From positions 1,152,501-1,216,500 of the forward strand of contig NZ_CP116902.1 in NCBI RefSeq assembly GCF_028471905.1: a stretch of 64,000 nucleotides of DNA, given 5' to 3'. Both the position numbers and the translations under genes were made by a program. Of this stretch, positions 1 to 64,000 are shown piece after piece. Source of the DNA: Aneurinibacillus uraniidurans (GTDB lineage Bacteria > Bacillota > Bacilli > Aneurinibacillales > Aneurinibacillaceae). Every line of letters begins with the position of its first letter. Positions within the stretch are counted from its first letter, which is position 1. The notes under the pieces were generated by a model. The model made no database searches. It was not told the DNA's origin and saw nothing but the letters and a program-made list of their open reading frames with translations.

Positions 1-435
1 GGTGGACCACTTCTGAATCTGAAGGGAGAAGTAATCGGGATTAATACGGCGATTAATGCAGAAGGCCAGGGACTTGGATTTGCCATTCCGATTAATACCG
101 TACAAGAAATTCTTACGGATCTGGTCAAAAAGGGGAAAGTATCTCGGCCGTGGGTTGGTGTGTCCATTGAAGACATGACGCCGGAACTTGCTGCTTATGC
201 GGGAGTGGATAGTGAAGAAGGTGCGGTTATTGCTCAGGTCGTGTCGGGAAGTCCGGCTGAAAAAGCGGGGCTCAAACAAGGCGATATTATTGTGGAAGTC
301 GATAAACAAAAAATAACGGATAGTCAAAGCTTTTCTGATAAAATTAGCAGTTTTAAGGTAGGGACAAAAATCCAGCTGCGCGTATCACGGCAGGGTACGC
401 TGAAAACCATTGATGTTCTTTTAGGTGAGAAATAG
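1..435 (+). CDS. HtrA/DegP-type S1C serine protease, C-terminal part (5' truncated)
   Basis: The gene is open from base 1, so its start lies outside the window. The first visible residues, GGPLLNLKGEVIGINTA, are the end of a trypsin-like HtrA protease domain just after the catalytic serine loop. A PDZ domain follows (roughly residues 55-140 of the fragment), with the typical SPAEKAGLKQGDIIVEVD block. HtrA proteins of Bacillales are membrane-anchored quality-control proteases facing the cell exterior; that is family knowledge, because the membrane anchor and the catalytic triad are not in view. A hairpin closes the gene directly after the stop. Confidence 0.93.
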   Translation, partial: GGPLLNLKGEVIGINTAINAEGQGLGFAIPINTVQEILTDLVKKGKVSRPWVGVSIEDMTPELAAYAGVDSEEGAVIAQVVSGSPAEKAGLKQGDIIVEVDKQKITDSQSFSDKISSFKVGTKIQLRVSRQGTLKTIDVLLGEK

Positions 436-440
436 AAGAA

Positions 441-483
441 GAGGCTGTCTCAGCCGCCTTGTTACGGCCTGTGAGACAGCCTC
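441..483. terminator. Hairpin between convergent genes, GCTGTC family
   Basis: Arms GAGGCTGTCTCA (441-452) and TGAGACAGCCTC (472-483) pair perfectly. The gene to the left runs rightwards and the gene to the right runs leftwards, so it can serve both. T-tracts are weak on both sides. It is one of six look-alike hairpins in the window. Confidence 0.7.
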
Positions 484-488
484 CTTCT

Positions 489-1109
489 CTATCTCGGCAT
501 TGATCCCGGACTACCTGGAGCCTGTGATGGACTACTCGGGGCAGGACTACCTGGAACATGCGCTGGACTACTTGGAACCGGACCACCTGGAACATACCCC
601 GGACCACTCGGACCGTGTCCCGTACCAGGCCAAGGACCATGTCCTGGACCGTGCCCTGGCCCATGTCCTGGTCCAGGGGCTGGACGGAGAGATTGGAATG
701 ATACGCGCAGAATCGTATCAAGCACGCGTGCCTGTGTAGCAGGAGCTACCCCATACAGGTTCATAATCTCGAAAATCCACGCACGCTGGCGACGCAGGGC
801 GCGTTCCGCTTGGGTAACTCTTTGATCAAGCGTACCTGTGTATTGATTATATGTGTCATCAACAAACCTGACAATCGAGCGGAATAAATAATTGACGAGT
901 CGATAGTCCATGCCAAGCCGTGTCAGTTCCTGATACAAGTACCCATAGTGAGCATGTAATATATTCATAACTCGTGTTACATCCTGAGGAGCGCGTTCCT
1001 CTTCTTCGAACTCGCTATCCACTCGTTCATCATACGGATATTCCCATCCGGCATACGAGGAAGGGTAGGCAACATAGCCATATGTGTATGGATAATAAGA
1101 TTGGTACAT
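489..1109 (-). CDS. Uncharacterised protein with Tyr-rich head and Gly/Pro/His-rich tail
   Basis: I do not recognise this 206-residue protein. The N-terminus is rich in Tyr, Pro and Ser; an acidic run (EFEEEE) follows near residue 35. A predicted helical middle (about 42-140) is rich in Arg, Leu and aromatic residues. From about residue 142 the tail is built of GPGH, GHGP and PGSP-type repeats. AAGGAGG sits 7-9 bases before the ATG, so translation is well supported. No signal peptide or membrane segment is visible. Low-complexity tails like this occur in spore-surface proteins, but that link is inference only. Confidence 0.8.
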   Translation of the reverse strand: MYQSYYPYTYGYVAYPSSYAGWEYPYDERVDSEFEEEERAPQDVTRVMNILHAHYGYLYQELTRLGMDYRLVNYLFRSIVRFVDDTYNQYTGTLDQRVTQAERALRRQRAWIFEIMNLYGVAPATQARVLDTILRVSFQSLRPAPGPGHGPGHGPGHGPWPGTGHGPSGPGYVPGGPVPSSPAHVPGSPAPSSPSQAPGSPGSMPR

Positions 1110-1256
1110 CCAATCGCCTCCTTATCAATTTTCATCCTATCTTATGTAGGCGGGGATTGAATGACAGAAAGTTGGGCTTGACCCCCTTCGTTTCTTTTCT
1201 GTGTAAAATTTGGTACGATAGAAAGTAAAATCGGATGATACATCAGGAGGGAAAAA

Positions 1257-1748
1257 ATGAGTAAGGAAAATTCATTTGATATTGTATCGAAAGTAGAACT
1301 ATCAGAAGTAACAAATGCGATCACTCAGGCAACGAAAGAAATTGCCCAGCGGTATGATTTTAAAGGCAGCAAAAGCACCATTTCACTTGAGAAAGAGGAG
1401 CTTGTTCTCGTGTCTGACGATGAGTACAAGCTTGAGCAGGTGAAGGACGTACTAAGCAGCAAGCTGATTAAGCGAGATATTTCCTTGCGCAACATTGATT
1501 TTGGCAAGATTGAACCGGCGAGCGGTGGTACAGTCCGTCAGCGCGGTAAAATCGCCCAGGGAATTGATGCGGATAACGCTAAAAAAATTAACAAGCTGAT
1601 TAAAGACAGTAATTTGAAAGTCAAAAGTCAGATTCAAGCGGATCAGATTCGAGTTACTGGCAAAAGCCGTGATGATCTTCAACAGATTATCGCGCTGCTC
1701 AAAGGTGCTGATTTGCCACTTGATCTACAGTTTATTAACTTCCGCTAA
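1257..1748 (+). CDS. YajQ family nucleotide/cyclic-di-GMP-binding protein
   Basis: The protein has 163 residues, the usual length of the UPF0234/YajQ family. It starts [14 protein letters not shown] and contains the family core YDFKGSKS, with [12 protein letters not shown] and [19 protein letters not shown] further on. Members have two ferredoxin-like folds and bind nucleotides; some in proteobacteria bind cyclic di-GMP. The exact role in Firmicutes is not established. It is a stand-alone gene behind AGGAGG and is closed by its own terminator. Confidence 0.95.
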
Positions 1749-1754
1749 AGAGGA

Positions 1755-1783
1755 AAGCCCTGGCGTTTTTGTCAGGGCTTTTT
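1755..1783 (+). terminator. Rho-independent terminator of yajQ-like gene
   Basis: Arms AAGCCCTG and CAGGGCTT enclose a T-rich loop and are followed by a T run. Confidence 0.85.
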
Positions 1784-1833
1784 GCTGCCCTCCTGTCTGT
1801 TTAGGTACACACTAACAGATAAGGAGGGAAGAG

Positions 1834-2898
1834 ATGAGCACACATATAATTGAGATACCACATAAGCCAAGATTGGTTCCGTTCGAGCCAGATCAGGTAT
1901 TTTTTGAACCGGGAGCGCTGCACTATCCGCTCGGGCAGGAATTGCTTGCGCGTTTCAAGGCGAAAGGTACACCGATTCAGATGACAACGTCACACAATCA
2001 AGTACGGGGTATTCCAGGTGAGACAGAGGTGGAGCAATACCGCAACGCGAAGCGAACGCTCGTTGTTGGGGTGCGGAAAACACTCAAGTTTGATACGTCG
2101 AAACCATCGGCTGAATATGCCATTCCGTTGTCAACGGGCTGCATGGGTCACTGTCATTACTGTTATTTGCAGACAACACTTGGCGCAAAGCCTTATATTC
2201 GCGCTTACGTCAATATCGATGAGATTTTGGCGCAAGCAGGGGAATACATCGCGGAGCGTACGCCGCAGATTACCCGATTTGAGGCGGCATGTACATCTGA
2301 TCCGGTCGGTATTGAGCATATTACAGGTAACCTCAAGCGCTGCATCGAATATATAGGACAACAAAAGTATGGCAGACTTCGCTTTGTCACGAAGTTTGCG
2401 CACGTAGAGCCATTACTCGATGCTCAGCATAACGGTCATACCCGCTTCCGCTTTAGTATCAATGCGGATTATGTCATCAAAAATTTTGAACCAGCGACGT
2501 CAACTTTTTTAGAGCGAATTGAGGCGGCTGGCAAGGTTGCTCGTGCCGGGTATCCGCTCGGGTTTATCATTGCCCCGCTGTATCGATTTGATGGTTGGCA
2601 GGATGGATATCGCGATTTATTGGAACGCCTGGCTCATATGCTGCCAGACGATGCGAAGCAGAACGTTACATTCGAGCTGATCCAGCATCGGTATACGAAA
2701 ACAGCAAAAGCGGTAATTGAGAAGCGATATCCAAAAACAAAGCTGGAAATGAATGAGGAGAATCGGCAGTATAAGTGGGGGCGGTATGGACGAGGGAAAT
2801 ATGTCTATAAAAAAGAGGCAGCGGCTGAGCTTGAGGAAACGCTGCATCATTTGCTGGACTTGTATTTTCCAACAGCAAAAATTGAGTATTTTACTTGA
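1834..2898 (+). CDS. splB: Spore photoproduct lyase (radical SAM)
   Basis: SplB repairs the spore photoproduct (5-thyminyl-5,6-dihydrothymine) directly in DNA during germination, using SAM and a 4Fe-4S cluster. The cluster ligands are visible as C103-x3-C107-x2-C110 (GCMGHCHYCYLQ). C153 in EAACTSDP matches the conserved cysteine that acts as hydrogen donor in the B. subtilis enzyme. The 354-residue length is normal. AAGGAGG precedes the ATG. There is no splA-like gene upstream, unlike in B. subtilis. Prespore (SigmaG) expression is expected from the family but I did not find a clear promoter. Confidence 0.97.
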   Translation: MSTHIIEIPHKPRLVPFEPDQVFFEPGALHYPLGQELLARFKAKGTPIQMTTSHNQVRGIPGETEVEQYRNAKRTLVVGVRKTLKFDTSKPSAEYAIPLSTGCMGHCHYCYLQTTLGAKPYIRAYVNIDEILAQAGEYIAERTPQITRFEAACTSDPVGIEHITGNLKRCIEYIGQQKYGRLRFVTKFAHVEPLLDAQHNGHTRFRFSINADYVIKNFEPATSTFLERIEAAGKVARAGYPLGFIIAPLYRFDGWQDGYRDLLERLAHMLPDDAKQNVTFELIQHRYTKTAKAVIEKRYPKTKLEMNEENRQYKWGRYGRGKYVYKKEAAAELEETLHHLLDLYFPTAKIEYFT

Positions 2899-2991
2899 TT
2901 ATGTTGCATCACTTTTTTAAAGTACGTTATCATAAATGAGAAAGCGGACTAGAGGGGAACGGGGAGTTCGTATGAAGGATGGGGGATACGT

Positions 2992-3417
2992 ATGGCAACT
3001 CCGAGTATGGAAGACTATTTGGAACGGATTTACAAACTAATTGAGGAAAAAGGATATGCACGCGTCTCTGATATTGCGGAAGCGCTAAATGTTCATCCAT
3101 CCTCTGTGACGAAGATGGTACAGAAGCTTGATAAAAGCGAGTATCTCGTATACGAAAAGTATCGAGGATTGGTGTTGACCAGCAAAGGCAAAAAGATGGG
3201 CAAGCGTCTCGTTGATCGACATGCGCTGCTCGAGGACTTTCTCCGGGTAATTGGGGTGTCGGAAGATGTCATCTATAATGATGTAGAAGGAATTGAGCAC
3301 CATCTAAGCTGGGATTCGATTATGTGTATTGAATATCTGGTTCAATATTTGCAACAAAATCCTGAGCGGGCAGCGGAGTTGATCCGCCTGCGCGAAACAG
3401 AAGAAGTGAGCGAATAG
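2992..3417 (+). CDS. mntR: Manganese-sensing DtxR-family repressor MntR
   Basis: The 141-residue protein is nearly colinear with B. subtilis MntR, with a winged helix (about residues 1-70) and a dimer/metal domain. The metal ligands D8, E11, H77, E99, E102 and H103 are all present. MntR represses manganese uptake genes when manganese is plentiful. No transporter gene is adjacent. The start chosen follows GGGGG and gives the conserved MxTPSMExY N-terminus. A strong terminator follows. Confidence 0.96.
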
Positions 3418-3421
3418 CAGG

Positions 3422-3450
3422 AAAGACGGGCGATGATCCCGTCTTTTTTT
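3422..3450 (+). terminator. Rho-independent terminator of mntR
   Basis: AAAGACGGG and CCCGTCTTT form the stem and are followed by a T run. An open frame that starts inside this hairpin (3433) is not a credible gene start. Confidence 0.88.
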
Positions 3451-3504
3451 ATTCTGAAAAAAGCGAGGGGTGAGTACATTGTAGCAGTGGAGGTGGGGAG
3501 CAAT

Positions 3505-4419
3505 ATGGTGAAGATTGATGCTGTATTTGAAGGTGGCGGAGTGAAAGGGATTGCCTTTGTAGGGGCGGTTACTGAATTTGAACGATGTGGCTATACGTTT
3601 TGCCAGGTGGCGGGAACGTCCGCCGGTTCGATTATTGCCAGTCTGATTGCCGCCGGATATCGGGCGCCTGAGCTTGCGAAATTGATGGAGTCGTTTGACT
3701 ATCGGGCGCTTCAACAGAAGCGGGGCCTAGCCCGCATCCCGGTTGTCGGAACATGGCTGAATTTATGTATGAAAAAAGGGATATATTCAGCAGACTATTT
3801 GCAAAATTGGATGCAGGAAGTGCTTGCGAAGCAGGGGATTTACACGTTCGGAGATTTGCCAGCAGGTAAGTTGAAAGTGATCGTCTCCGATATTACCGAT
3901 GCGGAATTACTAGTACTGCCGGATGATGCACATCGGATTGGTTACAAGCCGGAGGAACTTCCGATCCCGCTGGCCGTGCGAATGAGTGCAAGCATCCCGC
4001 TTTATTTTGAGCCGGTTATTGTGTATGACAAGCTGATGCCGGTTTATGTAGTTGATGGCGGCATTTTGAGTAACTTTCCGCTTTGGATTTTTGGGGATGA
4101 CGAAACAAATCCGTATCCGACGATAGGCTTTCGTCTACACGCTGATTCAAAGGTAAAGCCTTATCCAATTCATAACTTGCGAGATTATATACATGCGATT
4201 CTTCGCACGATGATTCAGGCACACGATCAGCGCTATGTCGAGCAGCAGCATGCGGCGCGAACCGTGTTTATTCCGACGAACGGCATTGCAGCAACTCAGT
4301 TTGATCTGTCTAAAGAGGAACAGGTGTGGCTGTATGAGTCAGGTGTAGAAGCAGCGAAGCGCTTCATGAGCCGGATGCCTGGGCTGCGTCGCCGGATCAA
4401 AAATGAAAAAACCTCTTGA
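3505..4419 (+). CDS. Patatin-like phospholipase
   Basis: A 304-residue patatin-fold acyl hydrolase. It shows the oxyanion loop GGGVKG (residues 10-15), the nucleophile elbow GTSAG (Ser about residue 39) and the DGG motif carrying the catalytic Asp in VYVVDGGILSNFP. I start it at 3505 because GGAGGTGGGGAG lies just upstream and the family usually begins MxIDAVFEGGGVKG; the longer frame would begin inside the mntR terminator. Substrate is unknown. There is no signal peptide, so it probably acts in the cytoplasm or at the inner membrane face. Confidence 0.92.
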   Translation: MVKIDAVFEGGGVKGIAFVGAVTEFERCGYTFCQVAGTSAGSIIASLIAAGYRAPELAKLMESFDYRALQQKRGLARIPVVGTWLNLCMKKGIYSADYLQNWMQEVLAKQGIYTFGDLPAGKLKVIVSDITDAELLVLPDDAHRIGYKPEELPIPLAVRMSASIPLYFEPVIVYDKLMPVYVVDGGILSNFPLWIFGDDETNPYPTIGFRLHADSKVKPYPIHNLRDYIHAILRTMIQAHDQRYVEQQHAARTVFIPTNGIAATQFDLSKEEQVWLYESGVEAAKRFMSRMPGLRRRIKNEKTS

Positions 4420-4438
4420 GTATGCTCAAGAGGTTTTA
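4408..4438. terminator. Bidirectional terminator between convergent genes
   Basis: AAAACCTCTTGAG pairs with CTCAAGAGGTTTT around a 4-base loop, giving A/T tails on both sides. The left arm contains the stop codon of the patatin gene. Confidence 0.88.
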
Positions 4439-4803
4439 GATCGTTTGCCTGATTTGTTTTTCTTGCCATCGATGACTTTGAACGGATGGTCGCGACGGGT
4501 TAATGACTTTAAGCGGTTCATTTTTTTAAGCTCAGGGCCTGCTGATTGCTGTAAGCTTTTTTTGTTGCGTTGTTTTTGTTGACGCAGAGCCCGCTCGTAG
4601 CCTTTATCCGTGCTGCTAGAAAACATGCCAGCCCCGCGCGAAGTCATGAAGCGCGTGAACAGAAAATACAGAACACCGGCAATCACGACCGTAATCAGAA
4701 TGGAGCGAATTAAGCCTGCTGGATTGTTATACAGCTCACTGGCAAAACCCACTCCGACCAGGGCAAGAAGTGCAACTGAGAACAAGGAAAATTTTCGTGC
4801 CAT
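4426..4803 (-). CDS. YqhP-like small membrane protein (SA1362-type)
   Basis: A 125-residue protein with two hydrophobic segments (about residues 5-22 and 31-50), then a long basic tail rich in Lys and Arg. It sits directly downstream of the YqhQ-like gene, 40 bases away, as yqhP does in B. subtilis. I start at 4803 (MARKFSLFSV) because the upstream extension overlaps the YqhQ coding region and has no leader-like features. Function is unknown. Confidence 0.8.
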   Translation of the reverse strand: MARKFSLFSVALLALVGVGFASELYNNPAGLIRSILITVVIAGVLYFLFTRFMTSRGAGMFSSSTDKGYERALRQQKQRNKKSLQQSAGPELKKMNRLKSLTRRDHPFKVIDGKKNKSGKRSKTS

Positions 4804-4843
4804 CTTAACACCCCATTCCGAAAGATGGTAAACATAAAAAACG

Positions 4844-5794
4844 TTACGAATGAGCGGAAACAGCTGTACTTGCAGTGTTTCCTTCTTCCAGCTCGCGCAT
4901 GCGTTTAAAAGAAGCAAGAGCTACTTCTACTTGTGCATCGTCCGGTTCGCGTGTTGTTAGCTTCTGTAACCACAGTCCCGGATAGCCAAGAAAGCGGAGC
5001 AACGAAATGTCGCGAACTTTGTTAGTAGCTTGAAGCGTTTCATAGGAGACACCGATGACGACGGGCAGAAGCAGAATACGCTGGTATACGCGCTCCCAGA
5101 GAGAATCATAGTGGAAGAACGAGTAAATAACTACACCGGTAAGAACAGTGAAAATCAGAAAACTGCTCCCACAGCGATAGTGAAGCGTAGAAAACTGCTG
5201 TACATTCTTTACTGTTAATTCTACCCCTGCTTCATACGCATTAATCACTTTATGTTCAGCACCATGATACTGGAACAGGCGCTTGATCATCGGGGTGCGC
5301 GCAATGATTGCCATGTACGTAAAAAGAAGTATAAGCTTAATGCCGCCTTCGATAAGATTTTGCAAAATATTGTTGGTAACCCAATGCTTGAACAGTACAT
5401 CCGCAAGAATGGCGGGAACGATGGTAAACATTAATTTGCCGAATAGAAAAGACAGAACACCGATGACGGCAACACCGAGAATTAAAGTAAGTTTGGATGA
5501 GGTATCCTCAGTTTCTGCTTCGTCGCCTGGTTCGGTATCGTAGCGGTCGGTTGAAAAATTCAGATGTCTTGATCCGTTAGCACTTGCGGAAATAAGGGAG
5601 ACAATACCTCGAATGAACGGAATACGTTTGAATGGTCTAACCCACGCCTTTTCCTGCTTTGGTTCTTCCAGATATTCAATCGTATCATCTTTGCGGCGAA
5701 TCGCTGTCACCGTATAACGGTGTCCACCGAACATTACGCCTTCGACAACAGCCTGACCTCCGTAAGCCGGTAATTGTTTTGACAAGTTAAACAC
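4844..5794 (-). CDS. DUF1385 membrane protein YqhQ
   Basis: About 316 residues with the family opening PAYGGQAVVEGVMFGG and the conserved YHGAEHK and LHYRCGSSF blocks, plus several membrane segments between residues 100 and 260. Function is not established. Two starts compete: GTG at 5794 and TTG at 5785. The TTG has the better-placed ribosome site (AAGGAAG, 9 bases away) and would give an N-terminus beginning MSK, so the protein may be three residues shorter than drawn. Confidence 0.92.
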   Translation of the reverse strand: MFNLSKQLPAYGGQAVVEGVMFGGHRYTVTAIRRKDDTIEYLEEPKQEKAWVRPFKRIPFIRGIVSLISASANGSRHLNFSTDRYDTEPGDEAETEDTSSKLTLILGVAVIGVLSFLFGKLMFTIVPAILADVLFKHWVTNNILQNLIEGGIKLILLFTYMAIIARTPMIKRLFQYHGAEHKVINAYEAGVELTVKNVQQFSTLHYRCGSSFLIFTVLTGVVIYSFFHYDSLWERVYQRILLLPVVIGVSYETLQATNKVRDISLLRFLGYPGLWLQKLTTREPDDAQVEVALASFKRMRELEEGNTASTAVSAHS

Positions 5795-5929
5795 CTTCCT
5801 TATTCCTTATTGTAGCGGATTGGGCAAAGAGATTCTAGCAAAAAAGTCAGCGTGATGTAACTTTGTGTATCGTGTATTGAAAAGGGAGAGAGGAGATGAG
5901 AAAATTGGAAATGTGGGGAGGTGAAACCA

Positions 5930-6247
5930 ATGAAAAAAATGGCAACAGCAGGTTTTCTACTCATGCTTGCATTCGGTATGACTGCGTGCGGTAACAAGCA
6001 GTCAGCACAAAAGCCGATATCGAGCGATGCAGAGGTAAAAGCTGCCCTTCAGTCGCGATGTGCGATGTGTCATGGTGCAGAATTGACAGGCACCGGTCCA
6101 AATCCAAATCTGACTACGGTAGGCAGCCGTTTGAGCAAGGATCAGATTAAAGAAGTTCTGCAAAAAGGACGGAAAGGCATGCCGGGTGGCCTCGTTAAGC
6201 CAGAGGAGCTTGATGTAGTGGCAGCGTATCTTGCCAAGCAAAAATAA
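5930..6247 (+). CDS. Membrane-anchored cytochrome c551-type lipoprotein
   Basis: A 105-residue c-type cytochrome. The signal peptide ends in a lipobox with Cys20 (FGMTAC-G), so the protein should be lipid-anchored on the outer face of the membrane. The heme site is C44-AM-C47-H48 and the likely axial Met is M84 in GMPGG. It resembles the small CccB-like electron carriers that feed terminal oxidases. I start at 5930 behind GGGAGGTG. It occupies the position of yqhR between yqhQ and aroQ in the B. subtilis order. Confidence 0.93.
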   Translation: MKKMATAGFLLMLAFGMTACGNKQSAQKPISSDAEVKAALQSRCAMCHGAELTGTGPNPNLTTVGSRLSKDQIKEVLQKGRKGMPGGLVKPEELDVVAAYLAKQK

Positions 6248-6274
6248 GTACGTACAATACATAGTCGAAAGAAG

Positions 6275-6305
6275 AGCATCCTGCATGTGAAGGGTGCTTT
6301 TTCTT
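6275..6305 (+). terminator. Rho-independent terminator of cytochrome c gene
   Basis: AGCATCC and GGGTGCT (one G-T pair) are followed by TTTTTCTTTG. Confidence 0.75.
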
Positions 6306-6374
6306 TGTTTTCAGAATGGTTATGATACAATAACAAGGATGGAAACAAAACGGCAAAACAAGGAGGAGACGCAC

Positions 6375-6830
6375 ATGGCCCGTATTCTTGTGTTGAATGG
6401 CCCGAACTTAAACATGCTTGGTAGGCGTGAGCCGTCTGTGTACGGATACGAAACACTAGCTGATATTGAAGCAAAGCTTGTGAAGATTGCGACAGAGCTT
6501 GGAGTCGAGCTTGCTTTTTTTCAATCCAATCATGAGGGGGCATTGATTGACCGCCTGCATGAAGCGTTCGAGCAGTGTGATGGGATTGTGATCAATCCGG
6601 GAGCCTTTACTCATTATAGTTATGCACTGCGGGATGCATTTGCAAGTGTGAATATCCCGTTTGTTGAGGTGCATATTTCGAACATTCATGCTAGAGAATC
6701 GTTCCGCCATCATTCGGTGTTGGCAGCGATTGCGATTGGCCAGATTTGCGGGCTTGGCACATACGGTTATGAGCTGGCACTACGGGCCATTGTCCGGCAT
6801 ATTACAACACAAGGGGGCGAGGTGCGATGA
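6375..6830 (+). CDS. aroQ: Type II 3-dehydroquinate dehydratase
   Basis: A 151-residue type II dehydroquinase of the shikimate pathway. Family hallmarks are [17 protein letters not shown] at the N-terminus (with the catalytic Tyr and lid Arg), FFQSNHEG, the NPGAFTHYS block and [16 protein letters not shown]. The start at 6375 follows AAGGAGG and gives the standard [11 protein letters not shown] opening. The stop overlaps the ATG of the following peptidase by four bases, so the two are translationally coupled. Confidence 0.97.
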
Positions 6831-7888
6831 ACCGCATCGCAGAACAATTGCAGGCAAAAGGGCTCGATGCTTTGCTTGTAACGAATCCGTACAACCGTCG
6901 CTACGTATCTGGTTTTACAGGTACATCCGGGTGTTGTCTTTTGACGACTTCTGTGTGTGAGCTACTGACAGATTTTCGGTATATGGAGCAGGCGAGTGTG
7001 CAGACAAAAGCGAGCGGCTTTGCGGTCATACGCCACGAAGCGGATATGATGGCGACCGTGGCCGAGCGAGCGGCCAGATACGGGGTGAAACGGCTCGGAT
7101 TTGAGAAGGATAATGTTTCGTATTCATTGTATGAAAAGTTACAAGCTGTGTTTACAGGTGTGGAGCTTGTACCCGTATCCGGGATGATCGAGGAGATGCG
7201 CCTGATTAAGACAGCGGATGAGCTTGCGATTATTCAGGAAGCTGCGTCCATTGCTGACCAAGCCTTTACCCATATTCTTAATTTTATTAAGCCGGGACGC
7301 ACAGAGCTTGAGGTGTCTAACGAACTGGAGTTTTTCATGCGCAGACAGGGCGCGACTTCTTCTTCTTTCGATACGATTGTTGCATCAGGCGTGCGGTCTG
7401 CGCTTCCACACGGTGTAGCATCCGATAAGGTGATTGAGAAGGGTGACATGATTACGCTTGATTTTGGGGCATACTATAACGGATATTGCTCCGATATTAC
7501 GCGTACGATTGCAATCGGCGAACCGGGTGAGAAGCTGCGGGAGATTTATGAGATTGTATACAAAGCGCAGCTGCATGGTGTAGCACATGTGAAGGCGGGA
7601 TTGACCGGGAAAGAAGCGGATGCGCTGACACGTGATATTATTGTTGCTGCCGGATACGGTCCGCAGTTCGGGCATAGCACTGGACACGGCATCGGACTTG
7701 AAATTCACGAGACGCCGGGTCTTTCCTTCCGCAATGAGAGCGTGCTGCGTGCCGGGATGGTTGTGACCATCGAGCCGGGGATTTATGTAGAAGGAATTGG
7801 TGGGGTACGAATTGAGGATGATGTCGTCCTTACCGAGAGCGGCTGCGACGTTCTGACAAAATCTCCGAAGGAATTACTTGTTCTCTAG
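6827..7888 (+). CDS. M24 metallopeptidase, YqhT-type Xaa-Pro dipeptidase/aminopeptidase
   Basis: A 353-residue enzyme with a creatinase-like N-domain (about 1-120) and a pita-bread M24B domain. Metal ligands can be read in [17 protein letters not shown] (two Asp), [14 protein letters not shown] (His), TIEPGIY (Glu) and GVRIEDDVV (Glu). It should trim N-terminal residues in front of proline. The gene overlaps aroQ and precedes efp, as in B. subtilis. The link to EF-P, which helps ribosomes through proline runs, is positional only. Confidence 0.95.
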
Positions 7889-7954
7889 GGCGGATTTTAT
7901 GTTATAATTTGAAAGTTAAAATACATGAAGCACACGTTTGTAGGAGGTTTATTC

Positions 7955-8512
7955 ATGATTTCAGTTAACGATCTGCGTCCGGGCATTACGATAGAGTATG
8001 ACGGAGCTATTTATTCCGTAATCGAATTCCAACACGTAAAACCGGGGAAAGGCGCGGCATTCGTCCGCACAAAACTGCGCAATCTGCGCAACGGCTCCAT
8101 TAAAGAAACAACATTCCGTGCGGGTGAGAAAGTATCCCGTGCTCTGATCGAAACAAAAGAAATGCAGTATCTGTATGCATCTGGCGATGAGCATGTATTC
8201 ATGGATACAGAAACATACGATCAATTGAGCCTGCCGACTGCTCAAATCGAGCATGAGCTTAAGTTCTTGCTTGAGAACATGAACGTAAGCATCGTAATGT
8301 TCCAAGGTGAAATTCTTGGCGTACAGGTGCCAAACTCTGTTCAGCTCGAAGTAGCAGAAACAGAACCAGGCATTAAAGGTGACACACAGTCCGGCGGTAC
8401 AAAACCGGCGAAAATGGAAACAGGACTTGTTGTTCAAGTTCCGTTCTTCATCAATGTAGGCGAAAAGCTGATCATTGATACACGTAACGAAACATACGTA
8501 TCCCGCGCATAA
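7955..8512 (+). CDS. efp: Translation elongation factor P
   Basis: A 185-residue EF-P with KOW, OB and C-terminal OB domains. Lys32 at the tip of the first domain (HVKPGKG) is the residue modified in other bacteria, and it is present. EF-P relieves ribosome stalling at polyproline. TAGGAGG precedes the ATG, and a TATAAT box lies about 50 bases upstream, so it may have its own promoter although it follows the peptidase gene closely. A strong hairpin ends the unit. Confidence 0.97.
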
Positions 8513-8530
8513 GGAACGTTGATTCAAAAA

Positions 8531-8576
8531 GAGGCTGTCTTACCCGTCATACATGACGGGTGAGGCAGCCTCTTTC
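8531..8576. terminator. Terminator of efp, GCTGTC family
   Basis: A long stem, GAGGCTGTCTTA with TGAGGCAGCCTC, is extended by the inner pair CCCGTCAT/ATGACGGG and followed by TTTCT. It lies between convergent genes. Confidence 0.85.
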
Positions 8577-8583
8577 TACTTAG

Positions 8584-9381
8584 TTATAAATTTTCACGGG
8601 CAAACTGGTTGATACGATCTACAGAAGATGCCATCTCTTTCATGGAAGCAGCGATTTCATGAACAGCTGTTTCATGCTGGGCACTCGCTGCTGTACTTTC
8701 CTCGATCTTATATTTGATCTTCTCCATCTCATTCTGAATATGCTTAATGCGTTGCAAAATCTGGCCGGCAGAATCATTCGTCTGATTTGCAAGTTTCCGC
8801 ATTTCTTGTGCTACAACGCCAAAGGCACGGCCTTCATCTCCGAGACGAGCTGATTCAATTGCAGCGTTGAGTGATAGGAGGTGGGTCTGATCTGCCACAT
8901 AAGAAATTAACTTATTCATCTCCATAATGGAGGTAAAGCTTTCATTCATCTGTACAATTTCTTCTGCCATCTCACTGAAGTTGCTGAGCATACGCCCAGA
9001 CATTTTGCCAAGTTCGCCTACTGAACCGCCAATATGTTCAACTACTCCATACACATTCTCCATGGAAGATTTGAGCGTCTGCTGGATCGACATGTCAATC
9101 AGGATGCCTACAATTCCGTCATCGAATGGTATTACAAGCGCTTGTATTGGTTTTCCGTATACATCCTCAGGAATCATAAATTCTTCTGTTTTACGGTGTT
9201 CAATTGCTTTATACATCGGACTATCTTGTCGTATCATATCTCCTACTTGAAACGGTTTAAGCGTTCCGAATACGGATATAACTTTTCCGCTGAATTCTCC
9301 TGCTGCAAGCCCCCAGTTTTTTGCGCGAATCGTCTTCTGGATGATGGGTAGCCACTGCTTAATGTCATGAATTGATGGCAT
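8584..9381 (-). CDS. Soluble methyl-accepting chemotaxis-type signalling protein
   Basis: A 265-residue protein without membrane segments. The N-terminal half (about 1-115) looks like a small sensor domain of uncertain type. The C-terminal half is the chemoreceptor hairpin, with the conserved tip around SLNAAIESARLGDEGRAF and AQEMRKLANQT (about 165-195) that contacts CheA/CheW. AAGGAGAGG precedes the ATG. It resembles short soluble receptors such as B. subtilis YfmS. No chemotaxis genes are nearby, so its input is unknown. Confidence 0.9.
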   Translation of the reverse strand: MPSIHDIKQWLPIIQKTIRAKNWGLAAGEFSGKVISVFGTLKPFQVGDMIRQDSPMYKAIEHRKTEEFMIPEDVYGKPIQALVIPFDDGIVGILIDMSIQQTLKSSMENVYGVVEHIGGSVGELGKMSGRMLSNFSEMAEEIVQMNESFTSIMEMNKLISYVADQTHLLSLNAAIESARLGDEGRAFGVVAQEMRKLANQTNDSAGQILQRIKHIQNEMEKIKYKIEESTAASAQHETAVHEIAASMKEMASSVDRINQFARENL

Positions 9382-9521
9382 CGTATCGTCCTCTCCTTTT
9401 CTCTCTTCATTATGGGAGCAGAAAAACCGAGATTCAACCCATTTTGAAAATTTTTCTACTATTTATTTTTTATATCCTCTTCTTTTCTTTTCGTATAGCA
9501 TAACCAGTTTGTCCAAACGTG

Positions 9522-9550
9522 TCATAAAGCGGCTGCGCCCCCCATAAGAT
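9522..9550 (+). promoter_or_regulatory. Candidate SigmaE promoter of the spoIIIA operon
   Basis: TCATAAA (9522-9528) resembles the SigmaE -35 KMATATW. After 14 bases, CATAAGAT (9543-9550) resembles the -10 CATACAHT (6 of 8). It lies about 37 bases before spoIIIAA. Mother-cell SigmaE control of spoIIIA is established in B. subtilis; the site here is read by eye. Confidence 0.6.
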
Positions 9551-9586
9551 GTGATAAGTAGAGTGGGACAAAGGGGGGGAAGGCCG

Positions 9587-10543
9587 GTGATTGCAGATGT
9601 TTGTACAATCCTGCCTGACCGGGTGCGTCGCTATGTTGAGACGCTTGCACCTGGTGAGCAGGAACAAATCGAAGAAATTCGTCTCCGCGTTGGCCGACCG
9701 ATAGAGTATGGAGCCGGTGGTACGCTCGCTTTTATCAAACAGAACGGGGGACGCACATCACGGATCGAGGAAGCGGCGTTGTTCACCGCTGAAGAAGGTA
9801 TGCAGATATTGACCCGACTGAGCCAGCACTCGCTATACACGCTAGAAGAAGAAATGCGGCGCGGCTATGTGACAATTCGAGGCGGACATCGTGTTGGACT
9901 TGCCGGGCGTGTCGTGCTTGAACAGGGCAAGGTCAAGCTGATTCGAGATGTGACAAGCTTTAACATTCGGGTTGCTCGTGAGCAGAAGGGGGTGGCTAAT
10001 GCAGTGCTTCCCTTGCTGACACCGGGTGGTCGCATACGAAACACGCTGATTATTTCCCCGCCGCAGTGTGGGAAAACGACGCTTTTGCGCGATTTGGCCC
10101 GTCAGCTTAGTACAGGAGTTGGTCGCATTGGTCCGTATAAGGTAGCGGTTGTGGATGAGCGGTCAGAGATTGCCGGCTGTGTTGCTGGCATTCCGCAAAA
10201 AGATATTGGACCACGCACAGATGTACTTGATGCGTGCCCGAAAGCAGAAGGCATGATGATGATGATTCGATCTATGGCCCCCGATGTGTTGATAACAGAC
10301 GAGATTGGCCGGCCTGAAGATGCCTTGGCGCTTGAAGAAGCGATTCACGCAGGGATTACAGTGCTAACAAGCGCACACGGTAAAGATGTAAAAGATATTA
10401 TGCGTCGTCCCGTGCTGTCACGTTTGCTGCAATCCGGTATTTTTGAGCGCTACCTTGTGCTCAGTCGTACGCCGCGCATCGGCACGATTGCCGGAGTATA
10501 TGACGGAGCCTTTGCAGAATGTCGGGAGAGATTGCGATGCTGA
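9587..10543 (+). CDS. spoIIIAA: Stage III sporulation ATPase SpoIIIAA
   Basis: A 318-residue secretion-type ATPase of the mother cell. It is thought to energise the SpoIIIA-SpoIIQ channel linking mother cell and forespore after engulfment. The Walker A motif is PPQCGKTT (about residues 158-165), and VDERSEIAG and LITDEIGR supply the acidic Walker-type residues. The GTG start at 9587 lies behind AAGGGGGGGAAGG and gives a length close to the B. subtilis protein (307). First gene of an eight-gene operon. Confidence 0.96.
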   Translation: MIADVCTILPDRVRRYVETLAPGEQEQIEEIRLRVGRPIEYGAGGTLAFIKQNGGRTSRIEEAALFTAEEGMQILTRLSQHSLYTLEEEMRRGYVTIRGGHRVGLAGRVVLEQGKVKLIRDVTSFNIRVAREQKGVANAVLPLLTPGGRIRNTLIISPPQCGKTTLLRDLARQLSTGVGRIGPYKVAVVDERSEIAGCVAGIPQKDIGPRTDVLDACPKAEGMMMMIRSMAPDVLITDEIGRPEDALALEEAIHAGITVLTSAHGKDVKDIMRRPVLSRLLQSGIFERYLVLSRTPRIGTIAGVYDGAFAECRERLRC

Positions 10544-11058
10544 AGCTAATAGGAGCGGCGCTTATTATTGCGGCTAGCACGCTGATCGGCATGCAGTTTG
10601 CCAGACAAGTGGCCAGGCGACCCATTCATATTCGCCAGCTTCGCGCCGCTTTTACATTACTGGAGACTGAGATCGTATACGGAGCGACACCGCTGCAAGA
10701 TGCACTTGCCACGATTGCACAGCGGGTAGGGGGAGAGGCGGCAGGTCCTTTATTTCACCGGGCGGCCACCCTGCTTGCAGAAGAGTCAGAACTTTCTACA
10801 GCGGCATGCTGGCGGCAGGCAGTACAAGAGAGTTGGTCTAAGACGGCGATGCAGGATGCGGAGCGGGAGGTGGTCCTTCAGCTTGGAGCTATGCTTGGAC
10901 GCAGTGACCGGGAAGATCAGCGTAAGCATATTCAGCTTGCGGTGATCAATTTAGAAAACGAGGAGCAGACGGCGCGTGATAACCAGCGGCGCTATGAGAA
11001 GATGTATCGCAGTCTCGGTGTGCTCGGCGGGATTCTGCTCGTCATTTTACTCTATTGA
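10537..11058 (+). CDS. spoIIIAB: Stage III sporulation protein AB
   Basis: 173 residues, with an N-terminal membrane segment (LIGAALIIAASTLIGMQFA) and a C-terminal hydrophobic anchor (LGVLGGILLVILLY) around a helical core. The family resembles type II secretion GspF half-modules and is part of the SpoIIIA channel base. The ATG at 10537 overlaps the spoIIIAA stop (ATGCTGA), which points to coupled translation. Confidence 0.94.
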   Translation: MLKLIGAALIIAASTLIGMQFARQVARRPIHIRQLRAAFTLLETEIVYGATPLQDALATIAQRVGGEAAGPLFHRAATLLAEESELSTAACWRQAVQESWSKTAMQDAEREVVLQLGAMLGRSDREDQRKHIQLAVINLENEEQTARDNQRRYEKMYRSLGVLGGILLVILLY

Positions 11059-11069
11059 GAGGTGGAGAC

Positions 11070-11273
11070 ATGGGGTATGACGTAAATGCCATTTTTCAGA
11101 TTGCGGGCATCGGGATTATCGTCGCGATGATTCATACGGTGCTTAAGCAGTCGGGCAAAGATGATTGGGCACAGTGGGTGACGCTGATTGGTTTTATTGT
11201 TGTGCTGTTCATGGTGGCGTCTTTTATCAGCAAGCTGTTTGTCGAAATCAAACGGGTATTCCTGTTCCAGTAG
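11070..11273 (+). CDS. spoIIIAC: Stage III sporulation protein AC
   Basis: A 67-residue protein with two membrane segments, matching the usual 65-68 residues. It begins MGYDVNAIFQIAGIGIIVAM. GAGGTGGAGA lies at proper distance from 11070, which decides the start over the longer frame. SpoIIIAC is a membrane component of the mother cell-forespore channel. Confidence 0.93.
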   Translation: MGYDVNAIFQIAGIGIIVAMIHTVLKQSGKDDWAQWVTLIGFIVVLFMVASFISKLFVEIKRVFLFQ

Positions 11274-11285
11274 GGGGAACAGGAC

Positions 11286-11675
11286 ATGGACATTTTACAA
11301 ATCGTCGGACTTGGGATCATCGCTACTATTTTAAGTCTAGTCGTGAAGGAACAGAAGCCGATGTTTTCTTTTATTCTTGCTACCTTTACCGGGGTTGTCA
11401 TTTTTCTGTTCCTGATTGGCAAAATCTCAGATGTAATTCATGTGCTAGAAGGGCTGGCGATGAAGGCAAATCTCAACATTGTGTATCTTGGTACGATCCT
11501 TAAAATCATTGGCATCGCCTACATTGCAGAATTCGGCGCACAGGTGACGCGAGATGCCGGGCAGGGCGCGATTGCCTCGAAAATCGAGCTGGCAGGCAAA
11601 GTACTGATCATGGTACTGGCGATCCCGATTCTGTCAGTCATGATCGAAACCATTATCCAGCTACTTCCTTCGTAA
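11286..11675 (+). CDS. spoIIIAD: Stage III sporulation protein AD
   Basis: 129 residues with four hydrophobic segments, the normal size for SpoIIIAD (about 130). It begins MDILQIVGLGIIATILSLVVKEQ, and GEQKPMFSF-like and EFGAQVTRDAGQGAIASKIE regions match the family. AGGGGGA precedes the ATG. Membrane part of the SpoIIIA complex. Confidence 0.93.
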   Translation: MDILQIVGLGIIATILSLVVKEQKPMFSFILATFTGVVIFLFLIGKISDVIHVLEGLAMKANLNIVYLGTILKIIGIAYIAEFGAQVTRDAGQGAIASKIELAGKVLIMVLAIPILSVMIETIIQLLPS

Positions 11676-11691
11676 AAAGGTTGGGATTACT

Positions 11692-12876
11692 ATGAAGCAG
11701 AAACGATTGCAGCACTGGCTGGCAGGCGTGGTACTATGTGTGCTTGTCTGCATCCGTCTACCGGCTGTGGTGGAGGCGGAGGGACCAGCAGACAAACTTG
11801 CCGAGACGCAGCTAGCAAGGTTGGATACAACGGATATTGAAGGGTTTTGGCGGGGACTGCTTGATAAATACGGCGGGTACTTGCCAGAGATGCAGAGCAA
11901 AAGCCTATTTGAAATGCTAACGGGTGAACATGCACTCAGTATTGGAGGAGTAGCCAAAGGGCTAGGCGCTTTTTTGTTCCATGAATTACTGGCAAATGGC
12001 AAGCTGCTCGGTGCGATTTTACTTATTACAGTATTTGCGATGGTTTTGGAGACGATGCAGAACGCATTTGAGAAGCATGCAGTAAGTACAGTTGCCTATG
12101 CAATTTCTTATCTAGTGCTAATCATTCTGGCGATTAGCAGCTTTCGGCTTGCTGTCGAATTCGCTCAAGGTGCGATCAGTGATATGGTCGGCTTTATGAC
12201 GGCGCTAATGCCGCTTGTACTGGCGCTTCTTGCGTCAACAGGTGGACTGGCATCAGCCGCCCTTTTTCATCCGATGGTGATTTTTTTGGTGAATACAAGC
12301 GGTACGCTCATTGCCAATGTTGTATTCCCACTATTATTTCTCTCTGCTTTGCTAAGTCTGGTGAGTACATTTTCGACCAAATATCAGCTCACAAAGCTGG
12401 CAGGCATTTTACGCACGGTAAGCCTTGGGGTGTTGGGAAGTTTCTTCACGATTTTTCTAGGCGTTCTCTCACTTCAGGGAGCCTCGGCTGCTGTTGCAGA
12501 CGGGGTGGGATTGCGGACAGCGAAGTACATTGCCGGTAACTTCGTCCCAGTTGTAGGGCGGATGTTTGCCGATGCAACAGATACGGTTGTCGGCGCCTCG
12601 CTGCTCGTTAAGAACAGCATCGGTCTCGCAGGCGTTGTCATTCTCCTCTTTCTCGCTGCATTTCCGGCGTTTAAAATTTTCATTCTCGCTTTTGTATACA
12701 ACTTGTCATCCGCTGTCATGCAGCCGCTTGGCAACAGCCCGATCATCACATGTCTCGGAATAATTGGCAAGAATCTGCTGTATGTATTTGCTGCACTAGC
12801 AACGGTCTGTCTCATGTTTTTCCTGGCAATCACCATTATCATCTCGGCGGCTAATGTGTCGGTGATGATGCGATGA
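11692..12876 (+). CDS. spoIIIAE: Stage III sporulation protein AE
   Basis: 394 residues with an N-terminal signal-like segment (about 8-28), a short outer region and at least six membrane segments from about residue 105 onward. SpoIIIAE is the large polytopic subunit of the channel complex. Size and position between AD and AF match the B. subtilis operon. It starts 16 bases after spoIIIAD. Confidence 0.95.
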   Translation: MKQKRLQHWLAGVVLCVLVCIRLPAVVEAEGPADKLAETQLARLDTTDIEGFWRGLLDKYGGYLPEMQSKSLFEMLTGEHALSIGGVAKGLGAFLFHELLANGKLLGAILLITVFAMVLETMQNAFEKHAVSTVAYAISYLVLIILAISSFRLAVEFAQGAISDMVGFMTALMPLVLALLASTGGLASAALFHPMVIFLVNTSGTLIANVVFPLLFLSALLSLVSTFSTKYQLTKLAGILRTVSLGVLGSFFTIFLGVLSLQGASAAVADGVGLRTAKYIAGNFVPVVGRMFADATDTVVGASLLVKNSIGLAGVVILLFLAAFPAFKIFILAFVYNLSSAVMQPLGNSPIITCLGIIGKNLLYVFAALATVCLMFFLAITIIISAANVSVMMR

Positions 12877-12889
12877 GGAGGGAAAAACG

Positions 12890-13591
12890 ATGATGGCATT
12901 TCTCATCCTGTGGCTTAAAAAAATTATTCTGCTTGTTTTGCTGGCGACCTTTCTAGATCTGCTTTTGCCCGGTAATGCGTACAGCAAATACGTCAAGCTC
13001 GTGCTGGGACTCGTTATTTTGTTAACAATGCTCTCGCCGGTTATGGAGCTGTTTAAAAAAGACTGGCCAGCTGAGTTGTCCGGTATAAACGGGAATGTAG
13101 CGGCTGGTACAGCACTTGACGCAGCGAAGGTCGATGCGCTTACGAAACAGCTCGTATCGCATCAGGACGAGACAGCGGCTGCTTATGTACGTACCCAGAT
13201 GAGTGAGTTGATCAAGAAACAGGTAGAAAAGCAGTATGATGTCACAGTTGAGCACGTAGCAATCAAACTTGTACCAGATGGAAGGCAGGCAGAACAGCCG
13301 ATTGAGAGCATCCAGGTGACGGTCAGCTCGGAAAAGGCAGCGAAACATGACGCGCCCACATCGGAAAATGGCGCGAGCATGAAGCCGGTTGAGCCAGTCA
13401 AGCCCGTCCAGATTGAGGTTGGGGAAGGCGGACAGACGGAGCGGACAAAACGAGCAGACGAATCAGTGGCAGCTATGGCGACGCGAACCCGACTGGAAAA
13501 AGACATTCAGTCGTCTCTGTCACTTGCCTGGAACGTGCCGGATCAAGCGGTAGCTGTTCAATGGAAAAGCGGTAGAGAGGGGGGATCGTAG
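12890..13591 (+). CDS. spoIIIAF: Stage III sporulation protein AF
   Basis: 233 residues. Two N-terminal membrane segments (about 5-22 and 32-50) are followed by an outer domain with a charged, Lys/Glu-rich region. It is a little longer than B. subtilis SpoIIIAF (206), mostly through a low-complexity stretch around residues 150-190. GAGGAGGG precedes a double ATG (12890/12893). The family has a ring-building fold seen in secretion systems. Confidence 0.92.
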   Translation: MMAFLILWLKKIILLVLLATFLDLLLPGNAYSKYVKLVLGLVILLTMLSPVMELFKKDWPAELSGINGNVAAGTALDAAKVDALTKQLVSHQDETAAAYVRTQMSELIKKQVEKQYDVTVEHVAIKLVPDGRQAEQPIESIQVTVSSEKAAKHDAPTSENGASMKPVEPVKPVQIEVGEGGQTERTKRADESVAAMATRTRLEKDIQSSLSLAWNVPDQAVAVQWKSGREGGS

Positions 13592-14181
13592 TGGCAGATA
13601 AGGGAGACGGGAAAAAATTCGGTAAATTGCAGTGGCTTCTTCTCCTAGGGGCGCTTGGTGTGGCAAGTATGCTTGCTAACTCATTTATGCAGTTTGATCC
13701 GAAGCAGAAAACTGTGTCAACACCGACTGCATCCGATGGTGACGTTTCGGCGTTCTCTAGTAAAAAAGCTGAATCGAACAGCATGGCACAATACGAAGAA
13801 CAGTACGAAGCCAAGCTCAAAGACGTACTTCAGACGATTAATGGTGTCGGTCAGGTGGAGGTAATGGTCAATCTCGAATCTACGGAAGAAGTCATAGTTG
13901 AGAAAAACCGAAACAGCACGACACAAACAACGAAGGAAGCAGATAAAGGAGCGGCCCGTGACATTACGAACGAGACGAATCAGGAGCAGGTCGTACTTGC
14001 CAAAGGTAATACAGGCGATACGCCTGTTGTTACCAAAACCATCAAGCCAAAAGTACGCGGGGTGGTCATTGTGGCAACGGGAGCGAGCAACTTGCAGGTA
14101 AAAGCGTGGATTCTCGAAGCCGTTCAGCGCTCGCTGGGCGTTCCTTCCTATAAAATTTCGATTTTGCCGAAAAAGGCATAA
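13591..14181 (+). CDS. spoIIIAG: Stage III sporulation protein AG
   Basis: 196 residues with one N-terminal membrane segment (about 13-33) and a ring-building motif domain whose family relatives form a large ring in the intermembrane space. The GTG start overlaps the spoIIIAF stop by one base and follows GAGAGGGGGG. It is shorter than the B. subtilis protein (229). Confidence 0.93.
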   Translation: MADKGDGKKFGKLQWLLLLGALGVASMLANSFMQFDPKQKTVSTPTASDGDVSAFSSKKAESNSMAQYEEQYEAKLKDVLQTINGVGQVEVMVNLESTEEVIVEKNRNSTTQTTKEADKGAARDITNETNQEQVVLAKGNTGDTPVVTKTIKPKVRGVVIVATGASNLQVKAWILEAVQRSLGVPSYKISILPKKA

Positions 14182-14193
14182 GGAGGCTGAAGC

Positions 14194-14772
14194 ATGGTGT
14201 TAAAAAAACAAACCGTATGGCTATTGTCGATGCTTGCAATTCTGGTCGTTTTGTCCGCGTACTATTTGGTGCAAGGTCCGGCTGAGCAAGTACCGATGGC
14301 AACAGGTCAGATGAATGATCAGGGAGCACTGCCAGCAGGTGATGGGAAGGACAATGGAATAAAGGTTAGCACGAAGCAGGTGACACCACAGGCAGACGGT
14401 GTTCCAGTCGCAAGCCCGTCCGATGATTATTTCATTGGCTATAAAATGCAGCGGGATGCCCAGCAGGAGCAAGAGCTTGGCCGTTATATGGAAGTGATGA
14501 CGAATGCGAACACGAAGCCTACAGAAAAGGCAGACGCGAAGAAAAATTATGATGAACTATCTGCACGTAAGGATAATCAGGATCAGATAGAGGAACTAGT
14601 AAAAGCAATTGGCAGCTATAAAGATGTCGTGGTCATTGCCAAAGACGACATGGTTCGCGTACTTGTACAAACAGACAATCTGAAAAAAGACAAGGCAGTG
14701 GAAATTATCAATCTTGTTAGAGAGCATATGAAAGTTCCGGGGCTTAATGTTGTTGTTAACTACAAGCCATAA
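14194..14772 (+). CDS. spoIIIAH: Stage III sporulation protein AH
   Basis: 192 residues with one N-terminal membrane segment (about 7-24), a flexible linker and a C-terminal YscJ/FliF-like ring domain (about 120-192). In B. subtilis SpoIIIAH binds forespore SpoIIQ to zip the two membranes together; spoIIQ is not in this window. Last gene of the operon, followed by a hairpin. Confidence 0.94.
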   Translation: MVLKKQTVWLLSMLAILVVLSAYYLVQGPAEQVPMATGQMNDQGALPAGDGKDNGIKVSTKQVTPQADGVPVASPSDDYFIGYKMQRDAQQEQELGRYMEVMTNANTKPTEKADAKKNYDELSARKDNQDQIEELVKAIGSYKDVVVIAKDDMVRVLVQTDNLKKDKAVEIINLVREHMKVPGLNVVVNYKP

Positions 14773-14779
14773 TTGTACG

Positions 14780-14820
14780 GGGCCAGCTTCTATTCAAAGG
14801 GGCTGGCTTCTTTCTTGTTT
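14780..14820 (+). terminator. Terminator of the spoIIIA operon
   Basis: GCCAGC (14782-14787) pairs with GCTGGC (14802-14807) and is followed by a T-rich tail. The rest of the 312-base gap up to accB holds a GC-rich stretch with no gene that I can support, then the accB promoter. Confidence 0.7.
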
Positions 14821-14987
14821 ACGGTTCTTCAAACTGTAGTGAGGGAGCGGGGCAGGAAGACACCTCGTCACTTGGTTACGCTTGCGGGCGAACGAGCCCC
14901 TCTCTTTTCCATCATCCCACGCCAAAACCTTCGGTTTACACAAACAATTTTCCCCGTACGAATTGATAAATAATTCAGTACATACTA

Positions 14988-15017
14988 GTAACACTCTGCC
15001 GGAGAATGTGTTATAAT
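14988..15017 (+). promoter_or_regulatory. Probable accB promoter with perfect -10
   Basis: TATAAT at 15012-15017 is preceded, 18 bases earlier, by GTAACA (weak -35). A degenerate FapR-like 17-mer (14975-14991, 12 of 17 matches by eye to the B. subtilis consensus) overlaps the -35 region. Confidence 0.5.
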
Positions 15018-15084
15018 ACATCTGTAACTTTCCTATCACTTTATATAAAAAATATAGAAAAATTGAGTTAGGAGTGGACCATGC

Positions 15085-15609
15085 ATGTTTAAAGTTCATG
15101 AAATTCGCGAAATCATCAAGCTAATTGACCAAACAAGCATCACAGAATTCGAGATGGAAGAAGACGGCGTGAAGCTGGCTATTAAGAAAGGTACTAATGC
15201 TGTCGCGTATGTAGCAGCAGAACCAGTAGTAGCACCAGCTCCGCAAGCAGCGCCTGCACCAGTGGCAGCACCGGCTCCACAGGCAGCGCCAGCCCCAACA
15301 CCAGCTCCGCAAGCAGCGCCAGCCCCAGCGGCAGCACCGGCTCCGGCAGCTGACATTGATGAAGCAGGTCTTCATAAAATCACATCCCCGATGGTCGGAA
15401 CATTCTACAAGTCTGCTGAACCAGGCGCGCCAGCATACGTGCAGGCAGGCAGCAAAGTAAACAATGATTCCATCGTCTGCATCGTAGAAGCGATGAAGCT
15501 GTTCAACGAGATCGAAGCAGAAGTATCAGGCGAAATCGTAAAAGTCCTCGTAGAAGACGGACAGCTTGTTGAGTACGGACAACCTCTCTTCCTTGTGAAG
15601 CCGGAATAG
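15085..15609 (+). CDS. accB: Acetyl-CoA carboxylase biotin carboxyl carrier protein
   Basis: 174 residues. The N-terminal part is followed by a long Ala/Pro-rich hinge (about 47-89) and the biotinyl domain with the attachment site EAMKL (Lys138). BCCP carries carboxyl groups between AccC and the AccA/AccD transferase for malonyl-CoA synthesis. AccA and AccD are not in the window. TAGGAG precedes the ATG at 15085. It is co-transcribed with accC 15 bases downstream. Confidence 0.97.
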
Positions 15610-15624
15610 TGGGAGGCAGCGTCC

Positions 15625-16980
15625 ATGTTTAAAAAAGTATTAATTGCGAATCGTGGAGAGATTGCAGTTCGTGTTATTCGTGCGTGTCACGAATTAGGAA
15701 TTCAGACGGTAGCAGTTTATTCTGAAGCGGACCGTGAGGCGCTTCATGTGCGTCTTGCAGATGAAGCATACTGTATCGGACCAACACCATCAAAAGACAG
15801 CTATCTGAACATGACGAACCTGATGAGCGTAGCGACTAAAGCAGGCGTAGATGCGATTCACCCAGGTTATGGATTCCTGGCTGAGAATGCTGATTTTGCC
15901 GAGATTTGTGCGGCGTGCAACATCACATTTATCGGACCGAAACCGGAAGCGATTATCAAGATGGGCGACAAAAATGAAGCCCGCGACACGATGAAAAGTG
16001 CAGGTGTACCGATCGTACCAGGTACAGACGGCTTGATTGAAGATATCGATGAGGCGATTCGAATTGCAGAAGAAGCCGGATACCCGGTTATCATCAAGGC
16101 GACAGCTGGCGGTGGCGGTAAAGGGATGCGTGTAGCGCGTTCCGAGGAAGAGCTTGTAGCTTCCGTACGTCAAGCACAGAGCGAAGCGAAAAATGCATTC
16201 GGTAACCCTGGCGTTTATCTTGAGAAATATCTTGAAGATACACGTCATATCGAGATTCAGGTGATTGCGGATAAACATGGGAATGTTTGTCACTTGGGCG
16301 AGCGTGATTGCTCCATCCAGCGTCGTCACCAGAAGCTTGTAGAAGAAGCTCCGTCTCCGGCGCTTGATCCAGAAACACGCGAACAGATGGGAAGTGCGGC
16401 AGTAGCTGCTGCTCGTGCGGTTAACTACCATGGCGCAGGTACCATCGAATTCCTGCTCGATAAAGATGGCCGTTTCTACTTCATGGAGATGAACACTCGT
16501 ATCCAGGTAGAGCATCCCGTTACCGAATTGATTACGGGAATTGACCTGATTAAAGAACAAATCATGGTAGCGGCAGATTATCCGCTTTCTTTCAGTCAAG
16601 AAGATGTTCGGATTAACGGATGGGCTCTTGAGTGCCGGATCAATGCAGAGAATCCGGCGAAGAAATTCATGCCGTCTCCAGGCAAGATTCAGGAATACTT
16701 GCCGCCAGGGGGTTTTGGTGTGCGCGTAGATAGTGCTGCTTATCAGGGCTATCAGATTTCTCCGTTTTATGATTCAATGATTGCGAAAATCATCGTTTGG
16801 GGCAAAGATCGTAATGATGCAATTGCCCGCATGAAACGTGCGCTGTCTGAGATGGTCGTAGATGGTGTACATACGACGATCCCATTCCACCTCAAGCTTC
16901 TTGAACATGAAATGTTCGTAGAAGGTAACTTCAATACGAAGTTCCTTGAGATGTACGATTTGAAACTTGAAGAGAAATAA
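15625..16980 (+). CDS. accC: Acetyl-CoA carboxylase biotin carboxylase subunit
   Basis: 451 residues with the biotin carboxylase ATP-grasp fold. It shows the N-terminal [18 protein letters not shown], the Gly-rich ATP loop GGGGKGMRV, and the active-site regions [11 protein letters not shown] and [14 protein letters not shown]. It carboxylates biotin on AccB using ATP and bicarbonate. A second biotin carboxylase at 59.7 kb belongs to a catabolic operon; this one sits with accB and is the fatty-acid synthesis copy. Confidence 0.97.
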
Positions 16981-17011
16981 ATGAATGAGGCACCTCCTTT
17001 AGATACACAAA

Positions 17012-17041
17012 TTGTCTTATCGCGTATTCCTTTGGTATAAT
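17012..17041 (+). promoter_or_regulatory. SigmaA-type promoter of the asp23 gene
   Basis: TTGTCT (17012-17017), an 18-base spacer and a perfect TATAAT (17036-17041). An anti-ribosome-site sequence (16990-17003) lies just upstream of this promoter and is complementary to the ribosome site at 17057-17070. Confidence 0.7.
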
Positions 17042-17076
17042 AGGCGAGAGACATAATCTGAAGGAGGTGCTATTTT

Positions 17077-17481
17077 TTGGATACAAACGTAGAGTTCGCA
17101 CAGGCAGAGATCGGAAAAATCGAGATTGCGCCTGAAGTATTAGAAGTAATTGCGCATATGGCATCCGCTGAAGTACCAGGAGTAGCAGAAGTAAGTAGTG
17201 GCATTGTTGGAGATTTCGTGGAGCGGTTGGGTCGCAAGTCCGGACGAGGTGTGCGCGTTGAAGTAAAAGAACGGGAAGCCGTTATTGACTTGTATATGAT
17301 CGTTGAATACGGTCAGCAAATCCCGGATGTCGCACATCGAGTGCAGGAAAACGTGCGTACATCCATCGAGCAAATGACCGGACTTTCCGTTTTACAGGTG
17401 AACGTACATATAGTGGATGTTCAGCTTAAACAAGAGAAGAAAGCTGCTGTCGCGGTAGAAGAAGCGCACCGAGTTCGGTAG
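17077..17481 (+). CDS. Asp23/Gls24 family protein (YqhY-like)
   Basis: 134 residues of the Asp23 family, with the conserved IAPEVLEVIA and GRGVRVEVKE regions. It begins at a TTG behind an optimal AAGGAGGTG. In B. subtilis the homologue YqhY lies in the same place after accBC and is linked to acetyl-CoA carboxylase homeostasis. Here the next two genes encode an Asp23 membrane anchor and a DUF2273 protein, so a membrane-bound Asp23 complex is likely. Confidence 0.95.
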   Translation: MDTNVEFAQAEIGKIEIAPEVLEVIAHMASAEVPGVAEVSSGIVGDFVERLGRKSGRGVRVEVKEREAVIDLYMIVEYGQQIPDVAHRVQENVRTSIEQMTGLSVLQVNVHIVDVQLKQEKKAAVAVEEAHRVR

Positions 17482-17504
17482 TCAAACCGGTTAGGAGGGC
17501 AACT

Positions 17505-18077
17505 GTGAACTTATTTGATCGTTTCATCTTAACGTTGTACAGTCTAGCGCTTGTCGTAATCTCGCTGTTCGTGATGGCTGCTGGCCTGAATTTGATTTCT
17601 TCCGTATACATTGAGACAGCTATTACGGAGATGTATACGTCGTCACAGGTGGGCCTGATTTATTTTGCTACGGCAGCCGTGTTCTTTTTGGTTAGTTTGA
17701 GGTTTTTATTTAGCAGTATGCGAGGTGGCAGTGTATCTCGCTCACATACAGCCCCTTCCGTACAGCGCTCTAATGAGTATGGTAATGTGCAGATTACGGT
17801 GGAAACGCTTGAAAGTCTTGCAACCCATGCGGCCCGTCGCATTCGTGGCATACGTGATTTGAAGGCACGTATCGCAGTCCGTGAGAATGGGACCGCTGTC
17901 CATATGAAAGTTACGGTAGATGGCGAGACCCCGATTCCGGATTTGACCCAGCAAATCCAGCAGGCGGTCAAAGAACGTATTGAAACGATTGCCGGTGTAG
18001 AGCTGACTGAAGTAACTGTGCTCGTCTCGGAAGTGGCGCAGCCAGGGTCGGGCTCACGCATCCGTCGGGTAGAGTAA
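17505..18077 (+). CDS. amaP: Alkaline shock response membrane anchor protein AmaP
   Basis: 190 residues with two membrane segments (about 8-30 and 48-70) followed by an Asp23-like cytoplasmic domain. In Staphylococcus, AmaP anchors Asp23 near the membrane. The GTG start follows TAGGAGGG. It lies 23 bases after the Asp23 gene and 3 bases before the DUF2273 gene, which is the usual module. Confidence 0.93.
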   Translation: MNLFDRFILTLYSLALVVISLFVMAAGLNLISSVYIETAITEMYTSSQVGLIYFATAAVFFLVSLRFLFSSMRGGSVSRSHTAPSVQRSNEYGNVQITVETLESLATHAARRIRGIRDLKARIAVRENGTAVHMKVTVDGETPIPDLTQQIQQAVKERIETIAGVELTEVTVLVSEVAQPGSGSRIRRVE

Positions 18078-18080
18078 CAC

Positions 18081-18305
18081 ATGGCTGCATTTTGGCAGTT
18101 GATATTGGAGAACCGGGGCAAAGCGCTGGGGATCGCAGGCGGACTTTTGTTCGGTCTGCTGTTTTTGACCGTCGGTTTTTTCAAGACGATTGCATTCTCT
18201 GTATTTGTCGCCACAGGGTATTATATTGGCCGCAAATTTGACAATGAAGAAGACATTGGTGAAGTGCTGGATCGAATTTTGCCCGGCAAATTTACCAAAC
18301 GGTAA
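18081..18305 (+). CDS. DUF2273 small membrane protein
   Basis: 74 residues with two hydrophobic segments (about 14-32 and 34-50) and the family tail GRKFDNEEDIGEVLDRILPGK. It almost always accompanies Asp23/AmaP genes. Its role is not known. A terminator follows, so the Asp23 module ends here and nusB starts a new unit. Confidence 0.92.
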   Translation: MAAFWQLILENRGKALGIAGGLLFGLLFLTVGFFKTIAFSVFVATGYYIGRKFDNEEDIGEVLDRILPGKFTKR

Positions 18306-18310
18306 GCGTT

Positions 18311-18346
18311 AGCGTCGATCTCTGTCAAAGGGATCGGCGCTTTTTT
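18311..18346 (+). terminator. Terminator of the Asp23 module
   Basis: GCGTCGATC pairs with GATCGGCGC (one G-T pair) and is followed by six T. Confidence 0.85.
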
Positions 18347-18437
18347 CATACGTCTGGCTATTTTACTTAAAACGAAAGTTTGATAAACTGAGGAAATGGC
18401 TAGAGTAGTTAATACGGAAAATTAAAGGTGGTAGCAC

Positions 18438-18872
18438 ATGAACCGACGTCAATCCCGCGAAAAAGCGGTACAAATTTTATTCTCTATGGATATGACCGAT
18501 GCAACTGCACAGGAAGCGCTTGTGAATCTGATGGAAGAAGACGATGAGGACGTAAGCGAGAAAGCAGCTGAAAATATGGAATTCCTGACTGAGCTGGTGG
18601 AAGGTACATCCGCACACCAAACCGAAATCGATAGCAAGATCAGCCAGTATTTACGTGGCTGGACGATTGGACGAATCGCAAATGTAGATCGGGCGATTTT
18701 GCGTCTGGCGGGCTATGAGATGATGTATCGGGAGGATATTCCAGTTCGTGTTACATTGAACGAAGCAGTTGAGCTGGCAAAAGTATTCGGAACGGATGAT
18801 TCGCCGAAATTCATCAACGGCGTGCTTTCTAGCATGTCACGTGATCTGGAGCAGGCGGAGCATAAGGAGTAG
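18438..18872 (+). CDS. nusB: Transcription antitermination factor NusB
   Basis: 144 residues, all-helical NusB fold, opening MNRRQSREKAVQILFSMDM and ending with the conserved NEAVELAKVFGTDDSPKFINGVL. NusB binds boxA RNA with NusE (S10) in rRNA antitermination complexes. It follows the Asp23 module as in B. subtilis. The next gene starts 4 bases after its stop. Confidence 0.97.
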   Translation: MNRRQSREKAVQILFSMDMTDATAQEALVNLMEEDDEDVSEKAAENMEFLTELVEGTSAHQTEIDSKISQYLRGWTIGRIANVDRAILRLAGYEMMYREDIPVRVTLNEAVELAKVFGTDDSPKFINGVLSSMSRDLEQAEHKE

Positions 18873-18876
18873 TCAG

Positions 18877-19845
18877 ATGGACGTTGTTCTCGGTATCGAT
18901 ACGAGCAACTACCGCACGTCGCTTTGCCTGGTAGATCGGCAAGGGCGGATTGTAGCAGAAGAGAAGGAGCTGCTTACAGTCGAAGCGGGGGAACGTGGTC
19001 TCCAGCAGTCGACGGCGCTGTTCCAGCATGTGAAGCGCCTGCCTGAATTAGCTCGCCGCATGGTGGTAGATGGTTCGCGGGTGGTCGCTGTTGCGGTCAG
19101 CCGGACGCCACGCCCGACAGAAGGAAGCTATATGCCAGTCTTTCTTGCCGGAGAAATGGCAGCAGAATTGATGGCGAGCTTCTTTCATGTTCCGCTGTAC
19201 GGCACTTCACATCAGGAGGGGCATATTGCGGCTGGAGAATATACGGCTGATCGCCCGCTTGAGGCAGAGCAATTTCTGGCCGTTCATCTATCAGGTGGCA
19301 CAAGTGAGCTGCTGACCTGTACACGTACAGAGTCGGGCTACGCGATTGAACTGCTTGGTGGCACGAATGATCTGCATGCTGGGCAGCTGATTGATCGTGT
19401 TGGTGTAGCACTTGGTCTTCCATTTCCAGCTGGCCCTTATTTGGAGAAGCTGGCCCAGCAGGCGGATGAGCTGGACGAAGCGTTTACTGTTCCGTCTTCT
19501 GTTAAAGCATACGACTTTAGCTTTTCTGGTCCAGAATCTGCTTTGCTGCGGGCGATTGAGCAGGGAGTGGCGGCACCGCTTGTCGCACGTGCGGCAGAAG
19601 TGTGTATTGCAGCTACATTGGAGAAAGTGCTTCGTCGTGCGGTAGAGCATGGTTGTGCAAAAGATATTATGATCGTTGGCGGTGTGTCTGCGAATACATA
19701 CATCCGTGAGCGTCTGCGCCGCAGACTTGAACATCCGGCTGTCAAAGCCCGTCTTTATTTTGCTAATCCAGCGTATGCGGGAGATAATGCATTTGGCGTA
19801 GCACGTATCGGGTTGATGCAGTATGAAAAGACGAACAATAATTGA
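18877..19845 (+). CDS. Kae1/TsaD-like paralogue (O-sialoglycoprotein endopeptidase family)
   Basis: 322 residues of the ASKHA/Kae1 fold, opening VLGIDTSNYRTSLCLVD. The iron-ligand pattern H112-x3-H116 (SHQEGH) is kept, as are a phosphate loop (LSGGTSELL), LIDRVGVALGLPFPAGP, FSFSGPESAL and a late GDNA. The sequence is nonetheless divergent from true TsaD, which makes the t6A modification at tRNA position 37. I read it as a paralogue, with function unknown. The ATG at 18877 follows ATAAGGAG and gives the correct ASKHA start. Confidence 0.88.
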   Translation: MDVVLGIDTSNYRTSLCLVDRQGRIVAEEKELLTVEAGERGLQQSTALFQHVKRLPELARRMVVDGSRVVAVAVSRTPRPTEGSYMPVFLAGEMAAELMASFFHVPLYGTSHQEGHIAAGEYTADRPLEAEQFLAVHLSGGTSELLTCTRTESGYAIELLGGTNDLHAGQLIDRVGVALGLPFPAGPYLEKLAQQADELDEAFTVPSSVKAYDFSFSGPESALLRAIEQGVAAPLVARAAEVCIAATLEKVLRRAVEHGCAKDIMIVGGVSANTYIRERLRRRLEHPAVKARLYFANPAYAGDNAFGVARIGLMQYEKTNNN

Positions 19846-19883
19846 TAAATAACTAAATATCTTTCGTAGATTACCTTTGCAAT

Positions 19884-19940
19884 CTCCTGTCCGATTCGCT
19901 ACACTGATACTGAGAGTATCAACTATTAATCGGGCAGGAG
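19884..19940 (+). promoter_or_regulatory. Inverted repeat involving the folD ribosome site
   Basis: CTCCTGTCCGATT (19884-19896) is complementary to AATCGGGCAGGAG (19928-19940) with one G-T pair, and GATAC/GTATC nests inside. The right arm contains the AGGAG of folD. A weak promoter (TTGCAA-17-TACACT) falls inside, so only transcripts starting upstream would carry both arms. Confidence 0.5.
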
Positions 19941-19948
19941 GTTTTTAT

Positions 19949-20806
19949 ATGTCAGCACATGTTATTGTAGGAACGGAAGTAGCAGCGGATATTCGTGCAG
20001 CATTAAAAGCAGAGGTAGCGCAGTTAAAAGAACAGGGTATTCATCCGGGGCTTGCTGTAATTCTTGTCGGGGAAGATCCGGCTTCACACTCGTATGTAAA
20101 AGGAAAAGAAAAAGGCTGTGAGGAAGTTGGCATTTATTCCGAAGTCGTGCGCCGTGACGCTTCGATTACAGAAGAAGAACTGTTGAGCCTGGTGCGTGGA
20201 TTTAATGAGAACCCGAACATTCATGGTATTCTGGTTCAACTCCCGCTGCCAAAACATATTTCTGAAAAGGCAGTCATTGATACAATCAGTCCGGCTAAAG
20301 ATGTGGATGGCTTTACTCCGATTAATGTCGGCAATATGATGATTGGAGACGAATGCTTCCTTCCATGCACGCCGCATGGTGTTATTGAACTGATTAAGCG
20401 TTCTGGTCAGGAAATTTCCGGTAAGCATGCTGTTGTCGTAGGTCGAAGCAATATTGTAGGAAAACCAGTTTCTATGTTATTATTGCAAGAAAATGCGACG
20501 GTTACGATTGCACACTCACGCACGAAAGATCTTGCTTCCATCACGAAGCAGGCAGACATTCTCGTCGTGGCTGTTGGACGAGCTGGCATGATTGGACCTG
20601 AGCATGTACGGGACGGTGCTATCGTAATTGATGTCGGCGTAAACCGTAATGACGCAGGCAAGCTGGTTGGCGATGTGAAATTCGACGAAGTGAAAGAAAT
20701 TGCTAGCTACATTACGCCAGTGCCGCGCGGCGTTGGACCGATGACGATTACGATGCTGTTGAAAAATACAGTAGAGTCAGCGAAGCGTCATGCGGGACAG
20801 AAATAA
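19949..20806 (+). CDS. folD: Bifunctional methylenetetrahydrofolate dehydrogenase/cyclohydrolase FolD
   Basis: 285 residues. It shows the substrate and catalytic Lys region SHSYVKGKEKGCEEVG, the ILVQLPLPKHI and PAKDVDGF motifs, and the Rossmann GRSNIVGKP. FolD interconverts 5,10-methylene-THF and 10-formyl-THF for purine and formyl-Met synthesis. The ATG at 19949 follows GGAGG; the longer frame runs through the inverted repeat and is not credible. Confidence 0.97.
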   Translation: MSAHVIVGTEVAADIRAALKAEVAQLKEQGIHPGLAVILVGEDPASHSYVKGKEKGCEEVGIYSEVVRRDASITEEELLSLVRGFNENPNIHGILVQLPLPKHISEKAVIDTISPAKDVDGFTPINVGNMMIGDECFLPCTPHGVIELIKRSGQEISGKHAVVVGRSNIVGKPVSMLLLQENATVTIAHSRTKDLASITKQADILVVAVGRAGMIGPEHVRDGAIVIDVGVNRNDAGKLVGDVKFDEVKEIASYITPVPRGVGPMTITMLLKNTVESAKRHAGQK

Positions 20807-20832
20807 AAGCAGGTAGAAGAGGAGACGGACAG

Positions 20833-22197
20833 GTGAACGAGAGCCGGGAGATTTTTTCAGTCAAGCAGCTTACACGCTATATTAAAGACCGGATTGAATT
20901 CGATGATGTATTGCAGAATGTTTGGGTGCAGGGTGAACTGTCTAACTTTGTGCACCATTCGCGCGGGCATATGTATTTCACGGTCAAAGATGAAGAAAGC
21001 AAAATCAAGGGCGTGATGTTTGCCGGACATAACCGGTATCTCAAATTCCTTCCGAAAAACGGAACCCGGGTGCTACTCCGCGGTTCCGTCTCTGTGTATG
21101 AACGGGACGGACAGTATCAGCTGTATGTGAAAGAAATGCAGCCAGACGGGATCGGCAGTTTGTACCTGGCATATGAGCAGCTTAAAGAGCGGCTTATGAA
21201 AGAAGGATTGTTTGATTCCGTGCATAAACGTCCGCTTCCCGCTTATCCGCACACAGTCGGAGTGATCACCTCTCCGACCGGTGCGGCAGTACGTGATATT
21301 ATCACGACGATTCAGCGCAGGTATCCGCTTGCCCGCGTGCTGTTATTTCCGGTGGCTGTCCAGGGGGAGCGGGCAGTGCCATCGATTTGTCAGGCTATAG
21401 AGGAAATGAACGCACGCGGGGATGCAGATGTGTTAATTGTCGGTCGCGGTGGCGGCTCGATTGAAGAATTGTGGGCGTTTAATGAGGAAGCAGTAGCGCG
21501 TAGTATTTATCGCTCGCGCATCCCGATTATTTCTGCTGTTGGACATGAAACGGATGTAACGATTGCAGACTTTGTAGCGGATGTGCGGGCTGCCACACCG
21601 ACAGCGGCGGCTGAACTGGCAGTCCCTCATATCGAGGAGCTGCGCGAGCGAGTGATGGGGCTGACCGGGCGATTAGGGAGTGCGCTGCGTGGGGAAGTGC
21701 GGCAGATGCGCGTCCGGCTTGAAAAAGTACAGCGTTCATACGTGTTGCGTCAGCCGGCCCGCCAGCTCATACAGCATGAGCAGCGGCTTGATCGGCTATG
21801 TGAACGGCTTACGAATGCGATGGTTCGCACAGCAGAACGCCGAAGAGCCAAGCTTGATCGCGTGCAGGAGCGACTTGCGGCATACAGTCCTGCTGTTGCT
21901 GTGCGTCGAAATCAGGATGGGGTGGCGATGCTATCCGCCCGCCTTGTTCGGGCGATGCAGACCTGCTTACATACAAGAGAGCAGCAGCTTGACCGTAGTC
22001 TTGCCAAACTTGATGCGCTCAGTCCGCTTAAAGTTATGCGGCGCGGCTATTCGCTTGTTTTCCGAGAGGACGAGAAAGATGCGAAGCTGGTGACAACGGT
22101 TGATGGCGTACAGACAGGCGATGCGCTGACGGTTCGGCTTGCAGATGGGTCGTTATCGTGTCGCGTAGAAGGAACGGAAAAGAGGGAGAACACATGA
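20833..22197 (+). CDS. xseA: Exodeoxyribonuclease VII large subunit
   Basis: 454 residues with an N-terminal OB fold (about 1-110), the catalytic core with the GRGGGSIEELWAFNEE motif, and a long charged coiled-coil region (about 265-400) that binds small subunits. Exo VII degrades single-stranded DNA from both ends. GTG start behind GAGGAGAC. Its stop overlaps the xseB start. Confidence 0.96.
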   Translation: MNESREIFSVKQLTRYIKDRIEFDDVLQNVWVQGELSNFVHHSRGHMYFTVKDEESKIKGVMFAGHNRYLKFLPKNGTRVLLRGSVSVYERDGQYQLYVKEMQPDGIGSLYLAYEQLKERLMKEGLFDSVHKRPLPAYPHTVGVITSPTGAAVRDIITTIQRRYPLARVLLFPVAVQGERAVPSICQAIEEMNARGDADVLIVGRGGGSIEELWAFNEEAVARSIYRSRIPIISAVGHETDVTIADFVADVRAATPTAAAELAVPHIEELRERVMGLTGRLGSALRGEVRQMRVRLEKVQRSYVLRQPARQLIQHEQRLDRLCERLTNAMVRTAERRRAKLDRVQERLAAYSPAVAVRRNQDGVAMLSARLVRAMQTCLHTREQQLDRSLAKLDALSPLKVMRRGYSLVFREDEKDAKLVTTVDGVQTGDALTVRLADGSLSCRVEGTEKRENT

Positions 22198-22442
22198 GCA
22201 AACGGAAGCAGGCGGAAGTGCCTTTTGAAGAAGCGATGCAAAAACTAGAAGAAGTTGTGGGACAGCTCGAAGCGGGAGATGTACCGCTTGAGACAGCGAT
22301 TGCCTTGTTCCAGGAAGGAATGGATCTCTCGAAGCTGTGCAGTCGGAAACTATCCGATGTTGAACAAAAAATCGAGATGCTGCTTGAGCAGGAAGGCGAA
22401 ACGACTGTCGTTCCGTTCGTACTGGAGGGGGAAGACAAGTGA
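22194..22442 (+). CDS. xseB: Exodeoxyribonuclease VII small subunit
   Basis: 82 residues, a short helical hairpin protein with the family core FEEAMQKLEEVVGQLEAGDVPLETAIALF. The ATG at 22194 overlaps the xseA stop and follows AGAGGGAG. The XseB subunits coat the XseA coiled coil. Its stop overlaps the GTG of ispA by four bases. Confidence 0.96.
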   Translation: MSKRKQAEVPFEEAMQKLEEVVGQLEAGDVPLETAIALFQEGMDLSKLCSRKLSDVEQKIEMLLEQEGETTVVPFVLEGEDK

Positions 22443-23335
22443 GTGCAGCCGATTTTGAATTATACATGCAAGAACGTGCTGAACTCGTAGGAGCTCGGCT
22501 TATCGAAGAGATTACGAATGATGCCATTCCGGCTACGCTGCAAGAGTCGATGCTGTATTCACTGGCTGCAGGTGGCAAGCGACTGCGTCCCATTCTTTTA
22601 TTAGCGGTGCTAGAAGCATTCGGCAAATCGCAGGCGTTAGGAATGCCTGCTGCCTGCGCGATCGAGATGATTCATACGTATTCGCTTATTCATGATGATT
22701 TACCAGGGATGGATAATGATGATTTGCGCCGGGGACGTCCGACGAATCATAAAGTGTACGGGGAAGCGACAGCCATTCTTGCAGGTGATGCACTGCTTAC
22801 GCATGCGTTTGAAACCGTGTGCCGAACAATGGAAGTAGGCGTGTCGGCTGCGTGTGTTGTCCAAATTATACAGGAATTATCTGTATTTGCAGGTGCGAGA
22901 GGCATGGTTGGCGGTCAATGCGCCGATATGGAAGGAGAAAATCGGTCGCTAGCACTAGAGGAGCTTCAGTACATTCATCGTCATAAAACTGGCGATCTCC
23001 TCGTGTTCTGTGTACGAGCGGGTGCTTTGCTTGGAGGAGCTTCTAGCGAGCAACTTGCTGCGCTAACAACATATGCGGAGCGAATTGGCCTGGCGTTTCA
23101 AATTCAGGATGATATTCTGGATGTGGTGGGGGATGAGGCGAAGATTGGCAAGCCGGTCGGAAGCGATGAGGAACGACACAAGTCTACGTATCCGGGTCTG
23201 CTCGGTCTTGATGAGTCTCGCCGCCTACTTGCGGGTGCGATTGCAGAAGCCCATGAAGCACTTGCGGCAGCCGAACTGCCGAATGATACAATGCTGCGTG
23301 CCCTTGCTGATTTCATTATGAATCGAGATCATTAA
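22439..23335 (+). CDS. ispA: Farnesyl diphosphate synthase (polyprenyl synthase)
   Basis: 298 residues of the trans-prenyltransferase family. The first Asp-rich motif is DDLPGMDND and the second is QDDILD. It joins isopentenyl and allylic diphosphates to make farnesyl diphosphate for isoprenoid carriers and quinones. GTG start coupled to xseB by overlap. dxs, the first enzyme of the MEP route supplying its substrate, is the next gene but has its own promoter region behind a terminator. Confidence 0.95.
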   Translation: MSAADFELYMQERAELVGARLIEEITNDAIPATLQESMLYSLAAGGKRLRPILLLAVLEAFGKSQALGMPAACAIEMIHTYSLIHDDLPGMDNDDLRRGRPTNHKVYGEATAILAGDALLTHAFETVCRTMEVGVSAACVVQIIQELSVFAGARGMVGGQCADMEGENRSLALEELQYIHRHKTGDLLVFCVRAGALLGGASSEQLAALTTYAERIGLAFQIQDDILDVVGDEAKIGKPVGSDEERHKSTYPGLLGLDESRRLLAGAIAEAHEALAAAELPNDTMLRALADFIMNRDH

Positions 23336-23338
23336 AAA

Positions 23339-23366
23339 AAGCCGCAACTTTATGTTGCGGCTTCTC
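23339..23366 (+). terminator. Terminator after ispA
   Basis: GCCGCAAC pairs with GTTGCGGC and is followed by TTCT. The A-run on the left could also support leftward termination. Confidence 0.78.
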
Positions 23367-23454
23367 GTATTGGTGTTTATAACAGGTTTATGATACTATG
23401 TTTTTGATTTGAAAATGAAATTACAGACGAACGTGGGAAAGTGAGGAGTTTCAC

Positions 23455-25335
23455 TTGTTAGCAACTATCAACTCCCCTCAAGATGTAAAAAAACTTTCAC
23501 TTCCTCAGCTTTCTAAGCTGGCAGGGGAGATTCGTGAATTTTTGATAAAAAATTTATCGGCAACCGGTGGGCATCTTGCACCGAACCTTGGGGTTGTCGA
23601 ATTGACGCTCGCCCTGCATTATGTGTATAACAGTCCACAGGACAAGCTGATCTGGGATGTCGGACATCAGGCATACGTACATAAAATGCTGACCGGTCGT
23701 ACAGGCCAGTTCGATACGCTGCGCCAGTACAAAGGCTTATGTGGGTATCCGAAGCGGAACGAAAGTGAGCATGACGTATGGGAGACGGGGCATAGCAGTA
23801 CATCGCTATCAGCGGCTATGGGGATGGCCATTGCCCGTGACCTTAAGCAAGAAAAGAGTCATGTTGTGGCAATCATCGGAGACGGGGCACTAACCGGCGG
23901 AATGGCATTCGAAGCGATGAATCATATGGGACATGATGGCCGGAATGTGACAGTCATCCTTAATGACAATGAGATGTCCATCGCGCCTAACGTAGGAGCG
24001 ATGCATAATTATCTGAGCAAGATCCGCACGAATGACGGTTACAGACGTGCCAAAGAAGAAGTTGAATATTTGCTTAAGCGCATTCCGGCAGTGGGTGGCA
24101 CAATGGCCAAAATTGCTGAGCGTTTAAAAGATGGCTTAAAGTACTTGCTTGTCTCTGGCATATTATTCGAAGAACTTGGCTTTACGTATCTTGGTCCAGT
24201 CGATGGCCATGATTTCAAGGCATTAATGGAGGCTATGAATCAGGCTAAGCAGACAAGAGGCCCGGTGCTTGTTCATGTCATTACGAAAAAAGGTAAAGGG
24301 TATACGCCGGCCGAGGATGATTCGGATACGTTCCACGGTGTGGGCATGTACAAAATTGAAAGTGGCGAAACGCTTAAGTCTGAAGGGCCACCAAGCTATA
24401 CAAGTGTATTTGGAAATACCATTACGAAGCTGGCGGCAGACGATAAGCGAATTGTGGCGATTACGGCTGCCATGCCAGGTGGAACCGGACTTAAGAAGTT
24501 CGCGCAGACATTCCCTGATCGTTTCTTCGATGTAGGGATTGCCGAGCAGCATGCGACTACGCTTGCCGCAGGCATTGCCACACAGGGGTTGAAGCCGGTG
24601 TTTGCGGTGTACTCTACGTTCCTGCAGCGTGGCTACGACCAGTTGGTGCATGATGTGTGCCGCCAGAATTTGAATGTTGTATTTGCGATCGACCGAGCTG
24701 GATTAGTCGGCGCAGATGGCGAGACACATCAAGGTGTGTTTGATATTGCGTACATGCGCAGTATACCGAACATGACGATTATGATGCCAAAAGACGAAAA
24801 TGAATTGCAGCACATGCTCTACACGGCAGCCTGTTACGATGGTCCGGTGGCGGTTCGTTATCCACGGGGCAATGGAGTGGGTGTGCCGCTTGATAATGTA
24901 TACGAACGACTGCCGATCGGGAAGGCGGAGGTGCTGCGCGAAGGCAAGGGTGTAGCGATACTCGCATTTGGGAACATGGTGCCGCTCGCTGAAAAAGCGG
25001 CGGACATGTTAGAAGCAGAAGGGCACAAACCGATGCTTGTGAATGCACGTTTTGCCAAGCCGCTTGATGAAGAGCTGTTGCTCAAGTTAGCAAAAGATGG
25101 CTACCATGTTATCACAGTCGAAGAAGGTGTTGTGCAGGGAGGCTTCGGCAGTGCGGTTCTTGAATGGTATGCACAGCACGGCTATCATGATGCAGTCGTT
25201 GAACTAATGGGGATTCCTGATTTCTATGTAGAACATGGCAGTGTAAATGAACAGCGACAGGAAGTTGGCCTGACAGCGGAAGACATTGCTCAAAAAGCAC
25301 GTACGCTCTGGCCAGCAGGGAGGAAACAGGCATAA
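23455..25335 (+). CDS. dxs: 1-deoxy-D-xylulose-5-phosphate synthase
   Basis: 626 residues, thiamine-diphosphate enzyme of the MEP isoprenoid pathway that condenses pyruvate and glyceraldehyde 3-phosphate. The ThDP motif GDGALTGG...N is seen around residues 143-175, and IAEQHA holds the catalytic Glu. TTG start behind GTGAGGAG. It lies 4 bases before tlyA, so the two are coupled. Confidence 0.97.
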
Positions 25336-25338
25336 CGA

Positions 25339-26157
25339 ATGAGTAAAAAAGAACGAATTGATGTCCGGCTGGTGCAAGAAGGGTTCTTCCCAAGTCGGGA
25401 AAAAGCACGGGCAGCGATTATGGCTGGTCTCGTCTACGTAGGAACAGAACGATACGATAAACCCGGTACGAAAGTAGAAACGGATAAAGAGCTAAAAGTA
25501 AAAGGCCAGGTTCATCCGTACGTCAGTCGTGGTGGTCTGAAGCTGGAGAAAGCGATCCGTACATTTGGCATTGACCTGACGGATGCAGTTGTCATGGATA
25601 TTGGGGCTTCCACAGGTGGCTTTACAGACTGTGCGCTGCAGCATGGTGCACGGCTTGTGTATGCCATTGATGTCGGCTATGGCCAGCTTGACTGGTCGCT
25701 GCGCCAGGATGAACGGGTTGTTGTGATGGAGCGAACGAACTTCCGTCATTTGAAGGCAGACGAATGGGATGGAGAAAAAATTGGATTTGCTACAATTGAT
25801 GTTTCCTTTATCTCCCTTCGCCTGATCTTACCGGTATTGAAAGATTTTCTTGATACTGGCGCCCGTGTGCTTGCACTTGTAAAACCGCAGTTTGAAGCAG
25901 GGCGTGAGCAAGTCGGTAAGCACGGCATTGTTCGGGAGCCGCGTGTGCATGAAGAGGTGCTGCGGACGATGATGCGCTTTAGCGAGGAATTAGGTTTCCG
26001 TGTCCGTGGATTGTCGTTTTCTCCGATTACAGGCGGGGAAGGAAATATCGAATTCTTGCTTGACTTAGAGTGGATCAACGAGCCAAAATCGGGTGCAGCA
26101 GATGAACATGAAGCAGATATTGTACGTACTGTACAGGAAGCACATGTAACATTTTAG
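25339..26157 (+). CDS. TlyA family rRNA 2'-O-methyltransferase (YqxC-like)
   Basis: 272 residues with an N-terminal S4 RNA-binding domain (about 5-65, RIDVRLVQEGFFPSREKARAAI) and an FtsJ-type methyltransferase with the SAM loop DIGASTGGFTDCALQ. TlyA in mycobacteria methylates 16S and 23S rRNA; the role in Bacillales is inferred. Same order as B. subtilis (dxs, yqxC). Confidence 0.95.
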   Translation: MSKKERIDVRLVQEGFFPSREKARAAIMAGLVYVGTERYDKPGTKVETDKELKVKGQVHPYVSRGGLKLEKAIRTFGIDLTDAVVMDIGASTGGFTDCALQHGARLVYAIDVGYGQLDWSLRQDERVVVMERTNFRHLKADEWDGEKIGFATIDVSFISLRLILPVLKDFLDTGARVLALVKPQFEAGREQVGKHGIVREPRVHEEVLRTMMRFSEELGFRVRGLSFSPITGGEGNIEFLLDLEWINEPKSGAADEHEADIVRTVQEAHVTF

Positions 26158-26159
26158 CG

Positions 26160-26262
26160 GAGAGAAGAAAGATGAGGGGGAGAACACATAAGAGCGATGT
26201 AAGGATAGACAAGGCGCTGCCTGTTCTACCGTAAAATCGTTCTTTTGTCTTCTCTCTTTTTT
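26160..26262 (+). ncRNA. Candidate structured RNA ending in a T-tract (tlyA-nadK intergenic)
   Basis: Nested perfect helices: GAGAGAAGA (26160-26168) with TCTTCTCTC (26248-26256), AGAACA (26181-26186) with TGTTCT (26222-26227), and AGCG (26193-26196) with CGCT (26215-26218). Six T follow at once. This could be a small RNA, a 3' processed RNA of the dxs-tlyA unit, or simply an elaborate terminator. I do not recognise a known RNA family. Confidence 0.45.
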
Positions 26263-26352
26263 CTGCATTTTTATGCAGTCGCAGGGGAAAGAAGATATAA
26301 TGGAGAATAAGAAAGTTGTGCAACTCACCCTGGGGATATTGAGGTGTTGGTA

Positions 26353-27210
26353 GTGAAGACGATAGGAATCGTGATGAATAAAGATAAAACGAATGCCTGG
26401 CTGATTGCTAAGGAGCTGGTGCGCTTGCTTGAAGAGAAGCAGGCAGGCGTGTATATTGATCATGTGGTGGCCGCCCATATCGGCAGGCAGGACCTGGCAC
26501 TTCCCATTCATGAGTTCCATCAGGTAGTTGACCTAATTTTTGTATTAGGTGGTGACGGTACGTTGATCGGGCTTGCTCGTGAAATCGCACCGTATTCCAT
26601 TCCGATTCTTGGCATTAACCTTGGGCATCTTGGCTTTTTGTCAGAGTCAGAACCAGACGATTTGCCGGATGCCGTTAATCGAATTTTACACGGGGATTAT
26701 TGTGTAGAAGAACGTATGATGCTTGAAACAGAAGTAAGGCGTGCAGGAGAGATCATTCATCATTCTGTTGCCTTAAATGATATTGGCATTGCTAAAGGGA
26801 GTTTCGGGCGCATGATCAAATGTCATGTATATGCAGATGATCTGTTTGCTGGAACGTATAACGGTGACGGCATTATTATCTCGACGCCGACCGGCTCTAC
26901 TGCGTATTCGCTGTCGGCAGGAGGCCCGATTGTAGTGCCCCACATTAATGTAATTCTACTGACACCAGTTGCCCCGCACTCGCTGACAGCTCGCCCGCTC
27001 GTTTTGCCTGCGGACGGCGTGCTACGAGTCAAAGTAGATGCAACACATACGGATATTGGCCTGACGATTGACGGCCAGATTGGATATCCACTTGAGCTTG
27101 AGGATGAGATTATCATTCGTCGTTCGTCGCATATTACTTCATTGATCAAGTGGAAAGAACGGAGCTTTTTTGAAGTCGTACGCAAGAAATTACAAGGGGA
27201 GACAGAATAA
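26353..27210 (+). CDS. nadK: NAD kinase
   Basis: 285 residues. The nucleotide motif GGDGT is in [14 protein letters not shown], and the conserved [24 protein letters not shown] follows. It phosphorylates NAD to NADP. I choose the GTG at 26353 (GAGGTG upstream) giving [12 protein letters not shown]; a GTG at 26344 is a possible earlier start. It sits between tlyA and argR, an insertion relative to the B. subtilis order. TATAAT at 26296-26301 may be its own -10. Confidence 0.96.
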
Positions 27211-27257
27211 AAATGGACGAATCACAAACACCGGACGTGCTGTCTGGCGGCAAGACG

Positions 27258-27707
27258 ATGAATAAAGGACAGCGCCACATTAAAATTCGTGAGATTATTA
27301 CTCGTAATGATGTAGAGACACAGGATGAGCTGGTTGAACTGCTTTGCGAAGCAGGCTTCAATGTGACACAGGCTACTGTATCGCGTGATATTAAAGAGCT
27401 TCATCTCGTCAAAGTACCGACGAATGATGGTCGTTACAAATATTCTCTGCCAGCAGACCAGCGCTTCAATCCGCAGCACAAGCTGAAGCGGACACTCATT
27501 GATAGCTTTATTTGCATTGATCAGGCAGACAATCTTCTGGTGATGAAGACGATGCCAGGGAATGCGAACGCCATCGGAGCATTGATTGATAATCTGGAAT
27601 GGCCGGAAATTCTGGGCACGATTTGCGGCGATGATACGATTCTCATCATTTGTCGTTCAAAAGATTATGCGACCGCAATGTCTCAGCGGTTTATCGATAT
27701 GCTGTAG
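27258..27707 (+). CDS. argR: Arginine repressor ArgR/AhrC
   Basis: 149 residues from this start, almost identical in layout to B. subtilis AhrC: winged helix ([18 protein letters not shown]), hexamer domain and the arginine-binding [14 protein letters not shown]. It represses arginine synthesis and activates catabolism with arginine as co-repressor. An ATG at 27213 gives 15 more residues and has the better ribosome site (GGGGAG), so the longer form cannot be excluded. Confidence 0.95.
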
Positions 27708-27729
27708 TGCAACAGGAGGGCCTTCACAT

Positions 27730-29457
27730 ATGCTGCTTGAGCTTACCATCAAAAATTTTGCAGTGATTAAAGAAGTCTCCGTTTCATTTGGGCGGGGACT
27801 TACGATTTTGACAGGGGAAACAGGAGCAGGGAAATCGATTCTGATTGATGCGATTGGCATGCTGCTCGGCGGGCGTGGTTCAGCTGATTACGTTCGCTAC
27901 GGCTGTAAAAAGGCAGAAATTGAAGGGCTGTTTGATTTTGCAGCTGATGCTCCTGCCCTCGCCATGTTGCGTGAGATTGGTGTAGAGACAGAGGAAGGCA
28001 TGATGATTGTACGGCGGGAAGTGATGAGTAACGGCAAGACGGTCTGTCGCATTAACGGACAGCTTGTTACGATTTCGATGCTTCGCGAAGTTGCCCCGTG
28101 GCTGATCAACATTCATGGCCAGCACGAGCATCAATCGCTTATGCAAGGTGATCGCCATCTTGAATGGCTTGACGCATTCGGGGATGAGCAGGCGGCCTGT
28201 ACGAAGCAGGAATTCGGAAAGCTGTACGAACAGTATAAGCAGATCCGGTCAGAACTTGCCTACATCTCAACTAACGAACGGGAACTTGTCCAGCGCATGG
28301 ATATGCTTCGTTTTCAGTTGCAGGAAATTGTGGAAGCAGATCTGAAGCCGCTCGAAGATGAGGAGCTGCAGAAGGAGAAGAAGCGGCTGTCCGGCGGTGA
28401 AAAAATGGTACGTGGCTTAGAAGATGCCTATCGTTCTCTCGTCGGTGAGCAGCGAGGTGTAGACTGGATTAGCAATGCGATGAGCAATCTGGAAAGTGTC
28501 CTTGCGTACGATGAAGAACTGAAGGAAACGTATCAGATGGTCGAACAGGCGTTTTATCAAATGGAAGAAGCAGCCCGTTCCATTCGGTCATACCGGGACA
28601 ACATTGAATTTGATCCCGATCGTCTGTCGCAGATCGAAAGTCGGCTTGACGAGATCAATCGGCTAAAGCGGAAGTATGGTCTGTCTGTGGATGAGATTCT
28701 CGAATATGGAGCATCGATTGAAGATGAACTCGACCAGATGGAAAACCGGGAGAGTCGAATTGAAGCTTTGAACAAGAAATTGAAAGAAGCTGCGCTCGAC
28801 TTAGCGGTAGAAGCACAGGAATTGTCCGAGCTTCGCCGTCGGATTGCATCTGAACTTGCCACATCCATCGAGCAGGAGCTGCGGGATTTACATATGTCCC
28901 GCGCCCGATTTGAAGTGGCGGTCACGCATATCGAAGATGAAGACGGTCTCGATGTGAACGGCAGTCGTGTACGAGTAACTGGAACGGGGATTGATCAGGT
29001 AGAGTTCCTGATCGCACCAAATCCAGGAGAACCGCTGCGCCCGGTAACAAAAATCGCATCTGGTGGTGAGCTATCGCGCATTATGCTGGCCATGAAAACC
29101 ATTCTGGCGGATGCAGAACGAATTGACACGATGATTTTTGATGAAGTGGATACCGGGGTAAGCGGGCGTGCCGCTCAGGCCATCGCAGAGAAGCTTGTGC
29201 GTGTCTCGCGCAAACGGCAGGTTCTTTCCATTACGCACCTGCCGCAGGTGGCGAGCATGGCTGATACGCATCTGCGCATTGAGAAGCACATGAATGAAAC
29301 CGAAACCGAAACGCACGTGACAGCGCTCACGCATGAGGAGCGCGTCATTGAACTGGCTCGCATGCTCGGTGGAGCGCAGGTGACGGAGACGACAAAAGAC
29401 AACGCTCGCGAAGTGTTAGCCCAGGCAGATGCGTTAAAAAAGGAAATGCAGGAATAA
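27730..29457 (+). CDS. recN: DNA repair protein RecN
   Basis: 575 residues, SMC-like ATPase acting early at double-strand breaks. Walker A is GETGAGKS (about 29-36), a long coiled coil covers about 160-370, and the signature SGGELSR and Walker B TMIFDEVDTGVSG come near the C-terminus. The ATG at 27730 follows CAGGAGGG; the longer frame overlaps argR. Confidence 0.97.
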   Translation: MLLELTIKNFAVIKEVSVSFGRGLTILTGETGAGKSILIDAIGMLLGGRGSADYVRYGCKKAEIEGLFDFAADAPALAMLREIGVETEEGMMIVRREVMSNGKTVCRINGQLVTISMLREVAPWLINIHGQHEHQSLMQGDRHLEWLDAFGDEQAACTKQEFGKLYEQYKQIRSELAYISTNERELVQRMDMLRFQLQEIVEADLKPLEDEELQKEKKRLSGGEKMVRGLEDAYRSLVGEQRGVDWISNAMSNLESVLAYDEELKETYQMVEQAFYQMEEAARSIRSYRDNIEFDPDRLSQIESRLDEINRLKRKYGLSVDEILEYGASIEDELDQMENRESRIEALNKKLKEAALDLAVEAQELSELRRRIASELATSIEQELRDLHMSRARFEVAVTHIEDEDGLDVNGSRVRVTGTGIDQVEFLIAPNPGEPLRPVTKIASGGELSRIMLAMKTILADAERIDTMIFDEVDTGVSGRAAQAIAEKLVRVSRKRQVLSITHLPQVASMADTHLRIEKHMNETETETHVTALTHEERVIELARMLGGAQVTETTKDNAREVLAQADALKKEMQE

Positions 29458-29575
29458 GATCACGGAAGAGATTGTTTGAAGCAAGCGGGTTATAAATGCA
29501 CGGCAGTCCGGCAACATTAGTAGTACAGATAAAATGGAGGTGTAGGTAGGGAACGTGTAGGAGCGTGATGACCCG

Positions 29576-30898
29576 TTGAACACCCGCAATAAACAGAAAA
29601 CAATCATTGGCTGCATTGTATTTGTACTCGCTCTTCTCACTTTCTCTTCAGCCCCTTTTCAGCAATTCGCTTCATTTCCGGAAAAAATCCGCATGTTTCA
29701 GGGGTCACTCACAGAGTTATCGCTGACGATGCCGGTTACTGCTACCGTTGAAACGAGTGATCCGGATGTCGTGCATGTAGCCGCTGCTGCCGATCAGCAG
29801 GTGGACTTGCGCCATCCGCTTACCATTCAGCCAGGGCACCCAGGAGATGCCAAGGTTATGTTGAAAGTTGCCAATATCCCGGTAAAAACGGTTGATGTGG
29901 AAGTATTGCCAGACTTGAAAGTAATCCCAGGTGGACAGTCGATTGGTGTACAGCTACAGACGGTGGGGGTTCTCGTTGTCGGCCATCATCTTGTTGAAAG
30001 TGGCGGACAAAAAATCTCACCTGGAGAACAGGCAAATGTAAAAGTTGGGGATATGATTACGCGCATTAACGGTACTGAGATTAAAGGTATGAGCCAGGTG
30101 GGGAAACTCATCAATGAGTCTGGTCGCAATGGAAAAAAGGTTGAACTCACCCTTCTACGCGGCAAGCAAACACTGAAAACAGAGATTGTACCTGCTCTTG
30201 ACGCCAAAGAAAACATGTACCGCATGGGACTCTACATTCGTGATTCGGCAGCGGGGGTCGGTACGCTGACTTTTTATGAGCCACAGAGTACTAAATATGG
30301 CGCACTCGGACATGTAATTTCGGATGTCGATACAGGAAAACCAATTACAGTTGGTGGCGGACATGTCATTCAGTCGAGTGTAACCTCGATTGAAAAAGGG
30401 GAAAGCGGTGCGCCGGGCGAGAAGTTTGCGATTTTTAAGAACGAGCGGGTAAAGCTCGGTTCAATTGAGAAGAACACGCCATTCGGTATTTTTGGTGCAA
30501 TGCGTCAACTTCCAGAAAATACGATTGGGAAAGAACCTATTCCTGTTGGATTAAGCGAACAGGTCAAACCGGGGCCGGCCGAGATTTATACGGTGGTCGA
30601 TGGGCAGAAAGTAGAAAAGTTCAAAATCGAAATTGTAAATGTAATTCCACAAAAATATCCGGCCACTAAGGGACTTATCCTGAAAGTGACCGATCCCGTA
30701 CTTCTGAAAAAAACGGGTGGGATTGTACAAGGGATGAGTGGCAGCCCGATCATTCAGGATGGCAAACTGGTCGGTGCTGTTACACACGTATTTGTTAATG
30801 ATCCGACAAGTGGGTATGGGACTTACATCGAGTGGATGCTGCAGGACGCAGGAATCGACATTCGGAACCGATCTGAACAGCAAAGCAGGGCGAGTTAA
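29576..30898 (+). CDS. spoIVB: Stage IV sporulation serine protease SpoIVB
   Basis: 440 residues, N-terminal membrane/signal segment (about 10-28), PDZ domain (about 118-205) and an S55 peptidase domain. Likely catalytic residues are His246 (LGHVISD) and Ser388 (GMSGSPI). SpoIVB is secreted from the forespore and cleaves SpoIVFA, triggering SigmaK processing. The TTG start lies a little far from GTAGGAG; no better in-frame start exists. The recN, spoIVB, spo0A order is conserved. Confidence 0.96.
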
Positions 30899-30920
30899 CG
30901 CCCTGCTTTTTCTTTTTTTT
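30883..30920 (+). terminator. Terminator of spoIVB
   Basis: GCAGGGCG (30885-30892) pairs with CGCCCTGC (30899-30906), then TTTTTCTTTTTTTT. The stem encloses the stop codon. Confidence 0.92.
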
Positions 30921-30928
30921 GAATATTA

Positions 30929-31000
30929 CGTCGAAATGAAGGAAGATCCGTCGAAAACTAATCTAAGAAAGCTGGAAGGATATACATGTATCACGTCGAA
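30929..31000 (+). promoter_or_regulatory. Three Spo0A-box-like sites in the spo0A control region
   Basis: CGTCGAA occurs at 30929-30935, 30949-30955 and 30994-31000; each matches 6 of 7 of the Spo0A box TGTCGAA. AGGATAT at 30977-30983 followed by GAAGT overlapping the third box resembles a SigmaH promoter. Autoregulation of spo0A through such boxes is known in B. subtilis. Confidence 0.62.
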
Positions 31001-31112
31001 GTTTACGAGAGAGGATTCATCTGATACATAGGTGCAATTTACATGGGGATTTACAGTCACGTGCTGTGAAAATATAATTAGGACAGCAGGCAAAAAAAGG
31101 GGCGAGCGTATT

Positions 31113-31901
31113 TTGAAAAAAATTCAAGTGATTCTTGCGGATGATAATCGCGAGTTTACAGAGTTGCTTCAGGAATACCTGGACGCACAGGAAGACATTG
31201 AAGTAGCAGGTGTCGCATTTAACGGGAATGAAGTACTCAATCTAATGAACCATACGATACCGGATGTACTAATTCTCGACATCGTTATGCCACACTTGGA
31301 TGGGCTGGCTGTGCTTGAACAGATCCGAAATATGAAGCTACCTGTTATGCCGAAAATCATTATGCTAACAGCGTTTGGTCAGGAAGAAATTACAAAGAAA
31401 GCAGTTGAGTTGGGCGTTTCATATTATATTTTGAAACCGTTTGATATGGAGGTACTGGTAAATCGTTTACGCCAGGTTGTTGGTGTATCCGCTGTTGTTA
31501 CCTCTTCTGTACATACGCTTCGTCCTCCGTCGCTGCCATCAAAAGGAAAGACGCTTGACCAGAACATTACGAATATTATTCATGAAATTGGCGTACCTGC
31601 TCATATCAAAGGGTACCTGTATCTGCGAGAAGCGATTACAATGGTATATAATGATGTAGAGCTGCTGGGTTCGATTACAAAAATTTTGTACCCGGAAATC
31701 GCAAAGAAATTTAACACAACAGCAAGCCGTGTCGAGCGGGCTATTCGTCATGCAATCGAGGTGGCATGGAATCGGGGGAACATGGAGTCCATTGCCCGTC
31801 TGTTTGGCTACACGGTAAGCAATGCAAAGGCGAAGCCCACCAATAGTGAGTTCATTGCGATGGTGGCGGATAAGCTGCGAATTGAACATCATGTGTCATG
31901 A
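31113..31901 (+). CDS. spo0A: Master sporulation response regulator Spo0A
   Basis: 262 residues: receiver domain (about 1-120) with phosphoacceptor Asp56 ([13 protein letters not shown]) and Lys in ILKPFD, a variable linker, then the Spo0A DNA-binding domain with [31 protein letters not shown] and [18 protein letters not shown]. The TTG at 31113, behind AAGGGGCGAG, gives the normal [10 protein letters not shown] start. Both the upstream boxes and a Spo0E-like gene nearby bear on its control. Confidence 0.98.
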
Positions 31902-31916
31902 TGAAGGACGAGACGA

Positions 31917-31955
31917 AGAAGCGGTAGACTGGCATGCAGTCCGCCGCTTCTTTTA
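31917..31955 (+). terminator. Terminator of spo0A
   Basis: GAAGCGG pairs with CCGCTTC, with GACT/AGTC inside, then TTTTAT. Confidence 0.78.
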
Positions 31956-31975
31956 TACGAAAGTGGGCCTTTCCG

Positions 31976-32004
31976 TTGAAAATACTTTATAAACATGGTA
32001 TTTT
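31976..32004 (+). promoter_or_regulatory. SigmaA-type promoter of small membrane peptide gene
   Basis: TTGAAA (31976-31981), 17-base spacer, TATTTT (31999-32004). Confidence 0.55.
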
Positions 32005-32040
32005 TAGCTAGGGTTATGGAAAGTAAGGGGGGATATGCTT

Positions 32041-32142
32041 GTGCGAATGAAAAAAGCCTATATGATTATTTCCATCATCATGGTGCTGTCCCTTGTGTTG
32101 TCCATGATTTTGTTGCCGCTTGTGTTGCCGTTTATACGGTAG
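32041..32142 (+). CDS. Small single-pass membrane peptide downstream of spo0A
   Basis: 33 residues from a GTG behind AAGGGGGG (or 35 from an ATG at 32035). After a basic start (VRMKKAYM) almost the whole chain is hydrophobic and would span the membrane once. It has its own promoter-like sequence. Size and make-up recall the Prli42 class of membrane miniproteins, but I cannot confirm homology. Confidence 0.6.
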   Translation: MRMKKAYMIISIIMVLSLVLSMILLPLVLPFIR

Positions 32143-32147
32143 ATCGA

Positions 32148-32330
32148 TCAGTGTGACGTGAGGACCTTATGGTGCAGATTCAGCTTCTCATCTAACAACT
32201 GACTGATACGCACAACGTCCGGGTCGGTTAGATTTTTCTTCTCATGAGCAATCTGATGCATGTGTTCGCGTAAGGATTGAATTTCGTGTTGAAGAACGTA
32301 CAGGTAAGGGGACGATTTGATCGTAGACAT
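32148..32330 (-). CDS. Spo0E-like aspartyl-phosphate phosphatase
   Basis: 60 residues, two predicted helices, with the Spo0E signature SQLLD (residues 43-47) in VRISQLLDEKLNLHH. Members of this family dephosphorylate Spo0A~P and so delay sporulation. The ATG at 32330 follows AAGGAGG. The gene is convergent with the small membrane gene and lies about 250 bases from the end of spo0A. The larger open frame overlapping fabI is not credible. Divergent from fabI. Confidence 0.86.
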   Translation of the reverse strand: MSTIKSSPYLYVLQHEIQSLREHMHQIAHEKKNLTDPDVVRISQLLDEKLNLHHKVLTSH

Positions 32331-32430
32331 GACATGTTCGACCTCCTTTATTACAAGGAGTATATGTGGGAAGAACATGTAATATGTACATAAGAAGAGT
32401 ACTGATAAATATGAAGGAGGAATAGATGGA

Positions 32431-33201
32431 ATGAATTTATTAAAAGATAAAAATATCGTAGTAATGGGCGTTGCCAATAAACGCAGTATTGCATGGGGGA
32501 TTGCGCAATCATTAAATGCAGCAGGGGCGAATCTGATCTTTACGTACCAGGGAGAGCGCCTGAAAGAAAATGTGCAGGAATTAGTTGAGACACTGGGCCA
32601 GAAGCGTACCATTCTTATTCCGTGTGATGTAACGAATGATGAAGATGTTCGAACTGCGTTTGCCCGTATTAAAGAAGAAGTGGGTGTGTTACACGGTCTT
32701 GCACACTGCATCGCTTATGCGAAAACAGAAGATCTGGAGGGAAGCTTTAGTGCTACATCCCGCGATGGATTCGCGATGGCGCATGATATTAGTGCGTATT
32801 CATTCGTATCTGTATCAAACGCAGCACGTGAGCTGATGACGGAAGGTGGCAGCCTTGTCACCCTGACATACCTGGGCGGCGAACGTGTTGTACCGAATTA
32901 CAACGTGATGGGTGTGGCAAAAGCAGCGCTCGAGATGAGCGTTCGTTACCTGGCGTCTGATCTTGGCAAAGAGAACATTCGTGTGAATGCAATCTCAGCT
33001 GGTCCAATTCGTACGCTTGCTGCAAAAGGCATTCGCAACTTTAATGACCTGACAAAGAATGTGCCAGAGAAAGCACCGCTTGGCCGCACAATTGACCAGA
33101 GTGAAGTAGGGGATGCGGCATTGTTCTTATTCAGTCATCTGTCACGCGGCATTACAGGAGAAGTACTGCATGTAGATGCTGGTTTTAACGTAATGGCATA
33201 A
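32431..33201 (+). CDS. fabI: Enoyl-[acyl-carrier-protein] reductase FabI
   Basis: 256 residues, short-chain dehydrogenase fold of FabI type with the N-terminal VVMGVANKRSIAWGIAQSL NAD(P) region, the active-site Tyr/Lys pair (LGGERVVPNYNVMGVAKAALE) and the AISAGPIRTLAAKGI loop. It performs the last reduction of fatty-acid elongation and is the usual triclosan target. AAGGAGG precedes the ATG. Confidence 0.97.
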   Translation: MNLLKDKNIVVMGVANKRSIAWGIAQSLNAAGANLIFTYQGERLKENVQELVETLGQKRTILIPCDVTNDEDVRTAFARIKEEVGVLHGLAHCIAYAKTEDLEGSFSATSRDGFAMAHDISAYSFVSVSNAARELMTEGGSLVTLTYLGGERVVPNYNVMGVAKAALEMSVRYLASDLGKENIRVNAISAGPIRTLAAKGIRNFNDLTKNVPEKAPLGRTIDQSEVGDAALFLFSHLSRGITGEVLHVDAGFNVMA

Positions 33202-33227
33202 GGTATACAAACCGTTTTGAAAAGAAG

Positions 33228-33272
33228 AAGCTGTCCTGAAAGCTAGAATATGGCGAATGGGACAGCTTTTTT
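33228..33272 (+). terminator. Terminator of fabI, GCTGTC family
   Basis: AAGCTGTCC pairs with GGGACAGCTT, followed by TTTTTCT. Confidence 0.83.
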
Positions 33273-33316
33273 CTGTTAAACTAAGAGCATCACAAAATTC
33301 GGATGAGGTGAGAGAA

Positions 33317-34162
33317 ATGAGAGCAGATTTACACTCCCATACAACGGCGTCAGATGGAACATTCACACCGCGCCAGGTAGTTGAGCGAGCAAAAGCAAAA
33401 GGGCTTGCCGCGCTTGCTATTACAGATCATGATACGGTGGCAGGGCTTGCGGAAGCACAGGCTGCTGGAGCGGAGCACGGGATTGAGATTGTGCCAGGAA
33501 TTGAGATCAGTTCCGTTTATAACGGCCATGATGTGCATGTACTTGGCTATTATATGAATACGGTAGACGAAGATTTTCTCGTTCGGCTTGAAGAGCTGCG
33601 CGATGTACGTCATTTGCGCAATAAAATGATGCTAGCCAAACTTGCTGAGCTTAGTATTCATATTACGCTTGACGAAGTTGCGGCACGTAAAAAAGACGCA
33701 GCCGGCAATGTTGGCCGTCCTCATATTGCAGAAGTGCTCATGGAGAAAGGAATTGTTTCTTCTATGGAAGAAGCATTCTCCCGTTACCTGGGTAGTACAG
33801 GAGCCGCGTATGTCAATCCACCGCGTATCACACCAGAGGAAGCGATTGATCTCATTCATGCGGCAGGCGGCGTGGCCGTGCTTGCGCATCCAGGTCTGTA
33901 CAAAAATCCAGAACTTGTCCGCACGCTTATTGCGTATGGGCTTGATGGCATTGAAGTGTATCACCCGGATAATAATACAGAGGATGAGGTGCTGTATAGC
34001 GCATTGGCAGATGAAGCGGGAATTAGTAAAACGGCCGGCTCTGATTTTCACGGCATGCGGAATGATATCGTGTTTCATGCAGATCTTGGGAACAGATCGA
34101 CCCCTCTAACTACTGTACAGGAATTACGGCAGCGTGCTCAAAAGTACCAGATAGCGTTATAG
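33317..34162 (+). CDS. PHP-domain phosphoesterase (TrpH/RNase AM type)
   Basis: 281 residues with the PHP metal motifs DLHSHTTASDG (HxH), AITDHDT, a central Glu/His set and SDFHG at the end. Relatives remove nucleotides or phosphates from 3',5'-bisphosphates or 5' RNA ends. The exact substrate is not set by sequence. The ATG at 33317 follows GAGGTGAGAG. Confidence 0.92.
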   Translation: MRADLHSHTTASDGTFTPRQVVERAKAKGLAALAITDHDTVAGLAEAQAAGAEHGIEIVPGIEISSVYNGHDVHVLGYYMNTVDEDFLVRLEELRDVRHLRNKMMLAKLAELSIHITLDEVAARKKDAAGNVGRPHIAEVLMEKGIVSSMEEAFSRYLGSTGAAYVNPPRITPEEAIDLIHAAGGVAVLAHPGLYKNPELVRTLIAYGLDGIEVYHPDNNTEDEVLYSALADEAGISKTAGSDFHGMRNDIVFHADLGNRSTPLTTVQELRQRAQKYQIAL

Positions 34163-34220
34163 CTCTGTATAGATTCTCTCTTTTCTGCGCATGTTATAGA
34201 GTAGGAAAGGAGATGAAAGA

Positions 34221-34400
34221 ATGGAAATTGTGTATAGTGTTATTTTATCATTCATTGCACTTCTTTTATTATTTGGGGCAAGTTATCTGCTTGCCGTACT
34301 GATGAATAAAGCCGTAGCAAGCACAGAATGGCAAACATTGCATGAACCCGCTCATACAGGAGTTGAAAGCCTAGAGCAGGAGCAAAAAGATCGGAGTTAG
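34221..34400 (+). CDS. Small membrane protein, 59 residues
   Basis: Starts at an ATG behind AAAGGAGATG. One hydrophobic segment (about residues 4-28) is followed by a polar tail ending EQEQKDRS. I do not recognise the family. Its stop lies inside the terminator hairpin at 34385-34417, so it is the last gene of its unit. Confidence 0.75.
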   Translation: MEIVYSVILSFIALLLLFGASYLLAVLMNKAVASTEWQTLHEPAHTGVESLEQEQKDRS

Positions 34401-34417
34401 TGCCGATCTTTTTTTAT
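34385..34417 (+). terminator. Terminator of small membrane protein gene
   Basis: AGATCGG (34388-34394) pairs with CCGATCT (34403-34409), then seven T. Confidence 0.9.
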
Positions 34418-34542
34418 GCCTGTTTTTGCATGTAAATAACGGGAATCGTGTCATCGTTTTCTATTTAATATGATATGATAAAGAGTAAGAGTACGTTTAC
34501 AAGTACTTGTCATCGTGGCGCATAGTGGGAAGGGGATACAGG

Positions 34543-35097
34543 ATGAAGAGACAAATACACAGCAGAGAAGTGAAAGCAGCAGCGTTACAGCGGCTTGCTG
34601 AACGTGGTGTAACGGTAGAAGATATCGCTGAAGTTGTCTACTTGATGCAGGCACCGTACAATGTAGGCCTGAAAATTCAGGCATGTATTGAAAGCGTTCA
34701 CGCTGTTTTGGAAAAGAGGGAAATTCAGCACGCCATTCTCGTCGGGACTGAACTGGATATTATGGCTGAGAAGAATATGCTATCTGAGCCGTTGCAGTCG
34801 ATCATTGCAGCGGATGAAGGGTTGTTCGGATGTGATGAAACGCTTGCTCTCGGTTCCGTTCTTGGATATGGGAGTATTGCAGTCACGACATTCGGACATC
34901 TTGATAAACAAAAAATTGGCATTATTAAGCGGCTTGATACGAAGCGCGGAGGAGGAATCCATACATTCCTTGATGATCTCGTAGCAAGCATTGCAGCATC
35001 CGCGTCAGGCCGGATGGCACATCGTCTGCGTGATGAACAGGAGCGCGAAGAAGAACGCCGATCCGAGTTTCAGGCTAATGATGAGCAGGCTGGATAA
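34543..35097 (+). CDS. Phosphatidylglycerophosphatase A-like protein (YutG type)
   Basis: 184 residues. The N-terminal helical part (RLAERGVTVEDIAEVVYLMQ) is followed by the PgpA core with TELDIMAEKNMLSEPLQSII, DEGLFGCDE and HTFLDDLVASIAAS. PgpA removes phosphate from phosphatidylglycerol phosphate in membrane lipid synthesis; whether this Gram-positive type has that activity is not certain. The ATG at 34543 follows AAGGGGAT. Confidence 0.9.
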   Translation: MKRQIHSREVKAAALQRLAERGVTVEDIAEVVYLMQAPYNVGLKIQACIESVHAVLEKREIQHAILVGTELDIMAEKNMLSEPLQSIIAADEGLFGCDETLALGSVLGYGSIAVTTFGHLDKQKIGIIKRLDTKRGGGIHTFLDDLVASIAASASGRMAHRLRDEQEREEERRSEFQANDEQAG

Positions 35098-35109
35098 ATG
35101 CACATAAAG

Positions 35110-35140
35110 ACGTCCGGGAGATAACCGGACGTTTTCTTTT
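35110..35140 (+). terminator. Terminator of PgpA-like gene
   Basis: ACGTCCGG pairs with CCGGACGT, then TTTCTTTT. Confidence 0.85.
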
Positions 35141-35233
35141 GTATAATCGTAACGTGGTTTGGAAGTGGGAGAAGGAGTAGGGATAGGCCCACCGCGCATA
35201 TACTATTGTGAATATACATAGGGAGGCGGTACC

Positions 35234-35389
35234 GTGAACGAAGGAGTGGTTCAACAAGTTTTGTTTGTCGGGGTATCTATGGTGATGGACGCATGGAATT
35301 ATCATCTTGCTTGGCGTATCTCAGTTGATTTGCCGCATGATCCACCGTTTATACCGCCGGTGGACCCTCCCAAGGACCGGGTTGCCTAG
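35234..35389 (+). CDS. Uncharacterised 51-residue protein
   Basis: GTG start behind GGGAGGCGG. The chain has a short hydrophobic stretch (VLFVGVSMVMDAWNYHLAW) and ends in a Pro/Asp-rich tail with three PP pairs. No known motif. The ribosome site and codon-like composition support expression, but the gene is short and I cannot name it. Confidence 0.6.
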   Translation: MNEGVVQQVLFVGVSMVMDAWNYHLAWRISVDLPHDPPFIPPVDPPKDRVA

Positions 35390-35453
35390 CGAAACAAACT
35401 AGCCTTTTGTACGTATAACTGTATAGGATGATAGGACGGAGAAGAGGGAGACG

Positions 35454-36083
35454 ATGAAAGCAAAAGTGCTCATACTACTTGCATCGCTATGTGTGTCCGG
35501 TGTGGCCGCCGCAGCTTCAGGAGAAAGCTATCTCGGGAAATACCCCATAGTGGATGTAAAATGGAACGGAGCTGCATTTGGAAAGGAAGGTCATCCGCCT
35601 GTCATTAATCTGGAAGGCGTCACCATGGCTCCGCTTGCCGAATTGACCAAAAAGATGGGAGCCTTTCTTTCTAAGGAGGAGGCAACCGGGACGATTAATA
35701 TCGTAAAACCGAATGTAAATATGATTGTAGCAGCGGGAATTCAGGAAGAGGGAGATAAAGAGTATACGATTCGTTCTCCTTTTATGGCGGTAACAGCAGG
35801 CAGCAAAGCATCATTTTCTGTGTTTGCTGATATTGATAATGCGCCTCCTGACAGCATGCTTGTTTTCAAGATCGTTGTTCGCGACCCTTCTGGAACCGAG
35901 CAGTACGTTAGCTATCCACAGAGCTATGCTACAGGCCGGAATGGAACGGCTTTTCTGTATACGCATAACGTAAAAGGAATGGACTTTCGGCAGGCTGGAG
36001 ATTACCGGGTACAGTTGATTATGAAGCGGGATTCAGACGATGAGTACATGATCGTCGGCGAGAATCTTATACATGCCCAATAG
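35454..36083 (+). CDS. Secreted stalk-domain-like protein
   Basis: 209 residues with a clear Sec signal peptide (about 1-21, cleavage near VAAAAS). Residues 35-85 resemble the copper amine oxidase N-terminal or stalk domain common in Gram-positive surface proteins (PVINLEGVTMAPLAELTKKMGAFLS). The C-terminal half looks like a beta-rich domain. AGAGGGAGA precedes the ATG. Function unknown. Confidence 0.82.
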   Translation: MKAKVLILLASLCVSGVAAAASGESYLGKYPIVDVKWNGAAFGKEGHPPVINLEGVTMAPLAELTKKMGAFLSKEEATGTINIVKPNVNMIVAAGIQEEGDKEYTIRSPFMAVTAGSKASFSVFADIDNAPPDSMLVFKIVVRDPSGTEQYVSYPQSYATGRNGTAFLYTHNVKGMDFRQAGDYRVQLIMKRDSDDEYMIVGENLIHAQ

Positions 36084-36117
36084 CCTTTTGCCTGTCCGTG
36101 TATTTCTATTCCATGTA

Positions 36118-36147
36118 AACGATGGTATAATAATAGCTACTATCGTT
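36118..36147 (+). promoter_or_regulatory. Inverted repeat over the -10 of the DUF4912 gene
   Basis: AACGATGGTA (36118-36127) and TACTATCGTT (36138-36147) are inverted repeats with one mismatch. TATAAT (36126-36131) lies between and inside them, so a bound protein would block the promoter. Confidence 0.5.
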
Positions 36148-36198
36148 AAGAAATTTTAGCAGTGTCTACTTTATTATAGAAAGGAAAGAGAGCAGCGG

Positions 36199-36579
36199 AT
36201 GAAAGCGAAGCCTAAGAGGCGTGAGTCCAGTACAGATATGGATGGTCCGAGTCTACGTGTCGCATGGAAAGATACACAATCGCTTGCAGCAGTATGGGAT
36301 GTAGAAGAACAGCAGAGGGAGGCTATTGAGCAACGGTTTGCGATTCCAGTAGGAGAGCTGCCGTTTGTACTTCGGCTGTACGATATTACGGACAGAATGA
36401 TCAAGAATGATGGACTGGATACGTATGTTGATTTCGATATTAACTTCCAGTGCGCAAACTGGCTTTTGTACGGGGTTGAGTCTCAGCGTAAGTATTGTGT
36501 GGAACTGGGCGTGCGCATGATTGACGGTCGGTATTATTCGCTGAAACGATCCGATCACATTCTACCCTATGTAGGGTAG
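36199..36579 (+). CDS. DUF4912 domain protein
   Basis: 126 residues. The central FVLRLYDITDRMIKNDG and the aromatic FDINFQCANWLLYG match the DUF4912 family of Firmicutes, which lacks an assigned role. AAAGGAAAGAG precedes the ATG. The end of the gene carries an exact palindrome (36562-36579), just before the terminator. Confidence 0.8.
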   Translation: MKAKPKRRESSTDMDGPSLRVAWKDTQSLAAVWDVEEQQREAIEQRFAIPVGELPFVLRLYDITDRMIKNDGLDTYVDFDINFQCANWLLYGVESQRKYCVELGVRMIDGRYYSLKRSDHILPYVG

Positions 36580-36590
36580 CAAGATGTAAA

Positions 36591-36620
36591 AAAAGGAGCA
36601 GCTCTGTCTGCTCCTTTTTT
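36591..36620 (+). terminator. Terminator of DUF4912 gene
   Basis: GGAGCAG (36595-36601) pairs with CTGCTCC (36608-36614), with A and T runs on either side. Confidence 0.9.
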
Positions 36621-36656
36621 AATATGTACAGAGAAGAGAAAGACTGGGGGATTGTG

Positions 36657-37142
36657 ATGAACTACGAACAATGGGCCAAAGCAGCACTTACAGGTGCGAT
36701 GACTGTGCAGGAGTTGGCCGATTACTTACAGACTGAAGGCTATAAAGCGGTACAGGCTATCATTTTTTGTTTGGAAAAGGAACTTAGAACGGTTGCAGAT
36801 GAAGAGGGGCTTGTAGCCTGGGAAGAAGCATTTAAGCGGGCACATGCTGCTTTGCCTGCTCCCGGTGAGTATAGTCCGTCCTGGCATGACATCTGGGACG
36901 AGCTTACAGCGGTACAACAGGAAAAAGCAAAAGCATTGGCATCGGTAGCACCAGCAGAGCGCACCGGTATGTGGCAGGTAATCTTTGATAATCCGTATTC
37001 TACAGAGGGAGTGGTCTGTCACCCCAGACTTTCTCTCGCGGATGCGGCGTATTTATACGCGGGATATCGGTACAACCTGAAGAAAAATGAACATGTATGT
37101 TTGCAGAAAGTGCAGACATATGTAGAGGTAGCAGGAGAGTAG
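36657..37142 (+). CDS. Uncharacterised 161-residue protein
   Basis: I do not recognise it. It is soluble and mainly helical, with several Trp and Tyr (YEQWAKAAL, PSWHDIWDELTAVQQEKAK, LADAAYLYAGYRYNL). The ATG at 36657 follows CTGGGGGAT; the longer frame begins in the tail of the preceding terminator. It is convergent with the DUF1885 gene across a strong hairpin. Confidence 0.72.
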   Translation: MNYEQWAKAALTGAMTVQELADYLQTEGYKAVQAIIFCLEKELRTVADEEGLVAWEEAFKRAHAALPAPGEYSPSWHDIWDELTAVQQEKAKALASVAPAERTGMWQVIFDNPYSTEGVVCHPRLSLADAAYLYAGYRYNLKKNEHVCLQKVQTYVEVAGE

Positions 37143-37184
37143 TAAGAAGGAAAGGGGAGAACAAGGTCGAACCCTTTTTCACTA

Positions 37185-37222
37185 AAAAAGCTGCATGGGT
37201 AATGTGCCCATGCAGCTTTTTA
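37185..37222. terminator. Bidirectional terminator between convergent genes
   Basis: AAAAAGCTGCATGGG pairs with CCCATGCAGCTTTTT. Confidence 0.9.
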
Positions 37223-37228
37223 CTTTGC

Positions 37229-37708
37229 TTACTTGCGCGGATTAAAATACATAACCCGATCGTTGAACATATGTAACTCTGCTTTGTATTCGCTTGCAAA
37301 ATAGCGACACAACTCATTGGCCTTACATTTATCTCCGTGTGTAGATTGTTCAGTAAGGGTGATTTGTATGTATGACTGTTCTTTTGGAACGGTGCGTGTG
37401 CGTGTCTGACCTTCATGATCTGGATCTGCTTCTGTGATGGTCTGTTCAATTGTACGCGTTCCGGCTCCGATCAGGATGTAGCGGTACAAAGTTTCATCTG
37501 TTCCTTTGAGATAAAACCATTGCCCTTGTCCTTCTGGTTTTTCTTCTATGGTATAAGGGAAGGCAAACTGGTCGTATGCCCAGTCCAGCTGCGTTCCTGT
37601 TTTTTTGAGGACAGTTGTATACTGGTCTAGCTTTTGTTTCACATCACCAATAGAGGCTTGTGCGACTGTAGAACCTTCCACAAATATGATATAGGCGCTT
37701 CTGCTCAC
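37229..37708 (-). CDS. DUF1885 family protein
   Basis: 159 residues from a GTG behind GGGAGTGAG. It starts MSRSAYIIFVEGS and has the family blocks WAYDQFAFPYTIEE and YIQITLTEQSTHGDKCKANELCRYFA. Known only as a Bacillales-specific family; no function is assigned. Confidence 0.85.
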   Translation of the reverse strand: MSRSAYIIFVEGSTVAQASIGDVKQKLDQYTTVLKKTGTQLDWAYDQFAFPYTIEEKPEGQGQWFYLKGTDETLYRYILIGAGTRTIEQTITEADPDHEGQTRTRTVPKEQSYIQITLTEQSTHGDKCKANELCRYFASEYKAELHMFNDRVMYFNPRK

Positions 37709-37823
37709 GGTTTCTCACTCCCATTTGGATTTTTCGTCCATCTAACGTTGAGTTTAGCATTGGATACATACTTTGGCAACTAATCTTCCAGTGAAAAAAT
37801 GGGGCTAATTGAGAATTAAGTTG

Positions 37824-37861
37824 TTGACTAAATTTTTAGAAAAATGTACTATTATATAGTA
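37824..37861 (+). promoter_or_regulatory. Promoter of MarR-type gene with operator-like palindrome
   Basis: TTGACT (37824-37829), 17 bases, TACTAT (37847-37852). The -10 is the left arm of the perfect palindrome TACTAT-TAT-ATAGTA (37847-37861), a likely autorepression site. Confidence 0.65.
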
Positions 37862-37916
37862 GATAAAATAATTAGAATATAAGAATATTTATTGGAGGGG
37901 GAAGGAGAGACGTATC

Positions 37917-38444
37917 ATGGATAACAAAGAGAGTCATAGTCGGCATGATTTGCATCAAGTTTTGAACACGCTGCGTGCGATCAGCGTTGTAAATAAGGAT
38001 GACTGGGAGACAGCAGCTCGGAAATTGGGGCTTGACTCAGCTGTTCAGCTTAATATTCTATCAATCGTATATTGCTACGAAGGGGTGCGCGTTACGCAGA
38101 TTGCGGATTGGACGTTTTGGCACCCTTCATCTGTTGTCATTCATGTCAAGAAGATGATGGAGAAGGGGCTTGTAACGATTGGGAAAAGTGATAAGGATGG
38201 TCGAGTTGTTAATGTATTTTTGACAGATCGTGGCCGAGAAATTGTGGAACTCAATGAAGAGCAGGCACCCGACGTATTTCGGATTACGAATGCGCTTGCG
38301 AGTCTGGAGCTTCGTTATGGACGCAATGTATCGGCTCTTTTCTATGAGTGCCTCGATTTTCTCGCAGAAGAACTGCATGGACCAGAAAAGGTTTACTGGC
38401 TGCGAGACAGTGAAAAGAACAATTGCAGCATAGCTGCGACATAA
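37917..38444 (+). CDS. MarR-type winged-helix transcriptional regulator
   Basis: 175 residues. The winged helix spans about 30-110: SAVQLNILSIVYCYEGVRVTQIADWTFWHPSSVVIHVKKMMEKGLV holds the recognition helix, followed by the wing SDKDGRVVNVFLTDRG. The helical ends should form the dimer interface. It is loosely reminiscent of Hpr/ScoC, but I would not name it that. GGAGGGGGAAGGAG precedes the ATG. Target unknown; autorepression is suggested by the promoter palindrome. Confidence 0.88.
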   Translation: MDNKESHSRHDLHQVLNTLRAISVVNKDDWETAARKLGLDSAVQLNILSIVYCYEGVRVTQIADWTFWHPSSVVIHVKKMMEKGLVTIGKSDKDGRVVNVFLTDRGREIVELNEEQAPDVFRITNALASLELRYGRNVSALFYECLDFLAEELHGPEKVYWLRDSEKNNCSIAAT

Positions 38445-38492
38445 CCGATATGAAACATATTGCAGTTGCCTGTCTATATAAAGAGGAATAAA

Positions 38493-38527
38493 GAAAACCG
38501 CCTTTCATTTCAGAATGGCGGTTTTTT
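38493..38527 (+). terminator. Terminator of MarR-type gene
   Basis: AAAACCGCC pairs with GGCGGTTTT, followed by TT. Confidence 0.83.
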
Positions 38528-38637
38528 GCAATGTAAACGCTTAATAAATAGGTAATTAGCAATATTTCGTTATATATTACCTGTATGATAAGATAAAGGC
38601 AAGAAGACAATTCATCATGACAGGAGGTTTCGAAAAC

Positions 38638-38931
38638 ATGTTCGAAAGATTATACAGTACATCTGAATCAACAAAAGTAAACTTTGTTGGGTTTGTATCC
38701 GAAAATGCCCGTTATGATTTTGGCATTGTTTACACGAACCAGTTTTTTGGAAAACCCCTGGTCATCTGCATGCAGACAGGGCGTTCCTCTCTAATGTGCG
38801 CTGAGGATGCACAAAACCTTGACGTTCTAAAAAGAAAATTTTCCATTCCCACGGATGAAGAGGCGCGTGAACTGGCCATCTTTTTAGAAAGTCAACTGCC
38901 ACATACAGACCACACTATGACACAATATTAA
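38638..38931 (+). CDS. DUF3055 family protein
   Basis: 97 residues, MFERLY start at 38638 behind AGGAGG. The family core KVNFVGFVSENARYDFGIVYTN and GKPLVICMQTGRSSL is intact. DUF3055 proteins are small cytosolic Firmicutes proteins without assigned function. Confidence 0.87.
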   Translation: MFERLYSTSESTKVNFVGFVSENARYDFGIVYTNQFFGKPLVICMQTGRSSLMCAEDAQNLDVLKRKFSIPTDEEARELAIFLESQLPHTDHTMTQY

Positions 38932-38970
38932 CGTGTTCATAGTATCTGTAGCTTATGATACTGTACGTAC

Positions 38971-39021
38971 AGGAGCTGTCTTATAATCGTCAATGATGAC
39001 GATAGAGACAGCTCCTTTTTA
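38971..39021. terminator. Terminator of DUF3055 gene, GCTGTC family
   Basis: AGGAGCTGTC pairs with GACAGCTCCT, with ATCGTC/GACGAT inside, then TTTTTAT. Confidence 0.85.
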
Positions 39022-39065
39022 TATTGGTCAGGTCAGGAGTGGCAGAAAAAAGGCTAAAATACCGG

Positions 39066-39094
39066 TTGACGATATTAGTATGTCATATTATATT
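39066..39094 (+). promoter_or_regulatory. SR1 promoter
   Basis: TTGACG (39066-39071), 17-base spacer, TATATT (39089-39094). Confidence 0.78.
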
Positions 39095-39103
39095 AATGAC
39101 ATA
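39079..39103 (+). promoter_or_regulatory. CcpN-type operator over the SR1 -10
   Basis: Perfect inverted repeat TATGTCAT (39079-39086) and ATGACATA (39096-39103), 9 bases apart. The left arm with its flank, TATGTCATATT, fits the CcpN consensus TRTGHYATAYW at every position, as I recall it. Confidence 0.65.
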
Positions 39104-39138
39104 ACATATTGAGCGTAATACGCGAGGGGGAACCGGAT

Positions 39139-39255
39139 ATGGGCACAATTATCTGCCAGCATTGTGACACAATTATTGAGCATTATGAAACGGAGAAAGT
39201 AGAAGTGTTGTATGCGAATACATGTGACTGCTCTTCCTGTGGAGAAAAGAAATAG
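39139..39255 (+). CDS. SR1P small GapA-binding peptide
   Basis: 38 residues, MGTIICQHCDTIIEHYETEK then VEVLYANTCDCSSCGEKK. The opening MGTIxCQxC, the acidic middle and the Cys-rich end match B. subtilis SR1P (39 residues). Cys6, Cys9, Cys29, Cys31 and Cys34 could bind metal. GAGGGGG lies at a good distance from the ATG. In B. subtilis SR1P binds GapA and promotes its work with RNase J1. Confidence 0.88.
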   Translation: MGTIICQHCDTIIEHYETEKVEVLYANTCDCSSCGEKK

Positions 39256-39267
39256 TATGACATAATG

Positions 39268-39307
39268 AAAAGGACCGAATGAGTGTATAGCTCATTCGGT
39301 CCTTTTC
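39268..39307. terminator. Bidirectional terminator of SR1 and speA
   Basis: AAAAGGACCGAATGAG (39268-39283) pairs perfectly over 16 bp with CTCATTCGGTCCTTTT (39291-39306). Confidence 0.93.
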
Positions 39308-39314
39308 TATTACA

Positions 39315-40799
39315 TTAGCGAATCGCCGGGTTGCGTTTAATCACTTTAATCATCTCGATGGATTCATCTTCAGGGCCCTGTACTGGCAGCCCGGCTTCTA
39401 GGTTCTCGATGATGTAGTCAATGTTATCCTGAGTAAGCATTTCACCCGGCAGCACAATTGGAATGCCCGGTGGATATACCATAATAAATTCTGCCATAAT
39501 GTGCCCGGCTGCCTCACGCAGCGGTACAAGTTCCGTCTCTGCATAAAATGCTTCACGTGGAGAAAGGGCAAGGTCTGGAATTTTTGGCAGATGCACCGTC
39601 AGTGGTTGAATGGATTCCTTGCCTAGTTGAATACGAGCGAGCTCGCGTAGTGCCTGCACAAGTGTCGTCACAGTGAGAATAGAATCTCCCGGAGTTAAGA
39701 TGCACAGGATGTTGTATAGATCGCTCAATTCGACTTCGATGTTATATTTTTCACGCAGCCATACTTCTACTTGATGTCCGGTTAAACCAATGCCGCGCAC
39801 CTGAATAATCAGTTTGGACGGGTCCATGTTATAAGTAGCAGCACTGCCAAGAATTTCTTCTCCAACGCAGTATAATCCTTTGATACTGTTGATCTCGGAG
39901 CGAGCATGTTGTGCCAGCTCAAGCACGTGATCCAGCATTTCTTTGCCATGCATAACTAATTGCTTTCGTGCTGTATCGAGCGAAGCAAGCAAGATGTACG
40001 ACGTTGACGTTGTCGTCAGCATACTGATTACAGACTTGACCCGGTTCGCTGAGACGAGTCCTTCCCGCACGTTCAGCACGGAGCTTTGTGTCATGGAGCC
40101 GCCTAGCTTATGCACGCTCGTTGCAGCCATGTCAGCTCCTGCCTGCATCGCTGACATCGGCAGATCATCGTGGAAGTGAATATGAACACCATGTGCTTCA
40201 TCGACAAGAACAGGAATACCATGCTCATGGACGACATCCACAATCTCTTTGAGATTGGCTGATACGCCGAAGTATGTCGGATTAATCACCAGTACTGCTT
40301 TAGCGGTTGGATGCTGCGACAGTGCATTGCGGACGGAGTCGATGGTGATGCCGTGTGCAATTCCTAGATTCGGGTCCATAACAGGATGGACGAATACAGG
40401 AATAGCGCCCGCAAAAATAACGGCAGACAGGATGGATTTATGCACGTTACGAGGCACGATGATTTTCTCACCTGGCCCGACAACTGACATAATCATTGTC
40501 ATAATCGCTCCGCTTGTTCCTTGAACAGAGAAAAACGTATAGTCAGCTCCAAACGCCTCTGCTGCAAGTTCCTGCGCTTCTTTAATTATTTTTTTTGGAT
40601 GGTGTAGATCGTCGAGCGGCGCGATGTTAATCAGGTCGATTGATAGCGCATTTTGCCCGATGAATTCACGAAATTCTGGATACATTCCTAAGCCTTTTTT
40701 GTGCCCTGGAATGTGGAACTGAATCGGATTGCGCCGTGCATGTTCCACAAGCCCTGTAAACAGGGGAGTTTTTGTTTGATCCACTGTTTCATTCCCCAT
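39315..40799 (-). CDS. speA: Arginine decarboxylase SpeA (PLP, fold I)
   Basis: 494 residues of the Orn/Lys/Arg decarboxylase group III, the size of B. subtilis SpeA (490). It shows QGTSGAIMTMIM, DEAHGVHIHF and the PLP lysine in ATSVHKLGGSMTQSS. SpeA makes agmatine, the first step to putrescine and spermidine. Position next to SR1 agrees with B. subtilis. Lysine decarboxylase activity is the main alternative. The ribosome site is weak (GAGAAGATAGAAG). Confidence 0.9.
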   Translation of the reverse strand: MGNETVDQTKTPLFTGLVEHARRNPIQFHIPGHKKGLGMYPEFREFIGQNALSIDLINIAPLDDLHHPKKIIKEAQELAAEAFGADYTFFSVQGTSGAIMTMIMSVVGPGEKIIVPRNVHKSILSAVIFAGAIPVFVHPVMDPNLGIAHGITIDSVRNALSQHPTAKAVLVINPTYFGVSANLKEIVDVVHEHGIPVLVDEAHGVHIHFHDDLPMSAMQAGADMAATSVHKLGGSMTQSSVLNVREGLVSANRVKSVISMLTTTSTSYILLASLDTARKQLVMHGKEMLDHVLELAQHARSEINSIKGLYCVGEEILGSAATYNMDPSKLIIQVRGIGLTGHQVEVWLREKYNIEVELSDLYNILCILTPGDSILTVTTLVQALRELARIQLGKESIQPLTVHLPKIPDLALSPREAFYAETELVPLREAAGHIMAEFIMVYPPGIPIVLPGEMLTQDNIDYIIENLEAGLPVQGPEDESIEMIKVIKRNPAIR

Positions 40800-40998
40800 T
40801 TCTTCTATCTTCTCGCCTGTACGAACGGCGACTTATTCGCAAGCTTGCAAACATAATTGAGTATAACAAATGCTCTCACAATTTTCATCCTGAATCGTAT
40901 TTTTACCATTCTGAAAAAATAGACAGGATTTTGCTATATGGAAGCGAATAGTTAAGGTATACAACAGTATTCTACCCCAGTGAGAAGGAGAGACGAGT

Positions 40999-41979
40999 AT
41001 GAAAACACGCGTGACTGAAATTTTTGGCATTGAGTATCCGATTGTGCAGGGAGGACTTGCATATCTTGCTTATGCAGAGTTGGCGGCGGCTGTATCGAAT
41101 GCAGGAGGCCTCGGACAGATTACAGCGATGACATTGAAGACTCCGGAAGCATTGCGTGCCGAGATTCAAAAGGTGCGCAAACTGACTGAGCGTCCGTTCG
41201 GTGTGAATTTTGCGATCGGGCAGCACGGTCATTCTTATGAAGCGATGCTAGATGTGGCGATTGAAGAAAAAGTTCCGGCGATCTCCATTACAGGCGGTAA
41301 TCCAAAGCCGATTTTTGAGCGTCTTGCTGGAACGGGAATTCGGACGCTTGTACTGGTTGCTGGTGTACGTCAGGCGCAAAAGGCAGAAGAGCTTGGAGCG
41401 GATGCGGTCATGGCAGTCGGACAGGAAGGTGGCGGTCATCTCGGACGTGACGATATCGGGACGATGGTGCTTATTCCGCGTGTTGTAGATGCTGTATCGA
41501 TTCCGGTGCTGGCAAGTGGTGGAATTGGAGATGGACGAGGTCTTTTGGCAGCGCTTTCGCTTGGTGCGGAAGGGATTGAGATGGGGACGCGTTTCATTGC
41601 CACAAAAGAGTGTGTCCATGCGCATGAGACGTATAAACAGGCACTTGTAGAAGGCAAGGAAACAGATACGGTTATTATCAAACGGACGCTTGGCGCACCT
41701 GGCCGTACGTTACGTACGCAGCATGCGCTTGATATTGTTGCACGGGAAGCACAGGGGGCTGATTATGAGGCATTAAAAGATATGATCAGCGGACGCGCAA
41801 ACTGCCAGTATATTTATGATGGTAGTGAAGAGACGGGCTATGGCTGGGCTGGACAGGTTATCGGGTTGATTGATGATGTGCCAACTGTTCAGGAGTTGGT
41901 AGATCGCATGATCGTTCAGGCAAACAAAGGCGTATCGCGCTTGAGTCATGCATTTGAAGGGGTCGATGTACGGGGATAG
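40999..41979 (+). CDS. Nitronate monooxygenase/FabK-like flavoprotein
   Basis: 326 residues, FMN-binding TIM barrel opening FGIEYPIVQGGLAYLAYAELAAAVSNAGG, with GQEGGGHLGRDD, LASGGIGDGRG and GAEGIEMGTRFIATKE blocks. The family includes nitronate monooxygenases and FabK enoyl reductases. As fabI is present at 32.4 kb, a fatty-acid role is not required, and I prefer nitronate monooxygenase. GAAGGAGAG precedes the ATG. Confidence 0.88.
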   Translation: MKTRVTEIFGIEYPIVQGGLAYLAYAELAAAVSNAGGLGQITAMTLKTPEALRAEIQKVRKLTERPFGVNFAIGQHGHSYEAMLDVAIEEKVPAISITGGNPKPIFERLAGTGIRTLVLVAGVRQAQKAEELGADAVMAVGQEGGGHLGRDDIGTMVLIPRVVDAVSIPVLASGGIGDGRGLLAALSLGAEGIEMGTRFIATKECVHAHETYKQALVEGKETDTVIIKRTLGAPGRTLRTQHALDIVAREAQGADYEALKDMISGRANCQYIYDGSEETGYGWAGQVIGLIDDVPTVQELVDRMIVQANKGVSRLSHAFEGVDVRG

Positions 41980-42016
41980 AGAGCAAGAGTGATGGAGAAG
42001 GCGAGTGATTACAAGG

Positions 42017-42046
42017 AAGGAAAAGGTGTATGCCTTTTCCTTGCCT
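42017..42046. terminator. Hairpin between convergent genes, AAGGAAAAGG family
   Basis: AAGGAAAAGG (42017-42026) pairs with CCTTTTCCTT (42033-42042). Confidence 0.75.
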
Positions 42047-42053
42047 TAATTTG

Positions 42054-42683
42054 TTAGATGCTTTCCCCACAGGCTAGTTTATAAAGCGGCTGCATCGTAT
42101 GGAAGGTCTCTTCGATGCGGACAAGTAGCTCCTGGTCATTTAATTGGAGCGCCTCCTCTTTGGCAAGGGTAATGCCGCATAGAAGCTCTGATTTTTTGAC
42201 GCGTGCTAAGCGCTCACCCGCATCTGTGATCGCGGCTGTATCTATGGACGTGTGTGGAATAGTACCCGGTTTTGTATGGTCGAAGGACCAAACGTATGAA
42301 GCGGGTACAAGAGTGTGGATGTGTTCTGCTGCTGCGACAAGGCGTGTTCCGAATGTAGGCTTTACGGGCGCCTCATAAATGACGGCAAACCAGATGAACA
42401 GGTGGGTTTCCCACATGCCGACTTGGAAGTGGGGTAACATTTTGTAGCCTCGCTTGCTGGCTGCCCATGCGACCCATGTATCACTTGGTGGATTAATCGT
42501 CCGTCTAGCGTGCTTGGCGACATGCGCGAACATTTCCTCACCGCACTGAGCGGACAGAACAGGAGCAAGACGGGCTCCAAGCGCTTCAAGCTTCGGGCGC
42601 ACAGTCGCTTTCAGCGCTTCCATACGTGCATCCAGACCTGGGATAGTAAAAACAGCAAAATCTTCTTCCGTAAAGTAGGACAT
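42054..42683 (-). CDS. DUF1054 protein YktB
   Basis: 209 residues of UPF0637: it begins MSYFTEEDFAVFTIPGLDARMEA and has CGEEMFAHVAKHARRTINPP, DTWVAWAASKRGYKMLPHFQVG and the FEKRL-like region near the middle. It lies near speA as yktB does in B. subtilis. Structural work on relatives exists but function is open. AGGAGG precedes the ATG. Confidence 0.9.
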   Translation of the reverse strand: MSYFTEEDFAVFTIPGLDARMEALKATVRPKLEALGARLAPVLSAQCGEEMFAHVAKHARRTINPPSDTWVAWAASKRGYKMLPHFQVGMWETHLFIWFAVIYEAPVKPTFGTRLVAAAEHIHTLVPASYVWSFDHTKPGTIPHTSIDTAAITDAGERLARVKKSELLCGITLAKEEALQLNDQELLVRIEETFHTMQPLYKLACGESI

Positions 42684-42839
42684 AATGGCCTCCTATGTAT
42701 GTATACTGTACGCTGATCGTATCATATTGAACGAAGCCTGTTAACACCAAAAACGTGTTGCTTTCATAAAGAAAGTACGATACACTTAACAATAAGAAAA
42801 TTATGATAAATCAGATAACTCCAGAATGGAGGGAATCTC

Positions 42840-43439
42840 ATGCATGTATATGACCAGATCGAATACAGTGATGTCGTCTTGTGGTTTGATGAATTTCAGA
42901 TCCATAGTCTGATTGCCCATATGACAGCGCAAGGTATGAAGGTCGCATGGAAAGAAACATCGCGGTATTTCTCTCTGTCCGTTATAACTGACTCGCAGCG
43001 GCATCGTCTGATATTTCACAGGGTTGGTAAGAAATACAGGATGCGCGATCGGCATTATAATATTTTAGATCAAAATTTTGAAAAGATTTTGTATTACTTT
43101 ATCGAACAGGCACGTGGACATGCTGTGGTAAAGATTTATTCCGGCGGACAGCTGACAGTACAGCGCATTCGCTATGGAGAGGCTGAACAAATTATTAAGA
43201 TCAACGGTTCGCTTCGTGAAATTGTTTTTGAGAAAGTATGTTCTGTGTCAATCGAAGATGTGAAAGCGGCGTTTAATCGAAAGGACGCTGAAGAGCGCAT
43301 TCCTGATTTATTACAGGAAGTAGATGTGGAGCTTGATCGCTTGAATAAAGCGCTTACAAAAGAGGACACAGCAGCGGCCGAGCGGGCAAAAGCACGGCTT
43401 GCCGAATTGCGCCACGAGATGCTTTTATTGGAAGTATAA
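42840..43439 (+). CDS. Uncharacterised 199-residue protein
   Basis: I do not recognise a named family. The first 120 residues look like a compact alpha/beta domain with many Tyr, Arg and His (YRMRDRHYNILDQNFEKILYYFIEQARGHAVVKIY). From about residue 145 the chain is charged and helical (DVELDRLNKALTKEDTAAAERAKARLAELRHEM), probably coiled coil. GGAGGGAAT precedes the ATG. It is followed by a terminator. Confidence 0.82.
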   Translation: MHVYDQIEYSDVVLWFDEFQIHSLIAHMTAQGMKVAWKETSRYFSLSVITDSQRHRLIFHRVGKKYRMRDRHYNILDQNFEKILYYFIEQARGHAVVKIYSGGQLTVQRIRYGEAEQIIKINGSLREIVFEKVCSVSIEDVKAAFNRKDAEERIPDLLQEVDVELDRLNKALTKEDTAAAERAKARLAELRHEMLLLEV

Positions 43440-43474
43440 GCAGGAAATAGCTTTCTTTATAAGGAATATAGTAC

Positions 43475-43512
43475 GCATGCTTCTGTTTCTATGAGAGGCA
43501 TGCTTTTTTTGT
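43475..43512 (+). terminator. Terminator before pepA
   Basis: GCATGC arms flank a 17-base loop and are followed by seven T. Confidence 0.75.
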
Positions 43513-43550
43513 GGCATACTATAAACACATACATTTTGCGGAGGTGCATC

Positions 43551-45062
43551 ATGATGAAAGTAAAATTATCGACAGAGGCTATCGCAGCAATTGCGACAGA
43601 TTGTTTAATCGTAACGTATTGTGAAGATCAGGATACGCTTAAAGGTCATGCAAAAACAGTAGACAGTGCGCTTGATCATCGCATTTCACAGCTCATTGCT
43701 GAAAAAGAAATCAAAGGTAAATTTGGAGAGGTAACTCTGCTACATAACTGGGGGAAAATCCCGGCAAAACGAACGATCGTACTTGGCCTTGGTAAAGAAG
43801 CTGAGCTTACGGTAGATAAAGTGCGTGATGCTGTTGGAATTGCTGCGCGTCATGCCCAGAAAAAAGGTGTGAGAAATTTAACATTTGGTGTGGCTGATTA
43901 TTATGTACAGCGATCACTCTGGAATCCGGTTGATATCGTACAGAGCGTTGTAGAAGGTGTAGAACTTGGCACATATGTATTTGTCGGCTACAAAAAGCAG
44001 ACAGATCCTGTGCCTGCGATTGAAGAGTTCACGCTTGTTGTCGAAGAAGGAATGGGCAAATCGGCTGTAGAAGCAGGCTTCCATCGTGCCGATGTGATGG
44101 CGTACTCCACGAATTTGGCGCGTGATCTTGTCAATGAACCAGGCAATAAAATGACCCCTGCTATTCTTGCAGACCGTGCGCGGAGCATTGCTCGTAATCA
44201 CAATCTCGAAATTACAGTACTCAACAAAGCGGAGCTAGAAGAACTTGGCATGGGAGCCCTGCTTGGTGTTGGACAGGCGAGTGTAAACGAGGCGAAGATG
44301 ATTGTATTGAAGTATCATGGTGCGCCAGATAGCCGGGAGGTGCTTGGGCTTGTCGGTAAGGGTGTTACGTTCGATACAGGTGGAATCCAGGTGAAGCCAG
44401 ATGAAGGCATGGGTGAGATGAAAACGGACATGGCGGGTGCAGCGGCTGTGCTTGCTGCAATGGACGGCATTGGGGCCTTGCAGCCGCATGTAAACGTGAT
44501 TGCGGTTATGCCGACATGTGAGAACATGATTGGGGGGAATAACCTGAAGCCGGCGGATGTCATTACCTCTTTTTCAGGCAAAACAATTGAGATTGTGCAT
44601 ACGGATGCAGAAGGGCGCCTTATTCTTGCAGACGGGGTAGCTTATGCAAAGCATCTTGGAGCCACAAAGCTTGTTGATGTGGCAACGCTTACAGGATCTG
44701 TTGTTTCCGCTCTCGGACATGCAGCGACTGGGATGATCACGAACAATGAAGAATGGATTGATGAAGTGAAGGTTGCAGCACGTATCGCGGGAGAAAAAAT
44801 GTGGCAACTCCCGAACTTTGAAGAATATCAAGAATACATTAAAAGTGATATTGCTGATATCAAAAACGACGCCGGTCGTCCAGCCGGTTGTATTCAGGGC
44901 GGGATTTTTATCGGAGCGTTCGCGGAAGATACGCCATGGGTACATCTTGACATTGCCGGAACGGCGATTGTTGATAAAGACCGCGGTCATCATCCGGAGG
45001 GCGCAACGGGTGTTGCGGTGCGTACGCTTATTCAACTTGCCATTCGTTTCGGCGGGAAGTAA
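43551..45062 (+). CDS. pepA: M17 leucyl aminopeptidase
   Basis: 503 residues. The N-terminal regulatory domain is followed by the catalytic part with VNEPGNKMTP, the metal Lys/Asp region LVGKGVTFDTGGIQVKP, MKTDMAGAAAVLAAM and NTDAEGRLILADG (here HTDAEGRLILAD). Members form hexamers with two metal ions and remove N-terminal residues. GCGGAGG lies 6 bases before the ATG; a second ATG follows at once. Confidence 0.95.
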   Translation: MMKVKLSTEAIAAIATDCLIVTYCEDQDTLKGHAKTVDSALDHRISQLIAEKEIKGKFGEVTLLHNWGKIPAKRTIVLGLGKEAELTVDKVRDAVGIAARHAQKKGVRNLTFGVADYYVQRSLWNPVDIVQSVVEGVELGTYVFVGYKKQTDPVPAIEEFTLVVEEGMGKSAVEAGFHRADVMAYSTNLARDLVNEPGNKMTPAILADRARSIARNHNLEITVLNKAELEELGMGALLGVGQASVNEAKMIVLKYHGAPDSREVLGLVGKGVTFDTGGIQVKPDEGMGEMKTDMAGAAAVLAAMDGIGALQPHVNVIAVMPTCENMIGGNNLKPADVITSFSGKTIEIVHTDAEGRLILADGVAYAKHLGATKLVDVATLTGSVVSALGHAATGMITNNEEWIDEVKVAARIAGEKMWQLPNFEEYQEYIKSDIADIKNDAGRPAGCIQGGIFIGAFAEDTPWVHLDIAGTAIVDKDRGHHPEGATGVAVRTLIQLAIRFGGK

Positions 45063-45169
45063 GTAGCAGGATTTCGTTAGAAAGAGATAATTTCATGTGG
45101 TCTCCACTGTCCATCTGTTTTACAATAAAAGACGTCATGGATTTAATGCAGTGAAAGGATGGAACAACA

Positions 45170-45673
45170 GTGGAGGTATGGTTTACGAAAGAAATCGCTG
45201 CGGGAGTTGCCGGAGCGGTGTTGCTACTCGTACTTGTTCTGCTTTTATGGAACATTGTGCTTACCGTAAAATTCGGCGGTTTGAAAAAGCGATTCCGTCG
45301 CTTGGCACAGGGATCGTCTAAAGAAAACCTGGAGCAGATTCTTGAGAAGCTATTTAGTCGAATGGAGGCGCTGGATGAATCCCAGCGTGAAGTCAGTGCG
45401 CTTGCAAAAGAGATGCGTACGCGGGTTCGTGAGCAAAAGGGCAACCTGGGAATTGTTCGTTTTTGTGCGTTTGAGCAGGAGGGGAGCGATCTTAGTTTCT
45501 CGCTTGCACTTGTGGATGAAGCCGGATCTGGCATGGTGATAACAAGCATCTACGGTCGTCATGAATCACGTGTATACGCGAAGCCGATTGAGGCTGGACA
45601 TTCGTCTTATACGCTGTCGGAAGAAGAGCAGCAGGCGCTTGAAGCTGCACTGAAAAGTTCGGGCAGAGAATAA
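45170..45673 (+). CDS. DUF4446 membrane-anchored protein
   Basis: 167 residues. One N-terminal membrane segment (about 9-32) is followed by a coiled-coil-like stretch (45-85) and a small beta-rich domain with GNLGIVRFCAFEQEGSDLSFSLALVDEAGSG, the hallmark of DUF4446. Function is unknown. GTG start with AAAGGATGG upstream. Confidence 0.85.
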   Translation: MEVWFTKEIAAGVAGAVLLLVLVLLLWNIVLTVKFGGLKKRFRRLAQGSSKENLEQILEKLFSRMEALDESQREVSALAKEMRTRVREQKGNLGIVRFCAFEQEGSDLSFSLALVDEAGSGMVITSIYGRHESRVYAKPIEAGHSSYTLSEEEQQALEAALKSSGRE

Positions 45674-45683
45674 GAAAAAAGGG

Positions 45684-45712
45684 TTGCAACATATTCGTAT
45701 CCATGTTATTTT
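45684..45712 (+). promoter_or_regulatory. speD promoter
   Basis: TTGCAA (45684-45689), 17-base spacer, TATTTT (45707-45712), placing the transcript start near 45719. Confidence 0.6.
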
Positions 45713-45719
45713 AATTCTC

Positions 45720-45854
45720 GTTAGAGAAATCAATTAGGAACCAGGATTCACTTAAAGGGTGGGATTTTCTCGTGCTCACTCGCCCCCGTGGTGAATGACG
45801 TAGGTCCTAGCGATGTTTAACCACATTACTCATCCTAGGAAGGGGGACCGGAAG
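45720..45854 (+). promoter_or_regulatory. Structured 5' leader of speD with alternative helices
   Basis: Three stacked helices can form: TAGGAACC (45735-45742) with GGTCCTA (45803-45809), one A bulged; ATTCAC (45746-45751) with GTGAAT (45791-45796); and GGGTGGG (45757-45763) with CTCGCCC (45779-45785), with wobbles. A competing helix pairs TCCTAG-c-GATG (45805-45815) with CATCCTAGGA (45131 offset: 45831-45840), 10 pairs with one bulge, and reaches the edge of the ribosome site. The outer helix and the competing helix share 45805-45809, so they exclude one another. That is the layout of a translational switch. Confidence 0.5.
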
Positions 45855-46253
45855 ATGGAATACTCAACTTTCGGCAGACATGTAGCAATTGATGTGTGGG
45901 GAGTCGATTTCGAACTTCTCAACAGTGCAGAGTTTTTGAAGAACCATATGGTGGAAGCTGCAGAAGCGTGTGGTGCGACAGTATTGTCCGTGCAGGCGCA
46001 GCAGTTTGAACCGCAGGGTGCAACTGTACTTGTTATGCTTTCGGAAAGTCATATCTCCATTCACACGTACCCGGAGAAAGGGTTCGCGGCTCTAGATTGC
46101 TACACATGCGGGGAAACAGTGGATCCGCAGATTGCCATCGACTACATGGTTTCAATTCTGAAGCCAGAGAAGTACTATGCCAAGAAGCTGATTCGTGGCG
46201 TAGGGGAGATGGAAGTTGTAACACCAGAAGTGAAAAAACACGTGAATGCGTAA
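45855..46253 (+). CDS. speD: S-adenosylmethionine decarboxylase proenzyme
   Basis: 132 residues, class 1B. Self-cleavage should occur before Ser65 in LSESHISIHTYPE, making the pyruvoyl group; His70 and Cys85 (CYTCGE) are the other conserved catalytic residues. It supplies decarboxylated SAM for spermidine synthesis, two genes on from speA in function. The ATG at 45855 follows AAGGGGGA. The long leader is unusual. Confidence 0.96.
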   Translation: MEYSTFGRHVAIDVWGVDFELLNSAEFLKNHMVEAAEACGATVLSVQAQQFEPQGATVLVMLSESHISIHTYPEKGFAALDCYTCGETVDPQIAIDYMVSILKPEKYYAKKLIRGVGEMEVVTPEVKKHVNA

Positions 46254-46261
46254 CGAACGGT

Positions 46262-46291
46262 AAAGGAAGGTGCTCTGCATCTTCCTTTTTT
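46262..46291 (+). terminator. Terminator of speD
   Basis: AAAGGAAG pairs with CTTCCTTT, then T run. Confidence 0.8.
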
Positions 46292-46383
46292 GCGTATAGG
46301 AGTTGTATTTTAGTCGTGTGGTAGTTACTATTAAAATACAAAGCTGCAGCGAATCAATATCTAAACAATAGAGGAGCAGATCT

Positions 46384-46656
46384 ATGAAAATCGACACCGC
46401 ACTGTTTGATTATTTGCAGATTAAAGTGGTCGCCGATGCGCGTCCAGATGATACAGCAGCGCAGCAGACTGCTGACTTTTTTCGCTCGATTCTTGAGCAG
46501 GACCATCAGCTAGAGAAGCTCGATGTTACACACGATGAAACGATGTACCATGTTACATACACAACTGCCGGCAAAACGAAAATGCGCATGTATGATCGGG
46601 AATCAGTAGAAGTGATGCTAGCAGCGATTGAGCGTGAGCCACGCTACGGACAATAA
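46384..46656 (+). CDS. Uncharacterised 90-residue protein
   Basis: A soluble acidic protein with no motif I recognise. The first half is helical (DDTAAQQTADFFRSILEQDHQLEKL); the second half looks like beta strands (MYHVTYTTAGKTKMRMYDRESVEVML). GAGGAG precedes the ATG. It is flanked by terminators on both sides, so it is monocistronic. Confidence 0.75.
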   Translation: MKIDTALFDYLQIKVVADARPDDTAAQQTADFFRSILEQDHQLEKLDVTHDETMYHVTYTTAGKTKMRMYDRESVEVMLAAIEREPRYGQ

Positions 46657-46690
46657 AGCAAGGGAAGATAGGTAGATAAAGAGGTCAGAT

Positions 46691-46722
46691 GAAGGAAAAG
46701 GCGCTTGCCTTTTCCTTCTTTT
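46691..46722 (+). terminator. Terminator, AAGGAAAAGG family
   Basis: GAAGGAAAAGGC (46691-46702) pairs perfectly with GCCTTTTCCTTC (46707-46718), then TTTTA. Confidence 0.85.
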
Positions 46723-46742
46723 AGCGAGAAGGAGGTAGCCTT

Positions 46743-48875
46743 ATGTGGGTGCGTGATTATATGACACCAAATCCAATCGTTCTGTACAAAGAAGAAACGA
46801 TAAGCCGTGCGGCTTCGTTAATGGTTGAATACCGCATTGATGGATTGCCAGTTGTAGACCGAGCACATAAGTTGATTGGGCTCATTACGAAATCACACGT
46901 ATTTCGCGCCACTAAAAACCACCTGCCGGAAGAAACGCCGGTCGAGCAGCTTATGCAGACCCGTCTGGTAACGCTATATGAAGATCAGCAGATTTATGAA
47001 GGATGGGATGAGGAGCTAGATGCGGGCCGCCTGCCGGTTATTGATCGGGTGGGAACGCTGATTGGAATTTTGACCCGAACGGATATTCTTCGAGCGTTTG
47101 AACATCAGACCCGCCGGACGATTTCGCAGCTTGATGCGATTTTACAATCGACCTATCATGGAATTGTTGCTGTAGATCTATCAGGGAGGGTACTGTCGAT
47201 TAACCAGGCGGCCGAGCGTTTGCTAGGTTTTCGGCAGAAAGATGTTGTACGCAAGTCACTTGCCGAATTAGTATCAGATCAGACGCTACTCTCCCTTTTG
47301 CTTTCCCTGGAGAAAAAAGAGATGATGCGGCTTAATTATGGTGGTCGTCGCTTGCTTATTAACCACACCCCGATCGTCACAGATGAGGGCCGGAAAATCG
47401 GGATGGCAAGCGTCATGCAGGATATTACGGAACTAGAAGGTATCTCTGCCGAGCTGACAGCGGTACAAAAGCTCAACCGGGAGCTTGATACGATTATTGA
47501 ATCGTCTCATGATGGAATTGTGGTGACAGACCAGCGCGGTGTCATTCGTCATTTTAATCAGGCATTTAGCCGCATGACGGGCGTGTTAGCAGAAGACGCG
47601 ATTGGTATGCAAGAAGAGGAGCTAGAACGTCGGGGGATTATCTCGCAAACAGTGAGCAGTATGGTGGTTGAGCAGCGTAGACGGGTCAGTGTCATTCAGA
47701 ATCTGGCGAACGGAAGCGTCCTTTTGACGACGGGAACGCCGATTTTTGATGACCAGAGCGGAGAGATTTCACAGGTTGTCATGAATTGTCGGGATTTAAG
47801 TCAGTTAAATCAGGTACAGGCAGAGCTTGCTGAAGCGAAACAGCTATCCGAGCGCTATCATTCCGAACTTGAAGTGCTGCGTGCCCAACAAATGGAGATC
47901 GAGGGCATCGTGGCCGAAAGCGAAGAGATGCGCAACATCATCCAGATGTGTATTCGTATTGCGCAGGTTGATACATCGATTCTAATTCTTGGAGAGTCCG
48001 GCGTCGGCAAAGGTGTGCTTGCTAAACTGATCCATCAGCGCAGCACCCGGGAGCGCGGCCCGTTTATTTCGATTAATTGTGGTGCGATTCCAGGCAACTT
48101 GCTCGAGTCTGAGCTATTTGGATATGCCCCAGGCGCTTTTACGGGTGCCCAGCAAAAGGGGAAACCTGGTCTGATCGAACTTGCAGATGGCGGAACGCTG
48201 TTTCTTGATGAGATCGGGGATCTTTCGCTTGATTTGCAGGTGAAGCTTTTGACAGTGCTACAGGAGAAGTCTGTTATACGTATTGGAGATGTGAAAGAGA
48301 GAATGGTAGACTTCCGACTGGTGGCGGCCACAAATGTCAATCTGCTGGAGAAAGTGCGGGCAGGTCGCTTTCGTGAGGATTTGTATTATCGAATTAATGT
48401 AGTCCCGATTGAGATTCCTCCCCTGCGCAGACGACCGGATGATTTGTTCCCGATGATTCATTATTTTCTTAGTAAGTTTAATGAGAAGCATCGGCTTGAT
48501 AAGCGCATGTCGTATGAAGCATTAGAAGTGATGCAGGCGTATCCATGGCCGGGTAATGTACGAGAGCTGGAAAATATTATTGAGCGTTTGATTGTAACAA
48601 CGATTGGACCGATTATTGAGGTAAAACAACTACCAAAAGCGATGCTTGATGTGCCAGGACATGTTTCACGTATAAAGGACTCTGGGATGCGGGATACAAA
48701 AGAAGAAGTGAGGAAGCGGCCTGCTACGCGGGATGAGGAACGGGAGGAATTGCTTCGTTTGTATGAACAGTATCGGAGTACTCGCAAAGTAGCTCAAGTG
48801 CTTGGGGTTCATCAATCGACCATTGCACGCCGCTTAAAAAAATATGGTATCATTCAAAAAAACGATGCGCATTGA
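46743..48875 (+). CDS. Sigma54-dependent activator with CBS pair and two PAS domains
   Basis: 710 residues. Domains in order: CBS pair (about 1-118), PAS (127-235), PAS (245-355), AAA+ (388-620) with Walker A GESGVGKG (417-424), the Sigma54 contact loop GAFTGA (464-469), Walker B GGTLFLDE (483-490) and the arginine region RFREDLYYR, then a TyrR-like helix-turn-helix (about 670-703, KVAQVLGVHQSTIARRLKKYG). CBS pairs commonly bind adenosine nucleotides or SAM, so the input may be energy or methyl status. A -24/-12 promoter and a repeat array directly downstream suggest its target is the next transcript. AGAAGGAGG precedes the ATG. Confidence 0.95.
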   Translation: MWVRDYMTPNPIVLYKEETISRAASLMVEYRIDGLPVVDRAHKLIGLITKSHVFRATKNHLPEETPVEQLMQTRLVTLYEDQQIYEGWDEELDAGRLPVIDRVGTLIGILTRTDILRAFEHQTRRTISQLDAILQSTYHGIVAVDLSGRVLSINQAAERLLGFRQKDVVRKSLAELVSDQTLLSLLLSLEKKEMMRLNYGGRRLLINHTPIVTDEGRKIGMASVMQDITELEGISAELTAVQKLNRELDTIIESSHDGIVVTDQRGVIRHFNQAFSRMTGVLAEDAIGMQEEELERRGIISQTVSSMVVEQRRRVSVIQNLANGSVLLTTGTPIFDDQSGEISQVVMNCRDLSQLNQVQAELAEAKQLSERYHSELEVLRAQQMEIEGIVAESEEMRNIIQMCIRIAQVDTSILILGESGVGKGVLAKLIHQRSTRERGPFISINCGAIPGNLLESELFGYAPGAFTGAQQKGKPGLIELADGGTLFLDEIGDLSLDLQVKLLTVLQEKSVIRIGDVKERMVDFRLVAATNVNLLEKVRAGRFREDLYYRINVVPIEIPPLRRRPDDLFPMIHYFLSKFNEKHRLDKRMSYEALEVMQAYPWPGNVRELENIIERLIVTTIGPIIEVKQLPKAMLDVPGHVSRIKDSGMRDTKEEVRKRPATRDEEREELLRLYEQYRSTRKVAQVLGVHQSTIARRLKKYGIIQKNDAH

Positions 48876-48921
48876 TGCGAAAATGATGCAGAAATGATGC
48901 GATGCGCATCGGAATCGCATC
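48864..48921 (+). repeat. Helically phased GATGC repeat array, possible enhancer site
   Basis: GATGC begins at 48864, 48874, 48885, 48896 and 48901, spaced 10, 11, 11 and 5 bases. The inverse GCATC/CGCATC lies at 48906-48910 and 48916-48921, and GATGCGCATC at 48901-48910 is a perfect palindrome. The first copies overlap the last codons of the activator gene. The array is 85-140 bases upstream of the -24 element, the usual place for Sigma54 enhancers. Part of it can also form a terminator. Confidence 0.6.
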
Positions 48922-48928
48922 ATTTTTT
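48896..48928 (+). terminator. Possible terminator of the activator gene
   Basis: GATGCGA (48896-48902) pairs with TCGCATC (48915-48921), then ATTTTTT. It overlaps the GATGC array. Confidence 0.6.
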
Positions 48929-49005
48929 GTTGTAAAGCGAATTCAGCTTATGAAAAGTGACGATTTTTCTTAGATTTTTAAAGCGTTTTGTGACAAAATG
49001 CTTTT

Positions 49006-49021
49006 TGGCACACTACTTGCA
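49006..49021 (+). promoter_or_regulatory. Sigma54 (-24/-12) promoter
   Basis: TGGCAC (49006-49011), five bases, TTGCA (49017-49021). The invariant GG and GC are exactly 10 bases apart. The transcript start should fall near 49032. A TATAAT at 49025-49030 lacks a proper -35 at 17 bases but is a possible SigmaA alternative. Confidence 0.75.
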
Positions 49022-49187
49022 ATGTATAATGGTATACAGAGAGGAATAAGAACCGTCGTCCGCTTTCGGTAGGAGAGACCGAGAGTTAGAAAAATAGCAA
49101 TTTTATTATTTTTACCCATACTATATAAATAATTAATACAGAGATAGAAGATGGCGAAAGCTGCGTACAGAGTGGAGATTAACCGAT

Positions 49188-49250
49188 ATGAACGGATTTA
49201 ACGCGGGCGAAGGTTCTTATTCTATTGAGGATACCCTTATTTTCTTGTAA
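49188..49250 (+). CDS. Possible 20-residue leader peptide
   Basis: ATG with GTGGAG about 10 bases upstream. The frame reads MNGFNAGEGSYSIEDTLIFL and ends inside the loop of the hairpin at 49230-49262. Its stop position inside the hairpin would suit an attenuation-type leader, but it may be chance. Confidence 0.25.
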   Translation: MNGFNAGEGSYSIEDTLIFL

Positions 49251-49262
49251 AATAAGGGTATC
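49230..49262 (+). terminator. Perfect 14-bp hairpin before the flavin oxidase gene
   Basis: GATACCCTTATTTT (49230-49243) pairs with AAAATAAGGGTATC (49249-49262), loop CTTGT. Only TCTTCATTT follows, so termination would be partial. It sits 11 bases before the AAGGAGG of the next gene. The remainder of 48930-49229 holds no gene I can support. Confidence 0.6.
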
Positions 49263-49286
49263 TCTTCATTTCAAGGAGGTTTGCTT

Positions 49287-49742
49287 ATGCCGGAAGTTGT
49301 TGCGCATTCTCTCAGTCAGGAGCTGCTTGCTCTGTTGCGCCATGAACGGTTTGCTATGCTGTCTACGATTAGTAAACAGACAGGAAGTCCGTATACGAGT
49401 GCGCTTTCCTGGGTGTATGCGCTCGATTGTTCTACTTTGCGTTTGGCGGTTAATAGCAAATCATCCATCATTGAGAACATAGCTGCGAATTCTCGGGCAG
49501 CACTTAATGTGTTTGCGGCGGGGTCGTTTTATGCGATCAGTGGACAGGCGCGTATTGTACAGGAGCGGATGGAGGGTGTACCGCTTAAACTGACCCTCAT
49601 TGAGCTTACTATTGCCGAAGTGCGTGACGTTATGTTTTATGGTTCACGTATTGCCACAGAGCCGCAGTATGTCAAAACGTATGATGAGCAGGAAGCAGAA
49701 AAATTGGATATGCAAGTTATGAACGCGTTAAAAAATGCCTAG
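49287..49742 (+). CDS. Pyridoxamine 5'-phosphate oxidase family flavin-binding protein
   Basis: 151 residues of the split-barrel FMN-binding fold (LSQELLALLRHERFAMLSTISKQTGSPYTSALSWVYA, then AALNVFAAGSFYAISGQARIV). The ATG at 49287 follows AAGGAGG by 7 bases. Members include FMN reductases and heme-handling proteins; the substrate cannot be told from sequence. It is the first full gene after the Sigma54 promoter. Confidence 0.85.
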   Translation: MPEVVAHSLSQELLALLRHERFAMLSTISKQTGSPYTSALSWVYALDCSTLRLAVNSKSSIIENIAANSRAALNVFAAGSFYAISGQARIVQERMEGVPLKLTLIELTIAEVRDVMFYGSRIATEPQYVKTYDEQEAEKLDMQVMNALKNA

Positions 49743-49766
49743 TCGAGCCGACCGGGCATTTTTTTG
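49731..49766. terminator. Terminator between convergent genes
   Basis: AAAAATGCC pairs with GGCATTTTT. Confidence 0.82.
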
Positions 49767-49776
49767 TGCAAATTTG

Positions 49777-50268
49777 CTAGTGCTGTCCTGGATTGCGGGC
49801 AGGTGCCTGTGGAATGATGCGTCCCGCGATATCGGCTAACTCTTCGGCGAATCCTGAAATGGGACGACCACGCATAATGTCTTCGTTCATTTCACGAAGG
49901 CGTTGTACAATATCCGCATCTGCTGTAACAAGAGCATGTGCTCCATGTGGATCTTTTTGCAGAGCTTCCGCAACCGAATACTTAACGGTGCCAACCCGTG
50001 ATCGGTCAAGCTTTGCATCGACGTTAATACCGACAATAGCGGTATTGCCGAATACGATGGCAGTTGCACTATTCACCTTTGGCACGCGTGAAGCGATGGT
50101 TGATAGGTGTTTCGCCACAGCGGTTGCGTTTTGTGGCGTGGGCGCTTCGGGTGCTGTTTGCTGAACGCGTTGTGTTTTCGCAGGCGCAGATTTTTCCGGT
50201 GTATTTTTAGAGGTGCAGGCTGTACACAGCACGAAGAGACAGAGGAGGGCCAATAGTCGTTTCATCAT
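49777..50268 (-). CDS. YhcN/YlaJ family sporulation lipoprotein
   Basis: 163 residues with a lipoprotein signal (lipobox Cys18 in LCTACTSK), a Pro/Ala/Thr linker and the YhcN/YlaJ domain with SATAIVFGNTAIVGINV. B. subtilis YlaJ is a SigmaG-linked spore protein with roles in germination reported. ylaJ and ylaK are neighbours in B. subtilis as well; here they are divergent. AAAGGGTGA precedes a double ATG. Confidence 0.9.
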   Translation of the reverse strand: MMKRLLALLCLFVLCTACTSKNTPEKSAPAKTQRVQQTAPEAPTPQNATAVAKHLSTIASRVPKVNSATAIVFGNTAIVGINVDAKLDRSRVGTVKYSVAEALQKDPHGAHALVTADADIVQRLREMNEDIMRGRPISGFAEELADIAGRIIPQAPARNPGQH

Positions 50269-50520
50269 GGATCACCCTTTCACGTGGAACAGATCGTTTT
50301 CAGGCGTAGTGTGTCACAGAATGCTTGGATGTATGCACGAGTTTTTCCTTCTAGATTATTTTTTGTCACATACACTATCAACAAACCTCCGGAAACCATA
50401 CAGTAAAGTAAGTGATGGTAAGAAATTCAATAAAATGGATGTTGCCATTAGCTTTACCAGCCGTACACCCGGTTCGGTTGTCGGCTGGATGCTTATATAC
50501 ATTGCCCGGGAGGCGAGATA

Positions 50521-51855
50521 TTGAAAAAAATCTACGTCTTAGACACGAATGTATTGCTGCAAGATCCGCTAGCGATTTTTTCATTTCAGGACAACAATAT
50601 TGTTCTACCTGCTGTTGTGCTAGAAGAAATCGATTCCAAAAAGCGACTGATGGATGAAATCGGAAGAAATGCAAGGTATGTGGCCAAACTGCTTGACACC
50701 CTTCGGCTTAAAGGGCAGCTTCATAAAGGGGTTACGATGGACAACGGTGGTGATCTGCGCGTTGAGCTAAATCATCGGTCATTTGCCCGCATGCAGGAGA
50801 TGTTTCTTGATGCGACGAATGACAATCGAATTCTGGCTGTGGCCCTCAATCTGCATACTGAAGAGCAGCAGAAGGAAAAACCGTGTGCTGTTGTTCTTGT
50901 CACGAAGGATGCGCTTCTGCGAGTTAAGGCAGATGCACTTGGCCTTCCTGCTGAAGATTTTTTATCAGATCGTGTAGTACATGAATTCTCTAGCTTGTAT
51001 AAAGGATACACAACGCTTTCGGTATCGGTGGATGTGATTCAGAAGTTTTATGGTCCAGGTCCATTCGACATCAAGAAGCATTTACCGCAGTATGGCTTTT
51101 TACCGAATGAATTCCTTATTTTGAAAGACGAGCTGGGCTCTTCTTCTTCGGCAATTGGTCGAGTTAGCAGTGATAGCCGTTATTTGCTGCCGCTTGTATT
51201 CGGGGATGAGATCGTTTGGGGAATAAAGGCGCGTAATGCGCAGCAGAAAATGGCGATGGAACTTCTCTTGAATAAAGACATTCCGCTCGTTACGTTGACT
51301 GGAAAAGCAGGTACAGGGAAAACACTTTTGTCACTTGCGGCTGGTTTGATGCAAATTGAAGACGAGCATGCCTACAAGAAGCTGCTGGTGGCGCGTCCGA
51401 TTGTGCCGCTTGGCAAAGATCTTGGTTACTTGCCGGGTGAGAAAGAGGAGAAGCTGCGCCCGTGGATGCAGCCGATCTACGACAATCTTGAATATCTCTT
51501 CAACACGAAGCATTCGAGTGATCTTGACAAGATTCTAGCCGGGCTTGGCAGTATCCAGGTAGAAGCGCTTACGTACATTCGAGGGCGCAGCATACCGGAG
51601 CAGTTCATTATCGTGGACGAAGCACAGAACCTGACCAAGCACGAAGTCAAAACGATTCTGACTCGGGTGGGTGATAACAGTAAAATTATTTTGATGGGTG
51701 ATCCGCAGCAGATTGACCATCCGTATCTTGATGAAGTGAACAATGGATTAACATACGTAGTTGAGATGTTCAAGCAGCAGAAAATGTCTGGACATATCAC
51801 GCTGCATAAAGGAGAGCGTTCTAATCTCGCTCAGCTGGCCGCTGACCTGCTGTGA
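50521..51855 (+). CDS. PhoH-family ATPase with PIN domain (YlaK)
   Basis: 444 residues. An N-terminal PIN nuclease domain (about 1-150, YVLDTNVLLQDP with the catalytic Asp) is fused to a PhoH ATPase with Walker A GKAGTGKT, Walker B FIIVDEAQNLT and MGDPQQIDHPYLD. PhoH2-type relatives act on RNA. TTG start behind GGGAGG. Confidence 0.94.
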   Translation: MKKIYVLDTNVLLQDPLAIFSFQDNNIVLPAVVLEEIDSKKRLMDEIGRNARYVAKLLDTLRLKGQLHKGVTMDNGGDLRVELNHRSFARMQEMFLDATNDNRILAVALNLHTEEQQKEKPCAVVLVTKDALLRVKADALGLPAEDFLSDRVVHEFSSLYKGYTTLSVSVDVIQKFYGPGPFDIKKHLPQYGFLPNEFLILKDELGSSSSAIGRVSSDSRYLLPLVFGDEIVWGIKARNAQQKMAMELLLNKDIPLVTLTGKAGTGKTLLSLAAGLMQIEDEHAYKKLLVARPIVPLGKDLGYLPGEKEEKLRPWMQPIYDNLEYLFNTKHSSDLDKILAGLGSIQVEALTYIRGRSIPEQFIIVDEAQNLTKHEVKTILTRVGDNSKIILMGDPQQIDHPYLDEVNNGLTYVVEMFKQQKMSGHITLHKGERSNLAQLAADLL

Positions 51856-52005
51856 GAATTTAGAACCGTAGTCCAAACTGTGTCAGGGGTGGAATCGGGC
51901 GAGCGTACTGAAGTGACAATGCTTGGTTTGATTCCATTCCTGTGCTTCTGCATGCACGAATGTAAAAAAGATGATACACTGAAGAAAACATAACAGGAGG
52001 GCATC

Positions 52006-52638
52006 ATGCGTATTCATACTTTTCCGCTAGGGCCGCTACAGACGAACTGCTATGTAGTAGCCAATGAGCTGACGAACGAAGCGATTATTATTGATGCGGG
52101 TATGCAGCCGCGTGCACTGCTAGAATGTGCAGCCGACTATCAGGTGCAGGCAATTCTACTTACACATGCACATTTTGACCATATGGGCGGTCTTGATCTG
52201 ATCCGCAAAAAGACAGAAGCGCCGGTATACATCCATGCAAATGAACAGGAATGGCTGACGAATCCAGACTTGAACGGATCTTCCCGCTGGCCGATGATTG
52301 AAGGCGTGATGCAGACAGATCGGGCTGAGCATGAGCTAGCAGACGAACAGGTTCTCTCTCTTGCCGGATTCCAGATTCGCGTGCTGGCAACACCAGGGCA
52401 TACACCGGGAGGCGTGTCGTTTTTGATCGATGATCATTTGTTTAGTGGGGATACATTGTTTGCGCATTCTATTGGACGGACTGACCTGCCGGGTGGCAGC
52501 TATGAACAGCTAATTACAAGTATTGAAGAGAAGCTTATGCCGCTTGCGCCGGAGACACGAGTTTATCCAGGGCATGGGTCTGGGACGACGATTGGGTTTG
52601 AAAAAGTACATAATCCGTTTATTAACGGAAACAACTAG
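52006..52638 (+). CDS. Metallo-beta-lactamase fold hydrolase (YqgX type)
   Basis: 210 residues with the zinc motif THAHFDHMGG, a later H in GHTPGG, and FSGDTLF. Glyoxalase II-like fold. Substrate unknown; related proteins cleave thioesters or persulfides. AGGAGGG precedes the ATG. In B. subtilis yqgX lies close to mgsR, and an MgsR-like gene is 4 kb downstream here. Confidence 0.92.
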   Translation: MRIHTFPLGPLQTNCYVVANELTNEAIIIDAGMQPRALLECAADYQVQAILLTHAHFDHMGGLDLIRKKTEAPVYIHANEQEWLTNPDLNGSSRWPMIEGVMQTDRAEHELADEQVLSLAGFQIRVLATPGHTPGGVSFLIDDHLFSGDTLFAHSIGRTDLPGGSYEQLITSIEEKLMPLAPETRVYPGHGSGTTIGFEKVHNPFINGNN

Positions 52639-52670
52639 GCAGAGATAACAAAGTAAGAAATGTATGAGAT

Positions 52671-52708
52671 GAGCACATCTCGAGATAAGTGGATGTGCTC
52701 GTTTTTTG
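52671..52708 (+). terminator. Terminator of yqgX-like gene
   Basis: GAGCACATC pairs with GATGTGCTC, then G and six T. Confidence 0.9.
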
Positions 52709-52811
52709 TGTACAATTTTTCTTTAAATTGTTGCAAAATATGATATGATGTTCATGCAAATAGGTAGGCCCCGTCTAATTACTAGGCTAACTGTAAGTGA
52801 GGCAACATATC

Positions 52812-54323
52812 ATGAATGATAAAACAAAGTACGCATATGCAGAAGAGCACATTAAGCTTTTGCGGCTGTTGAATCAGGTGAACGCAGAAATAGCAGGCAC
52901 GACCAAACTGGAACGGGCTCTTGCTGTGATTGGAGATGCTATCTGGTGTGGGATTGGGGCAGGTACGTGTGTATCGCTGTTGGAAGAAGAAGAAAAGAAC
53001 TTGCAAGTATGGTTGAATACTGATCATAAAGAGAGTCGATATTGCTACGTGCTTCCAGACGAGGCTATAGAGCGTCAGGTAATGGAGACTGGGCAGCCGC
53101 AAACGTTATATCCACGACGTGAATTGTCGGGTGTTGCGTTGCTGCCGCTTCTAGATTATGGAACAGTTTGGATGTATCCGGTTTCATGTGAAGGAGAAAC
53201 ACTTGGTGTGCTGTATGTGTTTCATAAACAGGAATATGACCTTCCGGAGCATAGTAAGGAGTTTCTTACTCACTTGGCAGTCCGCCTTGGCATTGCAGTT
53301 TATAATTGGAGACGACAGGAAGAGATTTTGTATAAGCGTCGCAAGCTCCAGTTTCTTTACACCATGATGGACGTAGCGGCTGACGCGGAAGCGACTATAG
53401 AGGATGTGCTTGAAGTCGTTCATTCACAGATTTCGAGTACATTCGGATTCAGCAGGGTAATGATCGGACTTCTTGATGAGAACGAGCATCGGATTCGAAT
53501 TGCACGTGCCAGCGGGTTTGTGCCGGAGGAGTGGGTACAGGAACTCGTTCTGCCTGCTCATCTAGGAGATACCCGGCATGAAGAAGCGTTTCGCACCGGA
53601 TTGCCAGTCGTGGTGCAGGATGCTAAACATGATACTCGCTGTCTTGGAGCAGCCCAGCAGCTTGAGCTATACAGCGCGGTGGCTGTTCCGATTATGTACA
53701 AAGAGCAGGCGCTCGGCATTATTTATGTAGACAGTGGGGATTATCGGCGATTTTCTGAGCTTACGCTTCAGTTTCTGACATCCATTGCCCGTCAACTTGG
53801 TATCGTATTGATGAATACACGTCAGTATGAGTATATTCGTCAGCTAGCGATTACAGATGGATTGACAGGACTTCATACTCGCCAGTATTTTTCAGAACGG
53901 TATCAGGAGGAGTTCGCAGCGACAAAACGCTCAGGGGATCCGCTCTGCTTGATTATGCTTGACATTGATGACTTCAAGAAAATTAATGATACGAACGGTC
54001 ACCTTGTGGGAGACCGGGTACTGGTGCATGTATCTCATATGCTTCAGACACAAGTGCGAGTGTCTGATACGGTTGCGCGCTATGGTGGAGAAGAACTTAT
54101 TGTACTTCTTCCCCGGACAACGCTTGAGCAGACCTGTATGATTGCGGAACGTATACAGCAATCCTTTTTAGACTTACCTTTTCCGTTTTTGGTGACGGCT
54201 AGTATCGGTATTGCGGCTTATCCAGAGCATGGGATTGAGAGAGAGATGCTTCTGATGAAAGCGGATGATGCGATGTATCGTGCCAAGCATGAGGGGAAAA
54301 ATCAAATTCGTATCGCCCGCTAA
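52812..54323 (+). CDS. Diguanylate cyclase with tandem GAF-like sensors
   Basis: 503 residues, no membrane segment. Two GAF-like domains (about 25-170 and 185-325) precede a GGDEF domain with the active-site GGEEL (about 425-429). An RVSD product-inhibition site lies exactly five residues before it. It should make cyclic di-GMP from GTP in response to a small ligand. The start at 52812 follows GTGAGG. Confidence 0.93.
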   Translation: MNDKTKYAYAEEHIKLLRLLNQVNAEIAGTTKLERALAVIGDAIWCGIGAGTCVSLLEEEEKNLQVWLNTDHKESRYCYVLPDEAIERQVMETGQPQTLYPRRELSGVALLPLLDYGTVWMYPVSCEGETLGVLYVFHKQEYDLPEHSKEFLTHLAVRLGIAVYNWRRQEEILYKRRKLQFLYTMMDVAADAEATIEDVLEVVHSQISSTFGFSRVMIGLLDENEHRIRIARASGFVPEEWVQELVLPAHLGDTRHEEAFRTGLPVVVQDAKHDTRCLGAAQQLELYSAVAVPIMYKEQALGIIYVDSGDYRRFSELTLQFLTSIARQLGIVLMNTRQYEYIRQLAITDGLTGLHTRQYFSERYQEEFAATKRSGDPLCLIMLDIDDFKKINDTNGHLVGDRVLVHVSHMLQTQVRVSDTVARYGGEELIVLLPRTTLEQTCMIAERIQQSFLDLPFPFLVTASIGIAAYPEHGIEREMLLMKADDAMYRAKHEGKNQIRIAR

Positions 54324-54342
54324 TTTGGCGGGCATTTTTTTA
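54315..54342 (+). terminator. Terminator of diguanylate cyclase gene
   Basis: GCCCGC pairs with GCGGGC, then ATTTTTTTAT. The left arm overlaps the stop codon. Confidence 0.9.
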
Positions 54343-54355
54343 TAAGGCATGATAA

Positions 54356-54454
54356 AACGCCACCCTGGGGTAAGGGTGGCGTTAGGGGGAGGGTTAGAAA
54401 TTAGGGTTAAATCAAAATAGGGTTAGGGAAATGTCCCTGGGTTTTACATTTGGG
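54356..54454 (+). repeat. Hairpin followed by telomere-like G-tract array
   Basis: AACGCCACCC (54356-54365) pairs with GGGTGGCGTT (54374-54383). From 54367 to 54454 the plus strand has nine runs of three or more G, many as TTAGGG or GGGTTA. C is nearly absent between 54384 and 54424. This could form G-quadruplexes in DNA or RNA. Confidence 0.65.
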
Positions 54455-54519
54455 ATGTTGTCTATAGTATAAAATAAATTTATTAACTATGTCAATAGTG
54501 AAAAATAGAGGGGGAGAAG

Positions 54520-55668
54520 ATGAGGAAACCAGGTGCGTATACCCGATTGAGCGAGCAGATTAGTCAGAGTCCGACAGGTAGTATTTCTTTTCGTATGTTT
54601 ATGGAGACCGCTCTTTATGATCCGCATGTTGGATACTACTGTCAGGAAAAAACGAAGGTTGGAAAAGGTGGAGATTTCTATACGAGTGTGTCAGTTGGTT
54701 CTGTATATGGAGAGACATTGGCCCATGTGATTGCTGATATGCTACATAATCTTCCGGTTGATCGTATGTGCAGCATTGTGGAGATGGGGGGAGGAAGCGG
54801 CTCACTTGGAGCAGCTGTGCTTGGAGCGCTAAAGGCAAAAGGAGTTTTTCATAATCGGCGTATTCGCTATGTAATGATTGAGGTAAGTCCTTATCATCGT
54901 AATCTCCAGCAGGAAGCTCTGTCCGCTTTTTCTGAAGAAGTAGAGGTATGTTGGTATGATACAATCGCTGGAGCAAAAGAAGCGATACCAGAGTTATGCG
55001 GTATACTGCTCTCGAATGAGCTGCCAGATGCGTTCCCTGTGCATCTGGTGGAGTGGAGAAATAACGAGTGGCAAGAAGTGCACGTAGCACTCGAGGTGGA
55101 TGGACGTTTTGTAGAACGGCTGCTGCCTCTTGTTGATAAGGACGTGATAGCGTATATTCAGCGGGAGCGCATTCCGGCTCTGAACGGTTATCGGACGGAA
55201 GTGAACGTAGAAGCGATTTCCTGGATGAAAGAAGCGGCGTCCTGGCTGACGTGCGGGTATATGCTGACTGTTGATTATGGCTATCGGCGTGAGCAGTTGT
55301 ACACGCCAAGCCGTCGTATGGGTACATTATTATGCTATCGTGAGCATACAGTCGCAGATAATCCGTATGAGCACCCAGGCGAGGCGGATATAACGTCTCA
55401 TGTGAATTTTTCAGCGCTTATGGATACGGGTGAGGAAGCAGGACTTACTATGCTTAGTTTTTCATCGCAACGAGATTTTCTTATGGCAGCAGGTATTTTA
55501 ACACTTCTTCAGGAGCATAGCGGAGGCGATCCATTTCGCAATCCGGCCGCCAAACGCAATCGTGCTATTATGCAGCTAATCGCAGAAAACGGTATGGGGC
55601 ATGCTTTTTGTGTTCTTGTGCAGGGGAAAGGGGTAAAAGCCCCATCTTATTTGCAGGGGAAAGCATGA
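54520..55668 (+). CDS. SAM-dependent methyltransferase, MidA/NDUFAF7 family
   Basis: 382 residues. It opens with SISFRMFMETALYDPHVGYY and has VGKGGDFYTSVSVGSVYGE, the SAM loop VEMGGGSGSLGAAVL, and SNELPDAFPVHLVEW. The mitochondrial relative methylates a complex I subunit arginine; the bacterial target is unknown. GAGGGGGAGA precedes the ATG. Confidence 0.92.
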   Translation: MRKPGAYTRLSEQISQSPTGSISFRMFMETALYDPHVGYYCQEKTKVGKGGDFYTSVSVGSVYGETLAHVIADMLHNLPVDRMCSIVEMGGGSGSLGAAVLGALKAKGVFHNRRIRYVMIEVSPYHRNLQQEALSAFSEEVEVCWYDTIAGAKEAIPELCGILLSNELPDAFPVHLVEWRNNEWQEVHVALEVDGRFVERLLPLVDKDVIAYIQRERIPALNGYRTEVNVEAISWMKEAASWLTCGYMLTVDYGYRREQLYTPSRRMGTLLCYREHTVADNPYEHPGEADITSHVNFSALMDTGEEAGLTMLSFSSQRDFLMAAGILTLLQEHSGGDPFRNPAAKRNRAIMQLIAENGMGHAFCVLVQGKGVKAPSYLQGKA

Positions 55669-55675
55669 CAAAATA

Positions 55676-55722
55676 AGGCTGTCTCGTTGCTGAATTCCAG
55701 CTTTTGAGGCAGCCTCGTTTGT
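55676..55722. terminator. Hairpin between convergent genes, GCTGTC family
   Basis: AGGCTGTCTC pairs with TGAGGCAGCCT (one wobble), followed by CGTTTGTT. Confidence 0.75.
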
Positions 55723-56426
55723 TATGAAATCTGCAGCACTGTGTAATCACATGATTTACATCCAGCTAGCATCGAAGAATCTTCCATGAGTTTTACTTCC
55801 TCATTGAAGTACATTTCAAAGATGCCGAGTAGAAGTGCATGATGCATTTGGCAAATGCTTTCAGAATTTTTCAGCGCTATTTCTTTAAAAGTACAATTAA
55901 ATACACGGAATCGTAATGTTTGGTCATCCACGACCTGAATTTCCGGGTTTAGTCCTTGCGCTAACACAAGACGCTGAATGGATTCGATTTTGTCATCGAG
56001 TGACATGTTGGATACGGGGAATCGTTCTTTCTCTAAAGCTTGACGTGCAGCTTCGTGACCAAATTTTTTCCCCATCTCATACAGGGCCTTCTGGCCGACT
56101 TCACCAAGAGAGGCGAGGGTTTCAATTGCAATGTTCGCCAGCATTTGATAGTCACGTGGTGGGAACTGAAGGCTGATCACTTGATCAGACAGTGAGTATA
56201 GTCGGCTTGGTCGGCCGCCTTTCCCTGTTTTCTCAGATGCGGAGTTGAGCAAATTGACATCCTCTAATTTGGTTAGATGCAGACGAGCCACGTTCGGGTG
56301 TATATCAAATTGCTCCGCGACTTCTTGTACCGTTACAGCACGGTGACGACCCACCACATATTGATAGATCGAGAATCGCGTGGGGTCAGCGAGCACGCTC
56401 GTCAATTTCAAAGTTTCATTTTCCAT
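55722..56426 (-). CDS. HTH regulator with C-terminal cysteine cluster (SufR-like layout)
   Basis: 234 residues. A winged helix (about 10-80, VTVQEVAEQFDIHPNVARLHLTKLEDV) is followed by a helical region and a C-terminal half with four Cys spaced C-x13-C-x30-C-x2-C (FNCTF, SICQMHHALL, GCKSC). This layout is like the Fe-S-binding SufR/DeoR-type repressors of other bacteria, so an Fe-S or redox signal is plausible. It is divergent from the MgsR-like gene. Target unknown. Confidence 0.87.
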   Translation of the reverse strand: MENETLKLTSVLADPTRFSIYQYVVGRHRAVTVQEVAEQFDIHPNVARLHLTKLEDVNLLNSASEKTGKGGRPSRLYSLSDQVISLQFPPRDYQMLANIAIETLASLGEVGQKALYEMGKKFGHEAARQALEKERFPVSNMSLDDKIESIQRLVLAQGLNPEIQVVDDQTLRFRVFNCTFKEIALKNSESICQMHHALLLGIFEMYFNEEVKLMEDSSMLAGCKSCDYTVLQIS

Positions 56427-56513
56427 TTGGAAATCCCCCTCATCATTTCTTATATCTGGCGTTAATTATAGTATAAATACGGAAAAGGGTAAATGAAAGT
56501 TTTGTAAACACTA

Positions 56514-56543
56514 TTGACATAGAATTAAGTGAAATAATATAAT
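56514..56543 (+). promoter_or_regulatory. Strong SigmaA promoter of the MgsR-like gene
   Basis: Perfect TTGACA (56514-56519) and TATAAT (56538-56543) with an 18-base spacer. Confidence 0.78.
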
Positions 56544-56596
56544 AAAGTTGCTTATTAAATCGGATGTTAATTGTTTAACTAAGGAGATGAAGGGTG

Positions 56597-56953
56597 ATGA
56601 GTGATCATCTTACTTTCTTTACGTACCCAAGCTGCACGTCTTGTCGAAAAGCGAAGGCATTTCTGAAGGAGAAAGGCATTGAATATGATGAGCGTCATCT
56701 GTTTAAGAATCCTCCTTCTGCAACAGAGCTTCTCGAAATCATCAAGATGAGTCATAATGGAATGGATGATATTTTATCGACGCGTAGCCGCAAGTTCAAG
56801 GAGCTTGATAAAGATATTGAGGACATGACTGTGTCTGAGTTGCTTGAAATGCTGAGTGAAGAGCCGCGCTTGCTGCGTCGTCCGATTTTGTTTGACGGGG
56901 AAAAGTTAATCGTTGGATATAACCGTAGTGCCATGCAGGATTTGCTGGCATAG
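56597..56953 (+). CDS. Spx/MgsR-like ArsC-fold RNA polymerase regulator
   Basis: 118 residues with the redox CxxC in TYPSCTSCRKAKAFLKEKG and the conserved RHLFKNPPS and LLRRPILFDGEKLIVGYN. It is closest in my reading to B. subtilis MgsR (YqgZ), which controls a stress subregulon by binding RNA polymerase. A GTG at 56594 is a possible start one codon earlier. AAGGAG precedes. Confidence 0.9.
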   Translation: MSDHLTFFTYPSCTSCRKAKAFLKEKGIEYDERHLFKNPPSATELLEIIKMSHNGMDDILSTRSRKFKELDKDIEDMTVSELLEMLSEEPRLLRRPILFDGEKLIVGYNRSAMQDLLA

Positions 56954-56958
56954 TATAT

Positions 56959-57004
56959 AAGGGCTGTCCCAAAGCTGAAATATAGCATTGGGACAGCCTT
57001 TTTA
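56959..57004 (+). terminator. Terminator of MgsR-like gene, GCTGTC family
   Basis: AAGGGCTGTCCCA pairs with TGGGACAGCCTT, then TTTTAC. Confidence 0.88.
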
Positions 57005-57078
57005 CTATGTGAGTTTTGTTGCCTTGCTGTATTCGTGATACTATGATGAGATGAAAAAGTAAGAAGGTGGATGAGGAG

Positions 57079-57954
57079 ATGCAGGCATCACAAACTGTTA
57101 TGCTGATTGATGGCATGTCGCTTCTGTTCCGTGGGTACTATGCGACTGCCTATAGCGGGCGCATCATGCGAACAAGTACAGGCGTGCCCGTAAATGCGAT
57201 TTACGGCTTTATGAACTATTTCTTAGATGCGATGGAGACGTTCGCACCGACGCATGTCGTATGCTGCTGGGATATGGGCAGCCAGACATTTCGGACGGAT
57301 CGGTATGATCAGTACAAAGCGAATCGGGGAGCGCCGCCAGATGAATTGCGCCCACAATTTGATCTGATTAAAGAGGTGATGGATAGCTTCGACGTACCGA
57401 ATATTGGTCTGTCTGGCTATGAAGCGGACGATTGCATTGGGACACTAGCCCGACTGTACAGCGAAGATACAGGCACACAGGTACAGATTTTGACGGGGGA
57501 CCATGATAGTCTCCAACTGTTGAAGAATAATGTCCATGTCATTATTATGAAAAAAGGGGTGTCTAATTACGCTGTATACACGCCAGAGGTCCTGTTTGCG
57601 GAGAAAGGCATTCGACCGGAACAGCTTATTGATGTAAAGGCACTGATGGGGGATTCGAGTGACAATTATCCGGGCGTGAAGGGGATTGGCGAGAAAACAG
57701 CGTACAAGCTTGTTTGTGAATATGAATCAGTACAAGGGATTCTGGACAATCTAGCTGATCTAGCTCCTGGTGTTCGGCGCAAGATTGAAGCGGAACTTGA
57801 GATGCTGCATCTGTCGCGGGAGCTGGCTGAGATTGATGTGCAGGTCCCACTTACCTGTCTGCTTGAGGATTGCCGATGGGTGCCGGATAGGGAGCGGGTA
57901 CGTCAGCAGTTCGAAGCGCTGGAGTTTCGAGCATTTTTGAAGCGGCTTGGCTAG
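57079..57954 (+). CDS. 5'-3' exonuclease (YpcP type)
   Basis: 291 residues related to the 5' nuclease domain of DNA polymerase I. Metal-binding acidic motifs are MLIDGMSLLFR, CCWDMGS, GYEADDCIGTLA, TGDHDSLQL and MGDSSDNYPGVKGIGEKTA (helix-hairpin-helix region). It likely removes RNA primers or flaps. The ATG at 57079 follows GAAGGTGG; a GTG at 57067 is an alternative. Confidence 0.93.
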   Translation: MQASQTVMLIDGMSLLFRGYYATAYSGRIMRTSTGVPVNAIYGFMNYFLDAMETFAPTHVVCCWDMGSQTFRTDRYDQYKANRGAPPDELRPQFDLIKEVMDSFDVPNIGLSGYEADDCIGTLARLYSEDTGTQVQILTGDHDSLQLLKNNVHVIIMKKGVSNYAVYTPEVLFAEKGIRPEQLIDVKALMGDSSDNYPGVKGIGEKTAYKLVCEYESVQGILDNLADLAPGVRRKIEAELEMLHLSRELAEIDVQVPLTCLLEDCRWVPDRERVRQQFEALEFRAFLKRLG

Positions 57955-57986
57955 TACGGGACATGATGAATGAAGGAGTGGAGTAG

Positions 57987-58748
57987 ATGAATACTATTTT
58001 GCTAGAGAAAAAAGACGGCATTGCACTTGTAACATTGAATCGCCCCGAAGTACGGAACGCAATCAGCTTTGAATTGGTGGAAGAATTGGATGCCTGCTTA
58101 GATGAGCTAGCAGCGGACCAAGATGTGAAAGTTGTTATCTTTACAGGCGCAGGCGATAAAGCGTTTGTATCAGGAGGCGATCTTGGACAGTTTCTATCGG
58201 TACGCACAAAGGACAAGTCGTACCCGATGCTCATGCGAGTTGGTCGCCTATTAAGCAGAATTGATCGCTTTCCTAAACCGACGATTGCGATGATGAATGG
58301 AGCAGCGATTGGAGGCGGCTGTGAATTTGCGGCTTCCTGCCGATTCCGCTTCGCAAGTAAGCAGTCGCGTATGGGATTCGTTCAGATTGGCATGCACATC
58401 ATTACTGGCTGGGGCAGTGGTACGCGCCTGATGGAGAAAATCGGGACGAATAATGCATTGACGATGCTTTTGACTGGCGAGATGTTTGACGCGGAAGCAG
58501 GTCAACAGATTGGCTTTATTGACCGAGTATACGAACATGAAGCCTTGCGGGAGGAAACGTTTGCGTTCGCAGCAAAAATCGCAGCGCAGCCACTAGAAGG
58601 GATTACAGCCTATATGAAGGTTGCCAAACTTGTAGATTCTGGTCTGCCGCGCGAAGTGTGCATTGAAGAAGAGATTGATCTCTGCTCAGACATGTGGGGA
58701 TCGGAAGCGCATTACGGTGTCGTGCAGAAGTTTTTGCAGAAAAAATAA
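57987..58748 (+). CDS. Enoyl-CoA hydratase/isomerase family protein
   Basis: 253 residues of the crotonase fold. The oxyanion hole parts are DKAFVSGGDLG and MNGAAIGGGCEFAASCRFRFAS. At the second catalytic Glu position the sequence reads RMGFVQIGMHIITGWGSGTRLM, where typical hydratases have two Glu (E144 and E164). I see neither clearly, so the reaction is uncertain. It could serve the leucine-type pathway 1 kb downstream, where YngF is the B. subtilis counterpart. Confidence 0.85.
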   Translation: MNTILLEKKDGIALVTLNRPEVRNAISFELVEELDACLDELAADQDVKVVIFTGAGDKAFVSGGDLGQFLSVRTKDKSYPMLMRVGRLLSRIDRFPKPTIAMMNGAAIGGGCEFAASCRFRFASKQSRMGFVQIGMHIITGWGSGTRLMEKIGTNNALTMLLTGEMFDAEAGQQIGFIDRVYEHEALREETFAFAAKIAAQPLEGITAYMKVAKLVDSGLPREVCIEEEIDLCSDMWGSEAHYGVVQKFLQKK

Positions 58749-58884
58749 CGAAAAGACAACGTCCCTCTGTTTAAATCTCACAAAAGCTGGACACACTGAT
58801 TTAGTAGAAAATCAGTCTATGAACTCTAGCAAGTGCATAGAGATAGTGTAAAGCCATTAGAGGTATTGAAACGGAGGGATTGAC

Positions 58885-59547
58885 ATGACAGCAGCACGTC
58901 AGGATGCTTGGACACCGGATGATGATCTGATGCTGGCAGAGGTGACGCTTCGTCATATTCGAGAAGGAAGCACGCAGTTATGTGCGTTTGAGGAAGTAGG
59001 TGAGAGGCTGAGTCGGACAGCCGCCGCCTGTGGATTTCGTTGGAACAGTGTAGTCCGAAAACAGTATGAGGATGCTATTCAACTGGCAAAATCTCAGCGT
59101 CAGGAACGCAAAAAAGCGAAGCGCAAGCTAAAACCTGCCGTTTATATGACGGAAGCAGGGGAAGAAAGTATGTATGCTATCCCTGAAGCCGATACTTCGG
59201 TTAGTATGCGCGGTGAAATGACGGAGGATCTTTCGTTTGACGTCGTAATCCGTTTTCTACGCGATCAGAAAAATGTATTCCGGCAGATGAAGCGATTGGA
59301 ACGAGATATGGAAGACAGCAGGCATGAAGCGGAGGAGCTTCGCGCTGAGAACGAAAGCCTAAAAGAAGAAATAACGCTGCTAAAATCGGATTATCAAGTG
59401 GTAAACGAAGATTACAAAGCGCTCATTCAAATTATGGATCGCGCTCGTAAGATGGCGTTTCTCGGAAATAACGAAGAAGACATCGATATTAAACCTCGAT
59501 TTAAAATGGACGCCAATGGCAATCTTGAGCGCGTCGATTATCGGTAA
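58885..59547 (+). CDS. rsfA: RsfA family prespore transcription regulator
   Basis: 220 residues. The N-terminal Myb/SANT-like part (RQDAWTPDDDLMLAEVTLRHIREGSTQLCAFEEVGERLSRTAAACGFRWN) is the RsfA hallmark. A basic linker and a C-terminal coiled coil (about 132-182) follow. RsfA is a SigmaF-dependent modulator of forespore genes in B. subtilis. GGAGGGA precedes the ATG. The gap upstream has a small hairpin but no promoter I can name. Confidence 0.92.
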   Translation: MTAARQDAWTPDDDLMLAEVTLRHIREGSTQLCAFEEVGERLSRTAAACGFRWNSVVRKQYEDAIQLAKSQRQERKKAKRKLKPAVYMTEAGEESMYAIPEADTSVSMRGEMTEDLSFDVVIRFLRDQKNVFRQMKRLERDMEDSRHEAEELRAENESLKEEITLLKSDYQVVNEDYKALIQIMDRARKMAFLGNNEEDIDIKPRFKMDANGNLERVDYR

Positions 59548-59560
59548 CATATGAGTGCGT

Positions 59561-59606
59561 GAAAATCACCCCTCTTGTAATAAGACGGGTGATTTTTCTT
59601 TTTTTG
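59561..59606 (+). terminator. Terminator of rsfA
   Basis: AAAATCACCC pairs with GGGTGATTTT, then TTCTTTTTTT. Confidence 0.9.
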
Positions 59607-59724
59607 ATAGCGATTTCAATTTATAAAAAATTTAGAAATTACAGAAAGGAGTTTTTTTGCATATGTAGAATTCTCATATATAGGCAGTATAAAAGAGCAC
59701 TCGTAATTGAGAAGGAGTGAGCAT

Positions 59725-61077
59725 ATGAAAATCAAGACTGTCCTTATTGCAAACCGGGGCGAGATTGCCCGGAGGATTATGCGAACATGCCGCGACAAAG
59801 GAATTCGGACGATTGCCGTTCATTCAGAAGCGGATGTGGATATGCCATTTGTGCGGGAGGCAGATGTAGCTGTCTGTATTGGACCGCCACCGGTTGTGCA
59901 GAGCTATCTCAATATGGAGGCCATACTTACTGTGGCGAAAGAGCACCAGGCAGATGCAATTCATCCTGGCTACGGATTGTTATCCGAGAACGGGACATTT
60001 GCCCGCCGTTGTGCGGAAGAAGGCATTATATTTATCGGGCCGGACCCGGCTGTTATGGAGGCGATGGGAGATAAAATCCATGCCCGTGCTGCTATGGTCG
60101 AGGCGGGTGTTCCCATTGTACCAGGCTATGACGGGAACATTCCAACAGCGGAGGAAGCCTGCCGTATTGCAGCGCAGATTGGCTACCCGGTCATGCTAAA
60201 AGCAAGTGCGGGTGGCGGTGGAATTGGCATGCAGATTTGCCGTAATGAAGAAGAAATTATGAAAGCGTTTCAATCGGCAAAAGGCCGTGCGAAAGCGTAT
60301 TTTGGCAACGATGCGATGTTCATCGAGAAGTATATCGAGAATCCGCATCATATTGAAGTGCAGGTTGCAGGTGATGAGCAGGGGATGATTGTTCACCTTT
60401 TGGAGCGAGAATGTTCGATACAGCGCCGTCATCAAAAGGTGATCGAGGAAAGTCCATCTCCGTTCCTAGATCGGACTACTGGAGAGGCAGTATGTGCAGC
60501 TGCCGTACGTGCTGCGCAGGCGGTACACTATACCGGAGTCGGCACAGTGGAATTCATTATGGGAGAGGATAAAGCATTCTATTTTCTTGAGATGAATACG
60601 CGTCTGCAAGTTGAACATCCGGTTACTGAATCGATCACAGGGATTGATCTGGTAGAATTGCAGTTCACGATCGCGGAAGGGAATCCAATTCCGTTTGCGC
60701 AGGAAGATGTGGCAGCGCATGGGCATGCGATTGAGATGCGCATTTATGCCGAAGATCCGCATACGTTCTTCCCATCCCCAGGAACAATTGATACGTATGT
60801 TTCGCCGGAGGGAGATGGAATTCGGATTGATGATGCCGTGCAATCTGGCACAACGATCTCGCCGTTTTATGACCCAATGATCGGTAAGTTGATTGTAAGT
60901 GGCATGACTCGGGAGGAAGCGCTCCATCGAGCTAGAGAAGCTGTACAGCAGTATGAGATTACCGGGATTAAGACAAATTTGCCGATGCTTGCCGATGTGC
61001 TTGCAGACGAGCGATTTGCAGCCGGTACGTATACAACTAGCTTTGTTGAAACAATGCAACGAATTACTACAAAATAG
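59725..61077 (+). CDS. Acyl-CoA carboxylase biotin carboxylase subunit (catabolic)
   Basis: 450 residues, AccC-like: [19 protein letters not shown], the ATP loop [27 protein letters not shown] and [14 protein letters not shown]. Its operon carries a biotin carrier, HMG-CoA lyase and an acyl-CoA carboxyltransferase, so it probably carboxylates biotin for methylcrotonyl-CoA (leucine breakdown), like B. subtilis YngH. GAAGGAGTGAG precedes the ATG at 59725. Confidence 0.93.
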   Translation: MKIKTVLIANRGEIARRIMRTCRDKGIRTIAVHSEADVDMPFVREADVAVCIGPPPVVQSYLNMEAILTVAKEHQADAIHPGYGLLSENGTFARRCAEEGIIFIGPDPAVMEAMGDKIHARAAMVEAGVPIVPGYDGNIPTAEEACRIAAQIGYPVMLKASAGGGGIGMQICRNEEEIMKAFQSAKGRAKAYFGNDAMFIEKYIENPHHIEVQVAGDEQGMIVHLLERECSIQRRHQKVIEESPSPFLDRTTGEAVCAAAVRAAQAVHYTGVGTVEFIMGEDKAFYFLEMNTRLQVEHPVTESITGIDLVELQFTIAEGNPIPFAQEDVAAHGHAIEMRIYAEDPHTFFPSPGTIDTYVSPEGDGIRIDDAVQSGTTISPFYDPMIGKLIVSGMTREEALHRAREAVQQYEITGIKTNLPMLADVLADERFAAGTYTTSFVETMQRITTK

Positions 61078-61089
61078 GAGGAATTCATA

Positions 61090-61305
61090 ATGAAACAAGT
61101 AGTCGCAAGTATGGCAGGAACAGTTATTAACGTACTCGTGAACACAGGAGATCATGTACAGGCTGGAAGCGATGTTGTGATGCTTGAATCCATGAAAATG
61201 GAAGTGCCTGTAACCGTAGAAACAACTGGCACAGTAGCAGGTGTAAAAGTTGCGATCGGAGATTTCGTAAATGAAGGGGATGTATTGATCGAGCTGGAAG
61301 GCTAG
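61090..61305 (+). CDS. Biotin/lipoyl carrier protein, 71 residues
   Basis: A stand-alone biotinyl domain with the attachment site ESMKM (Lys36). It is the carrier between the biotin carboxylase and carboxyltransferase of this operon (YngHB-like). AGGAGGAATTC precedes the ATG. It starts 12 bases after the carboxylase gene. Confidence 0.93.
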   Translation: MKQVVASMAGTVINVLVNTGDHVQAGSDVVMLESMKMEVPVTVETTGTVAGVKVAIGDFVNEGDVLIELEG

Positions 61306-61316
61306 GAGGTAGAATG

Positions 61317-62258
61317 ATGAGTGATCGGGTGAGCTTGTTTGAGGTGGGGCCGCGTGATGGATTGCAGAATGAAAAGGAAATCGTGCCAACTTCGAGTAAA
61401 ATCGAACTGATTGAGCGATTAGTCAGAGCTGGTTTGCAAAAAGTAGAAGCGACTTCATTTGTGAATCCGAAATGGATTCCCCAATTAGCTGATGCGGTAG
61501 ACGTAGTAGAACAAGTGCAGCGAGAGCCCGGGGTACAATATAGTGCGCTTGTTCCGAATCTTAGAGGACTTGAGCGTGCCAGACAAACACAGATAGAAGA
61601 AGTTGCAGTGTTTATGTCGGCAAGCGAGGCGCATAACAAAAGTAACATCAATAAAACGATTCACGAAACATTTCCTGTGCTGCGAGAAGTTGTAGAGGCA
61701 GCACAGGCAGATGGCATGCGAGTGCGCGGATATGTGTCCACAGCATTTGGCTGTCCGTATGAGGGAGACGTGCCACTTGCGTCTGTCGTGCGGGTGACAA
61801 GAGAATTATTCGATATGGGTGTATACGAGGTGTCGATTGGCGATACGATTGGCGTTGGTACGCCGAATGTAGTGCGGGAGCGCTTTGCGGTACTTGCAGC
61901 TGAATTCGGTGCAGCACGGTTAGCCGGGCATTTTCATGATACACGGGGAACTGGGCTTGCCAATGTATATGCGGCGCTTGAAGCAGGAATTCGTACGTTT
62001 GATAGCTCGATTGGCGGACTTGGCGGTTGTCCGTATGCACCGGGAGCATCGGGCAACATCTCGACAGAAGATGTTGTTTATATGCTGCAAGGGATGGGAC
62101 TCGAAACGGGCGTATCGCTTGAGAAGCTAATCGAAGTTGGGATGTTTATGGAAGAAGTGCTTGGACGCCCGTTACCATCGCGCGTGCTTGCGGCAATGAA
62201 ACATACTGTGAAAGGGGAATGCGACAATGGATACACAGCAGGCAAAGCAAACGCTTGA
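61317..62258 (+). CDS. Hydroxymethylglutaryl-CoA lyase
   Basis: 313 residues, TIM barrel. FEVGPRDGLQNEK carries the catalytic Arg and Asp, and GGLGGCPYAPGASGN carries the signature Cys. It splits HMG-CoA into acetyl-CoA and acetoacetate, the last leucine-specific step. ATG at 61317 is best spaced from AGGAGG; an ATG at 61314 directly precedes it. Its 3' end overlaps the next gene by 32 bases. Confidence 0.95.
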   Translation: MSDRVSLFEVGPRDGLQNEKEIVPTSSKIELIERLVRAGLQKVEATSFVNPKWIPQLADAVDVVEQVQREPGVQYSALVPNLRGLERARQTQIEEVAVFMSASEAHNKSNINKTIHETFPVLREVVEAAQADGMRVRGYVSTAFGCPYEGDVPLASVVRVTRELFDMGVYEVSIGDTIGVGTPNVVRERFAVLAAEFGAARLAGHFHDTRGTGLANVYAALEAGIRTFDSSIGGLGGCPYAPGASGNISTEDVVYMLQGMGLETGVSLEKLIEVGMFMEEVLGRPLPSRVLAAMKHTVKGECDNGYTAGKANA

Positions 62259-63780
62259 GCAGGCGCTACATACGCGCATCGAACAGATTCAGAAAGGTGG
62301 AGCGGAGAAATACCACGCCAAGAACAAAGAGCAGAACAAACTATTTGTCCGCGACCGCCTGCAGCTGTTGTTCGATGATGAATACCAGATTGAAGATGCA
62401 CTATTTGCGAATAGTCTAGCAGGCGATCTGCCAGCAGATGGTGTTGTGACCGCAATCGGGCGTGTAAACGGTCAGAAAGTATGTGTCATGGCTAACGATT
62501 CAACGGTTAAAGCAGGTTCGTGGGGTTCACGCACGGTTGAAAAAATCATTCGCATTCAGGAAACGGCGATGAAGCTGCGTATACCAATGATCTACCTGGT
62601 TGATTCCGCTGGCGCACGCATTACCGATCAGATCGAGATGTTTCCAGGCCGCCGTGGTGCCGGACGTATTTTTTACAACCAGGTGAAAATGTCCGGCATG
62701 GTGCCGCAAGTATGTGTGCTGTTTGGACCGTCTGCGGCAGGTGGTGCTTATATTCCGGCATTTTGTGATATCGTCATTATGGTAGAAGGAAACGCGAGCA
62801 TGTATCTTGGCTCGCCACGCATGGCCGAGATGGTAATAGGTGAGAAAGTTACACTCGAAGAAATGGGCGGTGCCCGCATGCATTGTACAGTGAGCGGCTG
62901 TGGGGATGTACTTGCGTCGTCTGAACAGGAAGCGATTGCGTCGGCCCGCCAGTATTTGTCGTATTTCCCGGCGAACTGTCAGCAGAAGCCGCCAGTTGTA
63001 GAGGCAAAAGTGCCAAAAGCAGATAGTCGTACAGTTGAAGCGATTGTACCGACGAATCAGAATGCTCCGTTTGATATGTATGAACTGATCCATGCGATCA
63101 TTGATGAAGATTCCTTTTATGAAATCAAAAAACTGTTCGCTGCTGAGCTTGTAACGGGATTTGCCCGCATGGATGGTAAGCCAGTGGGCATTATTGCCAA
63201 TCAGCCGCGTGTCAAAGGGGGCGTACTGTTTGTCGATTCCGCTGATAAATCGGCGCGCTTCATGACGCTGTGTGACGCATTTGGTATTCCGCTCGTATTC
63301 CTTGCCGACGTTCCGGGCTTTATGATCGGAACAAAAGTAGAACGTGCGGGCATTATCCGTCATGGTGCGAAGATGATCTCGGCAATGTCAGAAGCTACTG
63401 TTCCGCGAATTTCTGTTATTGTTCGCAAAGCATATGGAGCTGGGCTGTATGCGATGTCGGGCCCGGCATTTGAACCGGATTGCTGTCTGGCTCTTCCAAC
63501 TGCTCAGATAGCGGTTATGGGGCCAGAAGCAGCTGTAAATGCGGTGTATAGTAACAAAATTAACGCGATTGAAGATCCGAAAGAGCGCCAGGCATTCATT
63601 ATGGAGAAACGCAAAGAATATCAGGAAGACATCGATATTTATCGTCTTGCATCCGAAATGATCATTGACGGCATTATCGAGGGAAGCCGACTGCGTGCCG
63701 AGTTGATTGACCGTCTTGAGGCGTATAGTAGTAAGCAAATGACGTTCTCTGAACGGAAGCATCCGGTTTATCCTGTGTAA
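62227..63780 (+). CDS. Acyl-CoA carboxylase carboxyltransferase subunit
   Basis: 517 residues with two crotonase-like halves (about 15-255 and 275-510). GPSAAGGAYIPAFCD and the second-half FMIGTKVERAGIIRHGAKM region form the CoA and biotin sites. Likely methylcrotonyl-CoA carboxylase beta subunit given the HMG-CoA lyase partner; propionyl-CoA is the main alternative. The ATG lies inside the lyase gene, behind AAGGGGAA, so translation is coupled. Confidence 0.93.
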   Translation: MDTQQAKQTLEQALHTRIEQIQKGGAEKYHAKNKEQNKLFVRDRLQLLFDDEYQIEDALFANSLAGDLPADGVVTAIGRVNGQKVCVMANDSTVKAGSWGSRTVEKIIRIQETAMKLRIPMIYLVDSAGARITDQIEMFPGRRGAGRIFYNQVKMSGMVPQVCVLFGPSAAGGAYIPAFCDIVIMVEGNASMYLGSPRMAEMVIGEKVTLEEMGGARMHCTVSGCGDVLASSEQEAIASARQYLSYFPANCQQKPPVVEAKVPKADSRTVEAIVPTNQNAPFDMYELIHAIIDEDSFYEIKKLFAAELVTGFARMDGKPVGIIANQPRVKGGVLFVDSADKSARFMTLCDAFGIPLVFLADVPGFMIGTKVERAGIIRHGAKMISAMSEATVPRISVIVRKAYGAGLYAMSGPAFEPDCCLALPTAQIAVMGPEAAVNAVYSNKINAIEDPKERQAFIMEKRKEYQEDIDIYRLASEMIIDGIIEGSRLRAELIDRLEAYSSKQMTFSERKHPVYPV

Positions 63781-63869
63781 GCGCCTCAATATTTTGCGGG
63801 GTCGCTTTTCGCAACCGCTTCGGATATGCTATGATGAAGCATATTGTAGCAAACGGGGAGTCTAATGAT

Positions 63870-64000
63870 ATGAGCGTCTCTTATCAGCAGCGGATCTTAG
63901 CAGCTGCGAATAAAATTTTTGTTGAAAATGGCTATCGCCAGGCTGACATGCGGTCCATTGCTAAAGAGGCAGGGATTGCGGTTGGAACGATCTATAATTA
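63870..64000 (+). CDS. TetR-family regulator, N-terminal fragment (3' truncated)
   Basis: 43 codons before the window ends. Helix-turn-helix of TetR type: ILAAANKIFVENGYRQADMRSIAKEAGIAVGTIYN. ACGGGGAG precedes the ATG at 63870. The regulated genes cannot be told; a role in the upstream acyl-CoA operon is possible, as TetR proteins of the FadR type often govern such genes. Confidence 0.88.
   Translation, partial: MSVSYQQRILAAANKIFVENGYRQADMRSIAKEAGIAVGTIYN

Follow-up and report, generated by a model that had tools for sequence, protein, structure and literature searches.

To our knowledge, few of the riboswitches claimed for polyamines have held up. A known leader RNA of the same pathway is the spermidine riboswitch, variants of which precede genes such as speE, speB, and speD (PMC10853860); however, that RNA is a variant of the SAM-I aptamer, whereas the present leader has no Rfam SAM-I match and is built on a different two-stem core. 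In SAM-II, SAM-V, and preQ1-II, the Shine-Dalgarno sequence (SD) is one strand of a pseudoknot, as it would be here if the CCCCC:GGGGG pseudoknot considered below forms, but the present RNA has no covariance-model match. The potE and odc1 motifs (PMC8632094) are also candidate structured RNAs near polyamine genes; they differ in the genes concerned, and potE is weakly supported while odc1 is a uORF element.

In Bacillus subtilis, a 79-nt segment listed as "Unknown or speD leader region" was enriched 14-fold with Hfq (PMC3574147, Table 2), in a data set whose peaks in known signal-responsive leaders fall almost exclusively in aptamer domains. This segment, transcribed between gapB and speD, is very probably the element described here; the published entry is an uncharacterized peak, given no structure, conservation, or mechanism. 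It was the only mention of the leader found in our search of openly accessible journal papers: the leader does not appear in RNA screens of 26 and 50 genomes or in a riboswitch review, and searchable papers yielded no description of speD control in Bacillus and its relatives.

The speD leader of Aneurinibacillus uraniidurans

We analyzed a 64,000-nucleotide stretch (the window) of the 3.85-Mb A. uraniidurans genome, in which speD is preceded by a leader with the features collected in Table 1. Transcription probably starts near 45720, as judged from promoter-like elements read from the sequence, although in a scan for consensus promoters TTGCAA-17-TATTTT scored under the threshold. Paenibacillus homologues have a promoter laid out alike upstream of the leader. 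No terminator-like sites were found between 45600 and 46400, which fits control at the level of translation; transcription attenuation was rejected for want of an intrinsic terminator ahead of speD in this interval.

Table 1. Features of the speD leader, in window coordinates
Feature	Positions	Strand	Basis or remark
Probable promoter, TTGCAA (45684-45689), 17 nt, TATTTT (45707-45712)	45684-45712	+	Inferred by sequence reading
P1 5' strand, UAGGAACC	45735-45742	+	Partner 45803-45809; arm-permutation test
P2 5' strand, AUUCACU	45746-45752	+	Covarying stem
Core 5' side, UAAAGG	45753-45758	+	With G45759 forms GGG able to take C-rich strand
P3 5' strand, GUGGG	45759-45763	+	Arm-permutation test
P3 3' strand, CUCAC	45775-45779	+	Equivalent in other lineages: CUAAC, CCCGAC
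C-rich strand, CCCCC	45783-45787	+	SD-complementary; alternative partner 45757-45759 (GGG paired in leader fold)
Conserved GU, 3' closure of core	45788-45789	+	G in 118/130, U in 119/130 leaders
P2 3' strand, GGUGAAU	45790-45796	+	Covariation and arm permutation
P1 3' strand, GGUCCUA, common to P1 and P5	45803-45809	+	Read directly; constrained folds
P5 5' strand, UCCUAGCGAUG (UCCUAG-C-GAUG)	45805-45815	+	Hairpin kept, distal stem varying, 8 lineages
P5 3' strand, CAUCCUAGGA	45831-45840	+	P5 arm-permutation test
SD, AAGGGGG (GGGGG 45842-45846)	45840-45846	+	G-run counts with versus without RNA
speD, S-adenosylmethionine decarboxylase	45855-46253	+	PF02675, 7.3e-37

Two helices, P1 (7 pairs, one bulged A) and P5 (10 pairs, one bulged C), lay claim to the same segment, 45805 to 45809. 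The initial annotation had proposed that this segment can pair either way, and both helices proved real and nearly isoenergetic: constrained folds gave −31.6 kcal/mol for the P1 state and −33.0 kcal/mol for the P5 state, a gap of 1.4 kcal/mol. P5 is the 10-pair hairpin that it had placed next to the ribosome site, ending directly before AGGGGG. One correction applies: P5 stops at 45840 and leaves the G run (45842 to 45846) unpaired, and the SD could instead be covered by CCCCC (45783 to 45787), which that annotation did not mention. The minimum free energy of the leader was not above chance relative to shuffled sequence (z = +0.79), and most single leaders were likewise not significant. Because fold energy was at chance level, a single-sequence fold is no proof and was not used as evidence, and the case rests on comparison.

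Rfam 15 (4,227 families, including SAM-I, SAM-II, SAM-V, and speF) returned no hits in a gathering-threshold scan of the window, none over the leader at E ≤ 10, and nothing over the leader at 13 homologous loci, bearing out the earlier impression that it belongs to no known class.

Distribution of the leader and its link to speD

Of 61 related genomes, 36 had a match to the leader DNA. The 80 named loci collected came from Aneurinibacillus, Paenibacillus, Cohnella, Ammoniphilus, Caldalkalibacillus, and others. Covariance model R1, comprising P1 and P2, matched 220 of 398 Bacilli genomes; its weakest matches, many of them cut down to P2-P3, sat upstream of B. subtilis-type speD and revealed the true core. 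A second model, R2, matched 235 of the 398, and since 28 genomes were matched by R1 only, the union is ∼263 genomes. When R2 was run on 398 genomes sampled across the phylum, it made 10 matches: 8 fell in Bacilli genomes already found RNA positive and 2 in other classes, both preceding speD. In those two classes, the RNA occurred in 15 of 111 and 4 of 46 genomes, always upstream of speD. The exact core pattern had no match in viral contigs.

At all 288 loci (271 + 17), speD lies directly downstream. The RNA spans at least three classes of Gram-positive bacteria with no gene other than speD seen behind it, and transporters and speE were never found with it among these loci. Conversely, a PF02675 search placed speD in 292 of the 398 Bacilli genomes, or ∼275 with a full-length gene once ∼17 weak matches are set aside, and ∼262 of these carry the RNA by our tally. 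Rfam therefore lacks a structured leader that accompanies full-length speD in ∼95% of the Bacilli genomes sampled. In the sole RNA-positive genome lacking speD, the RNA lies 4 bases from a contig end.

Thirteen Bacilli genomes have speD and no RNA. In the 10 upstream regions read, leaderless speD mostly lies close behind another reading frame, and several of these frames resemble an arginine-decarboxylase-type gene. At L274, L275, and L279 to L282, the gene right before leaderless speD has an arginine-decarboxylase-like end (YPPGIPILMAGE), as if speD had been transferred into an operon with loss of its leader.

A covarying core and lineage-specific stems

The leaders share a core in which P2 covaries around UUAAAGGG-[P3 hairpin]-CUUNNCCCCCGUGG, followed by an SD whose GGGGG is complementary to CCCCC. 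The consensus reads P2 strand - UUAAAGGGUURG - (apex) - CYRACUUNNCCCCCGUG - P2 strand - linker - (A)AGGGGG - short spacer - start. By pattern search, AAGGGU occurs together with CCCCC in 130 of 220 leaders, where the immediately preceding bases are nearly invariant. P2 extends outward as P1, a lineage-specific stem. The P5 hairpin, with a varying distal stem and stopping just short of the G run, is found in Aneurinibacillus, Paenibacillus, and relatives; Bacillus-type and other homologues are without it. On sequence comparison, the P1/P5 competition is lineage specific, of the Aneurinibacillus/Paenibacillus-like type.

Arm-permutation tests, in which relatedness was handled by dereplication alone, favored native partners throughout. 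For the P1 and P2 arms of 35 dissimilar homologues, the mean energy was −17.0 kcal/mol with a leader's own partner versus −12.1 kcal/mol (SD, 0.55) with permuted partners (0 of 5,000 permutations); the outer part, P1, alone gave −10.2 versus −8.2 kcal/mol in the same 35 homologues (0 of 5,000). The P3 arms, which across lineages read GUUAG/CUAAC, GUGGG/CUCAC, and GUUGGGGC/GCCCGAC, paired at −5.9 versus −4.2 kcal/mol (0 of 5,000), and the P5 arms paired at −14.5 versus −11.4 kcal/mol (0 of 5,000), with just 8 dissimilar lineages in the P5 test. Comparison therefore supports both helices of the competition first proposed for this locus. Considered jointly, P2 and P3 had 74 cells changed on both sides versus 29.7 in shuffles, and the covariation score of P2 was 0.302 versus 0.161 in shuffles.

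The Shine-Dalgarno sequence and its C-rich complement

A run of at least five G's marks the SD of 200 of the 203 unique Bacilli leaders and of all 17 leaders from outside Bacilli. None of 10 speD genes without the RNA had a GGGGG SD, and the background, taken from the genes of the window only, was 10 of 63. CCCCC/GGGGG complementarity is kept across lineages. Where the C-rich strand is UCUCCUC (L002, L028, L031, and L237), the SD tract becomes AGGAGRGGGG or GAGGAGA, and CUCC-type strands have duplex energies of −12.5 with their own SD versus −9.1 to −10.0 with the SDs of other types. Over all unique C-strand/SD pairs, the own-partner value was −11.72 versus −11.40 for permuted pairs (4 of 5,000), a small effect in which kinship is ignored; within the window, the SDs of 18 of 59 other genes pair equally well with CCCCC.

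For Bacillus-type leaders, RNAalifold returned P3 and a helix of the C-rich strand with the SD and dropped P2, a predicted structure that supports SD pairing, although RNAalifold cannot show pseudoknots. In nested folds, lineages differed: the probability of pairing between SD and C-rich strand was 1.0 in L002, L132, L157, and L181 and low in L195 (0.17) and L163 (0.31).

A candidate translational switch

The leader has a conserved, covarying 5' structure and a consistent association with a metabolic gene, as expected of a translational riboswitch. Its architecture would suit the masking and unmasking of the ribosome site, which gives it the look of a metabolite switch of a new type. We lean toward control of speD translation in cis, by a switch whose C-rich strand has two possible partners and whose signal is probably a spermidine-pathway metabolite. 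Translational switching, as the initial annotation proposed, thus stands as the best reading, but the P1/P5 competition on which it was based is restricted by lineage, and what is shared is the P2-P3 core with its SD-complementary strand. Besides P1/P5, three strands could compete: GGG, CCCCC, and the GGGGG of the SD. P2 would close the core, leaving CCCCC to choose between partners. In the open state, CCCCC would pair with the GGG just 5' of P3, so that the SD is free and translation is on; in the closed state, it would pair with the SD in a putative pseudoknot that retains P2 and lower P3, turning translation off. The choice would fall to a signal, most probably a small spermidine-pathway metabolite, bound in the invariant internal loop UUAAAGG/CUUNNCCCCCGUG; by analogy with pathway feedback, it is expected to favor the closed state. 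Binding is likely placed in this loop because no other part of the RNA is shared by so many lineages. In the Aneurinibacillus-type lineage, P1 would stabilize the core, and P5, by taking the 3' strand of P1, would oppose it; with P5 formed, P1 is lost while the SD stays exposed, which probably makes P5 a feature of the open state.

The leader might also be read by a protein or by the ribosome. Binding of a translation-blocking regulatory protein, or of SpeD itself, with no metabolite sensing, is in our estimate unlikely: the long invariant hairpin with its conserved apical GGACCUC...GGAC in most Bacilli would suit such a site, and the exclusive association with speD would suit autoregulation, but there is no candidate protein, and Aneurinibacillus, Paenibacillus-type, and non-Bacilli homologues have a different apex although their internal loop is still recognizable. 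Slightly less probable still is an ON switch, in which plentiful substrate SAM favors GGG:CCC, frees the SD, and turns speD on. The four leaders that by default pair SD with C-rich strand speak for it, as a ligand might be needed for opening; however, the SD of L195 and L163 is mostly free by default, and feedback repression is the commoner mode among biosynthetic leaders.

A conserved element for mRNA stability or constitutive translation, with no signal-dependent switching, appears improbable. A stable 5' structure can protect mRNA, but alternative pairings with a common strand (P1/P5 and GGG/SD) are kept across lineages, and the SD is fixed as GGGGG only where the RNA is present. Least credible of all is a leader peptide, in which stalling at KGLGPxxTNFPPW-stop, the reading of one frame of the core in many Bacilli, would control speD. 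Pro-Pro-Trp is a known stalling motif, and leaders with a 3-nt loop keep this frame open, yet there is no start codon, and a stop lies 2 to 3 codons upstream in typical leaders (L159 and L163). Loops of 2 and 4 nt (L030 and L152) disrupt the frame, as do insertions (L258 and L270), and it is also interrupted in the window leader; stem changes follow pairing rather than codons. With the start absent and frames broken, this candidate is largely refuted, and the Pro-Pro-Trp likeness (e.g., in L159 and L163) is a coincidence.

Returning to the metabolite-responsive switch, spermidine is tentatively the leading ligand candidate, followed by some other ligand or none; decarboxylated SAM and SAM are each a little more doubtful. 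We know of no RNA sensor for decarboxylated SAM. Exclusive use with speD is narrower than expected of a general spermidine sensor and counts against the proposed switch; it is as compatible with decarboxylated SAM or SAM as with spermidine. In trypanosomes, expression of the activator of S-adenosylmethionine decarboxylase is reportedly controlled by the product of that enzyme (PMC6221367), an analogy showing only that such a signal is possible. Judged from sequence comparison, the leader most likely represents a new structural class among leader switches that act in cis, well supported as an RNA family and a candidate as a metabolite sensor. A fuller proposition we regard as an even call: the leader would define a new class of riboswitch, old within the phylum and shared by B. 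subtilis, with spermidine or decarboxylated SAM as its ligand, and would be the chief regulator of spermidine synthesis in these bacteria. The leader is a ready target, being a single RNA of ∼80 to 130 nt with a handful of candidate ligands, and speD and speE knockouts exist in B. subtilis (PMC10853860).

Variation among lineages

The P3 apex, GGACCUC-NNN-GGAC, is near invariant in most Bacilli and replaced in other lineages. In L258 and L270 (genomes G034 and G053), a GC-rich, hairpin-like insertion of ∼50 nt lies exactly in the P3 apical loop. Paenibacillus-type leaders and those of second speD copies have P3 shortened or rebuilt, and UUCCCUC or UCUCCUC replaces CCCCC. One such copy, in G000 (C1:1849887-1850270; L002), encodes a protein 87% identical and has its own divergent-type leader, with a short P3 and a UCUCCUC strand complementary to the ribosome site AGGAGGGGGG. 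Another (L237; G103:C1:3437974-3438884) has the ribosome site GAGGAGA rather than GGGGG, and both its C-rich strand (UCUCCUC) and its P5-like hairpin are altered to match. Within the genus, the leader of genome G001 (L008) is the same as that of A. thermoaerophilus (L034).

In L283 to L296, L027, and L188 to L191, another conserved hairpin follows P1 in place of P5, with a GC stem and the loop UUGARAGG (e.g., GCAUGCUUGAAAGGGCAUG). The Bacillus-type leaders L150 to L179, the last of which we take from its SpeD sequence to be from the B. subtilis group, have near-invariant initial transcribed bases, UCGUGAACUUCUU. These are able to pair with AAGAAUUCAU, which lies ahead of the ribosome site, and so enclose the entire leader.
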